From NCBI GenBank assembly GCA_946546815.1, contig CAMNOL010000009.1, positions 1 to 42,009 of the forward strand: a stretch of 42,009 bases of DNA. The letters are read 5' to 3'. Of the stretch, positions 1 to 42,009 are shown in pieces. The notes under the pieces are model-generated. The model made no database searches and was not told where the DNA came from. It saw only the letters and a program-made list of their open reading frames with translations. The position numbers and the translations under genes are program-made. Each line of letters opens with the position of its first letter. The stretch's first letter is position 1. The DNA comes from an uncultured Oscillospiraceae bacterium (GTDB taxonomy: Bacteria; Bacillota; Clostridia; Oscillospirales; Oscillospiraceae).

Positions 1-55
1 AGAATCCCAGCCTTCCAAGCTGGTCGCGTGGGTTCGATTCCCATCACCCGCTCCA
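1..55 (+). tRNA. tRNA-Gly (TCC), 5' end cut by window
   Basis: This is the 3' part of a glycine tRNA. The anticodon stem CCAGC/GCTGG (7-11/19-23) encloses a loop with anticodon TCC at 14-16. A T-arm (GGGTTCGATTCCC) and the acceptor strand CACCCGC follow, and the 3' CCA is encoded at 53-55. The 5' acceptor and D-arm lie before the window. It is the first gene of a five-tRNA cluster and the only one of the five with an encoded CCA. Confidence 0.95.
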
Positions 56-70
56 CCCAGCTTTTTATAT

Positions 71-144
<74 letters not shown>

Positions 145-185
145 TTTTTCCAAAAGCAGAATGCCGTTCCAACTTGATAACATAT

Positions 186-260
<75 letters not shown>

Positions 261-331
261 CTTTTCTTTCAGTTTGTCAGTCAGAACGGTTGGAGCAGTC
301 TGCCGATCTGACTTTCAGCTTTTGTTCATGA

Positions 332-403
332 TGGGATGTCGCCAAGCGGTAAGGCAAAGGACTTTGACTCCTTTATCCGTGGGTTCGAATCCCGCCATCC
401 CAG
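332..403 (+). tRNA. tRNA-Gln (TTG)
   Basis: Acceptor TGGGATG (332-338) pairs with CATCCCA (396-402). The anticodon stem AAGGA/TCCTT encloses loop CTTTGAC with anticodon TTG, which reads CAA. The U1-A72 first pair is characteristic of tRNA-Gln. Discriminator G403; no encoded CCA. Confidence 0.96.
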
Positions 404-427
404 TTTTATTTTAACAGCAACAGATAT

Positions 428-500
428 GACTCAGTAGCTCAGCTGGCAGAGCAGCACCCTTTTAAGGTGACGGTCCGGGGTTCGAATCCCCGCTGGGTCA
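428..500 (+). tRNA. tRNA-Lys (TTT)
   Basis: Acceptor GACTCAG (428-434) pairs with CTGGGTC (493-499). The anticodon stem CACC/GGTG encloses loop CTTTTAA with TTT. Discriminator A500; no encoded CCA. It is the last gene of the tRNA cluster and is followed at once by a strong terminator. Confidence 0.96.
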
Positions 501-503
501 TAC

Positions 504-538
504 ACCGCCGTGGACTTGTTCCACGGCGGTTTTCTTTT
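504..538 (+). terminator. Terminator of the tRNA cluster
   Basis: A 10-bp stem ACCGCCGTGG/CCACGGCGGT (504-513/521-530) has a 7-nt loop and is followed by TTTTCTTTT. This is a classic Rho-independent terminator four bases after tRNA-Lys. No gene was seen in the following stretch up to the promoter at 719. Confidence 0.93.
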
Positions 539-718
539 GCCCATACGGAAAGACAGACGATTTTTATCGCAATCCTGTCAATCCTGCCGCAGTTCATCCC
601 GCAGAACCCCCGGAGCTTCGTTGTTCCGCCCTCCGCCTGTGTTTCGAACGCTCCTGTCCCTGGGACAATGGGAGGATAAGGGAAAGGCGAAAAAGGAAAG
701 GGAGATTCGAAAAAAGGA

Positions 719-747
719 TTGCAAATCCCCGGCAGAAGAGGTATGAT
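719..747 (+). promoter_or_regulatory. Sigma-A promoter of the 6S-like RNA
   Basis: TTGCAA (719-724) and TATGAT (742-747) are separated by exactly 17 bp. The expected start is near 754, where the structured RNA begins. Confidence 0.7.
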
Positions 748-753
748 TTCCTC

Positions 754-945
754 AGGGAGAGGAACTGCAAAGGGGCGACTCAGCCCGGAAGCCCAAAGGC
801 GGCGTGGGGGTCCCTGAAGTACATCCTGCCCACCTTGGAACACGGGGGGACATTCTCTGTGACACCGCCGGAGAGCGCCCCCTCGCCAAGAATTCCGCAG
901 CAAACGGCGAACCGCCCGTTCTGCTGATCGATTCGTTCCTTTTTT
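754..945 (+). ncRNA. Candidate 6S-like regulatory RNA (ssrS?)
   Basis: The stretch between the tRNA terminator and the gene at 984 holds a promoter followed by a roughly 192-nt RNA whose ends pair. AGAGGAAC (758-765) matches GTTCCTTT (935-942), running into a T tract (940-945) that could terminate transcription. Inside, arms such as GGGGCG/CGCCCC, GGCGG/CCGCC and GTCCC/GGGAC fold into a rod with internal loops. A CACCTTGGAAC segment near the top resembles the 3' apical region of known 6S RNAs. Length, closing stem and rod shape fit 6S RNA, which binds the sigma-70/sigma-A holoenzyme. It could instead be an attenuating leader of the gene at 984. The family call is inferred from shape, not from a covariance search. 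Confidence 0.55.
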
Positions 946-983
946 AGCTGACAACAGTCTGACGGTTTAAGGAGGCGAACACT

Positions 984-1943
984 ATGAAAAACGGAGCAAA
1001 AAAACTGCTGATTATGGCGTTTTGCGTCATTCTGGCCCTGTTTTCCATCTTTGGCGCATCCAAATGGGCGTCCGCGCCGGAGAATCACAGGGAGACCATT
1101 CAATATCTGGATGACAGGAGAACGGCGGTGCTGGAGCTGGCCGGAGCGTCCACGGCGGCTTCCATTGCAATTACCGTGTCGCCGGGAGACATCGGAACCC
1201 CCATTGCCAACAAACTGGCCGACCTCAGTTCCTACTTTCTGCTGATTGTTTCTGCGCTGGTGTTGGAGAAGTACCTGGTGACCATCACCGGCTATGTGGC
1301 ATTCACCTACCTGATCCCCATCGCCTGCCTGCTGCTGATCCTGGCGGTTCAGTTCTGGGACAGAACCTTCACCAGGGCGGCTGCAAAGGTGGCGGCCTTT
1401 GGCGTGGCCATCGTGCTTCTGGTGCCGCTGAGCGTTCGCCTTTCCAGAATGATTGAAGCCACCTATCAGGATGTTCATCAGGCGATCGCCTTTGCGGAGG
1501 AGGTGGAGGAAGGGGAGCTGCTGACGGAGATCACGGAGCCGGAGCAGTCCGCCCAGGGAGCTGCCGAACAGTCCGCCGCGGGAACCGCCGGAGAAGAAGA
1601 GGCGGACCGCGCCTGGTGGCAGAAGTTCTCAGACGGGATCACCGGCCGTATGAACAACGCCGCCGGCGTGGCTCAGGACACGCTGAACCAGATCCGGGAG
1701 GACCTGAACGGCATCGTGAATCAGGTCACCGTCGCGCCTGAAAAACTGAAGGAGCTGCTGAACCACTTTATTGAGGCAGTGGCGGTGCTCATCGTCACCT
1801 CCTGCGTCATTCCTGTTCTTGTGCTGCTGTCCCTGTTCTGGCTGATCAAGCTGTTTTTCGGAGTGGACATTCCTCTTCCGCCCCGACACTTCGGCAAGCG
1901 GATGTTCAGGAACCGGGAAAATGATGGAGAAAAACAGGAATGA
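984..1943 (+). CDS. Unknown multi-pass membrane protein
   Basis: I do not recognise this 319-residue protein. It starts at ATG with AGGAGG 7 nt upstream. An N-terminal hydrophobic segment (about residues 8-24) resembles a signal anchor. Further hydrophobic segments lie at about 82-99, 102-123 and 133-150, and a final one at about 264-292. Between the third and last is a soluble stretch rich in Glu and Ala (165-260) that looks helical, possibly coiled-coil. The C-terminus is basic. It is a single gene followed by a terminator shared with the convergent NUDIX gene, so neighbours give no hint of function. Confidence 0.85.
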   Translation: MKNGAKKLLIMAFCVILALFSIFGASKWASAPENHRETIQYLDDRRTAVLELAGASTAASIAITVSPGDIGTPIANKLADLSSYFLLIVSALVLEKYLVTITGYVAFTYLIPIACLLLILAVQFWDRTFTRAAAKVAAFGVAIVLLVPLSVRLSRMIEATYQDVHQAIAFAEEVEEGELLTEITEPEQSAQGAAEQSAAGTAGEEEADRAWWQKFSDGITGRMNNAAGVAQDTLNQIREDLNGIVNQVTVAPEKLKELLNHFIEAVAVLIVTSCVIPVLVLLSLFWLIKLFFGVDIPLPPRHFGKRMFRNRENDGEKQE

Positions 1944-1982
1944 TCCGTTCCTCTCTCCGATAACAGATATAAATGTAAAAAA

Positions 1983-2015
1983 CAGCGTTCACTGTCTGAC
2001 GGTGGACGCTGCTTT
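1983..2015. terminator. Bidirectional terminator between convergent genes
   Basis: CAGCGTTCAC (1983-1992) pairs with GTGGACGCTG (2002-2011) with one G-T pair. It is flanked by AAAAAA on the left, which is a T tract for the minus strand, and CTTTC on the right. It serves mainly the minus-strand NUDIX gene and probably also the gene ending at 1943. Confidence 0.75.
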
Positions 2016-2052
2016 CATTCCTGTGGTGCAGAAAGGCGCTGCCTGCCCCTGG

Positions 2053-2616
2053 TCAGCAATTGGCCCAGAGGTAGCAGTAAGCCTGGGTGCGGGCGGCAAA
2101 GGGGGCGCGCTCCCGGATGAGCTGACGCACCTGCTCCCGGGTGTACCATCCGGCCTCGATCTCCTCCTCCGCGGAGGTGCTGGGGGCAAAGGTGCCGTCG
2201 GCGGTGCCCACCACGCAGAGGGTCTTTTCGTTGGAAAAGCCCACCGCCCCGTAGGAGTTGTACAGGTGGGTTTTCACACCGGTGAGCTGCAGACCGGTCT
2301 CCTCCCGCAGCTCCCGCTCCGCAGCCTGGTCAGGGGTCTCGCCGGGGTCGATGAGACCGGCGGGAAAGTTGTACACCGCGCATCCGATGGCCATGCGGAA
2401 TTCCCGGTTCAGCAGGATCTTTTCCCCGCTCTCGTCGTGGAGGATCAGCACCACCGCCTCCGCCGGGTGGTCGTGGAGGGACGCGAAATCCCCCAGCTCC
2501 GGGGTGCGGGCCACCATTTCGTAGTCCTTGGCCCTGCCCGCTTCGGTCTGGTAGTGCAGATCAAACCGGGTGATATACTTTCCCTGGTGTATTTTCGTGT
2601 AGCCTTTGTATTTCAT
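2053..2616 (-). CDS. NUDIX hydrolase, ADP-ribose pyrophosphatase-like
   Basis: This 187-residue protein carries a complete Nudix box (G-x5-E-x7-RELREETGL, beginning GLIDPGE). Nudix enzymes use this box to bind Mg2+ and hydrolyse nucleoside diphosphates linked to another moiety. The overall arrangement resembles ADP-ribose pyrophosphatases, but the substrate is not proven. The start at 2616 (MKYKGYTK) is chosen because AGAGGA lies upstream and the conserved fold begins here; an in-frame upstream ATG at 2673 has no good ribosome site. It has its own promoter at 2685-2713 and is monocistronic. Confidence 0.9.
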   Translation of the reverse strand: MKYKGYTKIHQGKYITRFDLHYQTEAGRAKDYEMVARTPELGDFASLHDHPAEAVVLILHDESGEKILLNREFRMAIGCAVYNFPAGLIDPGETPDQAAERELREETGLQLTGVKTHLYNSYGAVGFSNEKTLCVVGTADGTFAPSTSAEEEIEAGWYTREQVRQLIRERAPFAARTQAYCYLWANC

Positions 2617-2684
2617 AGAAGAGGTCCTCTTATTCTCGGTTCTCGCGCCTGTGGGAAAAGGGGGCTGCCCCAAGCGTCTGCATT

Positions 2685-2713
2685 ATTATACGCTGGAGGA
2701 AAACGGAATACAA
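2685..2713 (-). promoter_or_regulatory. Promoter of the NUDIX gene
   Basis: On the minus strand TTGTAT (2713-2708) and TATAAT (2690-2685) are separated by 17 bp. Predicted transcription starts about 60 nt before the chosen start codon. Confidence 0.7.
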
Positions 2714-2849
2714 GGAAAACCCGAAGGGGAAAGACACTTTTCGGAAAAATGTGCGCCGACGGATGACGCGGCAGGCTTTTCCGGTGAGTTTTTATATTTT
2801 TCTACAGAATTTCTCTGGTCTTACGGGCTATGTTTTCCGTTTTATTGCA

Positions 2850-2917
2850 TTTACCTTTCAAGAATCACGGGTTATAATAACTTGAGCTGCTTTGCAGGAG
2901 GTTGATTCGTCCTGCAA
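2850..2917 (+). promoter_or_regulatory. Promoter and leader hairpin of the PurF-like gene
   Basis: A perfect TATAAT lies at 2873-2878, with TTTACC at 2850-2855 and a 17-bp spacer. Shortly downstream the leader contains a perfect 8-bp hairpin, TTGCAGGA (2892-2899) with TCCTGCAA (2910-2917). No purine riboswitch consensus was recognised. The 2617-2950 gap holds only this promoter and the divergent NUDIX promoter. Confidence 0.65.
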
Positions 2918-2950
2918 TAGGACCGATTTCTCAGACAGGAGCAAGGATAT

Positions 2951-4357
2951 ATGAGCGGTTTTTTTGGCGTAGCAACGAAGGAAAGCTGTACGTTTGACCT
3001 GTTTTTCGGAACAGATTACCATTCTCATTTGGGTACCCGTCGTGCCGGCATGGCAGTGTTCGGGCCCAATGGGTTCCGCAAATCCATTCACAATATCGAG
3101 AACTCTCCCTTCCGCACCAAGTTTGACAGCAGCCTGGATAAGCTGGACGGTCATTTGGGCATCGGCTGTATCTCTGACTTTGAGGCACAGCCCATTCTGG
3201 TGCGCTCCCACCACGGCACGTTTGCTGTGGCGACGGTGAGCAAGATCAACAATGCGGACGAGATCGTGGAGAAGATCCTGAAAAACGGCACCCACTTTTT
3301 CGAGATGAGCAACGGAGAGATCAACCCCACCGAGCTGGTGGTGTCCCTCATCAACCAGAAGGACAACCTGATCGAGGGCATCAAGTACGCACTGGACACC
3401 GTGGACGGCTCTCTATCCATGCTGGTGCTGACCGAGCGGGGCATTTACGCCGCCCGGGACAATCACGGACGCACCCCGGTGGTGCTGGGCAAAAAGCCTG
3501 ACGCCCGCTGCGCCGCCTTTGAGAGCTTTTCCTACCTGAATTTGGGCTACGAGGATGACCGGGAACTTGGCCCCGGCGAGATCGTGGTGTTTGACGCCGA
3601 AGGAGTCCATACCCTGGTCAAGCCCGGGAACAAGATGAAGATCTGCACCTTCCTGTGGGTTTACTATGGCTACCCTTCCGCCACCTACGAGGGCATTAGT
3701 GTGGAACAGATGCGCTACAACTGCGGAGAGCTGCTGGCCCGCCGGGACACCGGGGTGGAAGCCGACGTGGTGGCCGGCGTGCCCGATTCCGGAACCGCTC
3801 ACGCCGTGGGCTACGCCAACGAGTCCGGTATCCCATTCTCCCGTCCCTTTATCAAATACACCCCCACCTGGCCCCGCTCCTTTATGCCCACCATTCAGGA
3901 GAAGCGGGACATGATCGCCCACATGAAGCTGATTCCCGTCCGGGAGCTCATTGAGGGCAAAAAGCTGCTGCTCATTGACGACTCCATCGTTCGCGGCACC
4001 CAGCTCCGGGAGACCACCGAATTCCTGTACGAGAACGGTGCAAAGGAGGTCCATATCCGGCCCGCCTGCCCGCCGCTGCTGTTTGGGTGCAAATATCTGA
4101 ACTTTTCCCGCTCCACCTCGGAGATGGAGCTGATTGCCCGCCGGGTCATTGAGGAGCTGGAGGGCGGCCCTGTTTCCCGGGAAGTGGTGCAGGAGTACGC
4201 CGACCCGGATTCCGAGAAGTATCAAAAGATGATCGACCGCATCTGTGAGAAGCTGAATTTCACTTCTCTGCGCTATCACCGGCTGGATGATATGCTGGAG
4301 TCTGTGGGCATCGACAAGGACTGCCTGTGCACCTACTGCTGGGACGGCAGAGAGTAA
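2951..4357 (+). CDS. PurF-like amidophosphoribosyltransferase with degenerate glutaminase site
   Basis: This 468-residue protein has the two-domain layout of glutamine-PRPP amidotransferase, the first enzyme of purine synthesis. The PRPP-binding loop is intact (LLLIDDSIVRGT, 339-350). Four cysteines match the positions of the Fe-S cluster ligands of Bacillus-type PurF (Cys232, Cys380, Cys460, Cys463). The glutaminase half is not canonical. The protein starts M-S-G-F-F-G-V where active PurF starts M-C-G-V-F-G-I, so the nucleophile Cys1 is Ser. The GHVRY(A/S)T segment reads GCISD, and the HNGNL oxyanion segment reads TVSKI. Glutamine-dependent activity is therefore doubtful; ammonia-dependent or other phosphoribosyl chemistry is possible. 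RBS AGGAG (2937-2941). A canonical purF probably exists elsewhere. The gene is monocistronic. Confidence 0.9.
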   Translation: MSGFFGVATKESCTFDLFFGTDYHSHLGTRRAGMAVFGPNGFRKSIHNIENSPFRTKFDSSLDKLDGHLGIGCISDFEAQPILVRSHHGTFAVATVSKINNADEIVEKILKNGTHFFEMSNGEINPTELVVSLINQKDNLIEGIKYALDTVDGSLSMLVLTERGIYAARDNHGRTPVVLGKKPDARCAAFESFSYLNLGYEDDRELGPGEIVVFDAEGVHTLVKPGNKMKICTFLWVYYGYPSATYEGISVEQMRYNCGELLARRDTGVEADVVAGVPDSGTAHAVGYANESGIPFSRPFIKYTPTWPRSFMPTIQEKRDMIAHMKLIPVRELIEGKKLLLIDDSIVRGTQLRETTEFLYENGAKEVHIRPACPPLLFGCKYLNFSRSTSEMELIARRVIEELEGGPVSREVVQEYADPDSEKYQKMIDRICEKLNFTSLRYHRLDDMLESVGIDKDCLCTYCWDGRE

Positions 4358-4380
4358 ATTCCATGATCCGCCAAGTCATC

Positions 4381-4413
4381 GGGGGCTGTTCTGCGTTTGG
4401 GACAGCTCCCTTT
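4381..4413 (+). terminator. Weak terminator after the PurF-like gene
   Basis: GGGGGCTGTT (4381-4390) pairs with GACAGCTCCC (4401-4410) with G-T pairs, followed by only TTTGTG. The U tract is poor, so termination may be partial. Confidence 0.4.
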
Positions 4414-4452
4414 GTGCCCCTCTGGGGAGGAAGGGGTCTCCAGAAGTTTTCA

Positions 4453-4481
4453 TTTACAACCTGCCGGAGGGCTGATATAAT
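4453..4481 (+). promoter_or_regulatory. Strong extended -10 promoter for the C39-like/SEDS pair
   Basis: TTTACA (4453-4458), a 17-bp spacer and TATAAT (4476-4481) are preceded by TGA, giving an extended -10. It lies 118 bp upstream of the TTG start at 4599 and should drive both downstream genes. Confidence 0.8.
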
Positions 4482-4598
4482 AAGGGAAATTTCAGGATTT
4501 TCCGTTCCCTGCAAGGCCCTTGCCGTGCCGGCGCTGGAACTGCTCCGCTGAGGCCCAAGGGAGAGCAGGGGATGTTTTGACAAAAGGAGGGAGCTTCC

Positions 4599-5819
4599 TT
4601 GCAGAAAGAGAAGCGTTCCAGACGCCGGGAGCGGCGCCGGCAGGGAGAGCACCTGCGTCCCTGGCTGCAGGTGGAATACGTGATTCTTCTGATCACGCTG
4701 GCAGCCGCTCTGATCATCACCGGAGGCGGGGTGGCCAATTTTGTGCGCGCCGGCATAGAAACCAGCAAAGACCGCAGGGAAAGTGCGGCAAATGAGCAGG
4801 AATATGTCACCTTTTTCCGCCATGTCATCAACGGCGCCGGCGTCCGGAAGGAGGAGACGGAGGAGGAATCGGCGCTGCCCCAGCTGGATGTGGATCTGAC
4901 TCAATTTGCCGACGACAAGGGCTATGGGGGCAAGGTCTACGCCCTGCTGGAGAAGTACCCCAATGAGGTGGAGACCATTCTTACCTGGTACGAAAAGACC
5001 AGTATTTATCAGAATGACGCCTGGACCACGGTGGGAGAGGCGTATCCGGAGCTTGCCATTCCTGAACGGCTGCTGCAGCTGGTCATCAACAATGAGGAGA
5101 CCATCTCCGTGGTGGCGGGCTATCCTTCCCGGGAGGAGGAGCCGACCGAGGCAGACCTGAGCGGCGAGCTGAACCGGGAAAAGGTGCCGCTGTTCCTTCA
5201 GTGGGATCCCCGCTGGGGCTTTGAAGAGTACGGCGACGGCATGATCTGCTACACCGGCTGCGGCCCCACCTGCCTGGCTATGGTGGCCTTCCAGCTGCTG
5301 CAGGACACGTCTGTTACCCCCAAAACCGTGGCGGATTTTGCAGACCGGGCCGGGTATTACACCGACGGTGTGGGCTCCGCCTGGACGCTGATGGGCAAGG
5401 GCTGTGAGCACTTCGGACTGACTGCGGAGGAAATCAGCGTATCCGAGCGCAAAATGGAGGATCGGCTGGCCCAGGGCAAGCCCCTGATCTGCGCGGTGGG
5501 CAAAGGTGATTTCACCCAATCCGGCCACTTTATCGTGCTCACCGGCTACGAAAACGGCTCATTCACCGTCAACGACCCCAACAGCAAGGTCCGCAGCGCT
5601 CAGACCTGGACCTTCCAACAGCTCAGCGGCCAGCTCCGCAACATCTGGGCCATGTCCGTCGACAATAGCGCAGCAGCAGCGGGGGGTGCGGAGGCAGAGG
5701 ACGCTGACACCGGAGCAGAAGCTGCCCAGAACGCAGAAGGCACTGATACCGAAACAGGTGCAGCCCAGACCGGGGAAGGTGCTGAAACGGGAGCGGAGAC
5801 GGAAGCTGCGGCGCCCTGA
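4599..5819 (+). CDS. Membrane-anchored C39-like (Peptidase_C39_2) cysteine protease
   Basis: The protein has 406 residues and a TTG start, chosen because AAAGGAGG lies 8 nt upstream (4583-4590). A short basic cytoplasmic tail (1-25) precedes one membrane helix (about 27-48), so the rest is probably extracytoplasmic. The C-terminal half has the papain-like C39-type signature: Gln201 in FLQWDPRWG, Cys221 in GCGPTCLAM, His310 in SGHFIVLTGY and the NDPNS segment at 325-329. Such domains cleave peptides or act on wall peptides; the substrate is unknown here. After about residue 357 comes a low-complexity tail of Ala, Glu, Gly and Thr repeats, probably disordered. It is 30 bp upstream of a SEDS gene and probably co-transcribed, hinting at an envelope role. 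Confidence 0.85.
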   Translation: MQKEKRSRRRERRRQGEHLRPWLQVEYVILLITLAAALIITGGGVANFVRAGIETSKDRRESAANEQEYVTFFRHVINGAGVRKEETEEESALPQLDVDLTQFADDKGYGGKVYALLEKYPNEVETILTWYEKTSIYQNDAWTTVGEAYPELAIPERLLQLVINNEETISVVAGYPSREEEPTEADLSGELNREKVPLFLQWDPRWGFEEYGDGMICYTGCGPTCLAMVAFQLLQDTSVTPKTVADFADRAGYYTDGVGSAWTLMGKGCEHFGLTAEEISVSERKMEDRLAQGKPLICAVGKGDFTQSGHFIVLTGYENGSFTVNDPNSKVRSAQTWTFQQLSGQLRNIWAMSVDNSAAAAGGAEAEDADTGAEAAQNAEGTDTETGAAQTGEGAETGAETEAAAP

Positions 5820-5849
5820 CCCGTCCTATTATGAAACCGAGGTGGTTAA

Positions 5850-7124
5850 ATGTCCGCTTTGCGGGACTTGATTCTTGACGCACTGAAACAGGCAGACCAT
5901 CTGCTGCTGGCCCTGTGCTGCGCCGCCAACCTGTACGGGATCGTGCTGATTTACTCCGCCACCCGATACAAGACAGCGCTGCACTCCATGGCCTTCAAGC
6001 AGGGCATCTCCATGGTCATCGGCATTGTGCTGTACTTCGCGGTGAGCCAGTTCAATATTGATGTGTTCCGAACCCACTGGAAGCAGGTCATCGCCGGCTG
6101 CACGGTGCTGGTTTTGCTGCTGAGGACGCCGCTGGGCAAGAGTGTTTCCGGCAACCGGGCCTGGTTGCAGATTCCCCACCTGTCTGCCTTCACCATTCAG
6201 CCTGCCGAGATCAACAAGATTTTCTTCGCCATTCTGCTGGCCCATCTAATCGTCTATCTGAAACGCCAGCGCAAGCTGAACAAACTCAAATCCGTTGTCA
6301 CCATGGGGGCGCTGCTGGGCTACTTTGTAGGACTTTACTATGTGATCTCCGGCGACATGGGCTCCTGCCTGATCTTCTTTGCCATTTTCATTGTCATGCT
6401 GTGGACCGGCGGCGTCAGTCCTCTGTGGTTTGCAGCAGGAATCGGCGCCGTGGTGCCGGCCGTGATGTTTATCTGGCCCAGAATACCCGCTGACAACTAC
6501 CAAAAAAAGCGAATTCTGGTGCTTTTCGATCACACTTTAGACCCTCAGGGCACCGGCTTCCAGCAGGAGCACGGTATTCTGGCGGTGCGCTCCGGCGGCC
6601 TGCTGGGACAGGGCTTTATGAAAGGCGTGCTGACCCAGTCCGCCCAGAACAACCGGCTCTCCCAGCGCTTCAGCGACTTCATCTTTGCCTCCTGCTGCGA
6701 GGAGTGGGGACTGCTGGGGGCAGCGGTGGTGATCCTGCTGCTGACCGCCATCATCCTCCGCATCATGTATGTGGGCCTGCGCTGCAACGACCCCTTTGCC
6801 ATGCTGGTGTGCATGGGCTTTGCAGGGATGTTCATGGCTCAGGTGGGCATCAACATCGGTATGTGCCTGTACGTCATGCCCGTCATCGGCCTGACGCTGC
6901 CCTTTTTCAGCGCAGGCGGCACCTCCGTCATGGTGAACTTCCTCATTATGGGCATTGTCTCCGGCATCCGGAACCGAAGCGAACCGGAGTGGCTGAAAAA
7001 TACGGAGACTCCGGAACCGCCGCCGCCTCAGGAAAACCAGCAGCCCCGGCGCAAGAGCGTGCTGTTTACCCCCGGTGACCGGACCCGGAGCCATCGGACC
7101 GGTTCCATCCGCCGCCGCCGATGA
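5850..7124 (+). CDS. SEDS family protein (FtsW/RodA/SpoVE)
   Basis: This is a 424-residue polytopic membrane protein with about ten hydrophobic segments. It carries the SEDS signature near the C-terminal end of the membrane domain (YVMPVIGLTLPFFSAGGTS) and the SDFIFA..EEWGLLGA loop matching SEDS D/H-DFIFA..E-GL. SEDS proteins polymerise lipid II into glycan strands together with a class B penicillin-binding protein. No PBP lies nearby, so it cannot be assigned to elongation, division or sporulation; the sequence looks most RodA-like. The C-terminus is a Pro/Arg-rich cytoplasmic tail. RBS GAGGTGG lies upstream of ATG. It ends before a long terminator hairpin. Confidence 0.9.
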   Translation: MSALRDLILDALKQADHLLLALCCAANLYGIVLIYSATRYKTALHSMAFKQGISMVIGIVLYFAVSQFNIDVFRTHWKQVIAGCTVLVLLLRTPLGKSVSGNRAWLQIPHLSAFTIQPAEINKIFFAILLAHLIVYLKRQRKLNKLKSVVTMGALLGYFVGLYYVISGDMGSCLIFFAIFIVMLWTGGVSPLWFAAGIGAVVPAVMFIWPRIPADNYQKKRILVLFDHTLDPQGTGFQQEHGILAVRSGGLLGQGFMKGVLTQSAQNNRLSQRFSDFIFASCCEEWGLLGAAVVILLLTAIILRIMYVGLRCNDPFAMLVCMGFAGMFMAQVGINIGMCLYVMPVIGLTLPFFSAGGTSVMVNFLIMGIVSGIRNRSEPEWLKNTETPEPPPPQENQQPRRKSVLFTPGDRTRSHRTGSIRRRR

Positions 7125-7171
7125 CCAAAAGAAAACCCCCGGTTTGGGGGGGCACAGAATGCAATAAAGTG

Positions 7172-7210
7172 AAACAGAGGAGTGAGCTTGTTTGGTTCAC
7201 TCCTCTGTTT
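7172..7210. terminator. Bidirectional terminator, 14-bp stem
   Basis: AAACAGAGGAGTGA (7172-7185) is perfectly complementary to TCACTCCTCTGTTT (7197-7210). The A/T ends provide short T tracts on both strands. It separates the SEDS gene from the convergent peptidase gene. Confidence 0.85.
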
Positions 7211-7266
7211 GATACGATTTTGCCTGTCCGATCAACGATCGCTTCCACTGATCCCGGCAAGTGGAT

Positions 7267-8235
7267 TCACCGATGCAGATCGGATGCAGAAGGGAATCCG
7301 TAAGCGCTCTCAGCGCTTTGTACGGCTCTTGTAATGGCTTCACTGATGACCTCCGCAGCCAGGGTTCCTACAAGATCCTGATCGGCCTGAACATCGCCCA
7401 CGGAAACGGCGTAGATGCTGTCGCCATCTGCGGAGGTGTGAACGGGATGGATGGACCTTGCATATCCGTCGTGGGCCATTCCGGCAATCTTGCACAATTG
7501 GGGTTTGGAGAAGGCGGCGTTGGTGATGACCACGCCCAGGGTGGTGTTCCCGGCAAATTTATTCTCCACCACTTGAATGGAGGACTTCATAAACTCTGCC
7601 GTGCTGCGAAGTGCGGACTTGTCCTCCGTCAGCAGCCCTGCGATCTGTTTTCCGGTCCTCCAATCGAACACGTCTCCCAGTGCGTTGAGGGCAACGACGG
7701 CACCCACCTGCAGCTCACCGATCTGGACGGCATAGCTGCCTATACCGGTCTTCATACAGGTCTCCATCCCTGCGATTTTTCCTACGGTGGCTCCGCATCC
7801 CGCTCCATAGTTTCCGTCCCGATAATTGGGGGCGTCTAAAGCCCGCTTTGCCGCTTCGTATCCCATGGCAGCATCCGGCCTGATAAAGGTATCACCCACC
7901 GTCAGATCAAAGAGATCCGACTGAGCCACCAGCGGAACCTTGGTCACCCCGACATCATATCCGATGTTGCGCTCTTCAAGGCACTCCATTACGCCGTTGG
8001 CTGCGCTCAGTCCAAAGGCGCTCCCGCCGGCGAGGACAATGGCGTGAATGGTCTGGGCTGCCATCAGCGGGTTCAACAGCTGACTTTCCCTGGAGGCGGG
8101 ACCGCCGCCTCTCACGTCCAGACCGGCACTCATTCCATGCTCACACAGCAGCACGGTGCAGCCCGTGCCTGCGGCTGCGTTTTCTGCCTGACCGATCTTG
8201 ATATTTGAAATTGCGTTGACCGATAGTTCTTTCAT
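7267..8235 (-). CDS. P1 family (S58, DmpA-like) peptidase
   Basis: This 322-residue protein matches the self-cleaving N-terminal nucleophile P1/S58 family (DmpA-like aminopeptidases). Family landmarks are RGGGPASRE at 42-50, the glycine-rich AGGSAFGL at 69-76, GNYGAGCGATVGK at 141-153, and GIGS at 164-167, which aligns with the Gly|Ser autocleavage site; Ser167 would be the exposed nucleophile. Related enzymes release N-terminal residues or cleave amides; the substrate is unknown. RBS AAAGGG lies upstream. Its promoter is at 8347-8375. By eye its third codon positions look less GC-biased than neighbouring genes, a hint but not proof of later acquisition. Confidence 0.88.
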   Translation of the reverse strand: MKELSVNAISNIKIGQAENAAAGTGCTVLLCEHGMSAGLDVRGGGPASRESQLLNPLMAAQTIHAIVLAGGSAFGLSAANGVMECLEERNIGYDVGVTKVPLVAQSDLFDLTVGDTFIRPDAAMGYEAAKRALDAPNYRDGNYGAGCGATVGKIAGMETCMKTGIGSYAVQIGELQVGAVVALNALGDVFDWRTGKQIAGLLTEDKSALRSTAEFMKSSIQVVENKFAGNTTLGVVITNAAFSKPQLCKIAGMAHDGYARSIHPVHTSADGDSIYAVSVGDVQADQDLVGTLAAEVISEAITRAVQSAESAYGFPSASDLHR

Positions 8236-8278
8236 GGCTTTTTCCCTTTCTAAGTAAAAAACGGTTTATCCAGTACCG

Positions 8279-8306
8279 ACGTGCAGCCGCCCTGTCTGCT
8301 GCACGT
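8279..8306. repeat. Perfect 9-bp hairpin in the peptidase leader
   Basis: ACGTGCAGC (8279-8287) pairs with GCTGCACGT (8298-8306) across a 10-nt loop. It lies inside the predicted leader of the minus-strand peptidase gene. No T tract follows it on that strand, so it is not an obvious terminator. Confidence 0.5.
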
Positions 8307-8346
8307 ATTTCTTGCTTCCCTCAGTCAATTTCAGCTCATCAAACAG

Positions 8347-8375
8347 ATTGTACCATTGATTCTCAGTCTGGTCAA
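8347..8375 (-). promoter_or_regulatory. Promoter of the P1 peptidase gene
   Basis: On the minus strand TTGACC (8375-8370) and TACAAT (8352-8347) are spaced 17 bp apart. It implies a leader of about 105 nt. Confidence 0.7.
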
Positions 8376-8381
8376 ATACAC

Positions 8382-8429
8382 ATAACCCACTATGACACGT
8401 TCCCTGGGGAGGATGCCATAGTGGGTTAT
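8382..8429. repeat. 13-bp inverted repeat between lgt and the peptidase
   Basis: ATAACCCACTATG (8382-8394) is perfectly repeated in inverse at 8417-8429, with a 22-nt loop. It lies downstream of the lgt stop codon and just upstream of the peptidase -35 box. It may terminate lgt transcription, although no clear T tract follows on the minus strand. Confidence 0.6.
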
Positions 8430-8468
8430 TCTTCGCTTCAAGGCAGTTTTTTGTGTACGGATGGGGGT

Positions 8469-9296
8469 TCAGCTGCCTTTTGCCCGGTTTGGCCGGATGA
8501 CAAGCTGATAGAACAGGATGCCCAAGGTGATGACCACGCACAGCAGCGCCACCAGCTGGGACACCCGGATTCCGGTGTGGAACAGGTACAGGCTGTCCGT
8601 CCGCAGTCCCTCGATCCAGAACCGCCCCAGGCCGTACCACAGCAGGTAGCAGCAGAACAGCATACCGTTGAACTTCCGGCGGTTTCTGAGGACGAAAAAC
8701 AGCAGCGCCAGCCCCACCAGGTTCCACAGAGACTCGTACAGGAAGGTGGGGTGGACCTCCACCTGGGTTCCATTGCTGAGGGTCAGCCCCATGCGCCAGG
8801 GCAGGGTGGTGACGCCGCCGTAGGCCTCCTGGTTGACGAAATTGCCCCATCTGCCCAGGGCCTGGCCGATGAGCAGACCGAAGGAATAGGCGTCCACCAG
8901 GGTGAGAAAGTCCAGCTTTCTGATCTTGCAGTAGACAAACGCCGTGGTAATGGAGCCAATGATGCCGCCGTAAATGGCGATTCCGCCGTCCCAGATGGCG
9001 ATGGCCTCCCTCCAGTTGAAGCTGCCGTCCGGATTGGTGTACAGGTCTAAGTAGAACAGAACGTAGTAGATCCGGGCGCAGACGATGCCCATGGGAGCGG
9101 CGTAGAGCAGCACGTCCAGGGCGTCGTCCTCTCGTCCGCCGAAGCGGACGTACTGTTTGCAGGCGCAGGAGGTGCCGAGCAGAAACCCCAGCGCGATGAT
9201 GATTCCGTACCAGTAGATGTCCTTTCCCGCGATGGAAAATGCCACGCGGTCTATGTGAAAGGTCAGCCCCAGTCCGGGAAAGGTGATTGGGTTCAT
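8469..9296 (-). CDS. lgt: Prolipoprotein diacylglyceryl transferase
   Basis: Lgt transfers diacylglycerol from phosphatidylglycerol to the lipobox Cys of prolipoproteins in the membrane. The protein has 275 residues, the usual length, and several hydrophobic segments. It contains the family signature GRWGNFVNQEAYGG and the upstream WDGGIAIYGGIIG block. The start follows GAAAGGA at a rather long spacing. It lies downstream of yfmH on the same strand, separated by the mobile element at 9330-9490. No lipoprotein signal peptidase gene is nearby. Confidence 0.96.
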   Translation of the reverse strand: MNPITFPGLGLTFHIDRVAFSIAGKDIYWYGIIIALGFLLGTSCACKQYVRFGGREDDALDVLLYAAPMGIVCARIYYVLFYLDLYTNPDGSFNWREAIAIWDGGIAIYGGIIGSITTAFVYCKIRKLDFLTLVDAYSFGLLIGQALGRWGNFVNQEAYGGVTTLPWRMGLTLSNGTQVEVHPTFLYESLWNLVGLALLFFVLRNRRKFNGMLFCCYLLWYGLGRFWIEGLRTDSLYLFHTGIRVSQLVALLCVVITLGILFYQLVIRPNRAKGS

Positions 9297-9329
9297 GATA
9301 ACGAATGGTCCTTTCGACTAATGTTCCAG

Positions 9330-9490
9330 GGAAGCGCTGATTAAATCTCTCGGATGGCTGGACGAGGATATTTTTCGTTCAGATAGTGGCCAAATTCCGC
9401 AGGAATCCTGACGGATTTCAAGGAATTAGGACGCTATATGGCGGAAAATAGACCGTCCAGACGCCGTAGCTTGATTGAATCAGTGGTTCC
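9330..9490. mobile_element. MITE-like element, copy A (161 bp), TSD CCAG
   Basis: The ends are imperfect inverted repeats: GGAAGCGCTGATTAAATC (9330-9347) against GGAACCACTGATTCAATC read from 9490 inward, 15 of 18 matching. CCAG flanks both sides (9326-9329 and 9491-9494), the mark of a transposed element with a 4-bp target duplication. It has no coding capacity. The right part holds the core GGCGGAAAATAG...ACGCCGTAGC shared with the other copies. Its last 54 bp are identical, in inverse orientation, to 41956-42009. The right end supplies the last two codons and TGA stop of yfmH. Confidence 0.8.
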
Positions 9491-10751
9491 CCAGGGGCAG
9501 GATTTTCGATACCGCCATGCGCTCCCGGGTGACGACCCGGTCCAGAAATGCCTCTGCATCCGTCTTTGTGATGCCCTCGTACAGCTCCGGGAACCGGTAG
9601 TAATGATAGCCGTGGAAGTGAGCGCGGGCCAGCTGGACGCAGCAGTGCTCAAAGGAGTTCAGCGCCCGGATCCGGCTGCCGTAGCAGGCCTTCAGGCACC
9701 GCCGGAACCGGTCCTCCGGCAGACCCTCTCTGCGAATCCGCTGGCCCTCTTCCAAAATTTCCGCTGTGACCGCATCAGGGTCCGGGCTGTCTCCGCCAAA
9801 GAGCAGAAAGGCGGTGCCGGACTGATCCTCATAGGACACGCCAAAGCTCTGGTTGATGAGTCCTTTTTCATACAGCCTCTGATACAGCGGGCTGGACGTT
9901 CCGCACAGCAGGTCGCCGGCCACGTCGCCAATGAGCCGCTGCATCTGGTCCCCGGGAGCGCTAGGCTCCGCCTTAAAGGCGGACAAAAAGGTGGGCGCGG
10001 ACACCGGCATAGTCTCGATCTGCTCTGCCCGGGCTGCCTCCATTGCCTCTGGCGCCCCGTGGTCCTTTTCCACTGCGGGGCCCTTGACGGGGGAGACCAC
10101 CATGCGGGCCACCGCCATCACCCGCTCCGGGTCCACGTCGCCGGTGACGCACAGCACCATGTTTTCCGGGCGGTAGAAGGCCCGGTGGCAGTCGTACAGG
10201 GTCTCAGCGGTGATGTGGGAGATGGACTCCGCACTCCCCGCCACTGGCACGCGGACGGGGTGGTGGTCGTAGAGGGCCTGGAGCAGGTTGCTGTACACCC
10301 GCCACTGGGGCCGGTCCGACACCATCTGAATCTCCTGTCCGATGATGCCCTGCTCCTTGGCCACGGATTCCGGGGTGAAATACGGCGTGGTGACAAAGGA
10401 CAGCAGCGTCCGCAGGTTGGAGTAAAAGTGCTCCGTGCACTCAAAATGGTAGGCCGTCATGGAGGAGCTGGTGAAGGCGTTGGGGAAGGCTCCGCCGGCG
10501 GAGAGAATCTGCAGCGCGTTGCCCTGGGGCAGGTCGAACATCTTATGCTCTAAGTAGTGGGCGACGCCTGGGGGGGTCTCCCGGAGCTGACCGTCCAAAC
10601 GGTAGCGGAAGTCCATTCCGCCGTAATTCACCGCCAGAAAGGCGTAAGCCTTCTGATAACCGGGGCGGAGGGTGACGTAAACGCTCAGTCCGTTTTCCAG
10701 CCTTTCATAACAGCAGGTTTCGTTCAGACGGGGAAACTGTGTGATTTTCAT
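9480..10751 (-). CDS. yfmH: M16 peptidase, YfmH-type
   Basis: This 423-residue pitrilysin-fold protein carries the inverted zinc motif HYLEH (65-69), so it is the catalytic partner of the pair. YfmF and YfmH are adjacent in Firmicutes and have been linked to EF-P 5-aminopentanol modification; that role is taken from the family name, not shown here. The ATG overlaps the yfmF stop by 4 nt (10748-10751), a sign of translational coupling. The C-terminal Asn-His-stop lies inside mobile element A, so the original end may have been slightly different. Confidence 0.92.
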   Translation of the reverse strand: MKITQFPRLNETCCYERLENGLSVYVTLRPGYQKAYAFLAVNYGGMDFRYRLDGQLRETPPGVAHYLEHKMFDLPQGNALQILSAGGAFPNAFTSSSMTAYHFECTEHFYSNLRTLLSFVTTPYFTPESVAKEQGIIGQEIQMVSDRPQWRVYSNLLQALYDHHPVRVPVAGSAESISHITAETLYDCHRAFYRPENMVLCVTGDVDPERVMAVARMVVSPVKGPAVEKDHGAPEAMEAARAEQIETMPVSAPTFLSAFKAEPSAPGDQMQRLIGDVAGDLLCGTSSPLYQRLYEKGLINQSFGVSYEDQSGTAFLLFGGDSPDPDAVTAEILEEGQRIRREGLPEDRFRRCLKACYGSRIRALNSFEHCCVQLARAHFHGYHYYRFPELYEGITKTDAEAFLDRVVTRERMAVSKILPLGNH

Positions 10752-12040
10752 TGGGTTTCCTCCTCCTTTTCCGGACTTTGCAGGGTGTAAATGCTGTCCA
10801 GCGTCACCCGGCTCAGCGCCCGGAGCACCTGCTCCCGGGTGACGGAGTCCAGCGCCTGGGCCAGCTCCTCTGGGGAGATGCGCAGCTCCGCCATGGCCTG
10901 ATGGAGCCAGTAATCGACCTGCAGGGGCTGGCTGTCGGGGATGCGGCGGTATTGGTTCGCTGTGTACTGCCGGGCGGCCTGGAGCTCCTCGTCAGAGAAG
11001 GCGCCTTCCCGGAGCTGCTCCAGCTGGCTGAGGATCTCCTCCCGGGCCAGCGGAAAGTCCTTTGGCTCCAGTCCGGCCTGGACCAGCATCAGGCCCTTGT
11101 GCCGGTCCAGCACAGAGCTGACGGAATAGCAAAGGGACCGCTTTTCCCGGACGTTGAGAAACAGCCGGGAGGTGGGGGCGCCGCCCAACAGGGCGTTGGC
11201 CACCACCAGCGCGGGGTAGCGGGGACTGTTCAGCCCGCAGCCGGTGCGCAGTCCCATCACCAGCCGCCCCTGGTGCACCTCCATGCGCTCGGAGAACTCC
11301 CGGACCTTTTTGGGCTGTACCAGCCAGTCTGTGTGGGGCTCCAGAATGTCCCGCTGGCGGGGCAGGTCCATCAGCGCCTCCCGCCAGGCCTGCTCCACCC
11401 GCAGGGGGGAGGCGGAGCCGGCATAGTACACCTCCACCCGGGCGGTGGAGAGGAGTTTATGATAATGCTGGTTCAGCCGGGCCACGCTGAGCTTTTTTGC
11501 CTCCCGGAGGGTGCCGTAGCGCCCCACCCGGTAGGCCTCTCCCACGCACATTTTTCCGATGGCCTGCTGCAGGGCATAATAGGCCTTGTCGTTGACGGTG
11601 CGCTGAATGTCCCGGATGAGGTTCTGCTTTTCGCTTTCCACATAGTCGCTGCGCAGCCGCCCATTCCGGGTGGCGGGGCGCAGCAGCAGGTCTCCCAGCA
11701 GGTGGGCAGCCCGGTCCAGCACTTCTGTGCCCTCCGGCACCAGCTCGTCATCCAGAAAGGCGGCGGAGAAGCCCACGCACTGAACCTCGCCCCGCTTGGA
11801 GACAGTGGCCTCAATGACGCCGCCGTAGAGCTCGTCCAGCGCGGCGGCCAGGGACTGCTGGTCCGGGTTGTCGGCGGTGCCCCGACGGAGCACTCTGGGC
11901 AGCAGCGCATTCAGGGCGGCGTTTTTTTCCTCCAGCGGAAGGGCAAGACCCAGGTACCACTGGCTGCTTTTGAACTTATTCGTCTGAATACAGGTGAGGG
12001 AAACCCCCGGCATCAGGCTGGTGCGGAACATCTCCTGCAT
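10748..12040 (-). CDS. yfmF: M16-like protein, YfmF-type (no zinc motif)
   Basis: This 430-residue protein is an M16 homologue. Where HxxEH is expected it reads NALLPRVLRRGT, so it should not bind catalytic zinc. That is normal for the non-catalytic subunit of M16 heterodimers and is not a sign of decay. It probably forms a complex with the YfmH product encoded directly downstream with a 4-nt overlap. The start at ATG 12040 has GGGGTGG close upstream. A near-consensus promoter precedes it. Confidence 0.9.
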   Translation of the reverse strand: MQEMFRTSLMPGVSLTCIQTNKFKSSQWYLGLALPLEEKNAALNALLPRVLRRGTADNPDQQSLAAALDELYGGVIEATVSKRGEVQCVGFSAAFLDDELVPEGTEVLDRAAHLLGDLLLRPATRNGRLRSDYVESEKQNLIRDIQRTVNDKAYYALQQAIGKMCVGEAYRVGRYGTLREAKKLSVARLNQHYHKLLSTARVEVYYAGSASPLRVEQAWREALMDLPRQRDILEPHTDWLVQPKKVREFSERMEVHQGRLVMGLRTGCGLNSPRYPALVVANALLGGAPTSRLFLNVREKRSLCYSVSSVLDRHKGLMLVQAGLEPKDFPLAREEILSQLEQLREGAFSDEELQAARQYTANQYRRIPDSQPLQVDYWLHQAMAELRISPEELAQALDSVTREQVLRALSRVTLDSIYTLQSPEKEEETQ

Positions 12041-12080
12041 AGAACCACCCCTGCTTCCTTTTTAGAATCTGATGGTTTGT

Positions 12081-12109
12081 ATTATATCCGATTCACAGGG
12101 ATTTTTCAA
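12081..12109 (-). promoter_or_regulatory. Promoter of yfmF-yfmH
   Basis: On the minus strand TTGAAA (12109-12104) and TATAAT (12086-12081) are separated by 17 bp, about 40 bp before the yfmF start. Confidence 0.85.
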
Positions 12110-12123
12110 GGGAGAGGCACAGG

Positions 12124-13491
12124 TCACAGGGCGAGGGTGCCGGACTCGTCCTCCAGCAGAATGAGAATCTCCTCCTCAGCGCCGGTTTCGGCGTTGACAT
12201 ACACCAGATAGTGCTTGTCGCCGCCGTTTTTGCACCGGAACTCCCAGCACAGCTTCTCGTGGCCGCCGTCGGTGGGGATCAGCGTCAGGTGACGGGAGAG
12301 GACGGTCAGCTCGCCGGATACCCGCTGTTCCGCCTTGTCACGGGAGACCTTAGGCGTGAGGTCTTTCCGCTGGGTGTGGTTCATCAGATAGCCTGCGGAC
12401 TCCAGCCCCACGATTTCCCCGTTGTCCAGCGCTACCTCCACCTTCAGAAGGTCGGGGTAGCAGATGACATCCTGCTGGGTAGAGGCAAAGTTGATGGTCA
12501 GCGCGTTGTCCCGGCAGATGGAATAGCTTTCGGTCATATCAGTGATATCGTGCTCTTCCAGATACGTCCGGGCCAGGGCAATGGCCTTTTTGTGGGTCAT
12601 GGTGGCGGCGCCGACGGTCCGGCCGTTGGTGAGGGACAGCACATAGCCGCCCTTGCGGGTCATCTCAACGGAACAGTCCTGGCTGGTTGCGGTGGCGTAG
12701 TGGAAGCGGTAGCAGGGAATCTGGCCGTTCACCCGCATCCCCTCGGAAAGCTGCTCCTCGCTGATGTGCAGGAACTGTGCCGCCTTGCGGCGGGCCTGAT
12801 CCATGGACACCTCCTGCTCCTGCTCCAGCATGGCACAGGTGCGGGACTGCATGTGTTCCGAGAAGGGGCCGTCGTAAATCAGGGTGGGCAGCTCGGGAAA
12901 GTCCGCCTCTAACTCGGCAAAGCTGCCGCTGTCCAGAATGTCGCTGTTCTGGGTGGCTCTGGACAGCCGCTCCTGTACGGCGTCCACATCCTCCAGCGTC
13001 AGGGTGCCGTCGTTGAGCTGGGCCTCCAGCTCATCCAGCTGGCCGGACAGGGCAGAGGCCGCCTTGGACAGAGCCTTGACGGTTTTCAGCTCCGTGCCGC
13101 TGTAGCCGTTGTGTTCTGCGGCGGATTTGGCCAGGGCCTGGGCGTAGTCGCCCACCTTTGCGGCAAAGCTGGTGGTCTGCTCCAGCTCCACGTTGGCGTA
13201 GGGAAGGGCGCCGGCAGCCTGCCGTGCGGCGCAGGCGTCGCTGTAGATCTCCGAGCAAAGCCCGGCGATCATCTCCGGGGAGGTGACGTAGACGGTTTTT
13301 TCCAGTGCGGTGTCCAGATTGCCCATGCTTTCCGTCAGCTGGGAGAACGCCCGGGCGTAGCCCAGGGAGACCGCCCGGCGGTAAGCGGTGTTCTGTGCGG
13401 TCAGGCTGACAATGGTGCCCAGCAGCACCACAAAAGCCGCGGTGAGAAACGTGCGGATGCGGATCCGCCCGCGGCGGGAAGTGTTGTTCAT
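12124..13491 (-). CDS. ypeB: Germination protein YpeB
   Basis: YpeB is a spore protein that, in Bacillus, stabilises the cortex-lytic enzyme SleB and is needed for its use during germination. This 455-residue protein has an N-terminal membrane anchor (about residues 11-30), a helical region and a C-terminal half with PepSY-type repeats. The start at 13491 (MNNTSRRGRIR) follows AAGGAG; the reading frame stays open further upstream but lacks a plausible signal or RBS. In Bacillus and many clostridia ypeB follows sleB, but no sleB is present next to it here. Confidence 0.88.
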   Translation of the reverse strand: MNNTSRRGRIRIRTFLTAAFVVLLGTIVSLTAQNTAYRRAVSLGYARAFSQLTESMGNLDTALEKTVYVTSPEMIAGLCSEIYSDACAARQAAGALPYANVELEQTTSFAAKVGDYAQALAKSAAEHNGYSGTELKTVKALSKAASALSGQLDELEAQLNDGTLTLEDVDAVQERLSRATQNSDILDSGSFAELEADFPELPTLIYDGPFSEHMQSRTCAMLEQEQEVSMDQARRKAAQFLHISEEQLSEGMRVNGQIPCYRFHYATATSQDCSVEMTRKGGYVLSLTNGRTVGAATMTHKKAIALARTYLEEHDITDMTESYSICRDNALTINFASTQQDVICYPDLLKVEVALDNGEIVGLESAGYLMNHTQRKDLTPKVSRDKAEQRVSGELTVLSRHLTLIPTDGGHEKLCWEFRCKNGGDKHYLVYVNAETGAEEEILILLEDESGTLAL

Positions 13492-13657
13492 AAGGCAGCG
13501 CTCCTTTTTCAGAATTCTACCTGTGTAGTTTGGGACAAAACCCGCGGAATATGCTGGGAATGACCGGACAAACCGGAAAAGAATGGAGCGGCGCTTCTGT
13601 GGGACATTTGACAGACCGCCCGTTTCATTCCGACCGTTGTGCAGATTCACACAAAGG

Positions 13658-13685
13658 TTGATTTTTTTTAATGCTGTAGTATAAT
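13658..13685 (+). promoter_or_regulatory. Promoter of the ketopantoate reductase-like gene
   Basis: TTGATT (13658-13663), a 16-bp spacer containing a T8 run, and TATAAT (13680-13685). The start codon is 210 bp downstream, so a long leader is expected. Confidence 0.75.
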
Positions 13686-13793
13686 AAAGAACAGCACAGA
13701 CTGAAATCAGAAGCAGGAGCACCCTGACGGACACCGTCCCATCCGCGCCCCCAAGCGGGAAATCCTCCAGATACCCCAGCGGATGGCTTCCTT

Positions 13794-13840
13794 CGGCGGC
13801 GGAGTGAAACAGAAAGCGCTTTACAAAGCGTTCGCCGCCG
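13794..13840 (+). other. Hairpin in the long leader of the 13895 gene
   Basis: CGGCGGCG (13794-13801) pairs with CGCCGCCG (13833-13840) and encloses the palindrome AAAGCGCTTT (13813-13822). I recognise no riboswitch family, and no T tract follows. The rest of the 13492-13894 gap holds the ypeB upstream region and the promoter at 13658. Confidence 0.4.
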
Positions 13841-13894
13841 GAGCAATCATCAGCGGCTCCCTGCTGTCGTTTACCGGAAAGGAAGAGACCCAAT

Positions 13895-14845
13895 ATGAAC
13901 ATCCTGATTGTCGGCGCCGGCGCCATTGGCGTGGCGATGGGCGCGACCCTACACGCCGCCGGAAACCGCATTTCCGTCTACGCCCGGGGCAACACGAAAC
14001 AGGCCATCGAAGCAGGGGGCCTGCACCGCATCGGACTGTTCGGCCCGCTGGACGTCAGAGCGGAGGATGTTTCGGTCCGGGACGACTTCGGCGGTTTTGC
14101 ACCGGAGAGCTTTGACTTTGTGCTGATTTCGGTGAAAACCATGGCCAATCAGCAGATCAGCGACGCGCTGGCCGCTCACAGGGAGATTCTGAAGCCGGGG
14201 GCAAAGCTGGTCATCATGCAGAACGGCTGGGGCAACGACGGGGCCTATCTGAAAAACTTCCCCAAAGAGCAGATCTGCAGCGCCCGGGTCATCACCGGCT
14301 TCCAGAGAACCCAGCCCAACGTCAGCAACATCACCGTCCACACCGCTCCGGTGCTGCTGGGCAATCTGTACGGCCTGGACGTGTCGCCGCTGGAGGAGCT
14401 GGCAAAGGGCATTAATGACGGCGGCATCCCCTGCCAGACCACGGACAACGTGGGCGCTGCACTGTGGGCCAAAATGCTCTACAACTGCACATTGAACCCC
14501 CTGGGCGCAGTGCTGGGCGTCCACTATGGCGCGCTGGGGGAGGCTCCCGAGGGACGGGCCATCATGAACGATCTGATCCGGGAGATCTTCAGCGTCATGA
14601 CCGCCGCGGGCTATACCACTTATTGGGATTCTCCTGAGGCCTATCAGGAGGAGTTTTACCGCAAGCTTCTGCCGGACACCTACAACCACAACTCCTCCAC
14701 CCTCCAGGATATCCGCAAGAAGCACCCCACGGAGATCGACACCCTCACCGGCAAGATTATGGAGCTGGCGGCGGAGCACGGCATCGCCGTGCCGGTGAAC
14801 ACCATGCTGTACCGCCAGATCAAGACCATCGAAGCGAATTACTGA
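13895..14845 (+). CDS. 2-dehydropantoate 2-reductase (ApbA/PanE) family protein
   Basis: This 316-residue protein begins with a Rossmann motif (ILIVGAGAIG) that should bind NADPH. It has the ketopantoate reductase C-terminal domain, with a Lys in the LWAKMLYNCTLNPLGA helix that matches the catalytic Lys region. Ketopantoate reductase makes pantoate for coenzyme A, but the family contains many paralogues with other 2-oxo acids. No panB, panC or panD lies nearby, so PanE itself is not assured. GAAAGGAAG lies upstream of the start. It is a single gene followed by a strong terminator. Confidence 0.85.
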   Translation: MNILIVGAGAIGVAMGATLHAAGNRISVYARGNTKQAIEAGGLHRIGLFGPLDVRAEDVSVRDDFGGFAPESFDFVLISVKTMANQQISDALAAHREILKPGAKLVIMQNGWGNDGAYLKNFPKEQICSARVITGFQRTQPNVSNITVHTAPVLLGNLYGLDVSPLEELAKGINDGGIPCQTTDNVGAALWAKMLYNCTLNPLGAVLGVHYGALGEAPEGRAIMNDLIREIFSVMTAAGYTTYWDSPEAYQEEFYRKLLPDTYNHNSSTLQDIRKKHPTEIDTLTGKIMELAAEHGIAVPVNTMLYRQIKTIEANY

Positions 14846-14878
14846 AGAATTGTATCACTCCATAAAAAGCAAAAAAAG

Positions 14879-14911
14879 CAGCCTGAGCAGCGACCGCTCA
14901 GGCTGTTTCCT
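14879..14911. terminator. Bidirectional terminator
   Basis: CAGCCTGAGC (14879-14888) pairs with GCTCAGGCTG (14896-14905). It has A7 on the left, which is the T tract for the minus strand, and TTTCCTGTTT on the right. It separates two convergent genes. Confidence 0.9.
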
Positions 14912-14913
14912 GT

Positions 14914-16215
14914 TTAATTGTATTTTTTCGTCGGGTCCCGCAGTTTGGAGTAGCGGATGGTGCCATCCGGCTGGGGTTCCACCTGGTGAAGGTTCAGGTA
15001 GTCCTCTTCCTCTGTGGAGAGGTGCTTCTTTTTCAGCCGGTCAGCCAGGAAGCTGTCCAACAGGGAGACAAGGACAGCAAACACCGGCACGCCGATGATC
15101 ATGCCCACCACGCCGAACAGGCCGCCGAACAGCAGGATGGAGAACAGCACCCAGAAGGAGGAAAGGCCGGTGGTGTTGCCCAGGATCTTCGGACCCAGGA
15201 TGTTGCCGTCAAACTGCTGCAGCGCTATGACAAAAATGATGAAGGTCACGCACTTGATGGGGCTGTTCAGCAGCACCAGGCAGGCGCAGGGAATGGCGCC
15301 CAGGAAGGGGCCAAAGAAGGGGATGATGTTGGTGACGCCGATGATGACGCTGATCAGCATCACATAGGGCATTTTCAGCAGGGACGAACCGATGAAGCAC
15401 AGCACGCCGATGACCAGGGAATCCAGCAGCTTGCCCCGGATGAATCCGCCGAACACCTGGTGCACATACCGGAAGTGCATGATGACCCGGTTGGCGGTGG
15501 GAATCTTGAACAGGGCAAACAGCATTCGCTTGGCGTGGGCGATCATGGTGGTCTTGCCCACCAGCAGATAGGCGGCGACGATGAAGCCCACCAGAACGTT
15601 CTTCGCCACATTGAACACCACAATAATGCCGGAGAACAGGGTGCTGAACACACTGCTGACGCCGCTGCCCACGCCCCGGCTCAGGTTCTGCAGGTTGGGC
15701 AGGATGCTGACCCGGACCCAGTTCATCAGCTGGTCAGAGCCGGTGTCCAGCCACTTCTGCACCGTGCTGGCAGTCTCCGGGCTGTCGGCAAAGAGGCTGT
15801 TAACCCATTTGTTGATCTGGGCGCTGTACAGCTGCATGGAGTTGACGATGCCCGTCAGGCTGGACACAAAGCCGGGCACCACCAGCGCCACCAGACCGCT
15901 GACCAGCAGCAGCGCGGTGCTGATGGAGAAAGCGACGGACAGCACCACGGCGATGCTGTGGGCGCGTTTACTCAGCAGACGGCTGTCGCTCAGACCGCTC
16001 TCGATGTTCCGCAGCAGCAGATTGTAGAAGGGGGAGAGCAGATAGGCGATGACGCAGCCGATGATAAAGGGCATCAGAATTTTCGTCAGCAGCTCAATGG
16101 CAGACCGGATGGTCTGGAAATGGAACAGCAGAAAGGCGGTCAGCAGGCTGGCGGCGATGACGCAGAACGCCGTCAGCCCGACCATCACATATTGCTGCAC
16201 TTTTTCGCTTTTCAA
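14914..16215 (-). CDS. AI-2E family transporter (PerM/YdiK-like permease)
   Basis: This is a 433-residue membrane protein with the family layout: paired N-terminal helices (about 12-32 and 45-65), one more helix, a long amphipathic segment, and C-terminal helices with the GVTNIIPFFGPFLGAIP loop typical of AI-2E/PerM permeases. Members export varied small molecules or ions; the autoinducer label is historical. The start is TTG at 16215, preceded by AGGTGAGGTGA on the minus strand. It lies 92 bp downstream of purB on the same strand. The C-terminus is a charged cytoplasmic tail. Confidence 0.9.
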   Translation of the reverse strand: MKSEKVQQYVMVGLTAFCVIAASLLTAFLLFHFQTIRSAIELLTKILMPFIIGCVIAYLLSPFYNLLLRNIESGLSDSRLLSKRAHSIAVVLSVAFSISTALLLVSGLVALVVPGFVSSLTGIVNSMQLYSAQINKWVNSLFADSPETASTVQKWLDTGSDQLMNWVRVSILPNLQNLSRGVGSGVSSVFSTLFSGIIVVFNVAKNVLVGFIVAAYLLVGKTTMIAHAKRMLFALFKIPTANRVIMHFRYVHQVFGGFIRGKLLDSLVIGVLCFIGSSLLKMPYVMLISVIIGVTNIIPFFGPFLGAIPCACLVLLNSPIKCVTFIIFVIALQQFDGNILGPKILGNTTGLSSFWVLFSILLFGGLFGVVGMIIGVPVFAVLVSLLDSFLADRLKKKHLSTEEEDYLNLHQVEPQPDGTIRYSKLRDPTKKYN

Positions 16216-16307
16216 GCGGAGATCACCTCACCTTTGAAAAATCCGGAAAGAGGGGAGAAACAGCCTGTGTATTGGAAGGTCTGTATCGTCCTGTTCCGGG
16301 AACGGCT

Positions 16308-17747
16308 TTACACGTTCAGCTCCACAGTGCTGCCGTCCAGTGCGTCGGCGTAGCGCTCCAGCACCGGTCTGACCTCGCTGGCCAGGAACTCGGTGACCTG
16401 CTCCGGGCAGCGGCCAATGTAGCGGCTGGGCTCCAGATGGGCGGTGAGCTCCTCCCGGGTCATGCCGAACATGGGGTCCTCGGCGATCAGGTCGATGAGG
16501 TTGTTGCTCAGGCCCAGGTCCTTGACGTTGCGGCCGGCCTCCAGGGAGTGCAGGCGGATCTGTTCGTGGAGCTCCTGACGGTTGCCGCCCCGCTTCACCG
16601 CGTCCATCATGATGTTTTCGGAGGCCATGAAGGGCAGCTCCTCCAGAATGTGCTTTTCAATGACCTTTTCGTGGACCACCAGGCCGTCGGTGATGTTCTG
16701 ATAAATGCGCAGAATGGCGTCGCAGGCCAGGAACGCCTCGGGGACGGACAGACGCTTGTTGGCGGAGTCGTCCAGGGTGCGCTCAAACCACTGGGTGGCG
16801 GAGGTGATGGCGGGGTTCATCACGTCGGAGAGGATGTAGCGGCCCAGGGCGCAGATGCGCTCGGAGCGCATGGGGTTGCGCTTGTAGGGCATGGCGGAGG
16901 AGCCGATCTGCTTTTTGGCGAAGGGCTCTTCGATCTCCTTCATGTGGGCCAGCAGGCGCAGGTCGGTGGCAAATTTGCTGGCGGAGGCGGCGATGCCGGC
17001 CAGGGTGTTGACTACAAAGGTGTCCACCTTCCGGCTGTAGGTCTGTCCGGAGACGGGAACGCAGGCGTCAAAGCCCATTTCCTCGGCGATCATCGCCTCG
17101 GCCTGCTTGACCTTTTCGTGGTCGCCCTCAAACAGCTCCAGGAAGGAGGCCTGGGTGCCGGTGGTGCCCTTGCTGCCCAGCAGCTTCAGGTCGGCGATGC
17201 GGTACTCCACCTCGTGCAGGTCCATCAGCAGCTCGTTCAGCCACAGGGTGGCGCGCTTGCCCACGGTGGTCAGCTGCGCCGCCTGATAGTGGGTGAAGCC
17301 CAGGGTGGGCAGGGCCTTGTACTCCTCAGCAAACTTGGCCAGATTGTGGATGACCCGGACCAGCTCGGTGCGGATGAGGATCAGGGCCTCCTTCATCAGG
17401 ATGACATCGGTGTTGTCGCCCACATAGCAGCTGGTGGCGCCCAGGTGGATGATGGGCATGGCCTTGGGGCACTGGTCCCCGTAGGCGTGGATGTGGGCCA
17501 TCACGTCGTGGCGCAGCTGCTTCTCGTAGTTGGCGGCCAGCTCGTAGTCGATGAATTCGGGGGCGGCGTGAGCCTCCAGCTCATCTACCTGCTCCTGGGT
17601 CACAGGCAGGCCCAGCTTCATCTCAGCCCGGGCCAGGGCCACCCACAGGCGGCGCCAGGTGGAAAACTTCTTGTCAGGGGAAAAGATGTACTGCATCTCC
17701 TTGCTGGCGTAGCGGGAGGACAGGGGGGACTCGTAGTTGTTTTTCAT
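16308..17747 (-). CDS. purB: Adenylosuccinate lyase
   Basis: PurB acts twice in purine synthesis, releasing fumarate from SAICAR and from adenylosuccinate. The protein has 479 residues and carries the fumarase/aspartase superfamily signature GSSAMPYKRNPMRSE, plus the HLGATSCYVGDN and TGTQASFLELFEGD segments of this family. AAAGGA lies upstream of the start, and there is a promoter at 17784-17811. It is not clustered with other pur genes here; the PurF-like gene is about 12 kb away on the other strand. Confidence 0.97.
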   Translation of the reverse strand: MKNNYESPLSSRYASKEMQYIFSPDKKFSTWRRLWVALARAEMKLGLPVTQEQVDELEAHAAPEFIDYELAANYEKQLRHDVMAHIHAYGDQCPKAMPIIHLGATSCYVGDNTDVILMKEALILIRTELVRVIHNLAKFAEEYKALPTLGFTHYQAAQLTTVGKRATLWLNELLMDLHEVEYRIADLKLLGSKGTTGTQASFLELFEGDHEKVKQAEAMIAEEMGFDACVPVSGQTYSRKVDTFVVNTLAGIAASASKFATDLRLLAHMKEIEEPFAKKQIGSSAMPYKRNPMRSERICALGRYILSDVMNPAITSATQWFERTLDDSANKRLSVPEAFLACDAILRIYQNITDGLVVHEKVIEKHILEELPFMASENIMMDAVKRGGNRQELHEQIRLHSLEAGRNVKDLGLSNNLIDLIAEDPMFGMTREELTAHLEPSRYIGRCPEQVTEFLASEVRPVLERYADALDGSTVELNV

Positions 17748-17783
17748 CAGGGTATCATCCTTTGCTTTTTTTGATACACGACC

Positions 17784-17811
17784 AGTATATCATGTTCTGG
17801 CGGATTTGCAA
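17784..17811 (-). promoter_or_regulatory. Promoter of purB
   Basis: On the minus strand TTGCAA (17811-17806), a 16-bp spacer and TATACT (17789-17784), about 37 bp before the start codon. There is no room for a purine riboswitch. Confidence 0.7.
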
Positions 17812-17854
17812 ACCGGCATCCTGTGACAGGATTGTAAACAATGAGGGAAGGGAA

Positions 17855-18877
17855 TTAATGAATGAACATGGCGTCGCCAAAGCTAAAGAAACGGTAGCGC
17901 TCCTGCACCGCCTGGGCGTAGGCGTTCATAATGTGCTCCTTGCCCGCCAGGGCGGAGACCAGCATCACCAGCGTGGACTCGGGCAGGTGGAAATTGGTCA
18001 CCAGCGCGTCCAGACATTTGAACCGGTAGCCGGGGTAGATGAAGATCTTGGTCCAGCCGGCGTGGGGGTCCATGGTGCCGTCCTCATTGGCGAAGGACTC
18101 CACCGTCCGACAGGAGGTGGTGCCCACGCAGACCACCCGTCCGCCGTTTTTCTTTGTTTCGGTGATGATATCAGCCGCCTGTTGAGAGATCATGCAGTAT
18201 TCCGAGTGCATATCGTGGTGCTCCACGTCCTCCACCTTCACCGGGCGGAAGGTGCCCAGACCCACGTGCAGCGTCACATAGGCCAGCTTCACGCCCATGG
18301 CCTGGATCCGTTCCAGCAGCTCCGGGGTGAAGTGCAGGCCCGCCGTGGGGGCGGCGGCGCTGCCGGGGACCTTGGAATAGACGGTCTGGTACCGCTCCTG
18401 GTCCTGAAGCTCCGCCTTGATATAGGGGGGAAGGGGCATCCGTCCCAGCTCCTCCAGCACCTCCAGAAAGATGCCCTCATAGTCAAAACGGACCAGCCGG
18501 TTGCCGTCGGGGAGAACCTCCAGAATTTCCGCCGTCAGCTGTCCGTTGCCGAAGGTGACCTTTGCCCCGGGGCGCAGCTTTTTGCCCGGCCGCACCAGGC
18601 ATTCCCACACGTTGTCCCCCTTGTCGGTGAGCAGCAGCACCTCGGACACGCCGCCGGTCTCCCTGTGGCCGATGAGCCGGGCAGGCAGCACCCGGGAGTC
18701 GTTGAGCACCAGGCAGTCCCCCGGGCGCAGGTAGGAGGGCAGGTCGTAAAAGTGCTTATGCTCCACCGCGCCGGTGGAGCGGTCCAGCACCATCAGGCGG
18801 GAACTGTCCCGCTGCTGCAGCGGCGTCTGCGCGATAAGCTCCGGGGGCAGATCATAATAAAAATCACTTGTTTTCAT
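17855..18877 (-). CDS. queA: S-adenosylmethionine:tRNA ribosyltransferase-isomerase
   Basis: QueA adds the cyclopentene ring precursor from S-adenosylmethionine to preQ1 in tRNA, giving epoxyqueuosine. The protein has 340 residues and family blocks such as [21 protein letters not shown] at the N-terminus, [13 protein letters not shown] and [18 protein letters not shown]. The start at 18877 ([10 protein letters not shown]) is chosen by homology; AAAGGA lies upstream at a long spacing, and the in-frame ATG at 18916 adds a non-conserved extension. No tgt or other queuosine gene is adjacent. Confidence 0.96.
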
Positions 18878-19030
18878 GGTGTAGTTTGTCCTTTGATAAA
18901 AATGTTGTCGATTCACACCGCTTATTTTACCACATTCCCCGCGTCAGCGTCCACCTTGGGCCGGAGTAAAATTGCATAAAAGTTTCCATAAACGGGATTT
19001 CCATTTTATACTTCTTTCTGGCGGTGACTC

Positions 19031-19059
19031 TTGACGAAAAAAGGGAAGTATGATAACAT
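19031..19059 (+). promoter_or_regulatory. Promoter of the lysine/DAP operon
   Basis: TTGACG (19031-19036), a 17-bp spacer ending in TGA (extended -10) and TAACAT (19054-19059). It lies just upstream of the riboswitch aptamer. Confidence 0.75.
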
Positions 19060-19073
19060 AATCTCAAACCTAT

Positions 19074-19248
19074 GCAGAATAGAGGTGCGGTTTTCATCAG
19101 TACCTGCGGACTGGGCTCCGGCAGCCCGTCAAATTCCGCAGAAAAAGGGAACGCCGCCGAAGATTTGCACACCGTCGGAGTGCAGGTCTGGGCGTCAGGT
19201 CAACAGCCTGCCGACTGTCATCTGACGTTCAGATGGAGCGCTGTCTGC
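19074..19248 (+). promoter_or_regulatory. Lysine riboswitch (L box)
   Basis: The conserved core of the lysine aptamer is directly visible: AGAGGTGCGG (19081-19090), CATCAGTA, then GGGAACGCCGCCGAAG and a GGTCTGG segment. A terminal helix can be drawn between GCAGA (19074-19078) and TCTGC (19244-19248). Lysine riboswitches bind free lysine and shut down lysine synthesis or import genes. The context fits fully, since it precedes asd-dapA-dapB and a terminator hairpin lies about 45 nt downstream, so lysine should favour premature termination. Confidence 0.92.
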
Positions 19249-19292
19249 TTTTGTTCCTGAACTGCTTTGCGCCGCAGAGCACGCTTTTGTAC

Positions 19293-19332
19293 AGAATCAG
19301 CCGGTTTCCAGAAACTGCTGATTCTTTTTTTA
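19293..19332 (+). terminator. Riboswitch-controlled terminator
   Basis: AGAATCAG (19293-19300) pairs with CTGATTCT (19318-19325), extended by GTTTC/GAAAC near the loop, and a T tract follows (TTTTTTTTATA). It is the expression platform of the lysine riboswitch and lies about 80 bp before asd. Confidence 0.9.
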
Positions 19333-19410
19333 TACCGTGTGACTGACGGGGTACGCAGCGGACCGATTTGCATAGAATATTATATCATTCCCTTTTGGAG
19401 GTCGTTTACC

Positions 19411-20505
19411 ATGGAAAAATACAAGGTTGGCGTAGTGGGCTGCACCGGCATGGTGGGTCAGCGCTTTATCACCCTGCTGGAGAACCACCCTTGGTTCCAG
19501 CTCACTGCAGTGGCTGCATCCGGCCGCAGCGCCGGCAAATCCTACGCCAAGGCCGTTGAGGGCCGCTGGAAGATGACCACCCCCATCCCCGAGGAGGCAA
19601 AGGAGCTGGTGGTGCTGGACATCGAGAAGGATCTGGATGCCTTTGTCTCCCAGATCGACTTCACCTTCTGTGCGGTGAATATGAAAAAGGATGAGATCAA
19701 GGTGCTGGAGGAGAAGATCGCTCAGAAGGAGTGCCCGGTGGTGTCCAACAACTCCGCCCACCGCTTCACCCCCGACGTGCCCATGGTGGTGCCGGAGATC
19801 AACCCCGAGCACATCAAGGTCATCGACGCCCAGCGCAAGCGTCTGGGCACCAAAGTGGGCTTCATCGCCGTCAAATCCAACTGCTCCCTCCAGTCCTATG
19901 TGCCTGCCCTGCACCCCCTGCGGGAAAAGTACGGCCTGAGCAAGGCGCTGGTCACTACTTATCAGGCCATCTCCGGCGCGGGCAAGACCTTTGAGACCTG
20001 GCCTGAGATGGTGGACAACGTCATCCCCTACATCGGCGGCGAGGAGGAGAAGTCCGAGAAGGAGCCCCTGAAGATGTGGGGCACCATTGAGAACGGCGAG
20101 ATCGTCCCCACCGACAAGCCCAACATCACCTCCCAGTGCCTGCGGGTGCCGGTGTCCGACGGCCATATGGCTGCGGTGTTCATGAGCTTCGACGAGGGCA
20201 AAAAGCCCTCCATTGAGGAGATCAAGGAGACCTGGGCAAACTTCAAGGGCCGTGCCCAGGAGCTGGAGCTGCCCTCCGCACCCAAGCAGTACCTGCACTA
20301 CTTTGAGGATCCCAATTACCCCCAGACCAGGCTGCAGCGCAACCTGGAGGGCGGCATGGCCATCTCCCTGGGCCGCCTGCGGGAAGACTCCCAGTACGAT
20401 TACAAGTTTGTGGGCCTGAGCCACAACACCCTGCGGGGCGCTGCCGGCGGCGGCGTGCTGCTGGCGGAGCTGCTGGCCGCAGAGGGATACCTGGTCCGCA
20501 AGTAA
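19411..20505 (+). CDS. asd: Aspartate-semialdehyde dehydrogenase (archaeal/fungal-type)
   Basis: Asd reduces aspartyl phosphate to aspartate semialdehyde, the branch point to lysine/DAP, threonine and methionine. The 364-residue protein starts with the NADP-binding motif VGVVGCTGMVGQ and has the catalytic Cys158 in KSNCSLQ. The segment NNSAHRFTPDVPMVVPEIN is typical of the archaeal/fungal branch of Asd rather than the enterobacterial one. ATG at 19411 follows TTTGGAGG; the frame is open further 5' but that sequence overlaps the riboswitch terminator. It is the first gene of the lysine operon. Confidence 0.96.
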   Translation: MEKYKVGVVGCTGMVGQRFITLLENHPWFQLTAVAASGRSAGKSYAKAVEGRWKMTTPIPEEAKELVVLDIEKDLDAFVSQIDFTFCAVNMKKDEIKVLEEKIAQKECPVVSNNSAHRFTPDVPMVVPEINPEHIKVIDAQRKRLGTKVGFIAVKSNCSLQSYVPALHPLREKYGLSKALVTTYQAISGAGKTFETWPEMVDNVIPYIGGEEEKSEKEPLKMWGTIENGEIVPTDKPNITSQCLRVPVSDGHMAAVFMSFDEGKKPSIEEIKETWANFKGRAQELELPSAPKQYLHYFEDPNYPQTRLQRNLEGGMAISLGRLREDSQYDYKFVGLSHNTLRGAAGGGVLLAELLAAEGYLVRK

Positions 20506-20551
20506 TAAATATTATTTTGTTGAGACAGTCATTGTCAGAAAGGAAATCACT

Positions 20552-21439
20552 ATGAAAACTCCTGTTTTTACCGGTGCTTGTGTTGCTATCGTCACGCCTT
20601 TCCGGAATGGCAAGGTTGATTTTGAAAAGCTGGGCGAGCTGATCGAAATGCAGATCGCCGGCGGCACGGACTGCATCTGCATCTGCGGCACCACCGGCGA
20701 GGCCTCCACCCAGACCGTTGAGGAACACAAGGAAACCATCCGCTACGCTGTGAAGAAAGTTGCGGGCCGGGTGAAGGTGATCGCCGGAACCGGCAGCAAC
20801 TGCACCGCTACCGCCCTGGACACCTCCACCGCTGCGGAGGAGGCAGGGGTGGACGGCCTGCTGATGGTCACCCCCTACTACAACAAGACCACCCAGCACG
20901 GCCTGATCAAGCACTACACCTATCTGGCAGACCGGCTGCACACCCCCATCATCCTGTACAACGTGCCCGGCCGCACCGGCATGAGCTTCACCGCCGAGAC
21001 CTACGCGGAGCTGTCCAAGCACCCGCTGATCAACGGCGTCAAGGAGGCATCCGGCAACTTCAACCTGATCGCCCACACCCGGATGCTCTGCGGCGACGAG
21101 CTGAATATCTGGTCCGGTGAGGACGGCATGGTGGTTCCGCTGATGGCCATGGGCGGCAAGGGCGTCATCTCCGTGGTCTCCAACGTGAACCCCAGACTGA
21201 TGGCCGACATGACCCACCTGGCGCTGGAGGGCAGATTCGAGGAGGCCGCCGACCTGCAGATCAACCAGGTGACCCCCCTGGCCGATGCGCTGTTCATGGA
21301 AACCAACCCCGTTCCCGTCAAGGAAGCCCTGAACCTGATGGGCATGGACGTGGGCGAGCCCCGGATGCCCCTGTGCTGCATGACCGACGCACACCGCGAG
21401 ATGCTGAAGGCCGCCTTGGCCAAGGCCGGGCTGCTGTAA
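20552..21439 (+). CDS. dapA: 4-hydroxy-tetrahydrodipicolinate synthase
   Basis: DapA condenses pyruvate with aspartate semialdehyde, the first committed step to DAP and lysine. The protein has 295 residues, the normal length. The Schiff-base Lys164 lies in GVKEASG and Tyr136 in ILYNVPGRTG; GTTGE at 46-50 and the Tyr pair at 109-110 complete the usual active site. RBS AAAGGAAA. It is 46 bp downstream of asd and 17 bp upstream of dapB, in one operon under the lysine riboswitch. Confidence 0.97.
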   Translation: MKTPVFTGACVAIVTPFRNGKVDFEKLGELIEMQIAGGTDCICICGTTGEASTQTVEEHKETIRYAVKKVAGRVKVIAGTGSNCTATALDTSTAAEEAGVDGLLMVTPYYNKTTQHGLIKHYTYLADRLHTPIILYNVPGRTGMSFTAETYAELSKHPLINGVKEASGNFNLIAHTRMLCGDELNIWSGEDGMVVPLMAMGGKGVISVVSNVNPRLMADMTHLALEGRFEEAADLQINQVTPLADALFMETNPVPVKEALNLMGMDVGEPRMPLCCMTDAHREMLKAALAKAGLL

Positions 21440-21456
21440 GCGGGGAGGTACAAAGG

Positions 21457-22209
21457 ATGGTAAAAGTAATCATTTCCGGCTGCAACGGTTTTATGGGCAA
21501 GGTTGTAGAGGACATCTGCAGCAGCGACGGGGACATCTCCGTCGTCGCCGGCTTTGATGTGAACCTGGCTGCCCGCCCCTATCCTGTCTACGCCGCTCCC
21601 GCCAACTTCACCGGGGAAGCGGATGTGGTCATCGACTTTTCCTCTCCCAAGGCGCTGGACGGCCTGCTGGCCTTCTGCACCGGGCGGAAGATCCCCATGG
21701 TGCTGGCTACCACTGGCTACTCTGACCAGCAGATCGCGCAGATCGTGGAAGCCTCCAAGACCGTCCCGGTGTTCCGCAGCGGCAATATGTCCCTGGGCAT
21801 CAACGTGCTGATCGACCTGGTCAAACGGGCCGCCGCCGTGCTGGGGGACACCTCTGACATTGAAATCATTGAGCAGCACCACAAGCGCAAGGTGGATGCC
21901 CCCTCCGGCACCGCGCTGATGATTGCCGACGCTGCTTCCTCCGTGCTGAACTACGATGCGGAGTACAATTACGGCCGTCACGACCGCCGGGTTCCCCGGC
22001 CCAAGAACGAGATCGGCATCAGCTCCGTACGGGGCGGCACCATTGTGGGGGTCCACGAGGTGATTTTTGCCGGCCGGGATGAGGTGATTGAGATCAAGCA
22101 CACCGCCATGAGCCGGGAAATCTTTGCCAACGGCGCAGTCCGTGCGGCCAAGTTCCTGATCGGCAAGGCCCCCGGTATGTACAACATGGAGCAGCTGGTG
22201 GCGGAATAA
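21457..22209 (+). CDS. dapB: 4-hydroxy-tetrahydrodipicolinate reductase
   Basis: DapB reduces the DapA product to tetrahydrodipicolinate using NAD(P)H. The protein has 250 residues. The N-terminal SGCNGFMGK is the nucleotide-binding loop, and EQHHKRKVDAPSGTA (139-153) is the DapB signature holding the catalytic His and Lys. The start at 21457 (MVKVII) follows GGGAGG; the longer frame into dapA is an overlap artefact. Neither dapL nor dapD/dapH is present, so the rest of the pathway lies elsewhere. Confidence 0.97.
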   Translation: MVKVIISGCNGFMGKVVEDICSSDGDISVVAGFDVNLAARPYPVYAAPANFTGEADVVIDFSSPKALDGLLAFCTGRKIPMVLATTGYSDQQIAQIVEASKTVPVFRSGNMSLGINVLIDLVKRAAAVLGDTSDIEIIEQHHKRKVDAPSGTALMIADAASSVLNYDAEYNYGRHDRRVPRPKNEIGISSVRGGTIVGVHEVIFAGRDEVIEIKHTAMSREIFANGAVRAAKFLIGKAPGMYNMEQLVAE

Positions 22210-22228
22210 TCAGTAAGGAGTAACACAA

Positions 22229-22711
22229 ATGAGCAAGAACAAGATGACATATGGCAAGAACCTGACCCTGATTTCTCTGTCCTCCCTGCCCTGTGACACC
22301 CAGGTCTTTTCCACCGTGCTGAACGCCTGCTCCGGCAAGGGCATCAACCTGGATATGATCTCCCAGACGGCCCGGAAGGGCGGCACGCTGAACATGAGCT
22401 TCACCCTGTCCGATGAGGATCTGGCCGCCGTGCTGGGCGTGCTGGGCGAGCTGCGCTCCGACAACATCCGCATCAAGCCTGAGGTGCTGCCCGGCAGCTG
22501 CAAGATCAACTACTATGACCCCGATATGGTCAAGACCCCCGGCGTCGCCGCCAAGATGTTTGCTGCACTGGCCGCCGCTGATGTGGAGGTCATGCTGGTC
22601 ACCACCTCTGACTTTGACATCTCCATTCTGGTGCCCGCCCACTGGCTGGAGGACGCACTGGAGGTGCTGGAGAAGGAATTCGGCGTGGAAGGGGAAGAAG
22701 TGGAGTTCTGA
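22229..22711 (+). CDS. Stand-alone tandem ACT-domain protein, aspartokinase-regulator-like
   Basis: This 160-residue protein appears to consist of two ACT domains and no catalytic domain. The second half (PGVAAKMFAALAAADVEVMLVTTSDFDISILV) closely resembles the regulatory ACT tandem at the end of aspartokinases. ACT domains bind amino acids and control enzymes. Its place as last gene of the lysine operon, with RBS TAAGGAG and a 19-bp gap after dapB, suggests it senses lysine or threonine and modulates an aspartokinase encoded elsewhere. That role is inference. A terminator follows. Confidence 0.8.
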   Translation: MSKNKMTYGKNLTLISLSSLPCDTQVFSTVLNACSGKGINLDMISQTARKGGTLNMSFTLSDEDLAAVLGVLGELRSDNIRIKPEVLPGSCKINYYDPDMVKTPGVAAKMFAALAAADVEVMLVTTSDFDISILVPAHWLEDALEVLEKEFGVEGEEVEF

Positions 22712-22745
22712 TCCTGCTGCGTTCTGCTGTAAACCAAAAAACGAG

Positions 22746-22771
22746 CCCCCTGCCGGAAGGCAGGGGGTTTC
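22746..22771. terminator. Terminator at the end of the lysine operon (bidirectional)
   Basis: CCCCCTGCC (22746-22754) pairs with GGCAGGGGG (22759-22767) over a 4-nt GGAA loop, followed by TTTCTG. A run of A on the left gives a T tract for the convergent gene ending at 22814. Confidence 0.9.
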
Positions 22772-22813
22772 TGTGTACAGGTTGGGGTCGAAACAGAGAA
22801 AGGGGCAACGGCG

Positions 22814-23788
22814 TCAGTCGTGGTCCATCAGCTCTGTGTAGAACTGGGCGTAATCGGTGCGTCCCTCCTTCATGGCCCGAATGGCGGAGGAGGGGTGCTG
22901 GTTCAGCTTGCCGGTCATCAGGTAGGGGATGTCATACCCCCACTGTACGCCGGAGTCCCGCAGCGGGTTCATCTCGTTCTGGAGGAATCGGAACACCGGG
23001 AATACGTTGTACTGGGGGTTTTTCAAAAAGCTCAGCAGCAGCTCCATGGAGCAGTTGCCGCAGCCCCGGCCCATGCCCGCCATCGTGGCGTCCAGATAGC
23101 TGGCGCCCCTGGCCAGGGCCTCAATGGTGTTGGCAAAGGCCAGCTGCTGGTTGTTGTGGGCGTGGATGCCGATGACCTTGCCGCAGCGTTCCCCCATCTC
23201 CATGAACAAGTCGGTAAAGGCCCGGATCTGTTCCGGGTACAGGTTGCCGTAGCTGTCCACCAGGTAGACCACATCCACGCAGCTGGACCCCAGCATCTCC
23301 AGCGCCTGCTTCAGGTCCGACTCCCGGACCTTGGACAGGGCCATAATGTTGCAGCTGACCTCGTATCCCTTTTGTTTGGCGTCCTCGATCATGCGGATCG
23401 CCGCAGGCATCTGGTGGATGTAGGTGGCCACCCGCACCAGGTCAATAACGCTTTCGTCCCGGGGGATGATGTCGGTGCGGTAGTCGCAGCGGTCCACGTC
23501 CGCCATGACGGAGATTTTCATATCAGAGTTGTTCTCGCCCACAATGGCCCGGATGCTCTGCTCGTCGCAGAATTTCCACTTGCCGAACCGGCTGACATCA
23601 AAGAGCTCCTTAGAGGCCTTGTAGCCAAACTCCATATAATCCACGCCGGCCTGTACATTGGCCCGGTACAGCGCGTTGACAAAGTCGTCGGTGAAGTAAA
23701 AATCATTCACCAGACCACCGTCCCGGAGGGTTGCGTCTACCACACGAACGTCCTGCCGGACGGTCATCAGATTGCCTCTTTGTGCCAT
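22814..23788 (-). CDS. HMGL-like (DRE-TIM) aldolase-domain protein, function unknown
   Basis: The 324-residue protein has the DRE-TIM metallolyase fold seen in HMG-CoA lyase, isopropylmalate synthase and 4-hydroxy-2-oxovalerate aldolase. The metal/acid-base motif is present as DATLRDGG near the N-terminus, and GIHAHNN plus GASYLDATMAGMGRGCGN supply the His-x-His metal site and the conserved Gly-Cys loop. Sequence alone does not give the substrate. It lacks an obvious LeuA or homocitrate regulatory domain. ATG at 23788 is preferred to the TTG three codons upstream because GAAGGA is then about 10 nt away. A near-consensus promoter precedes it, divergent from the radical-SAM gene. Confidence 0.8.
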   Translation of the reverse strand: MAQRGNLMTVRQDVRVVDATLRDGGLVNDFYFTDDFVNALYRANVQAGVDYMEFGYKASKELFDVSRFGKWKFCDEQSIRAIVGENNSDMKISVMADVDRCDYRTDIIPRDESVIDLVRVATYIHQMPAAIRMIEDAKQKGYEVSCNIMALSKVRESDLKQALEMLGSSCVDVVYLVDSYGNLYPEQIRAFTDLFMEMGERCGKVIGIHAHNNQQLAFANTIEALARGASYLDATMAGMGRGCGNCSMELLLSFLKNPQYNVFPVFRFLQNEMNPLRDSGVQWGYDIPYLMTGKLNQHPSSAIRAMKEGRTDYAQFYTELMDHD

Positions 23789-23867
23789 TTCAATCAAGTC
23801 CTTCTATGAATCAATCAGTTTCTTCTATTTGTCTTTAATGGTTTAAAGCAAAATAGAACCTGACACC

Positions 23868-23895
23868 AGTGTAGCACAAAAATGCACATTGTCAA
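23868..23895 (-). promoter_or_regulatory. Promoter of the DRE-TIM gene
   Basis: On the minus strand a perfect TTGACA (23895-23890), a 16-bp spacer and TACACT (23873-23868). About 80 nt of leader precede the start codon. Confidence 0.85.
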
Positions 23896-23909
23896 GGCTT
23901 CCCGGGGAC

Positions 23910-23953
23910 AAATTGCCGGATGGGGACTGATAAATTGCCGGATGGGGGCAGAT
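23910..23953. repeat. Two 22-bp direct repeats between divergent promoters
   Basis: The unit beginning AAATTGCCGGATGGGG occurs twice without a gap (23910-23931 and 23932-23953), with 20 of 22 bases identical. A 22-bp period is close to two helical turns, so both copies face the same side of the DNA. The repeats fill the gap between the -35 box of the minus-strand gene (23890-23895) and that of the plus-strand gene (23959-23964). They look like a double operator, but no regulator is identified. Confidence 0.7.
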
Positions 23954-23958
23954 AGTCC

Positions 23959-23987
23959 TTGCCAAACCCTGCGCGATCGGGTAAAAT
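23959..23987 (+). promoter_or_regulatory. Promoter of the radical-SAM gene
   Basis: TTGCCA (23959-23964), a 17-bp spacer and TAAAAT (23982-23987). Transcription would start near 23994, so mobile element B falls inside the leader. Confidence 0.7.
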
Positions 23988-24012
23988 GATGGGTACTGTA
24001 CGAGAAAACTAA

Positions 24013-24093
24013 GGCATCACCGCATAATGGGACAAGAGCGGATTGCGGAAAATAGGCCGCAAGGCGCCGAAGTTCTCATTGTACGGTGTTGCC
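24013..24093. mobile_element. MITE-like element, copy B (81 bp), TSD CTAA
   Basis: Ends GGCATCACCGCATAATG (24013-24029) and CATTGTACGGTGTTGCC (24077-24093) are inverted repeats with 14 of 17 matching. CTAA flanks both sides (24009-24012, 24094-24097). The interior holds the hairpin TGCGG/CCGCA around AAAATAGG and then GGCGCCG. Compared with copy C (35208-35365) it keeps the same two ends but lacks about 77 bp of the middle, so it looks like an internal deletion derivative. Confidence 0.82.
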
Positions 24094-24117
24094 CTAACAC
24101 ATTGTGAGGAATCAGCT

Positions 24118-25962
24118 GTGAATCCAAAACTGGAACGCATTCTGCCCCGGGTCCAGAAGCCGGCCCGGTACACCGGCGGAGAATACAACGAGATCATCAA
24201 GGACAAGGCTCAGGTGGACACCCGCTTTGCCCTGTGCTTTCCGGACACCTATGAGATCGGTATGTCCAATCTGGGCCTGCGGATCCTGTACGGCGTCATC
24301 AACGAGATGGACGGCGTGTGGTGTGAGCGCTGCTTCGCCCCCTGGGGGGACATGGAGGAGGAACTGCGCAGCAACCACATCCCCCTCTATGGGCTGGAGA
24401 GCGGCGACGCACTCAATCAATTTGACATTGTGGGCTTTTCCCTGGGCTACGAGATGGCCTTCACCAACGTGCTGAATATGCTGGACCTGGCGGGGATTCC
24501 CATCCACTGCACAGAGCGGGGCAATGATGACCCCATCATTGTGGCGGGGGGCACCTGCGCGGTGAACAGCGAGCCCCTGGCGGATTTTATTGACGTGTTC
24601 TTCCTGGGCGAAGGGGAAGAGGTGGACTGCGAGCTCATTGAGCTGTACCGCCAGTGCCGGAAGGAGGGCTTTGACCGGAAGGAATTCCTCATCCGGGCCG
24701 CTCAGATTCCGGGCTGCTATGTGCCCGCCCTGTACCAGGTGGACTACCTGCCCGACGGCACAGTGGCGCGCATCACCCCCACCCACGGCGCCCCGGCCCA
24801 GGTGACCAAGCGCATCATCCGGGATCTGGACAAGTCCTATTTTCCCACCCACACCATCATTCCCTCCACGGAAATCGTCCATGACCGGGTGATGCTGGAG
24901 CTGTTCCGGGGTTGCATCCGGGGCTGCCGGTTCTGTCAGGCGGGCTACTGCTACCGCCCGGTGCGTCCCAAGAGCGTGGATGTGCTGGTGCAGCAGGGCA
25001 TTGAGGCCTGTAAGGATTCCGGCTATCAGGAGATGACCCTGTCCAGCCTGTCCTCCTCGGACTACCGGGGGCTCACCGCTGTCTGTGACGGCCTGCTGGA
25101 ATACTGCGAGCCCAGGAATATCAACCTGAATCTGCCCTCTCTCCGGGCGGACGGGTTCTCCATGTCCATCATGGAGCGACTGCAGAAGGCCAGAAAGTCC
25201 TCTGTCACCTTTGCCCCGGAGGCGGGCACCCAGCGCCTGCGGGACGCCATCAACAAAAACGTCACCGAAGAGGACCTGCTGACCTCCTGCCGCACGGTGT
25301 TTGAGGGCGGCTGCAGCGCGGTGAAGCTGTACTTTATGCTGGGCCTGCCCACGGAGACCGACGAGGACGTGAAGGGCATTGCGGACCTGGCCCAGAAGGT
25401 CTACTGGACCTGGCGGGACTATTCCAGCAACCGGCAGAGGGGCATCCGCATCACCGTCTCCACCTCCTTTTTTGTGCCCAAGCCCTTTACCCCCTTCCAG
25501 TGGGAATCCCAGATCTCCATGGAGGAGTACCAGCGGCGGGTGGACCTGCTGCGCAGCTGCATCCACAACAAATCCATTCAGTACAACTGGCACGAGGCGG
25601 ACACCAGCTATGTGGAGGCGGTGCTGGCCCGGGGCGACCGCAGGCTGGGCAAGGCCATTGAGCAGGTCTGGCGCACCGGCGGAAAAATGGACTCCTGGAG
25701 CGACTATTTCTCCTTCCAGCGCTGGCTGGACGCCTTTGAAGCAGTGGGCATCAACCCGGACTTCTACGCCCGGCGGGAGCGGCGCAAATGCGAGGTGCTG
25801 CCCTGGAGCATGATCGACGTGGGCGTGCGCCAGGATTACCTGTGGCAGGAGCGGGAGCAGGCCTACAAGAGCGTCATCACCCCGGACTGCCGGGTGCGGT
25901 GCATGGGCTGCGGCGCCAACAAGCTGCTGCCCGGCGGTGTGTGCGACGAGGACAGGAGGTAA
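24118..25962 (+). CDS. TIGR03960-type B12-binding radical SAM protein
   Basis: This 614-residue protein has an N-terminal cobalamin-binding-like region (about 35-200, with DIVGFSLGYE) and a radical SAM core whose 4Fe-4S cluster site is Cys266, Cys270 and Cys273 (RGCIRGCRFCQAG). A cysteine pair near the C-terminus (CRVRCMGC) may bind a further metal. It matches the family that, in many genomes, is encoded next to or fused with the TIGR03936 protein found directly downstream. Its substrate is not established. The start is GTG 24118 with AGGA 7 nt upstream; an in-frame ATG at 24043 lies within mobile element B and lacks an RBS. The stop is 4 bp before the next start. Confidence 0.88.
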   Translation: MNPKLERILPRVQKPARYTGGEYNEIIKDKAQVDTRFALCFPDTYEIGMSNLGLRILYGVINEMDGVWCERCFAPWGDMEEELRSNHIPLYGLESGDALNQFDIVGFSLGYEMAFTNVLNMLDLAGIPIHCTERGNDDPIIVAGGTCAVNSEPLADFIDVFFLGEGEEVDCELIELYRQCRKEGFDRKEFLIRAAQIPGCYVPALYQVDYLPDGTVARITPTHGAPAQVTKRIIRDLDKSYFPTHTIIPSTEIVHDRVMLELFRGCIRGCRFCQAGYCYRPVRPKSVDVLVQQGIEACKDSGYQEMTLSSLSSSDYRGLTAVCDGLLEYCEPRNINLNLPSLRADGFSMSIMERLQKARKSSVTFAPEAGTQRLRDAINKNVTEEDLLTSCRTVFEGGCSAVKLYFMLGLPTETDEDVKGIADLAQKVYWTWRDYSSNRQRGIRITVSTSFFVPKPFTPFQWESQISMEEYQRRVDLLRSCIHNKSIQYNWHEADTSYVEAVLARGDRRLGKAIEQVWRTGGKMDSWSDYFSFQRWLDAFEAVGINPDFYARRERRKCEVLPWSMIDVGVRQDYLWQEREQAYKSVITPDCRVRCMGCGANKLLPGGVCDEDRR

Positions 25963-25966
25963 GGTT

Positions 25967-26641
25967 ATGGCAATGCACAAAAACAGACTTCTGTTTAAAA
26001 AAGAGGGCCGGGCGGTGTACATCTCCCACCTGGACCTGATGGCCACCTTCCAGCGGGCCTTTCTCCGCTCCGGGATCAACGTGTGGCAGACGGAGGGCTT
26101 CAACCGCCATGTGTATGTGTCCATCGCGCTGCCCCTGAGCGTGGGCTATTCCAGCGACTGTGAGATTCTGGAGTTCAACCTGGAGGACGACATCCCGCTG
26201 AGCCAGGTGCCGGAGCGGCTGAACCGGGCGCTGCCGGAGGGCATCACGGTGCTGAGCTGCTACGAGGCGAAAATCCCGCTGAAAAAAATCGTGGACCTGG
26301 GCTGGACCGTCACCATGGAGTATGACAACGGTGTGCCCGAGGGAGCCGCAGAGGGATTCCGGGCGCTGCTGAGCCGGGAGAGCTGCGTCATCCGCAAGAA
26401 ATCCAAAAAGGCCAAGCGGGGCTACACCGAGCTGGACATCATCCCCATGGTGAAGGAGTGGACGCTGGAGGAGGGGGAACACACCCTGGTGTTCCGCGCC
26501 CGCATCGCAGCCCTTAACCCCGGCCTGAATCCCAGCCTGATTCTGGACACCTTCGCCAAGGATCATCCGGAGTGGACGCCGGATTTTGTGCGCTGTCACC
26601 GCAACGAGGTCTACGGGGAGATGGCAGAGGTTTTTCGCTGA
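25967..26641 (+). CDS. TIGR03936-type radical-SAM-linked protein (DUF2344)
   Basis: This 224-residue protein begins with the family block LLFKKEGRAVYISHLDLMATFQRA. In many bacteria it is encoded next to, or fused with, the TIGR03960 radical SAM protein, as here. It has no radical-SAM cysteines of its own and is probably a partner or substrate-handling domain. ATG 25967 follows AGGAGGT, immediately after the stop of the upstream gene; the two are surely co-transcribed. Function remains unknown. Confidence 0.88.
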   Translation: MAMHKNRLLFKKEGRAVYISHLDLMATFQRAFLRSGINVWQTEGFNRHVYVSIALPLSVGYSSDCEILEFNLEDDIPLSQVPERLNRALPEGITVLSCYEAKIPLKKIVDLGWTVTMEYDNGVPEGAAEGFRALLSRESCVIRKKSKKAKRGYTELDIIPMVKEWTLEEGEHTLVFRARIAALNPGLNPSLILDTFAKDHPEWTPDFVRCHRNEVYGEMAEVFR

Positions 26642-26659
26642 AAATTGGGGAAATTACCC

Positions 26660-26688
26660 TTGCATTTTCCAAAATTGTGTGGTATATT
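26660..26688 (+). promoter_or_regulatory. Promoter of rplS
   Basis: TTGCAT (26660-26665), a 17-bp spacer and TATATT (26683-26688), about 100 bp upstream of rplS. Confidence 0.75.
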
Positions 26689-26694
26689 ATATCG

Positions 26695-26789
26695 GTCTGA
26701 ACAAAGGGCGTTCCTCTGCCGGGCCGGCTGAACATCGGGCCGCCAACTGGAAACGGTAAGAACACCTATACAACAGGAGGATAAGAACC
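26695..26789 (+). promoter_or_regulatory. rplS leader, possible L19 autoregulatory structure
   Basis: The roughly 95-nt leader can fold with GTTC (26710-26713) pairing GAAC (26760-26763) around GC-rich inner arms. Firmicutes have a known L19 leader element in this place, but the match to that family is not verified. A strong RBS (CAGGAGG) ends the leader. Confidence 0.35.
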
Positions 26790-27131
26790 ATGAATCTGAT
26801 TGATACTCTGAACGCTCAGAACGTCAAGAACGAGGCTCCGGTCATCGAGATCGGCTCCACCGTCCGTGTCCACATCAAGGTCAAGGAAGGCTCCAAGGAG
26901 CGTATCCAGGTCTTTGAGGGCACTGTCATCGCCAAGAAGAATGGCGGCGTTTCTGAGACCTTTACCGTCCGCCGCATCTCCTATGGCGTCGGCGTGGAGA
27001 AGGTATTCCCCGTTCACTCCCCCAACGTGGTGAAGGTCGAGACTGTCCGCAGAGGTAAGGTCCGCCGCGCCAAGCTGTACTACCTGCGTGACCGCGTGGG
27101 CAAGGCTGCCAAGGTTCGGGAGAAGCTGTAA
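26790..27131 (+). CDS. rplS: 50S ribosomal protein L19
   Basis: L19 sits at the interface of the 30S and 50S subunits. The protein has 113 residues, the usual length, with family blocks [40 protein letters not shown] and [15 protein letters not shown]. It is followed by a strong terminator, so it is likely a single-gene unit, although rbgA, rnhB and yraN follow in the usual Firmicutes order. The trmD and rimM genes often found upstream are absent. Confidence 0.99.
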
Positions 27132-27146
27132 TTTTCAGAAGAGAAA

Positions 27147-27171
27147 GGAGCGGGGTTCCCGCTCCTTTTTT
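27147..27171 (+). terminator. Terminator after rplS
   Basis: GGAGCGGG (27147-27154) pairs with CCCGCTCC (27158-27165) over a 3-nt loop, followed by TTTTTT. Confidence 0.95.
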
Positions 27172-27247
27172 CGTAATCAGAAGAACCTGCAGGGATGCTG
27201 AGAAGAAATCGTACTCCATTACCACCCTCTGACGAAAAGGATACGCT

Positions 27248-28207
27248 ATGGCAAAAAGCAAAAAACGCGGCGGCAGCAACAACCGCTGGGTGAAAAAACC
27301 AAAGCCTCAGAAGCAGGCTGCTGAACAGAAGAAACAGGATGAGGGCATGACCATCCAGTGGTACCCCGGCCACATGACCAAGACCCGGCGCATGATCCAG
27401 GAGAACCTGAAGCTGGTGGATCTGGTGGTGGAGATCATCGACGCCCGGATTCCTGTTTCCAGCCGGAACCCGGACATCGACAGCCTGGTGGAGAACAAGC
27501 CCCGGATGATCATCCTCAACCGGGCGGACCAGGCGGACCCCGCCATGAACCAGAAGTGGGCGGAGTACTTCCGCAGCAAGGGTTGGTCTGTGCTGCAAAC
27601 GGACTGCAAAACCGGCACCGGTGTGAAGCAGTTTTCTCCGGTGGTCAAGACCATTCTGAAGGACCAGATCGCCAAATGGGAAGAGAAGGGGATGCTGGGC
27701 CGCCCGGTGCGGGTCATGGTGGTGGGAGTGCCCAACGTGGGCAAGTCCACCTTCATCAACAAGGTGGCCAACCGCAAGTCCGCCATCGCCCAGAACCGCC
27801 CCGGCGTCACCCGGGGCAAGCAGTGGGTGGCGGTGGACGACGGACTGGACCTGCTGGACACCCCGGGCATCCTCTGGCCCAAATTCGAGGACAAACAGGT
27901 GGGGATGCACCTGGCCTTCACCGGCGCGGTGAAGGATGACATCCTGGACGTGGAGACCCTGGGCAATTTCCTGATGAAGCTGCTGGCCGCCCGCTACCCC
28001 AAGGCGCTGGAGGTACGCTACCGTCTGGAGGTTCCGGAGGAGCCGGACAGCTGGGAGCTGGTGGAGCAGGCCGGGCGCAACCGGGGATTCCTGATTTCCG
28101 GCGGAGAAGTGGACACCGAGCGGATGTGCCGCATCCTTCTGGAGGAATTTCGGTCTGGCAAGTTAGGACGCTTTACACTTGAGGTTCCCCCGGTGCAGCA
28201 TCAATAA
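27248..28207 (+). CDS. rbgA: Ribosome biogenesis GTPase RbgA (YlqF)
   Basis: RbgA is a circularly permuted GTPase that helps late assembly of the 50S subunit. The permuted motif order is visible: G4 as NRAD (91-94), then G1 GVPNVGKST (160-168), then G3 DTPG (204-207). The protein has 319 residues because a Lys/Gln-rich extension of about 33 residues precedes the usual MTIQWYPGHM start. The upstream ATG is chosen since AAAAGGA lies before it, while the inner ATG at 27347 lacks a clear RBS. It is followed closely by rnhB. Confidence 0.95.
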   Translation: MAKSKKRGGSNNRWVKKPKPQKQAAEQKKQDEGMTIQWYPGHMTKTRRMIQENLKLVDLVVEIIDARIPVSSRNPDIDSLVENKPRMIILNRADQADPAMNQKWAEYFRSKGWSVLQTDCKTGTGVKQFSPVVKTILKDQIAKWEEKGMLGRPVRVMVVGVPNVGKSTFINKVANRKSAIAQNRPGVTRGKQWVAVDDGLDLLDTPGILWPKFEDKQVGMHLAFTGAVKDDILDVETLGNFLMKLLAARYPKALEVRYRLEVPEEPDSWELVEQAGRNRGFLISGGEVDTERMCRILLEEFRSGKLGRFTLEVPPVQHQ

Positions 28208-28222
28208 ATGGGAGAAAAACCG

Positions 28223-28834
28223 ATGAAACAGGGAGAAAAAGTCGATCTTTGGGCCATTGAACGAGAGTGTAAAGGAGAAGGCCATGTCAGAGTGTGCGGA
28301 GTGGACGAGGCCGGCGCCGGCCCGCTGGCTGGTGCGGTGTACGCCGCGGCGGTGATTCTGCCCGAGCACTATGACCTGCCCTTTCTGAACGATTCCAAGA
28401 AACTGACGGAGAAGCGGCGGGAAATGCTGTTCCCCCTCATCAAGGAACAGGCCATCGCCTGGGCGGTGGCCACCGCCAGCGAGCAGGAGATCGACGAGAT
28501 CAACATCCTCAACGCCCGGATGCTGGCTATGGAGCGGGCAATTCAGAAACTTGACCCGGCGGCGGATTTTGCCCTCATCGACGGCAACCGCAGCACCGGC
28601 ATCACCATTCCCAACCGCACCGTCGTCAAGGGCGACAGCCTCTCCGCCTCCATCGCCGCGGCCTCCATTCTGGCCAAGGTCAGCAGGGACCACTATATGA
28701 TGGAGCTGGCAGCACAGTACCCCCAGTACCGGTTCGAAAAACACAAGGGCTATCCCACCAAGCTCCATTACCAGCTGCTGCGGGAATACGGCCCCTGTCC
28801 TGTCCACCGGAAAACCTTCCTGAAAAAGCTGTGA
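28223..28834 (+). CDS. rnhB: Ribonuclease HII
   Basis: RNase HII cuts RNA in RNA-DNA hybrids, including single ribonucleotides in DNA. This 203-residue protein has the catalytic Asp28-Glu29 in GVDEAGAGPLAG and the SILAKVSRD block. The motif usually reads DEAGRGPLAG; here Arg is Ala. The Gly-Arg-Gly contacts the RNA-DNA junction in studied enzymes, so junction recognition may differ. The start at 28223 is preferred because GGGAGA lies 9-10 nt upstream; the ATG at 28208 lacks one. The stop overlaps the GTG start of yraN. Confidence 0.95.
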   Translation: MKQGEKVDLWAIERECKGEGHVRVCGVDEAGAGPLAGAVYAAAVILPEHYDLPFLNDSKKLTEKRREMLFPLIKEQAIAWAVATASEQEIDEINILNARMLAMERAIQKLDPAADFALIDGNRSTGITIPNRTVVKGDSLSASIAAASILAKVSRDHYMMELAAQYPQYRFEKHKGYPTKLHYQLLREYGPCPVHRKTFLKKL

Positions 28835-29214
28835 AGCGGGGAGAAGAAGCCGCCCGCCTGGGGCGGGAGGGGGAAGGGCAGGTTCGCCGCGCGCTGGAGC
28901 GCCGGGGTGTGGAGATTCTCGCCGCCAACTGGCGCTGCCAGTACGGGGAGATCGACCTCATCGCCGCCACCCCTGCCCAGATTCGCTTCATCGAGGTCAA
29001 GACCAGGCGTTCCCGCCGGTATATGGAGGCCCGGGAGGCGGTGGATTGGGGCAAGCGGCAGCGGATCATTCTGTCCGCGGAGTGCTACCTGATGGAGCAC
29101 CCGGAGGAGGGACGCCAGCCCTGCTTTGATGTGGCGGAGGTGTATCCCGCCGGCGAAGGCTGGACCATTCGCTATTATGCCAACGCCTTTGACACAGAAG
29201 CATACGAAAGCTGA
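28831..29214 (+). CDS. yraN: YraN family protein (UPF0102), endonuclease-like fold
   Basis: This 127-residue protein has the UPF0102 pattern: an N-terminal helix with LGREGEGQVRRALERRG, then NWRCQYGEIDLIA and IRFIEVKTRRS. The spaced Glu/Asp and ExK residues resemble the catalytic core of restriction-endonuclease-like nucleases, but the function is unproven. The start is GTG, overlapping the rnhB stop by 4 nt, so the two are translationally coupled, as in many bacteria. Confidence 0.92.
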   Translation: MKRGEEAARLGREGEGQVRRALERRGVEILAANWRCQYGEIDLIAATPAQIRFIEVKTRRSRRYMEAREAVDWGKRQRIILSAECYLMEHPEEGRQPCFDVAEVYPAGEGWTIRYYANAFDTEAYES

Positions 29215-29225
29215 GCAAAAAGGAA

Positions 29226-29254
29226 TTGAATCTTTTGCACATCTATGGTAAAAT
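29226..29254 (+). promoter_or_regulatory. Promoter of thrC
   Basis: TTGAAT (29226-29231), a 17-bp spacer and TAAAAT (29249-29254). The start codon is about 190 bp downstream, leaving a long leader. Confidence 0.8.
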
Positions 29255-29276
29255 GCACACTGACCTTGCCGGCACT

Positions 29277-29360
29277 TTGACACAGTAGGGTGTCAACGAG
29301 ACTGGACCTGCCGCAGCGGTGCCCCCGACGAAACGGAGGAGAACGGCTGCGGGGGGCAGG
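29277..29360 (+). promoter_or_regulatory. Structured leader of thrC, family unknown
   Basis: Two hairpins can be drawn. TTGACAC (29277-29283) pairs with GTGTCAA (29290-29296). CCTGCCGCAGC (29307-29317) pairs in two blocks with GCTGC (29346-29350) and GGCAGG (29355-29360). No T-box core or known riboswitch consensus was found, and no Thr-rich leader peptide was seen. A regulatory role is inferred from the length and pairing only. Confidence 0.4.
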
Positions 29361-29442
29361 ACTTTGCCGGGAGCGGTATAAAAATGAATTGCAATGCGTA
29401 AATGCTCCATTTTGGCGTGTTTTCGAGAAAGAAGGTCACAAG

Positions 29443-30930
29443 ATGTACTATGTATCAACCCGAAACAAGGCGCTGAGATACACTCCGGCGCAGGCCATCG
29501 CGCAGGGCCTTTCCCGGGAGGGCGGCCTGTTTGTGCCCCAGGTGATTCCCCGCCTGCCGGGCAGCGCACTGAATATGCTGAAGGATCTGAGCTATCAGCA
29601 GCGCGCGGTGTATGTGATGGGCATGTATCTGGAGCATTTCACCAGCTTTGAGCTGTCCCGGGCCACTGCTGCGGCCTACGGACCGGCCAAATTTGACACC
29701 AAGGCGGTGGCTCCGGTGCGGAAGGTGGACAACGGGACCTACTGCCTGGAGCTGTGGCACGGCCCCACCTGCGCCTTCAAGGACATGGCGCTGCAGATGC
29801 TGCCTCACCTGCTGTCCCTGTCCCTGAAAAAGAACGCCGAAAAGAAGACCGCCTGCATCCTGGTGGCCACCTCCGGCGACACGGGGAAGGCCGCGCTGGA
29901 GGGCTTTAAGGACGTGGATCAGACCAAGATCCTGGTGTTCTACCCCAAGGACGGCGTCAGCGAGATCCAGCAGCTCCAGATGGCCACCCAGGAGGGGGAG
30001 AACGTCAGCGTCAGCGCTGTCATCGGCAACTTTGACGACGCCCAGACCGGCGTGAAGAAGCTGTTCTCTGACGCAGACCTCCGGGGCGAGCTGGGGGAGC
30101 GGGGCTATTTCCTGTCCTCTGCCAACTCCATCAACTGGGGCCGGGTGCTGCCTCAGATCGTGTACTACATCTCTGCCTACTGCGACCTGCTGCGCTCCGA
30201 GGCCATTCAGCCCGGGGAAGAGGTGAACATCTGCGTGCCCACCGGAAACTTCGGCAACATCCTGGCGGCGTTCTACGCCAAGCAGATGGGGCTGCCGGTG
30301 CACAAGCTGATCTGCGCTTCCAACAGCAACAACGTGCTCACCGACTTCATTCAAACCGGCGTGTACGACCGCAACCGCCCCTTCCACACCACGGTGTCCC
30401 CCTCCATGGACATCCTGATCTCCAGCAACCTGGAGCGCCTGCTGTATATGCTCTCCGAGGAGGACGACCAGCTGGTTTCCTCCTACATGGATCAGCTGAA
30501 CCGGGAGGGCCGCTACGAGGTCAGCCCCGCCATTCTGAAGAAGATTCAGAAGTTCTTCGCCGCCGGCTATGCAGACGAGGGCGCCACCAAGGCCGCCATC
30601 GCCGCCATGAAGCGGGAGCACGATTACCTGATCGACACCCACACCGCCGTGGCCTTCAAGGTTCTGGAGGATTACCGGGAGGAGACCGGCGATGAGACCA
30701 AGACCATCGTGGCCTCCACCGCCAGCCCCTTCAAGTTCAGCGACTCCGTTCTGGACGCGCTGGGGGTGAAGAACCTGCGCTCCGGCACCGACCTGCTGGA
30801 CCAGCTGGCCGAGGTCTCCGGCGTGGAGGCACCCGCCCCGCTGGCCACGTTGAAGGACAAAACCGTCCGCTTCACCGGCTACGGCGAGAAGGAGCAGATG
30901 AAGGAAGTTGTCAGAGAATTCCTCAAATAA
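29443..30930 (+). CDS. thrC: Threonine synthase
   Basis: ThrC converts O-phosphohomoserine to threonine using pyridoxal phosphate. The 495-residue protein starts MYYVSTRNKALRYTP and has the PLP-binding Lys113 in CAFKDMALQ and the VATSGDTGKAALEGF phosphate-binding block. ATG 29443 follows GAAAGAAGG; the longer open frame lies in the leader. Hom and thrB are not nearby. It shares its precursor aspartate semialdehyde with the DAP operon at 19411. Confidence 0.97.
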   Translation: MYYVSTRNKALRYTPAQAIAQGLSREGGLFVPQVIPRLPGSALNMLKDLSYQQRAVYVMGMYLEHFTSFELSRATAAAYGPAKFDTKAVAPVRKVDNGTYCLELWHGPTCAFKDMALQMLPHLLSLSLKKNAEKKTACILVATSGDTGKAALEGFKDVDQTKILVFYPKDGVSEIQQLQMATQEGENVSVSAVIGNFDDAQTGVKKLFSDADLRGELGERGYFLSSANSINWGRVLPQIVYYISAYCDLLRSEAIQPGEEVNICVPTGNFGNILAAFYAKQMGLPVHKLICASNSNNVLTDFIQTGVYDRNRPFHTTVSPSMDILISSNLERLLYMLSEEDDQLVSSYMDQLNREGRYEVSPAILKKIQKFFAAGYADEGATKAAIAAMKREHDYLIDTHTAVAFKVLEDYREETGDETKTIVASTASPFKFSDSVLDALGVKNLRSGTDLLDQLAEVSGVEAPAPLATLKDKTVRFTGYGEKEQMKEVVREFLK

Positions 30931-31027
30931 TCCATTGTCCGGCGGCTGTTAAAGTGTAAAGTACAAACACGGTACACATATTTAATTGTTATGGATTCTC
31001 TGGAAAAGGAGAGAAAGAGGTGGGTCA

Positions 31028-31711
31028 ATGGCCCTGTATGCGATAGGAGACACCCATCTGTCCCTGAACACGCCCAAGCCCATGGATGTGTTCGGCGGAA
31101 ACTGGGTGGGCTACGTGGACAAGCTGCGCGCCGGGTTTGAAATCGTCCGGCCGGAGGACACCGTGGTGCTCTGCGGCGACCTGAGCTGGGGGATGAGCCT
31201 GGAGGAGTCAAAGAAGGACTTTCAGTTCCTCAACGACCTGCCCGGGCGAAAGGTGATCCTCAAGGGGAACCATGACTACTGGTGGATGACTGCCAGCAAG
31301 ATGAACCGGTTCTTTCAGGACAATGGCTTTCAGTTTGAGCTGCTCCACAACTGTTGCCGGCTCTATGGAGATGTGGCGCTGTGCGGCACCCGGGGGTGGT
31401 TCCTGGACGAGGAAAAGGGCGGCCACAACGAAAAGATGCGCAACCGGGAGGTCATGCGGCTGGAAGCCTCGCTGAAGGCGGCGGGGGACCGGGAGAAGCT
31501 GGTCTTTCTCCACTATCCGCCGCTGTACCAGGGCTACCGCTGCCCGGAGATCCTGGAGGTGCTGAAACGGTACCAGGTGAAACGCTGCTTTTTCGGCCAT
31601 CTCCACGGTCACAGCATCCGCCTGGCCATTGAGGGGGTGCAGGAGGGCACCTGCTTTTCCCTGGTCTCCGCAGACAGCCTGAATTTCATTCCAAAAAAAA
31701 TTTTGGATTAA
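31028..31711 (+). CDS. Calcineurin-like metallophosphoesterase
   Basis: This 227-residue protein has the complete dinuclear metal site of the family: GDTH (7-10), CGDLSW (49-54), GNHDY (80-84), FLHYPP and GHLHGHS. The substrate cannot be told from the sequence; the short single-domain form resembles YmdB- or Ser/Thr-phosphatase-like enzymes only in fold. ATG 31028 follows AGAGGTGG. It lies 97 bp after thrC and may be co-transcribed with it. Confidence 0.9.
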   Translation: MALYAIGDTHLSLNTPKPMDVFGGNWVGYVDKLRAGFEIVRPEDTVVLCGDLSWGMSLEESKKDFQFLNDLPGRKVILKGNHDYWWMTASKMNRFFQDNGFQFELLHNCCRLYGDVALCGTRGWFLDEEKGGHNEKMRNREVMRLEASLKAAGDREKLVFLHYPPLYQGYRCPEILEVLKRYQVKRCFFGHLHGHSIRLAIEGVQEGTCFSLVSADSLNFIPKKILD

Positions 31712-31723
31712 GCAAAAAAACAG

Positions 31724-31752
31724 TGGAAATCTCTGGGAGAATCTGTTACAAT
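31724..31752 (+). promoter_or_regulatory. Promoter of tig
   Basis: TGGAAA (31724-31729), a 17-bp spacer and TACAAT (31747-31752), 99 bp upstream of tig. Confidence 0.55.
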
Positions 31753-31779
31753 AATAAACTGCAGATTTTGTATACCATG

Positions 31780-31841
31780 TGCCCGCCCTGATTGGCAGTG
31801 CTGTGGCGCAAAAACGTCCGGCTCGGGCATTTTTTAGGAGG
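31780..31841 (+). promoter_or_regulatory. Possible attenuator overlapping the tig ribosome site
   Basis: TGCCCG (31780-31785) can pair with CGGGCA (31824-31829), and T6 follows at 31830-31835. The Shine-Dalgarno AGGAGG (31836-31841) comes at once. The shape resembles a terminator placed against the RBS, but the stem is only 6 bp around a long loop. Confidence 0.35.
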
Positions 31842-31851
31842 AACAACACAA

Positions 31852-33132
31852 ATGAATCTGAAGAACGTAGAGAAAAAGGAAAAAAGCACCGCCGTGCTGA
31901 CCATCGAGATCCCTGCTGACGAGTTCAACGCAGCCATTGACAAGGTCTATCGCCGCGCCAAGAACAGCATGTCCGTTCCCGGCTTCCGCAAGGGCAAGGC
32001 TCCCCGCAAGCTGCTGGAGAAGATGTACGGCGAGAATATTTTCTATGAAGACGCACTGAACGATCTGTATCCCACCGCGCTGGACGCTGCCATCAAAGAG
32101 GCTGAGCTGGAGGTCGTGGGCTATCCCCAGGTGAACGTGGACCACATCGGCGCTGACGGCGTGCAGATGACCGCCACCCTGGGCCTGAAGCCTGAGGTCA
32201 AGCTGGGCCAGTACAAGGGCATCGAGTGCCCCAAGGAGACCGTTGTGGTCACCGATGAGGACGTGGAGAACGAGATGAAGCCTCTGATCGCCCGCGCCAC
32301 CACCCAGGAGACCGTGGACCGCCCCGTGGAGAACGGCGACACCGCTGTCATCGACTTCGAGGGCTTTAAGGACGGCGTGCCCTTTGAGGGCGGCAAGGCT
32401 GACAACTACAGCCTGAAGATCGGCTCCGGTTCCTTTATCCCCGGCTTCGAAGAGCAGATCGTGGGCATGACCACCGGCGAGGAGAAGGACTTGAACGTGA
32501 CCTTCCCCGAGGACTACGGTGCAAAGGAGCTGGCCGGCGCCCCTGTGGTGTTCAAGGTCAAGGTCAACGAGATCAAGGCGGACAACGTGCCTGAGATCGA
32601 CGACGAGTTCGCCAAGGACGTGTCCGAGTTCGAGACGCTGGAGGAGCTGAAGGCTGACCTGCGCGCTAAGGTGGAAAAGCGCAAGGAGGACAGCGCTCAG
32701 ACTTCCTTCGAGACCTCTGTCATGAACAAGGCCATTGAGAACGCTGAGATGGAAGTGCCTGACACCATGGTTCAGTATGAGCTGGACCGCCAGATGCAGA
32801 ACTTCGAGCAGCGCATCGCCGCCGCCGGCATGACCCTGGACAACTATCTGGGCATGATGGGCACCAACCGCCAGGAGTTCATGGAGAATCAGCGTCCCGG
32901 CACCCTGCGCTCCATTCAGCAGGATCTGCTGCTGGAGGCCGTCGTCGCCGCTGAGGGCATTGAGGCCACTCAGGAGGAGATGGACGCCGAGGTCAAGCGC
33001 CTGGCTGAGGAGAACGGCGTGGACGAGGAGAAGGTCCGCTCCTACTTCCCCGAGGATCAGCTGGCCTTCGGCGTGAAGGTCCAGAAGGCCTCCAACGTCA
33101 TCGTTGAGTCCGCTGTGGTCGTGGAGCCCTGA
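31852..33132 (+). CDS. tig: Trigger factor
   Basis: Trigger factor is a ribosome-bound chaperone with peptidyl-prolyl isomerase activity. The 426-residue protein shows the three usual parts: an N-terminal ribosome-binding domain with PGFRKGKAPRKLLEKMYG (about 43-60), an FKBP-like domain (GDTAVIDFEGFKDGVPFEGG), and a long acidic helical C-terminal domain. ATG 31852 follows AGGAGGAACAAC. It is upstream of clpP and clpX in the normal Firmicutes order. Confidence 0.98.
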   Translation: MNLKNVEKKEKSTAVLTIEIPADEFNAAIDKVYRRAKNSMSVPGFRKGKAPRKLLEKMYGENIFYEDALNDLYPTALDAAIKEAELEVVGYPQVNVDHIGADGVQMTATLGLKPEVKLGQYKGIECPKETVVVTDEDVENEMKPLIARATTQETVDRPVENGDTAVIDFEGFKDGVPFEGGKADNYSLKIGSGSFIPGFEEQIVGMTTGEEKDLNVTFPEDYGAKELAGAPVVFKVKVNEIKADNVPEIDDEFAKDVSEFETLEELKADLRAKVEKRKEDSAQTSFETSVMNKAIENAEMEVPDTMVQYELDRQMQNFEQRIAAAGMTLDNYLGMMGTNRQEFMENQRPGTLRSIQQDLLLEAVVAAEGIEATQEEMDAEVKRLAEENGVDEEKVRSYFPEDQLAFGVKVQKASNVIVESAVVVEP

Positions 33133-33163
33133 ACCAACTGAATCCCATATTTCGTGATTTCCG

Positions 33164-33193
33164 CCATCCCGGTCAGTCTGCTGGCCGGGATGG
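33164..33193 (+). terminator. Hairpin after tig (terminator without clear T tract)
   Basis: CCATCCCGG (33164-33172) pairs with CCGGGATGG (33185-33193). The following bases TATAACC lack a T run. A second hairpin, GGGATAA/TTATCCC (33212-33218/33226-33232), lies in the same 207-bp gap, so tig and clpP may be partly uncoupled. Confidence 0.5.
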
Positions 33194-33339
33194 TATAACC
33201 TTACCTCCTTTGGGATAAACTGGAATTATCCCGTATGAACAGTTCCACAGCGAACCGCTGACAGCCTCAGGGGTTCCAACGGTCAATACAGGAACTGCCG
33301 GCGGCTTTACCGGCACTTTCTGAAAAAAGGAGAAACCAA

Positions 33340-33924
33340 ATGAGCGCATTAATCCCTTATGTAGTGGAGCAGACCAGCCGCGGCGAACGCTCCTATGACA
33401 TCTTTTCCCGTCTGCTGAACGACCGCATCGTGTTTCTGGCCGGCGAGGTGGACGATGCACAGGCCCAGGTCATCCAGGCGGAACTGCTGTTCCTGGAGGC
33501 CCAGGACCCGGACAAGGACATCCAGCTGTACATCAACAGCCCCGGCGGCAGCGTGACAGCTGGCATGGCTATCTACGACACCATGCAGTATATCAAGTGC
33601 GACGTGCAGACCATCTGCACCGGCATGGCCGCCAGCATGGGAGCCTTCCTGCTCTCCAGCGGCGCCAAGGGAAAGCGCATCGCGCTGCCCAACGCTGAGA
33701 TCATGATCCACCAGCCCGCCGCCGGCACCCAGGGCAAGGTCACCGATATGGAGATCGACGTGGAGCACTTCCTGCGCATCAAGAAGCGCATGAACGAGCT
33801 GCTGGCCGCCAACTGCGGCAAGGACCCGGAGCAGGTGCGTCGGGACACGGAGCGGGACAACTGGCTCACCGCCGAGGAAGCCAAGGACTACGGCCTGATT
33901 GACCAGATCATTACCCGCCGCTGA
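33340..33924 (+). CDS. clpP: ATP-dependent Clp protease proteolytic subunit
   Basis: ClpP is the serine protease barrel that degrades proteins unfolded by ClpX or ClpC. The protein has 194 residues with the catalytic triad Ser99 ([11 protein letters not shown]), His124 (IMIHQP) and Asp173 (DTERDNW). The N-terminus [25 protein letters not shown] is typical of ClpP1. RBS AAAAGGAG. It is 29 bp upstream of clpX. Confidence 0.99.
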
Positions 33925-33953
33925 ACCAATGGTGAAATAGAAAGGAACCCATA

Positions 33954-35201
33954 ATGGCGAAAAACGAGGAAACCCATAACGTACGCTGCTCCTTCTGCGG
34001 CAAGCGGCAGGAGCAGGTGCGCCGCCTGATTGCCGGACCCGGCGTGTATATCTGCAACGAGTGCGTGGGTCTGTGCAACGATATTCTGGGCGACCCCTTT
34101 GAAGAGGCGCCCCAGGGCCCTTCTGCCCAGGAAGACCTGGGACTGGATGAGCTTCCCACCCCCAAGGAGATCCGTGCGGCGCTGGATCAGTATGTCATCG
34201 GGCAGGAAGAGGCGAAAATGACCCTCTCTGTCTCTGTTTACAATCACTACAAGCGCATTATGTACGGGGACGACGGCGGCGTGGAGCTGCAGAAGTCCAA
34301 CGTTCTGCTGCTGGGCCCCACTGGCTGCGGCAAGACCCTGCTGGCCCAGACCCTGGCCCGGATGATGAAGGTGCCCTTTGCCATTGCCGATGCCACCACC
34401 CTCACCGAGGCCGGATATGTGGGCGACGACGTGGAAAACATCCTGCTGCGGCTGGTTCAGGCCGCGGATTACGATGTGGAGCGGGCCGAGCGGGGCATCA
34501 TCTATGTGGATGAGATCGACAAGATCGCCCGGAAGAGCGAAAACGCCTCCATCACCCGTGACGTGTCCGGCGAGGGCGTGCAGCAGGCGCTGCTGAAGAT
34601 CCTGGAGGGCACCGTCGCCAACGTGCCGCCCCAGGGCGGGCGCAAGCACCCCCACCAGGAGTTCATCGAGGTGGACACCACCAACATCCTGTTCATCTGC
34701 GGCGGCGCCTTTGACGGCATCGAGAAGATCATCGAGCGGCGCACCGACCGGAAGAACATCGGCTTCGGCGGTCAGGTGTACAGCAAGAAGGACCAGAAGA
34801 GCAGCAGCCTGCTGAAGGAGCTGCAGCCCCACGACCTGCTGAAGTTCGGCATCATCCCGGAGCTCATCGGACGTATGCCTGTCATCACCACGCTGAACCC
34901 CCTGGACAGCGAGCAGCTGGTGAAGATTCTCACCGAGCCGAAAAACGCCCTCATCAAGCAGTTCCAGAAGCTGATGGAGTACGACAACGTGGAGCTGGAG
35001 TTCCAGCCCGAAGCGCTGAAGGCCATCGCTGACCAGGCGCTGGAGCGGGGCATCGGCGCCCGGGGACTGCGGGCCGTGGTAGAAGCCACCATGAATCCGC
35101 TGATGTACGAGGTGCCCTCTGACCCCTCCATCACCAAAATCATCGTCACTCCGGAAGCGGTGAACCACACAGGGGAGCCGATCATCCTCCGGAGCAAGTA
35201 A
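33954..35201 (+). CDS. clpX: ATP-dependent Clp protease ATP-binding subunit ClpX
   Basis: ClpX unfolds tagged proteins and feeds them to ClpP. The 415-residue protein has the N-terminal zinc-binding domain (CSFCGKRQ...CNECVGLC), Walker [13 protein letters not shown], Walker [10 protein letters not shown], and the [13 protein letters not shown] and GRMPVI regions typical of ClpX. RBS AAAGGAA. Mobile element C begins 6 bp after its stop codon. Confidence 0.99.
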
Positions 35202-35207
35202 AGCAAG

Positions 35208-35365
35208 GGCTTCACTGCATCATGGGACGAGAGCGGTGGGCGAGAAATTTTTCGTCAAATTGAGGTGCGAAAATGCGGTACTCCTTGCCGGATTTCAGGT
35301 TTTCGCAACGAAAAGTTGGCGGGAAATAGCCGACCAGCGCCGAAGCCTCATTGTGCGGTGATGCC
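35208..35365. mobile_element. MITE-like element, copy C (158 bp), TSD CAAG
   Basis: The ends GGCTTCACTGCATCATG (35208-35224) and CATTGTGCGGTGATGCC (35349-35365) are imperfect inverted repeats, flanked by CAAG on both sides (35204-35207 and 35366-35369). The interior has a hairpin-rich middle (CGAGAAATTTTTCG, CGAAAATGCGG, CGGATTTCAGG) related to copy A, and the core GGCGGGAAATAGCC followed by AGCGCCGAAG. It has no coding capacity. It lies between clpX and lon. The remaining 172 bp before lon contain short hairpins (GCCGCA/TGCGGC; GCCCG/CGGGC) and no clear sigma-A promoter. Confidence 0.82.
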
Positions 35366-35537
35366 CAAGATAGAAAATGTCTGCCGCAGACTGCGGCGGT
35401 ACGGGAGATGCCCGGCGGGCGTTTCCTGTATCATACACAACCACCGCAGGGCCGCAACAGAGAATCTCTTGCTGTGACCCTGCTGTTTTTCACAATGGAG
35501 CGGCGCGTTCCGGTGCCGCCTCCAGGAGGAAGTGCGT

Positions 35538-37997
35538 ATGAACGAAGAAAAAATTGATATCATTGAGAGCGAAGAGCCGCTGAACACCGTGGATATGCCC
35601 ACCATGGCGCTGCGGGGGCTGACGGTGTTCCCCAAAATGGTCATCCACTTTGACGTGGGGCGGGATGCCTCCATCAAGGCGCTGGACGCCGCCATGGAGG
35701 AGGGAGACACCATCTTCCTGGTGACCCAGAAGGAGCTGGGGGTGGAGGAGCCTCAGGAGGAGGACCTGTACACCGTGGGCACCGTTGTGGCGGTGCGCCA
35801 GCTGCTGCGCCTGTCCGGAGACGGCATTCGGGTGATGGTGGAAGGCTTGTCCCGTGGACGGCTCCGCCAGCTGAAGCGCACCAAGCCCTACCTGATCGCG
35901 GCGGTGGAGAAGATTCCCAACGTCGCTGTCTCCAAGGGGCTGCGGACGGAAGCGGTGCTGCGCCAGACGGTGGATCTGTTTGAGCAGTACACGGAGCTGG
36001 TGCCCAAAATGCCCTCGGAGATCCTGCTGACCGTGCTGTCCAACCACGACCCGGCCTATTTGTCCGACTTCATCGCCCAGCACACCGGGCTGGACTACCC
36101 GGAGAAGCAGCGGATTCTGGAGGAAGTGCGCCCGCTGCGGCGGCTGGAAAAGCTGAACGCCATGCTGAAGCACGAGTGCGAAGTGCTGTCCTTGGAGCGG
36201 GACCTGGACGAGCAGATGCAGGAGCATATGACCGCGGTGCAGCGGGATTACTTCCTGCGGGAGAAGCTCAAGGTGCTGCAGGGGGAGCTGGGCGAAGGCC
36301 CGGAGACCGACAGCGACCTGGGAGAGTACGCGGAGAAGATCCAGAAGGCGGACCTGCCCCAGGAGGTTCGGGAGAAGCTGGAGAAGGAGCTGAAGCGCCT
36401 GTCCAAGCAGCCCTTCGGCTCTGCGGAGGCTTCGGTCATCCGAAACTATCTGGACGTGTGCCTGGACCTGCCCTGGACCAAACGCACCAAGGAGCGGCTG
36501 AATGTGGAGGCCGCCCGAAAGGTGCTGGACGCGGACCACTACGGCATGGAAAAGGTCAAGGAGCGGATTTTGGAGTTCATCGCGGTGCGGAAGCTGGCGC
36601 CGGACCTGAAGGGACAGATCATCTGCCTGGCAGGCCCTCCCGGTGTGGGCAAGACCTCCATCGCCGCATCTCTGGCCAAAGCCATGAACCGGAAAATGGC
36701 CCGGATCTCCCTGGGCGGCATCCACGACGAGGCGGAAATCCGCGGCCATCGCAAGACCTATATCGGGGCCATGCCCGGACAGATCATCAAGGCGGTGGAA
36801 AAGGCCGGCACCTGCAATCCCCTGATCCTGCTGGACGAGGTGGATAAGCTGGGCAGCGACTACAAGGGGGACCCGTCCTCTGCGCTGCTGGAGGTGCTGG
36901 ACGCGGAGCAGAACGCCACCTTCCGGGACAACTTCCTGGAGCTGCCCTTTGACCTGTCCGATGTGCTGTTCATCACCACCGCCAACGACGTGGGCATGAT
37001 CCCCCGGCCGCTGCTGGACCGCATGGAGCTCATAGAGTTGTCCTCCTACACCGACGAGGAGAAGCTGCAGATCGCCCGGCGGCACCTGCTGCCCAAGGAA
37101 ATGAAGCGTCACGGCATCAACGGCCGCTGCTTCCGCATCACCGACGACGCGCTGCGGGAGGTCATCGCCGGCTACACCCTGGAATCCGGCGTGCGTCAGC
37201 TGGAGCGCCAGCTGGCCAGGCTGTGCCGCAAGGCGGCGATGAAGCTGGTCAGCGACGAGAGCATCAAGCGGGTCACGGTCAACGGCGACGGCCTGGAGGA
37301 GTATCTGGGCGTCCGCCGCTTCCACCGGGAGCGTTACGCCAAAGCCCCCCAAGTGGGGGTGGTCAACGGCCTGGCCTGGACCAGCGTCGGCGGCGAAATG
37401 CTGGAGGTGGAGGTCAACGTGCTGCCCGGCACCGGGAAGGTGGAGCCCACCGGCAACCTGGGCAGCGTGATGCAGGAGTCCTGCCACTCTGCCATGTCCT
37501 ATATCCGCTCCGCTGCGGAGCGGCTGGGCATCCCGGCGGATTTCTACCAGAACAAGGACATCCACATCCATTTCCCCGAAGGGGCCACCCCCAAGGACGG
37601 CCCCTCCGCCGGCGTGACCATCACCACCGCCATTGTCTCCGCCCTCACCGGGATTCCGGTGCGCAACGAGGTGGCCATGACCGGCGAAGTGACGCTGCGG
37701 GGCAGGGTGCTGGCCATCGGCGGCCTGCGGGAAAAGACCATGGCCGCCTTCCGGGCGGGGATGAAGACCGTCATCATTCCGGCGGACAACGAGAAGGACC
37801 TGGCTGACATCGACCCCACCGTCCGTTCTGCCCTGCGCTTTGTGACGGCAGAGCAGGTGGACACGGTGCTGGAGGAGGCGCTGGTCACCATGCCAAGGCC
37901 CATCCCACCGGCGGAAAAGAAGCCGGAGCAGAAGGCCGAGGTCCAGGTGATCCCGCCGGAGCAGATCAAGGCGCCGGAGATGGACATCCGAAACTGA
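35538..37997 (+). CDS. lon: ATP-dependent Lon protease
   Basis: Lon degrades misfolded and regulatory proteins. The 819-residue protein has the N-terminal substrate-binding domain, Walker A GPPGVGKTSIA (near residue 365), Walker B ILLDEVDKL, and the C-terminal protease domain with the Ser-Lys dyad: Ser near 688 in KDGPSAGVT and Lys near 732 in LREKTMAA. ATG 35538 is chosen, as AGGAGG then lies 8 nt upstream; the GTG at 35532 would be too close. It ends in a short Pro/Glu-rich tail. engB follows 66 bp later, the usual pairing. Confidence 0.98.
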   Translation: MNEEKIDIIESEEPLNTVDMPTMALRGLTVFPKMVIHFDVGRDASIKALDAAMEEGDTIFLVTQKELGVEEPQEEDLYTVGTVVAVRQLLRLSGDGIRVMVEGLSRGRLRQLKRTKPYLIAAVEKIPNVAVSKGLRTEAVLRQTVDLFEQYTELVPKMPSEILLTVLSNHDPAYLSDFIAQHTGLDYPEKQRILEEVRPLRRLEKLNAMLKHECEVLSLERDLDEQMQEHMTAVQRDYFLREKLKVLQGELGEGPETDSDLGEYAEKIQKADLPQEVREKLEKELKRLSKQPFGSAEASVIRNYLDVCLDLPWTKRTKERLNVEAARKVLDADHYGMEKVKERILEFIAVRKLAPDLKGQIICLAGPPGVGKTSIAASLAKAMNRKMARISLGGIHDEAEIRGHRKTYIGAMPGQIIKAVEKAGTCNPLILLDEVDKLGSDYKGDPSSALLEVLDAEQNATFRDNFLELPFDLSDVLFITTANDVGMIPRPLLDRMELIELSSYTDEEKLQIARRHLLPKEMKRHGINGRCFRITDDALREVIAGYTLESGVRQLERQLARLCRKAAMKLVSDESIKRVTVNGDGLEEYLGVRRFHRERYAKAPQVGVVNGLAWTSVGGEMLEVEVNVLPGTGKVEPTGNLGSVMQESCHSAMSYIRSAAERLGIPADFYQNKDIHIHFPEGATPKDGPSAGVTITTAIVSALTGIPVRNEVAMTGEVTLRGRVLAIGGLREKTMAAFRAGMKTVIIPADNEKDLADIDPTVRSALRFVTAEQVDTVLEEALVTMPRPIPPAEKKPEQKAEVQVIPPEQIKAPEMDIRN

Positions 37998-38063
37998 GAC
38001 AGCGGAAAAACCCGCCGTTTTCCCACGAAACAAACCGGCTTTACAGAAAAACAGAGGTATTAT

Positions 38064-38645
38064 ATGAATCTGAACAACGCGGAATACGTCCGCTCCGCCG
38101 CCAAAGCATCTGACTTTCTCCACGACGGACGGGTGCAGATCGCTATGGCCGGGCGCTCCAACGTGGGCAAAAGCTCCGTCATCAACCGGCTGCTGAACCG
38201 GAAAAACCTGGCCCGGGTGGGCAATTCCCCGGGAAAAACCCGCCAGGTGAACTACTTCCTCATCGACAAGACCTTCTACCTGGTGGACCTGCCCGGCTAC
38301 GGTTACGCCAAGGTCTCCTGGGCGGAGAAGGAGCGGTGGGGCAAGCTGATGGAGGCCTACTTCCAGGACAACACCCTGTCCATGGGGCTGCTGATCGTGG
38401 ACGCCCGGCACAAGCCCACTGGGGACGACCGGACCATGGCACAGTGGTTCAAGGACAGCGGCTGCCCCTTCGTAGTGGTGGCCAACAAGCTGGACAAGCT
38501 GAAAAAATCCGAAATTGAGCCGAATCTGGCCCGGATCCGGGAGACGCTGGAGCTGGATGACCAAACCGCCCTGATTCCCTTTTCCGCCGAGAAGGGGGAC
38601 GGGAAGCAGGAGCTGCTGGACATCGTGCTCTCGTGCGTCAGATAA
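38064..38645 (+). CDS. engB: Ribosome biogenesis GTP-binding protein EngB (YsxC/YihA)
   Basis: EngB is an essential small GTPase for 50S assembly. The 193-residue protein has G1 GRSNVGKSS (30-38), G3 DLPGYGYAKV (75-84) and G4 NKLDK (141-145). The GKTRQVNYF segment after G1 is typical of the EngB group. RBS AGAGG. It is co-directional with lon and ends at a good terminator. Confidence 0.98.
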   Translation: MNLNNAEYVRSAAKASDFLHDGRVQIAMAGRSNVGKSSVINRLLNRKNLARVGNSPGKTRQVNYFLIDKTFYLVDLPGYGYAKVSWAEKERWGKLMEAYFQDNTLSMGLLIVDARHKPTGDDRTMAQWFKDSGCPFVVVANKLDKLKKSEIEPNLARIRETLELDDQTALIPFSAEKGDGKQELLDIVLSCVR

Positions 38646-38661
38646 AGAGAGCGCTGACTTT

Positions 38662-38692
38662 GCAGGGATGGGAAACCGTCCCTGCTTTTTTT
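38662..38692 (+). terminator. Terminator after engB
   Basis: GCAGGGA (38662-38668) pairs with TCCCTGC (38679-38685), followed by seven T (38686-38692). Confidence 0.93.
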
Positions 38693-38728
38693 CCGAGGGG
38701 AGCAGGGGCGGAGGGCTGAAACACAGTC

Positions 38729-38757
38729 TTGTTTTTTGCGGGAGAACCCGGTATAAT
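38729..38757 (+). promoter_or_regulatory. Promoter of the site-2 protease/scp operon
   Basis: TTGTTT (38729-38734), a 17-bp spacer and TATAAT (38752-38757), 35 bp before the start codon. The closely spaced genes up to 41503 could all be read from it. Confidence 0.8.
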
Positions 38758-38792
38758 AAAACCAGCATTCAAATTCTTTGGAGGAGCACCAA

Positions 38793-39479
38793 ATGGGAAG
38801 TGTTTCCACATTTCTGGCAAATTTTGACCTTTCCAATTTGATTTATTACCTGATGCGGGGGGCGGCGGCGCTGCTCTGCATCGTGATCCATGAGATGAGC
38901 CACGGCTACGCCGCCTATGGGCTGGGAGACCGCACCGCAAAGCAGGCGGGGCGGCTCTCCTTCAACCCCATCCGCCACATCGACCCCCTGGGCCTGCTGC
39001 TGATGATCACCGCCGGCTTCGGCTGGGCCAAGCCTGTGCCGGTGGATATGCGCCGGTTCCGCAATCCCAAGCAGGGCATGGCGCTGACCGCCCTGGCCGG
39101 CCCTGCCTCCAACTTTGTGCTGGCGCTGTTGTCCCTGGGATGTGCCAGCCTGATGTATCACTTCGTCACCCTCACCGGCGGCGCCGCCGACGAGGTCATC
39201 AGCTGGATCTTCACCTTCCTGCTGTACACCACGCTGCTCAGCGTGGGCCTGGGGGTGTTCAACCTGTTTCCCATCCCCCCGCTGGACGGTTCCAAGGTGG
39301 TCTTTTCCCTGCTGCCCAACCGGGCCTATGTGTGGCTGATGCGCAACGAGCGGTATATCACCCTGGTGCTGTTTGCTCTGGTGTTTCTGGGCGCGCTGGA
39401 CGGGCCACTGTACACCATTCGGCAGACCATCCTGGCCGGGATGTGCCGGCTGATGGGGATGCCCCTGGGGATCTTCTGA
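38793..39479 (+). CDS. Site-2 protease family (M50) membrane metalloprotease
   Basis: This 228-residue membrane protein has the zinc motif HEMSH (33-37) inside the first strongly hydrophobic helix and the second metal ligand, Asp165, in NLFPIPPLDGSK. It belongs to the short YwhC/Rip3-like branch of site-2 proteases without PDZ domains. The substrate is unknown. ATG 38793 follows TTGGAGGAG. The stop overlaps the scpA start (TGATG), an arrangement seen in many Firmicutes. Confidence 0.92.
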   Translation: MGSVSTFLANFDLSNLIYYLMRGAAALLCIVIHEMSHGYAAYGLGDRTAKQAGRLSFNPIRHIDPLGLLLMITAGFGWAKPVPVDMRRFRNPKQGMALTALAGPASNFVLALLSLGCASLMYHFVTLTGGAADEVISWIFTFLLYTTLLSVGLGVFNLFPIPPLDGSKVVFSLLPNRAYVWLMRNERYITLVLFALVFLGALDGPLYTIRQTILAGMCRLMGMPLGIF

Positions 39480-40273
39480 TGGAGTCGCCGGTCTATCACC
39501 TGGAAAATGTGGTGCACAGCCGCTCGGAGCTGGAAAACTTCGATGGGCCGCTGGACCTGATCCTGACGCTGCTGAGCCGCAACCGCATGGAGATTCAGGA
39601 CATCCGGATCTCCCTGCTGCTGGACCAGTACCTGGAGTGGATGGAGCGGCAGAAGGAGCTGAACCTGGATGTGGCCAGCGAATTTGCGGCCATGGCCTCC
39701 TATCTGCTGTATATCAAGACCCGGATGCTGCTGTCCATCGACGAGGAGGAGACGGTCAGCGAAATGGAGGAGCTGGTGGCGGCGCTGGAGGAGCGCAAAC
39801 GCACCGAAACCTACGCAAAGCTGAAGCTGCTGCAGCCGGAACTGCGCAGGCGCTATGAGAGCGGCGTGGACTGCCTGACCCGGGGGCCGCTGCCGGTGAC
39901 GCCGGACCGGACCTACCGGTATCAGCACGCGCCGGAGGATCTGCAGCGGGCCATGAGGGAGCTGTACCGCCGCAACGGGGAAGAGGTGGTTCCGCCGGAG
40001 CGCGCCTTTCAGGGCATTGTGGGCCGGGAACCCTACCCCGTAGCCAAAAAAGCGGAGGAGCTGCTCCACCGGCTGGCAAGGGGCATGACCCGACTGAGCC
40101 ATCTGTTCCGTTCGGCAAAGAGCCGGTCAGAGCTGGTGGCCACCTTTCTCGCGGTGCTGGAGCTGTGCAAGCTGAGCCGGATCCGCCTGGAGGGGGACGG
40201 CATGGACTGCCAGGTCTGCGGGGAAGAGGAACCGCAAGGGAACTCCGAGCCGCCGGCAGCCGACGGAGAATAA
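39479..40273 (+). CDS. scpA: Segregation and condensation protein A
   Basis: ScpA is the kleisin that bridges SMC heads and binds ScpB in the chromosome condensin. The 264-residue protein has the N-terminal family block LENFDGPLDLILTLLSRNRMEIQDI and the helical DQYLEWMERQ region, with a C-terminal winged-helix segment (SRSELVATFLAVLELCKL). ATG 39479 overlaps the upstream stop by one base; the longer frame to 39140 is an overlap artefact. The extreme C-terminus is an acidic tail. Confidence 0.95.
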   Translation: MESPVYHLENVVHSRSELENFDGPLDLILTLLSRNRMEIQDIRISLLLDQYLEWMERQKELNLDVASEFAAMASYLLYIKTRMLLSIDEEETVSEMEELVAALEERKRTETYAKLKLLQPELRRRYESGVDCLTRGPLPVTPDRTYRYQHAPEDLQRAMRELYRRNGEEVVPPERAFQGIVGREPYPVAKKAEELLHRLARGMTRLSHLFRSAKSRSELVATFLAVLELCKLSRIRLEGDGMDCQVCGEEEPQGNSEPPAADGE

Positions 40274-40313
40274 ACGAAAACAACAGGAGAAAGGGCGGTG
40301 AGCACCTGCTGAT

Positions 40314-40874
40314 ATGGAACAAAGTGTCATAGAATCCATGCTGGAGAGTATCCTGTTCACATCGGGAGAGCCCATGGAAGGGGAGCGGCTGTGCCAGGCC
40401 ATGGACATCACCCCCGCAGAGCTGGAGGGGGCTGCTGAGCGTTTGCAGGACCGTTACCGCTATGAACAGCGGGGCATCCGGCTGATCCGGCTGGAAAACG
40501 CCTGGCAGCTGGTGTCCGCCCCGGAGTTTGCACAGGTGATTCGCCGGGCTATGGAGACCCGCAAGCCGCCCCAGCTGTCTCCGGCGCTGCTGGAGGTGCT
40601 CAGCATCATCGCCTACTTTCAGCCCACCACAAGGGGCTATATCGAGCAGGTGCGGGGGGTGTCCTCCAACCACTCCGTCAACACGCTGGTGGAGCGGGGA
40701 CTCATCGAAGAATGCGGAAAAATGGCGGTGCCGGGCCGTCCCGCCCTGTTTCGCACCACAAAGCTGTTTTTAAAGACCTTCGGCCTGTCCTCTCTGGAGG
40801 AACTGCCTCCGCTGCCGGAGAACGGGACAAAGGAACCGGAGCCTCCGGGGAAGGCAGAGGAGGGAACGCCATGA
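40314..40874 (+). CDS. scpB: Segregation and condensation protein B
   Basis: ScpB dimerises and binds ScpA in the SMC complex. The 186-residue protein has two winged-helix domains; the family blocks ESILFTSGEPM and LSIIAYFQPTTRGYIEQVRGVSSNHSVNTL are clear. A Pro/Glu-rich tail follows at about 162-186. The start lacks a strong close SD (GGTGAG lies about 15 nt upstream), so translation may depend on the upstream gene. The stop overlaps the next gene by 4 nt. Confidence 0.95.
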   Translation: MEQSVIESMLESILFTSGEPMEGERLCQAMDITPAELEGAAERLQDRYRYEQRGIRLIRLENAWQLVSAPEFAQVIRRAMETRKPPQLSPALLEVLSIIAYFQPTTRGYIEQVRGVSSNHSVNTLVERGLIEECGKMAVPGRPALFRTTKLFLKTFGLSSLEELPPLPENGTKEPEPPGKAEEGTP

Positions 40875-41503
40875 ACACGGTTGGAATTGTGCTTCTGGTG
40901 CTGCTGGCGTTTCTGGTGCTGCTTTGGTTTACCCGGCTGGGAGGCAGGGTAGAATACTCCGAGGCGGGACTCACCGCTGCCCTCCGGGTGGGGCCGCTGT
41001 ACGTGAAGGTGTACCCCCGGAAAAAGAAAAAGCCGGCAAAAAAGAAGCCGGAAGCCGAAGAAAATAAGAAGAAACAATCCGGAAAAAAATTCGGTAAAAA
41101 AAAGAAGCACCCCACGGAGAAGCAGGCCGCGGAGTCTCAGAAGTCCGGCGGAAGGCTGGACACAGTGATGAACCTGCTGCCGGATGTGTTTCAACTGGCA
41201 GGGGAGGCGGTGCGAAAGCTCCGCGTGGAGGATCTGGTGCTGGAATACACCATCGCCGGGCGGCATGACGCGGCGGGAGCGGCGGTGCAGTACGGCACGG
41301 TGTACGCCACCGGCGGCGCGCTGTACGGCCTGCTGGAGCAGCACCTGGACCTGAAAAACTGCCGCATCGGTGCGGAGGTGGACTTCAACGAGGAAACGCC
41401 GAAGGTGTACGCCTGCCTGAACCTGTCCTACCGGACGGGGCAGCTGGTGGTCATCGGCATCCACGCGCTGAAGGTTTATCTGAAGCTGAATCATTCCAAA
41501 TGA
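40871..41503 (+). CDS. DUF2953 domain protein
   Basis: This 210-residue protein has an N-terminal membrane helix (3-20), a Lys/Glu-rich linker (50-95) and a C-terminal DUF2953-like domain (YTIAGRHDAAGAAVQYGTVYATGGALYGLLEQ). DUF2953 genes usually sit directly before the gerW/ytfJ gene in spore formers, as here, suggesting a sporulation role of unknown kind. ATG 40871 overlaps the scpB stop (ATGA), with GAGGAGGG upstream. Confidence 0.88.
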   Translation: MNTVGIVLLVLLAFLVLLWFTRLGGRVEYSEAGLTAALRVGPLYVKVYPRKKKKPAKKKPEAEENKKKQSGKKFGKKKKHPTEKQAAESQKSGGRLDTVMNLLPDVFQLAGEAVRKLRVEDLVLEYTIAGRHDAAGAAVQYGTVYATGGALYGLLEQHLDLKNCRIGAEVDFNEETPKVYACLNLSYRTGQLVVIGIHALKVYLKLNHSK

Positions 41504-41538
41504 TCTGATATACTGAAAGAAAACAGGAGGAACCAACT

Positions 41539-41949
41539 ATGGGAACCAATCATCCGATCAATGAAGTCATCGGCACCACGATGAACAAGGTGCGGGAGAT
41601 GGTGGACGCCAACACCGTCGTCGGCGAACCCATCCACACCCCTGAGGGCGTGACCATCATCCCGGTGTCCAGGATCAGCTTCGGCTTCGGCTCCGGCGGC
41701 AGCGACTTCAACGCCAAAAAGGAGTCCGCGCCAAAGAACTTCGGCGGCGGCGCGGCGGCGGGCGTCAACGTGGACCCCATCGCCTTTCTGATCGTCCGGA
41801 AGGACACGGTGCGCCTGCTGCCCTGCACCCCCGGTCCCTACGGCCCGGTGGATAAGCTCATCGACTTTATGCCCGACATTGTGGACCGGGTGAGCAATTT
41901 TGTGGACAGCCGCAAGTCCGGCAAGGACGAGGGCCCAGAGGAAGCGTAA
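41539..41949 (+). CDS. gerW: GerW family sporulation protein (YtfJ)
   Basis: GerW/YtfJ is a small spore protein needed for normal germination in Bacillus. The 136-residue protein begins MGTNHPINEVIGTTMNKVREM and has the family core VVGEPIHTPEGVTIIPVSRISFGFGSGG and VDPIAFLIV. RBS CAGGAGG. The stop codon is 6 bp before mobile element D. Confidence 0.95.
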   Translation: MGTNHPINEVIGTTMNKVREMVDANTVVGEPIHTPEGVTIIPVSRISFGFGSGGSDFNAKKESAPKNFGGGAAAGVNVDPIAFLIVRKDTVRLLPCTPGPYGPVDKLIDFMPDIVDRVSNFVDSRKSGKDEGPEEA

Positions 41950-41955
41950 CCCATG

Positions 41956-42009
41956 GGAACCACTGATTCAATCAAGCTACGGCGTCTGGACGGTCTATTT
42001 TCCGCCATA
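41956..42009. mobile_element. MITE-like element, copy D (cut by window end)
   Basis: The last 54 bases are identical to the reverse complement of 9437-9490 (element A), starting with the same terminal repeat GGAACCACTGATTCAATC. The element is therefore present again in inverse orientation and continues beyond the window. The 4 bp before it are CATG; whether they are duplicated on the far side cannot be seen. Confidence 0.8.

Follow-up and report, generated by a model that had tools for sequence, protein, structure and literature searches.

A single conserved hairpin core, carried between many different transposon ends, is the unusual feature of a family of short elements dispersed through the genomes of Clostridia; in every other feature tested, the elements conform to MITEs. 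They were recognized in a 42,009-nucleotide stretch of DNA from an uncultured Oscillospiraceae bacterium, hereafter the window. The elements are almost certainly non-autonomous transposons of the IS5 type (MITEs), and substitutions in their core very probably reflect selection on a folded strand. The explanation as a whole, in which IS5-type MITEs carry a selected, folded core and have repeatedly changed their ends, is one we consider likely. The core is more than filler passed on by descent, since a covarying and strand-specific structure is kept across at least 15 end types while the ends themselves vary.

The window contains three complete elements and part of a fourth. Element 1 (positions 9330 to 9490, plus strand) is a complete, non-coding type A element of 161 bp with ends GGAAGCGCTGATTAAATC and GATTGAATCAGTGGTTCC, flanked by CCAG on the left (9326 to 9329) and on the right (9491 to 9494). 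Its conserved hairpin core (9351 to 9470, plus strand) matches covariance model R1, which was built from the core alone, at 99.7 bits. The apical part of this core, CAGGAATCCTGACGGATTTCAAG (9400 to 9422, plus strand), contains a conserved 2x2 loop, CA/AA, and a tip stem that covaries and in which a G-U pair recurs. Element 3 (35208 to 35365, plus strand) is a complete type B element of 158 bp with ends GGCTTCACTGCATCATG and CATTGTGCGGTGATGCC, flanking CAAG copies at 35204 to 35207 and 35366 to 35369, and a conserved core (35227 to 35346, plus strand) that matches R1 at 70.6 bits. Element 2 (24013 to 24093, plus strand), which lies between CTAA copies at 24009 to 24012 and 24094 to 24097, is a short type B form of 81 bp from which the upper part of the hairpin is deleted. 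A similar deletion occurs in type A, as a short form on contig C67. The fourth copy (41956 to 42009, minus strand) corresponds, in reverse complement, to the right half of a type A element and is broken at position 42009, where both the window and its contig end.

Each complete element in the window folds end to end into a single hairpin, with z scores of -8.5, -5.4, and -3.8 for elements 1, 2, and 3, respectively. Element size ranges from 81 to 247 bp, there is no coding capacity, and the inverted ends are imperfect and 18-20 bp long. The initial annotation had placed these elements, their GG...CC ends, and the three 4-bp duplications (CCAG, CTAA, and CAAG) exactly, had recognized the cut copy, and had proposed a shared interior, which alignment shows to be real. 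A minus-strand ORF (9480-10751) now terminates within the right end of element 1 (window positions 9480-9494); at other copies, stop codons frequently fall on the YTAR target.

Searches of the genome to which the window belongs, an incomplete assembly of 1.86 Mb in 145 contigs (94% complete), returned 52, 28, and 70 matches to the three element queries, which merged into about 61 loci, or about one per 30 kb. The expectation of many copies per genome, drawn originally from four in 42 kb, was thus borne out, and copies sharing both ends and core were found in this genome and in its relatives. At least 20 of the approximately 61 loci (about a third) touch contig ends; these elements are a main cause of assembly breaks in the genome. 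Alignment of the complete copies yielded type A (GGAAGGACTGATTAAATC; 11 complete copies delimited), type B (GGCTTCACCGCATAATGGGAC), and one intermediate on contig C19. At one locus (G000:C126:1257-1640), a type A element directly adjoins a type B element, and a TTAG at the junction is common to both.

Several lines of evidence indicate that the elements arrived by insertion. Identical 4-bp flanks border 14 of 32 complete copies in the genome, whereas random pairing of left and right flanks (2000 shuffles) gave 2.7 on average and never more than 11. In other genomes, exact 4-bp duplications flank 10 of 25 type C copies (2.4 in shuffled pairings) and seven of 13 type A copies (1.8 in shuffled pairings), such that for types A, B, and C the duplications are well above the shuffled expectation. 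In one genome assembled completely as a single contig (G132), most of the ten copies that we read have matching 4-bp flanks. Target sites are YTAR-like, for example CTAG, TTAA, and CTAA. For type T, an end type found in relatives, 4-bp flank matches were no better than chance (14, compared to 13 in shuffled pairings), and the target duplication is likely TA. Imperfect duplications were present in many copies; these and mismatched flanks could result from the joining of contigs at repeats, from decay, or from recombination between copies.

Comparison with related genomes, suggested initially as a check on the 4-bp duplications, revealed an empty site. When joined, the flanks of element 1 align across the junction to a related genome (G024), in which the sequence reads GCTCCAGAGGC and CCAG is present once. 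Other relatives also lack the element at this site, at junctions too diverged for the target to be read. The intergenic sequence of relatives at the site of element 3 was too diverged for alignment.

For both types of end found in the window, the genus contains insertion sequences with matching terminal repeats, all of the IS5 family. We drew the candidates from IS5-type transposases of the genus. One locus (L200) is an insertion sequence of 1125 bp with ctaa flanks and type B-like ends, GGCAACACCGCATAAC; the transposase at a second locus (L356) is 75% identical to that of L200, and an end there, GGCACCACCGCACAATGACGAG, is close to the type B end. For type A, an insertion sequence of 1210 bp (L199) has ttag flanks and type A-like ends, and a decayed copy with type A-like ends (L202) lies in the same genome as the window. 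Type T ends, GGCCTTGTTTGTAAAAT, are found at a further locus (L219), bordered on either side by TA. NCBIfam names the transposases of L199 and L200 as IS5 by NF033581 (approximately 308-310 bits, cut-off 140), and that of L219 as IS5 by NF033580 (134 bits, cut-off 110). The elements are short and non-coding, with inverted ends, a target duplication, and ends shared with autonomous elements of the genome or its relatives; an IS5-family partner transposase and 4-bp YTAR duplications (types A, B, and C) point to mobilization by IS5. The copies, the empty site, and the ends of the IS5-family partners together support the original proposal that the elements form a MITE superfamily mobilized by related transposases.

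The hairpin core was not found in any of the partner insertion-sequence loci tested. In relatives, it is flanked by many different ends, including GGAACCTCTGAATAAATG, GGCCTTGTTTGAAAA, GAAGCTGTACCAATAGG, GAGCCTGTTTAAAATCC, and GAACCTGTATTCATAACC, as well as GGGTGTCTTCCCATTCCCGG, GGTGTATCTGAAAACTG, GGGTACCTCTAAAAACCC, GGCAATACCGCACAAAG, GGTGTGTCGGTGCTATC, and others. At least 15 terminal-repeat types, with differing duplication patterns, share one hairpin core of about 120 nt, whose size and polarity are unchanged between these end types across Clostridia. The two types described initially, A and B, are those present in the window, but this number understated the diversity in relatives.

A covariance model had been suggested with the initial annotation, and R1 finds the core across the order and the class. 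Within the order, 48 of 147 genomes gave matches, as did 38 of 291 genomes sampled from the class as a whole. Of 249 genomes sampled across the phylum, three matched; two of these were the window's own genome and a member of its family, so that one lay outside the class. From these fractions, we conclude that the core is widespread and that R1 has good specificity. Copies per genome under R1 are underestimates, since only the best candidates were scored. A pattern for the hairpin tip gave at least 115 matching stretches in genomes of Clostridia, both gut and environmental, with Flavonifractor plautii ATCC 29863 and Anaerotruncus colihominis DSM 17241 among the cultured carriers. We found no core in plasmids, one phage record with 75% identity and, using the tip pattern, two viral contigs of 2.9 million. 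Its near-absence from these sequences indicates that the core is essentially chromosomal.

Base pairing within the core is conserved through sequence change. Among 92 distinct sequences, in an alignment that was fitted to the model and so favors structure, standard pairs occupy 86.7% of cells, compared to 64.5% after shuffling, and both sides of a pair have changed in 588 cells, compared to 189. The covariation score, 0.58 compared to 0.19 in shuffled alignments, is destroyed when the partner is slid by a single column. A scan of all column pairs likewise places the nested pairs top for covariation. When the search was freed from its sequence, the tip stem also covaried (ATCC/GGAT, ATAC/GTAT, AGGC/GCCT). 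Between the stems, loop motifs recur: CAAGG faces AACGCAG, and the 2x2 loop CA/AA lies below the tip. Within an internal loop of alignment A2 (columns 51/120 and 52/119), G-A covaries with C-G, a hint that a non-canonical pair may be conserved there.

Pair variants also distinguish the two strands. Within families, variants read on the plus strand are G-U in 100 cases and A-C in 55 (48 and 21, respectively, for fixed variants). Counted over the outermost 27 bp in 25 consensus types, G-U outnumbers A-C by 59 to 12; the end types are not fully independent, and one locus (L229) was entered on the wrong strand, so that its correction would shift three counts from A-C to G-U. We considered mutation bias, in the form of C-to-T drift, as the source of the G-U excess and rejected it, since the loops are biased in the opposite direction, with C-to-T changes rarer (0.107 per site) than G-to-A changes (0.292 per site). 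The preference for G-U over A-C on one strand, together with covariation, argues that a folded single strand of fixed polarity has been favored from end to end. As G-T pairs are tolerated in DNA hairpins too, the G-U excess does not prove RNA. The data fit a candidate RNA and single-stranded DNA alike, and the two are not distinguishable here. We saw no conserved promoter for the elements.

Some elements carry two additional hairpins, of approximately 21-26 nt and 69 nt, at identical internal positions in types A and B. For the 69-nt module, identity between A and B copies is 97-100%, whereas the same copies match at only 57-74% over the rest of the core. In the window's own genome, every occurrence of this module lies within such an element or beside one at a contig end (G000:C134:1702-1770, C50:4522-4590, C17:19017-19085, and six more). 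To judge from these identities, exchange of the 69-nt module between families, or its site-specific insertion, must have been recent.

One way to explain a selected hairpin is a benefit to the host: the element would regulate in cis or act at transcript ends, for example as an RNase III site or as a hairpin that stabilizes or terminates transcripts, and, having spread as a MITE, would be kept near gene ends. Most copies indeed lie between genes, often directly next to a stop codon, and other families carry two cores arranged head to head as an inverted pair, enclosed by inverted repeats that are not the same at each locus (L287:301-539, L289:186-422, L290:182-418, L281:182-424, and L253:1501-1740). 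These inverted repeats look like rho-independent terminators, with an A-run, a stem, two hairpins, a stem, and a T-run. However, adjacency to stop codons is also expected from the target, since YTAR contains TAA or TAG and insertion restores a stop. Orientation relative to neighboring genes was mixed, with no preference in two samples, as judged from rough gene calls based on simple codon usage, and we rejected a role in 3' untranslated regions with fixed orientation on these grounds. Moreover, the element is missing from several relatives at the only locus studied closely. We therefore regard a host function as unlikely.

Alternatively, the elements could be passive MITEs, their core the functionless relic of one ancestral IS5-type element whose ends and transposases diverged gradually. 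That every partner transposase found belongs to the IS5 family, that several end types resemble a continuum, and that long palindromes are typical of bacterial MITEs all fit such a history. But filler should not retain a fixed length, loop motifs, covarying stems, and a G-U preference on one strand; the ends vary more than the core, the opposite of expectation; and the core is absent from the partner elements. On balance, we consider this unlikely as well. Rolling-circle or REP-type hairpins moved by a tyrosine HUH transposase (RAYT), with incidental IS5-like ends, would account for whole-element hairpins, fixed polarity, and the inverted pairs in some genomes that recall REPINs, but the 4-bp duplications are real, the ends match IS5 elements, and a search of the window's own genome (94% complete) for Y1_Tnp (RAYT) proteins found none, on which basis we rejected this highly improbable idea.

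Our preferred explanation remains that of IS5-type MITEs with a selected core. IS5-family transposases would act in trans on the ends of the elements, and the plus strand would work as a folded single strand, either as read-through RNA or as transient single-stranded DNA, for the element's own spread. The core may have changed its transposon ends repeatedly, probably by recombination between copies. That the hairpin serves the spread of the element and not the host is a suggestion we make tentatively. With similar caution, we propose a selfish hairpin module present class-wide, in which an RNA or single-stranded DNA domain could be the unit of selection, repeatedly acquiring available IS5-type ends, present as inverted pairs within terminators in other families, and exchanging second-order hairpin modules between its versions.

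The elements can be compared with several known systems. Like IS5-family insertion sequences (the IS5 and IS427-like groups) and their derived MITEs, they have terminal repeats that match IS5 elements of the genus, YTAR-like 4-bp duplications (types A, B, and C), and partners with DDE transposases named IS5 by NCBIfam. Unlike in IS5-derived MITEs, the interior is not derived from the partners examined and is common to many end types. The ERIC/IRU elements of enterobacteria are short and dispersed, fold end to end, and carry hairpin modules of about 70 nt at fixed internal positions. By this description, they resemble our elements in end-to-end folding, dispersal, and inserted hairpin modules but differ in sequence, host group, and duplication, and in having one end type. 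NEMIS/Correia elements of Neisseria are MITEs of approximately 100-160 bp with variable internal deletions that lie near genes and form RNA hairpins. By description rather than sequence, they are similar in size, internal deletions, and gene proximity; we know of no core conserved between many end types among them. REP/REPIN sequences share conserved hairpins, sometimes inverted pairs, and fixed polarity, but our elements are much longer (about 120-160 nt), with direct duplications, IS5 ends, and no RAYT in their own genome.

The usual view of a MITE is of a pair of ends around an interior that can be dispensed with; in these elements, it is the interior that is conserved and the ends that are interchangeable. 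The function of a MITE interior thus becomes directly testable in cultured gut bacteria that carry the core, such as F. plautii and A. colihominis. The elements also offer sites for recombination across Clostridia genomes, and they break assemblies. Literature searches, covering open-access papers, found no earlier description of the hairpin or the elements, and Rfam covariance models gave no match on the elements, either at the gathering score or up to an E value of 1. Elsewhere in the window, Rfam models match a lysine riboswitch (19072-19251) and a tRNA cluster (1-500).
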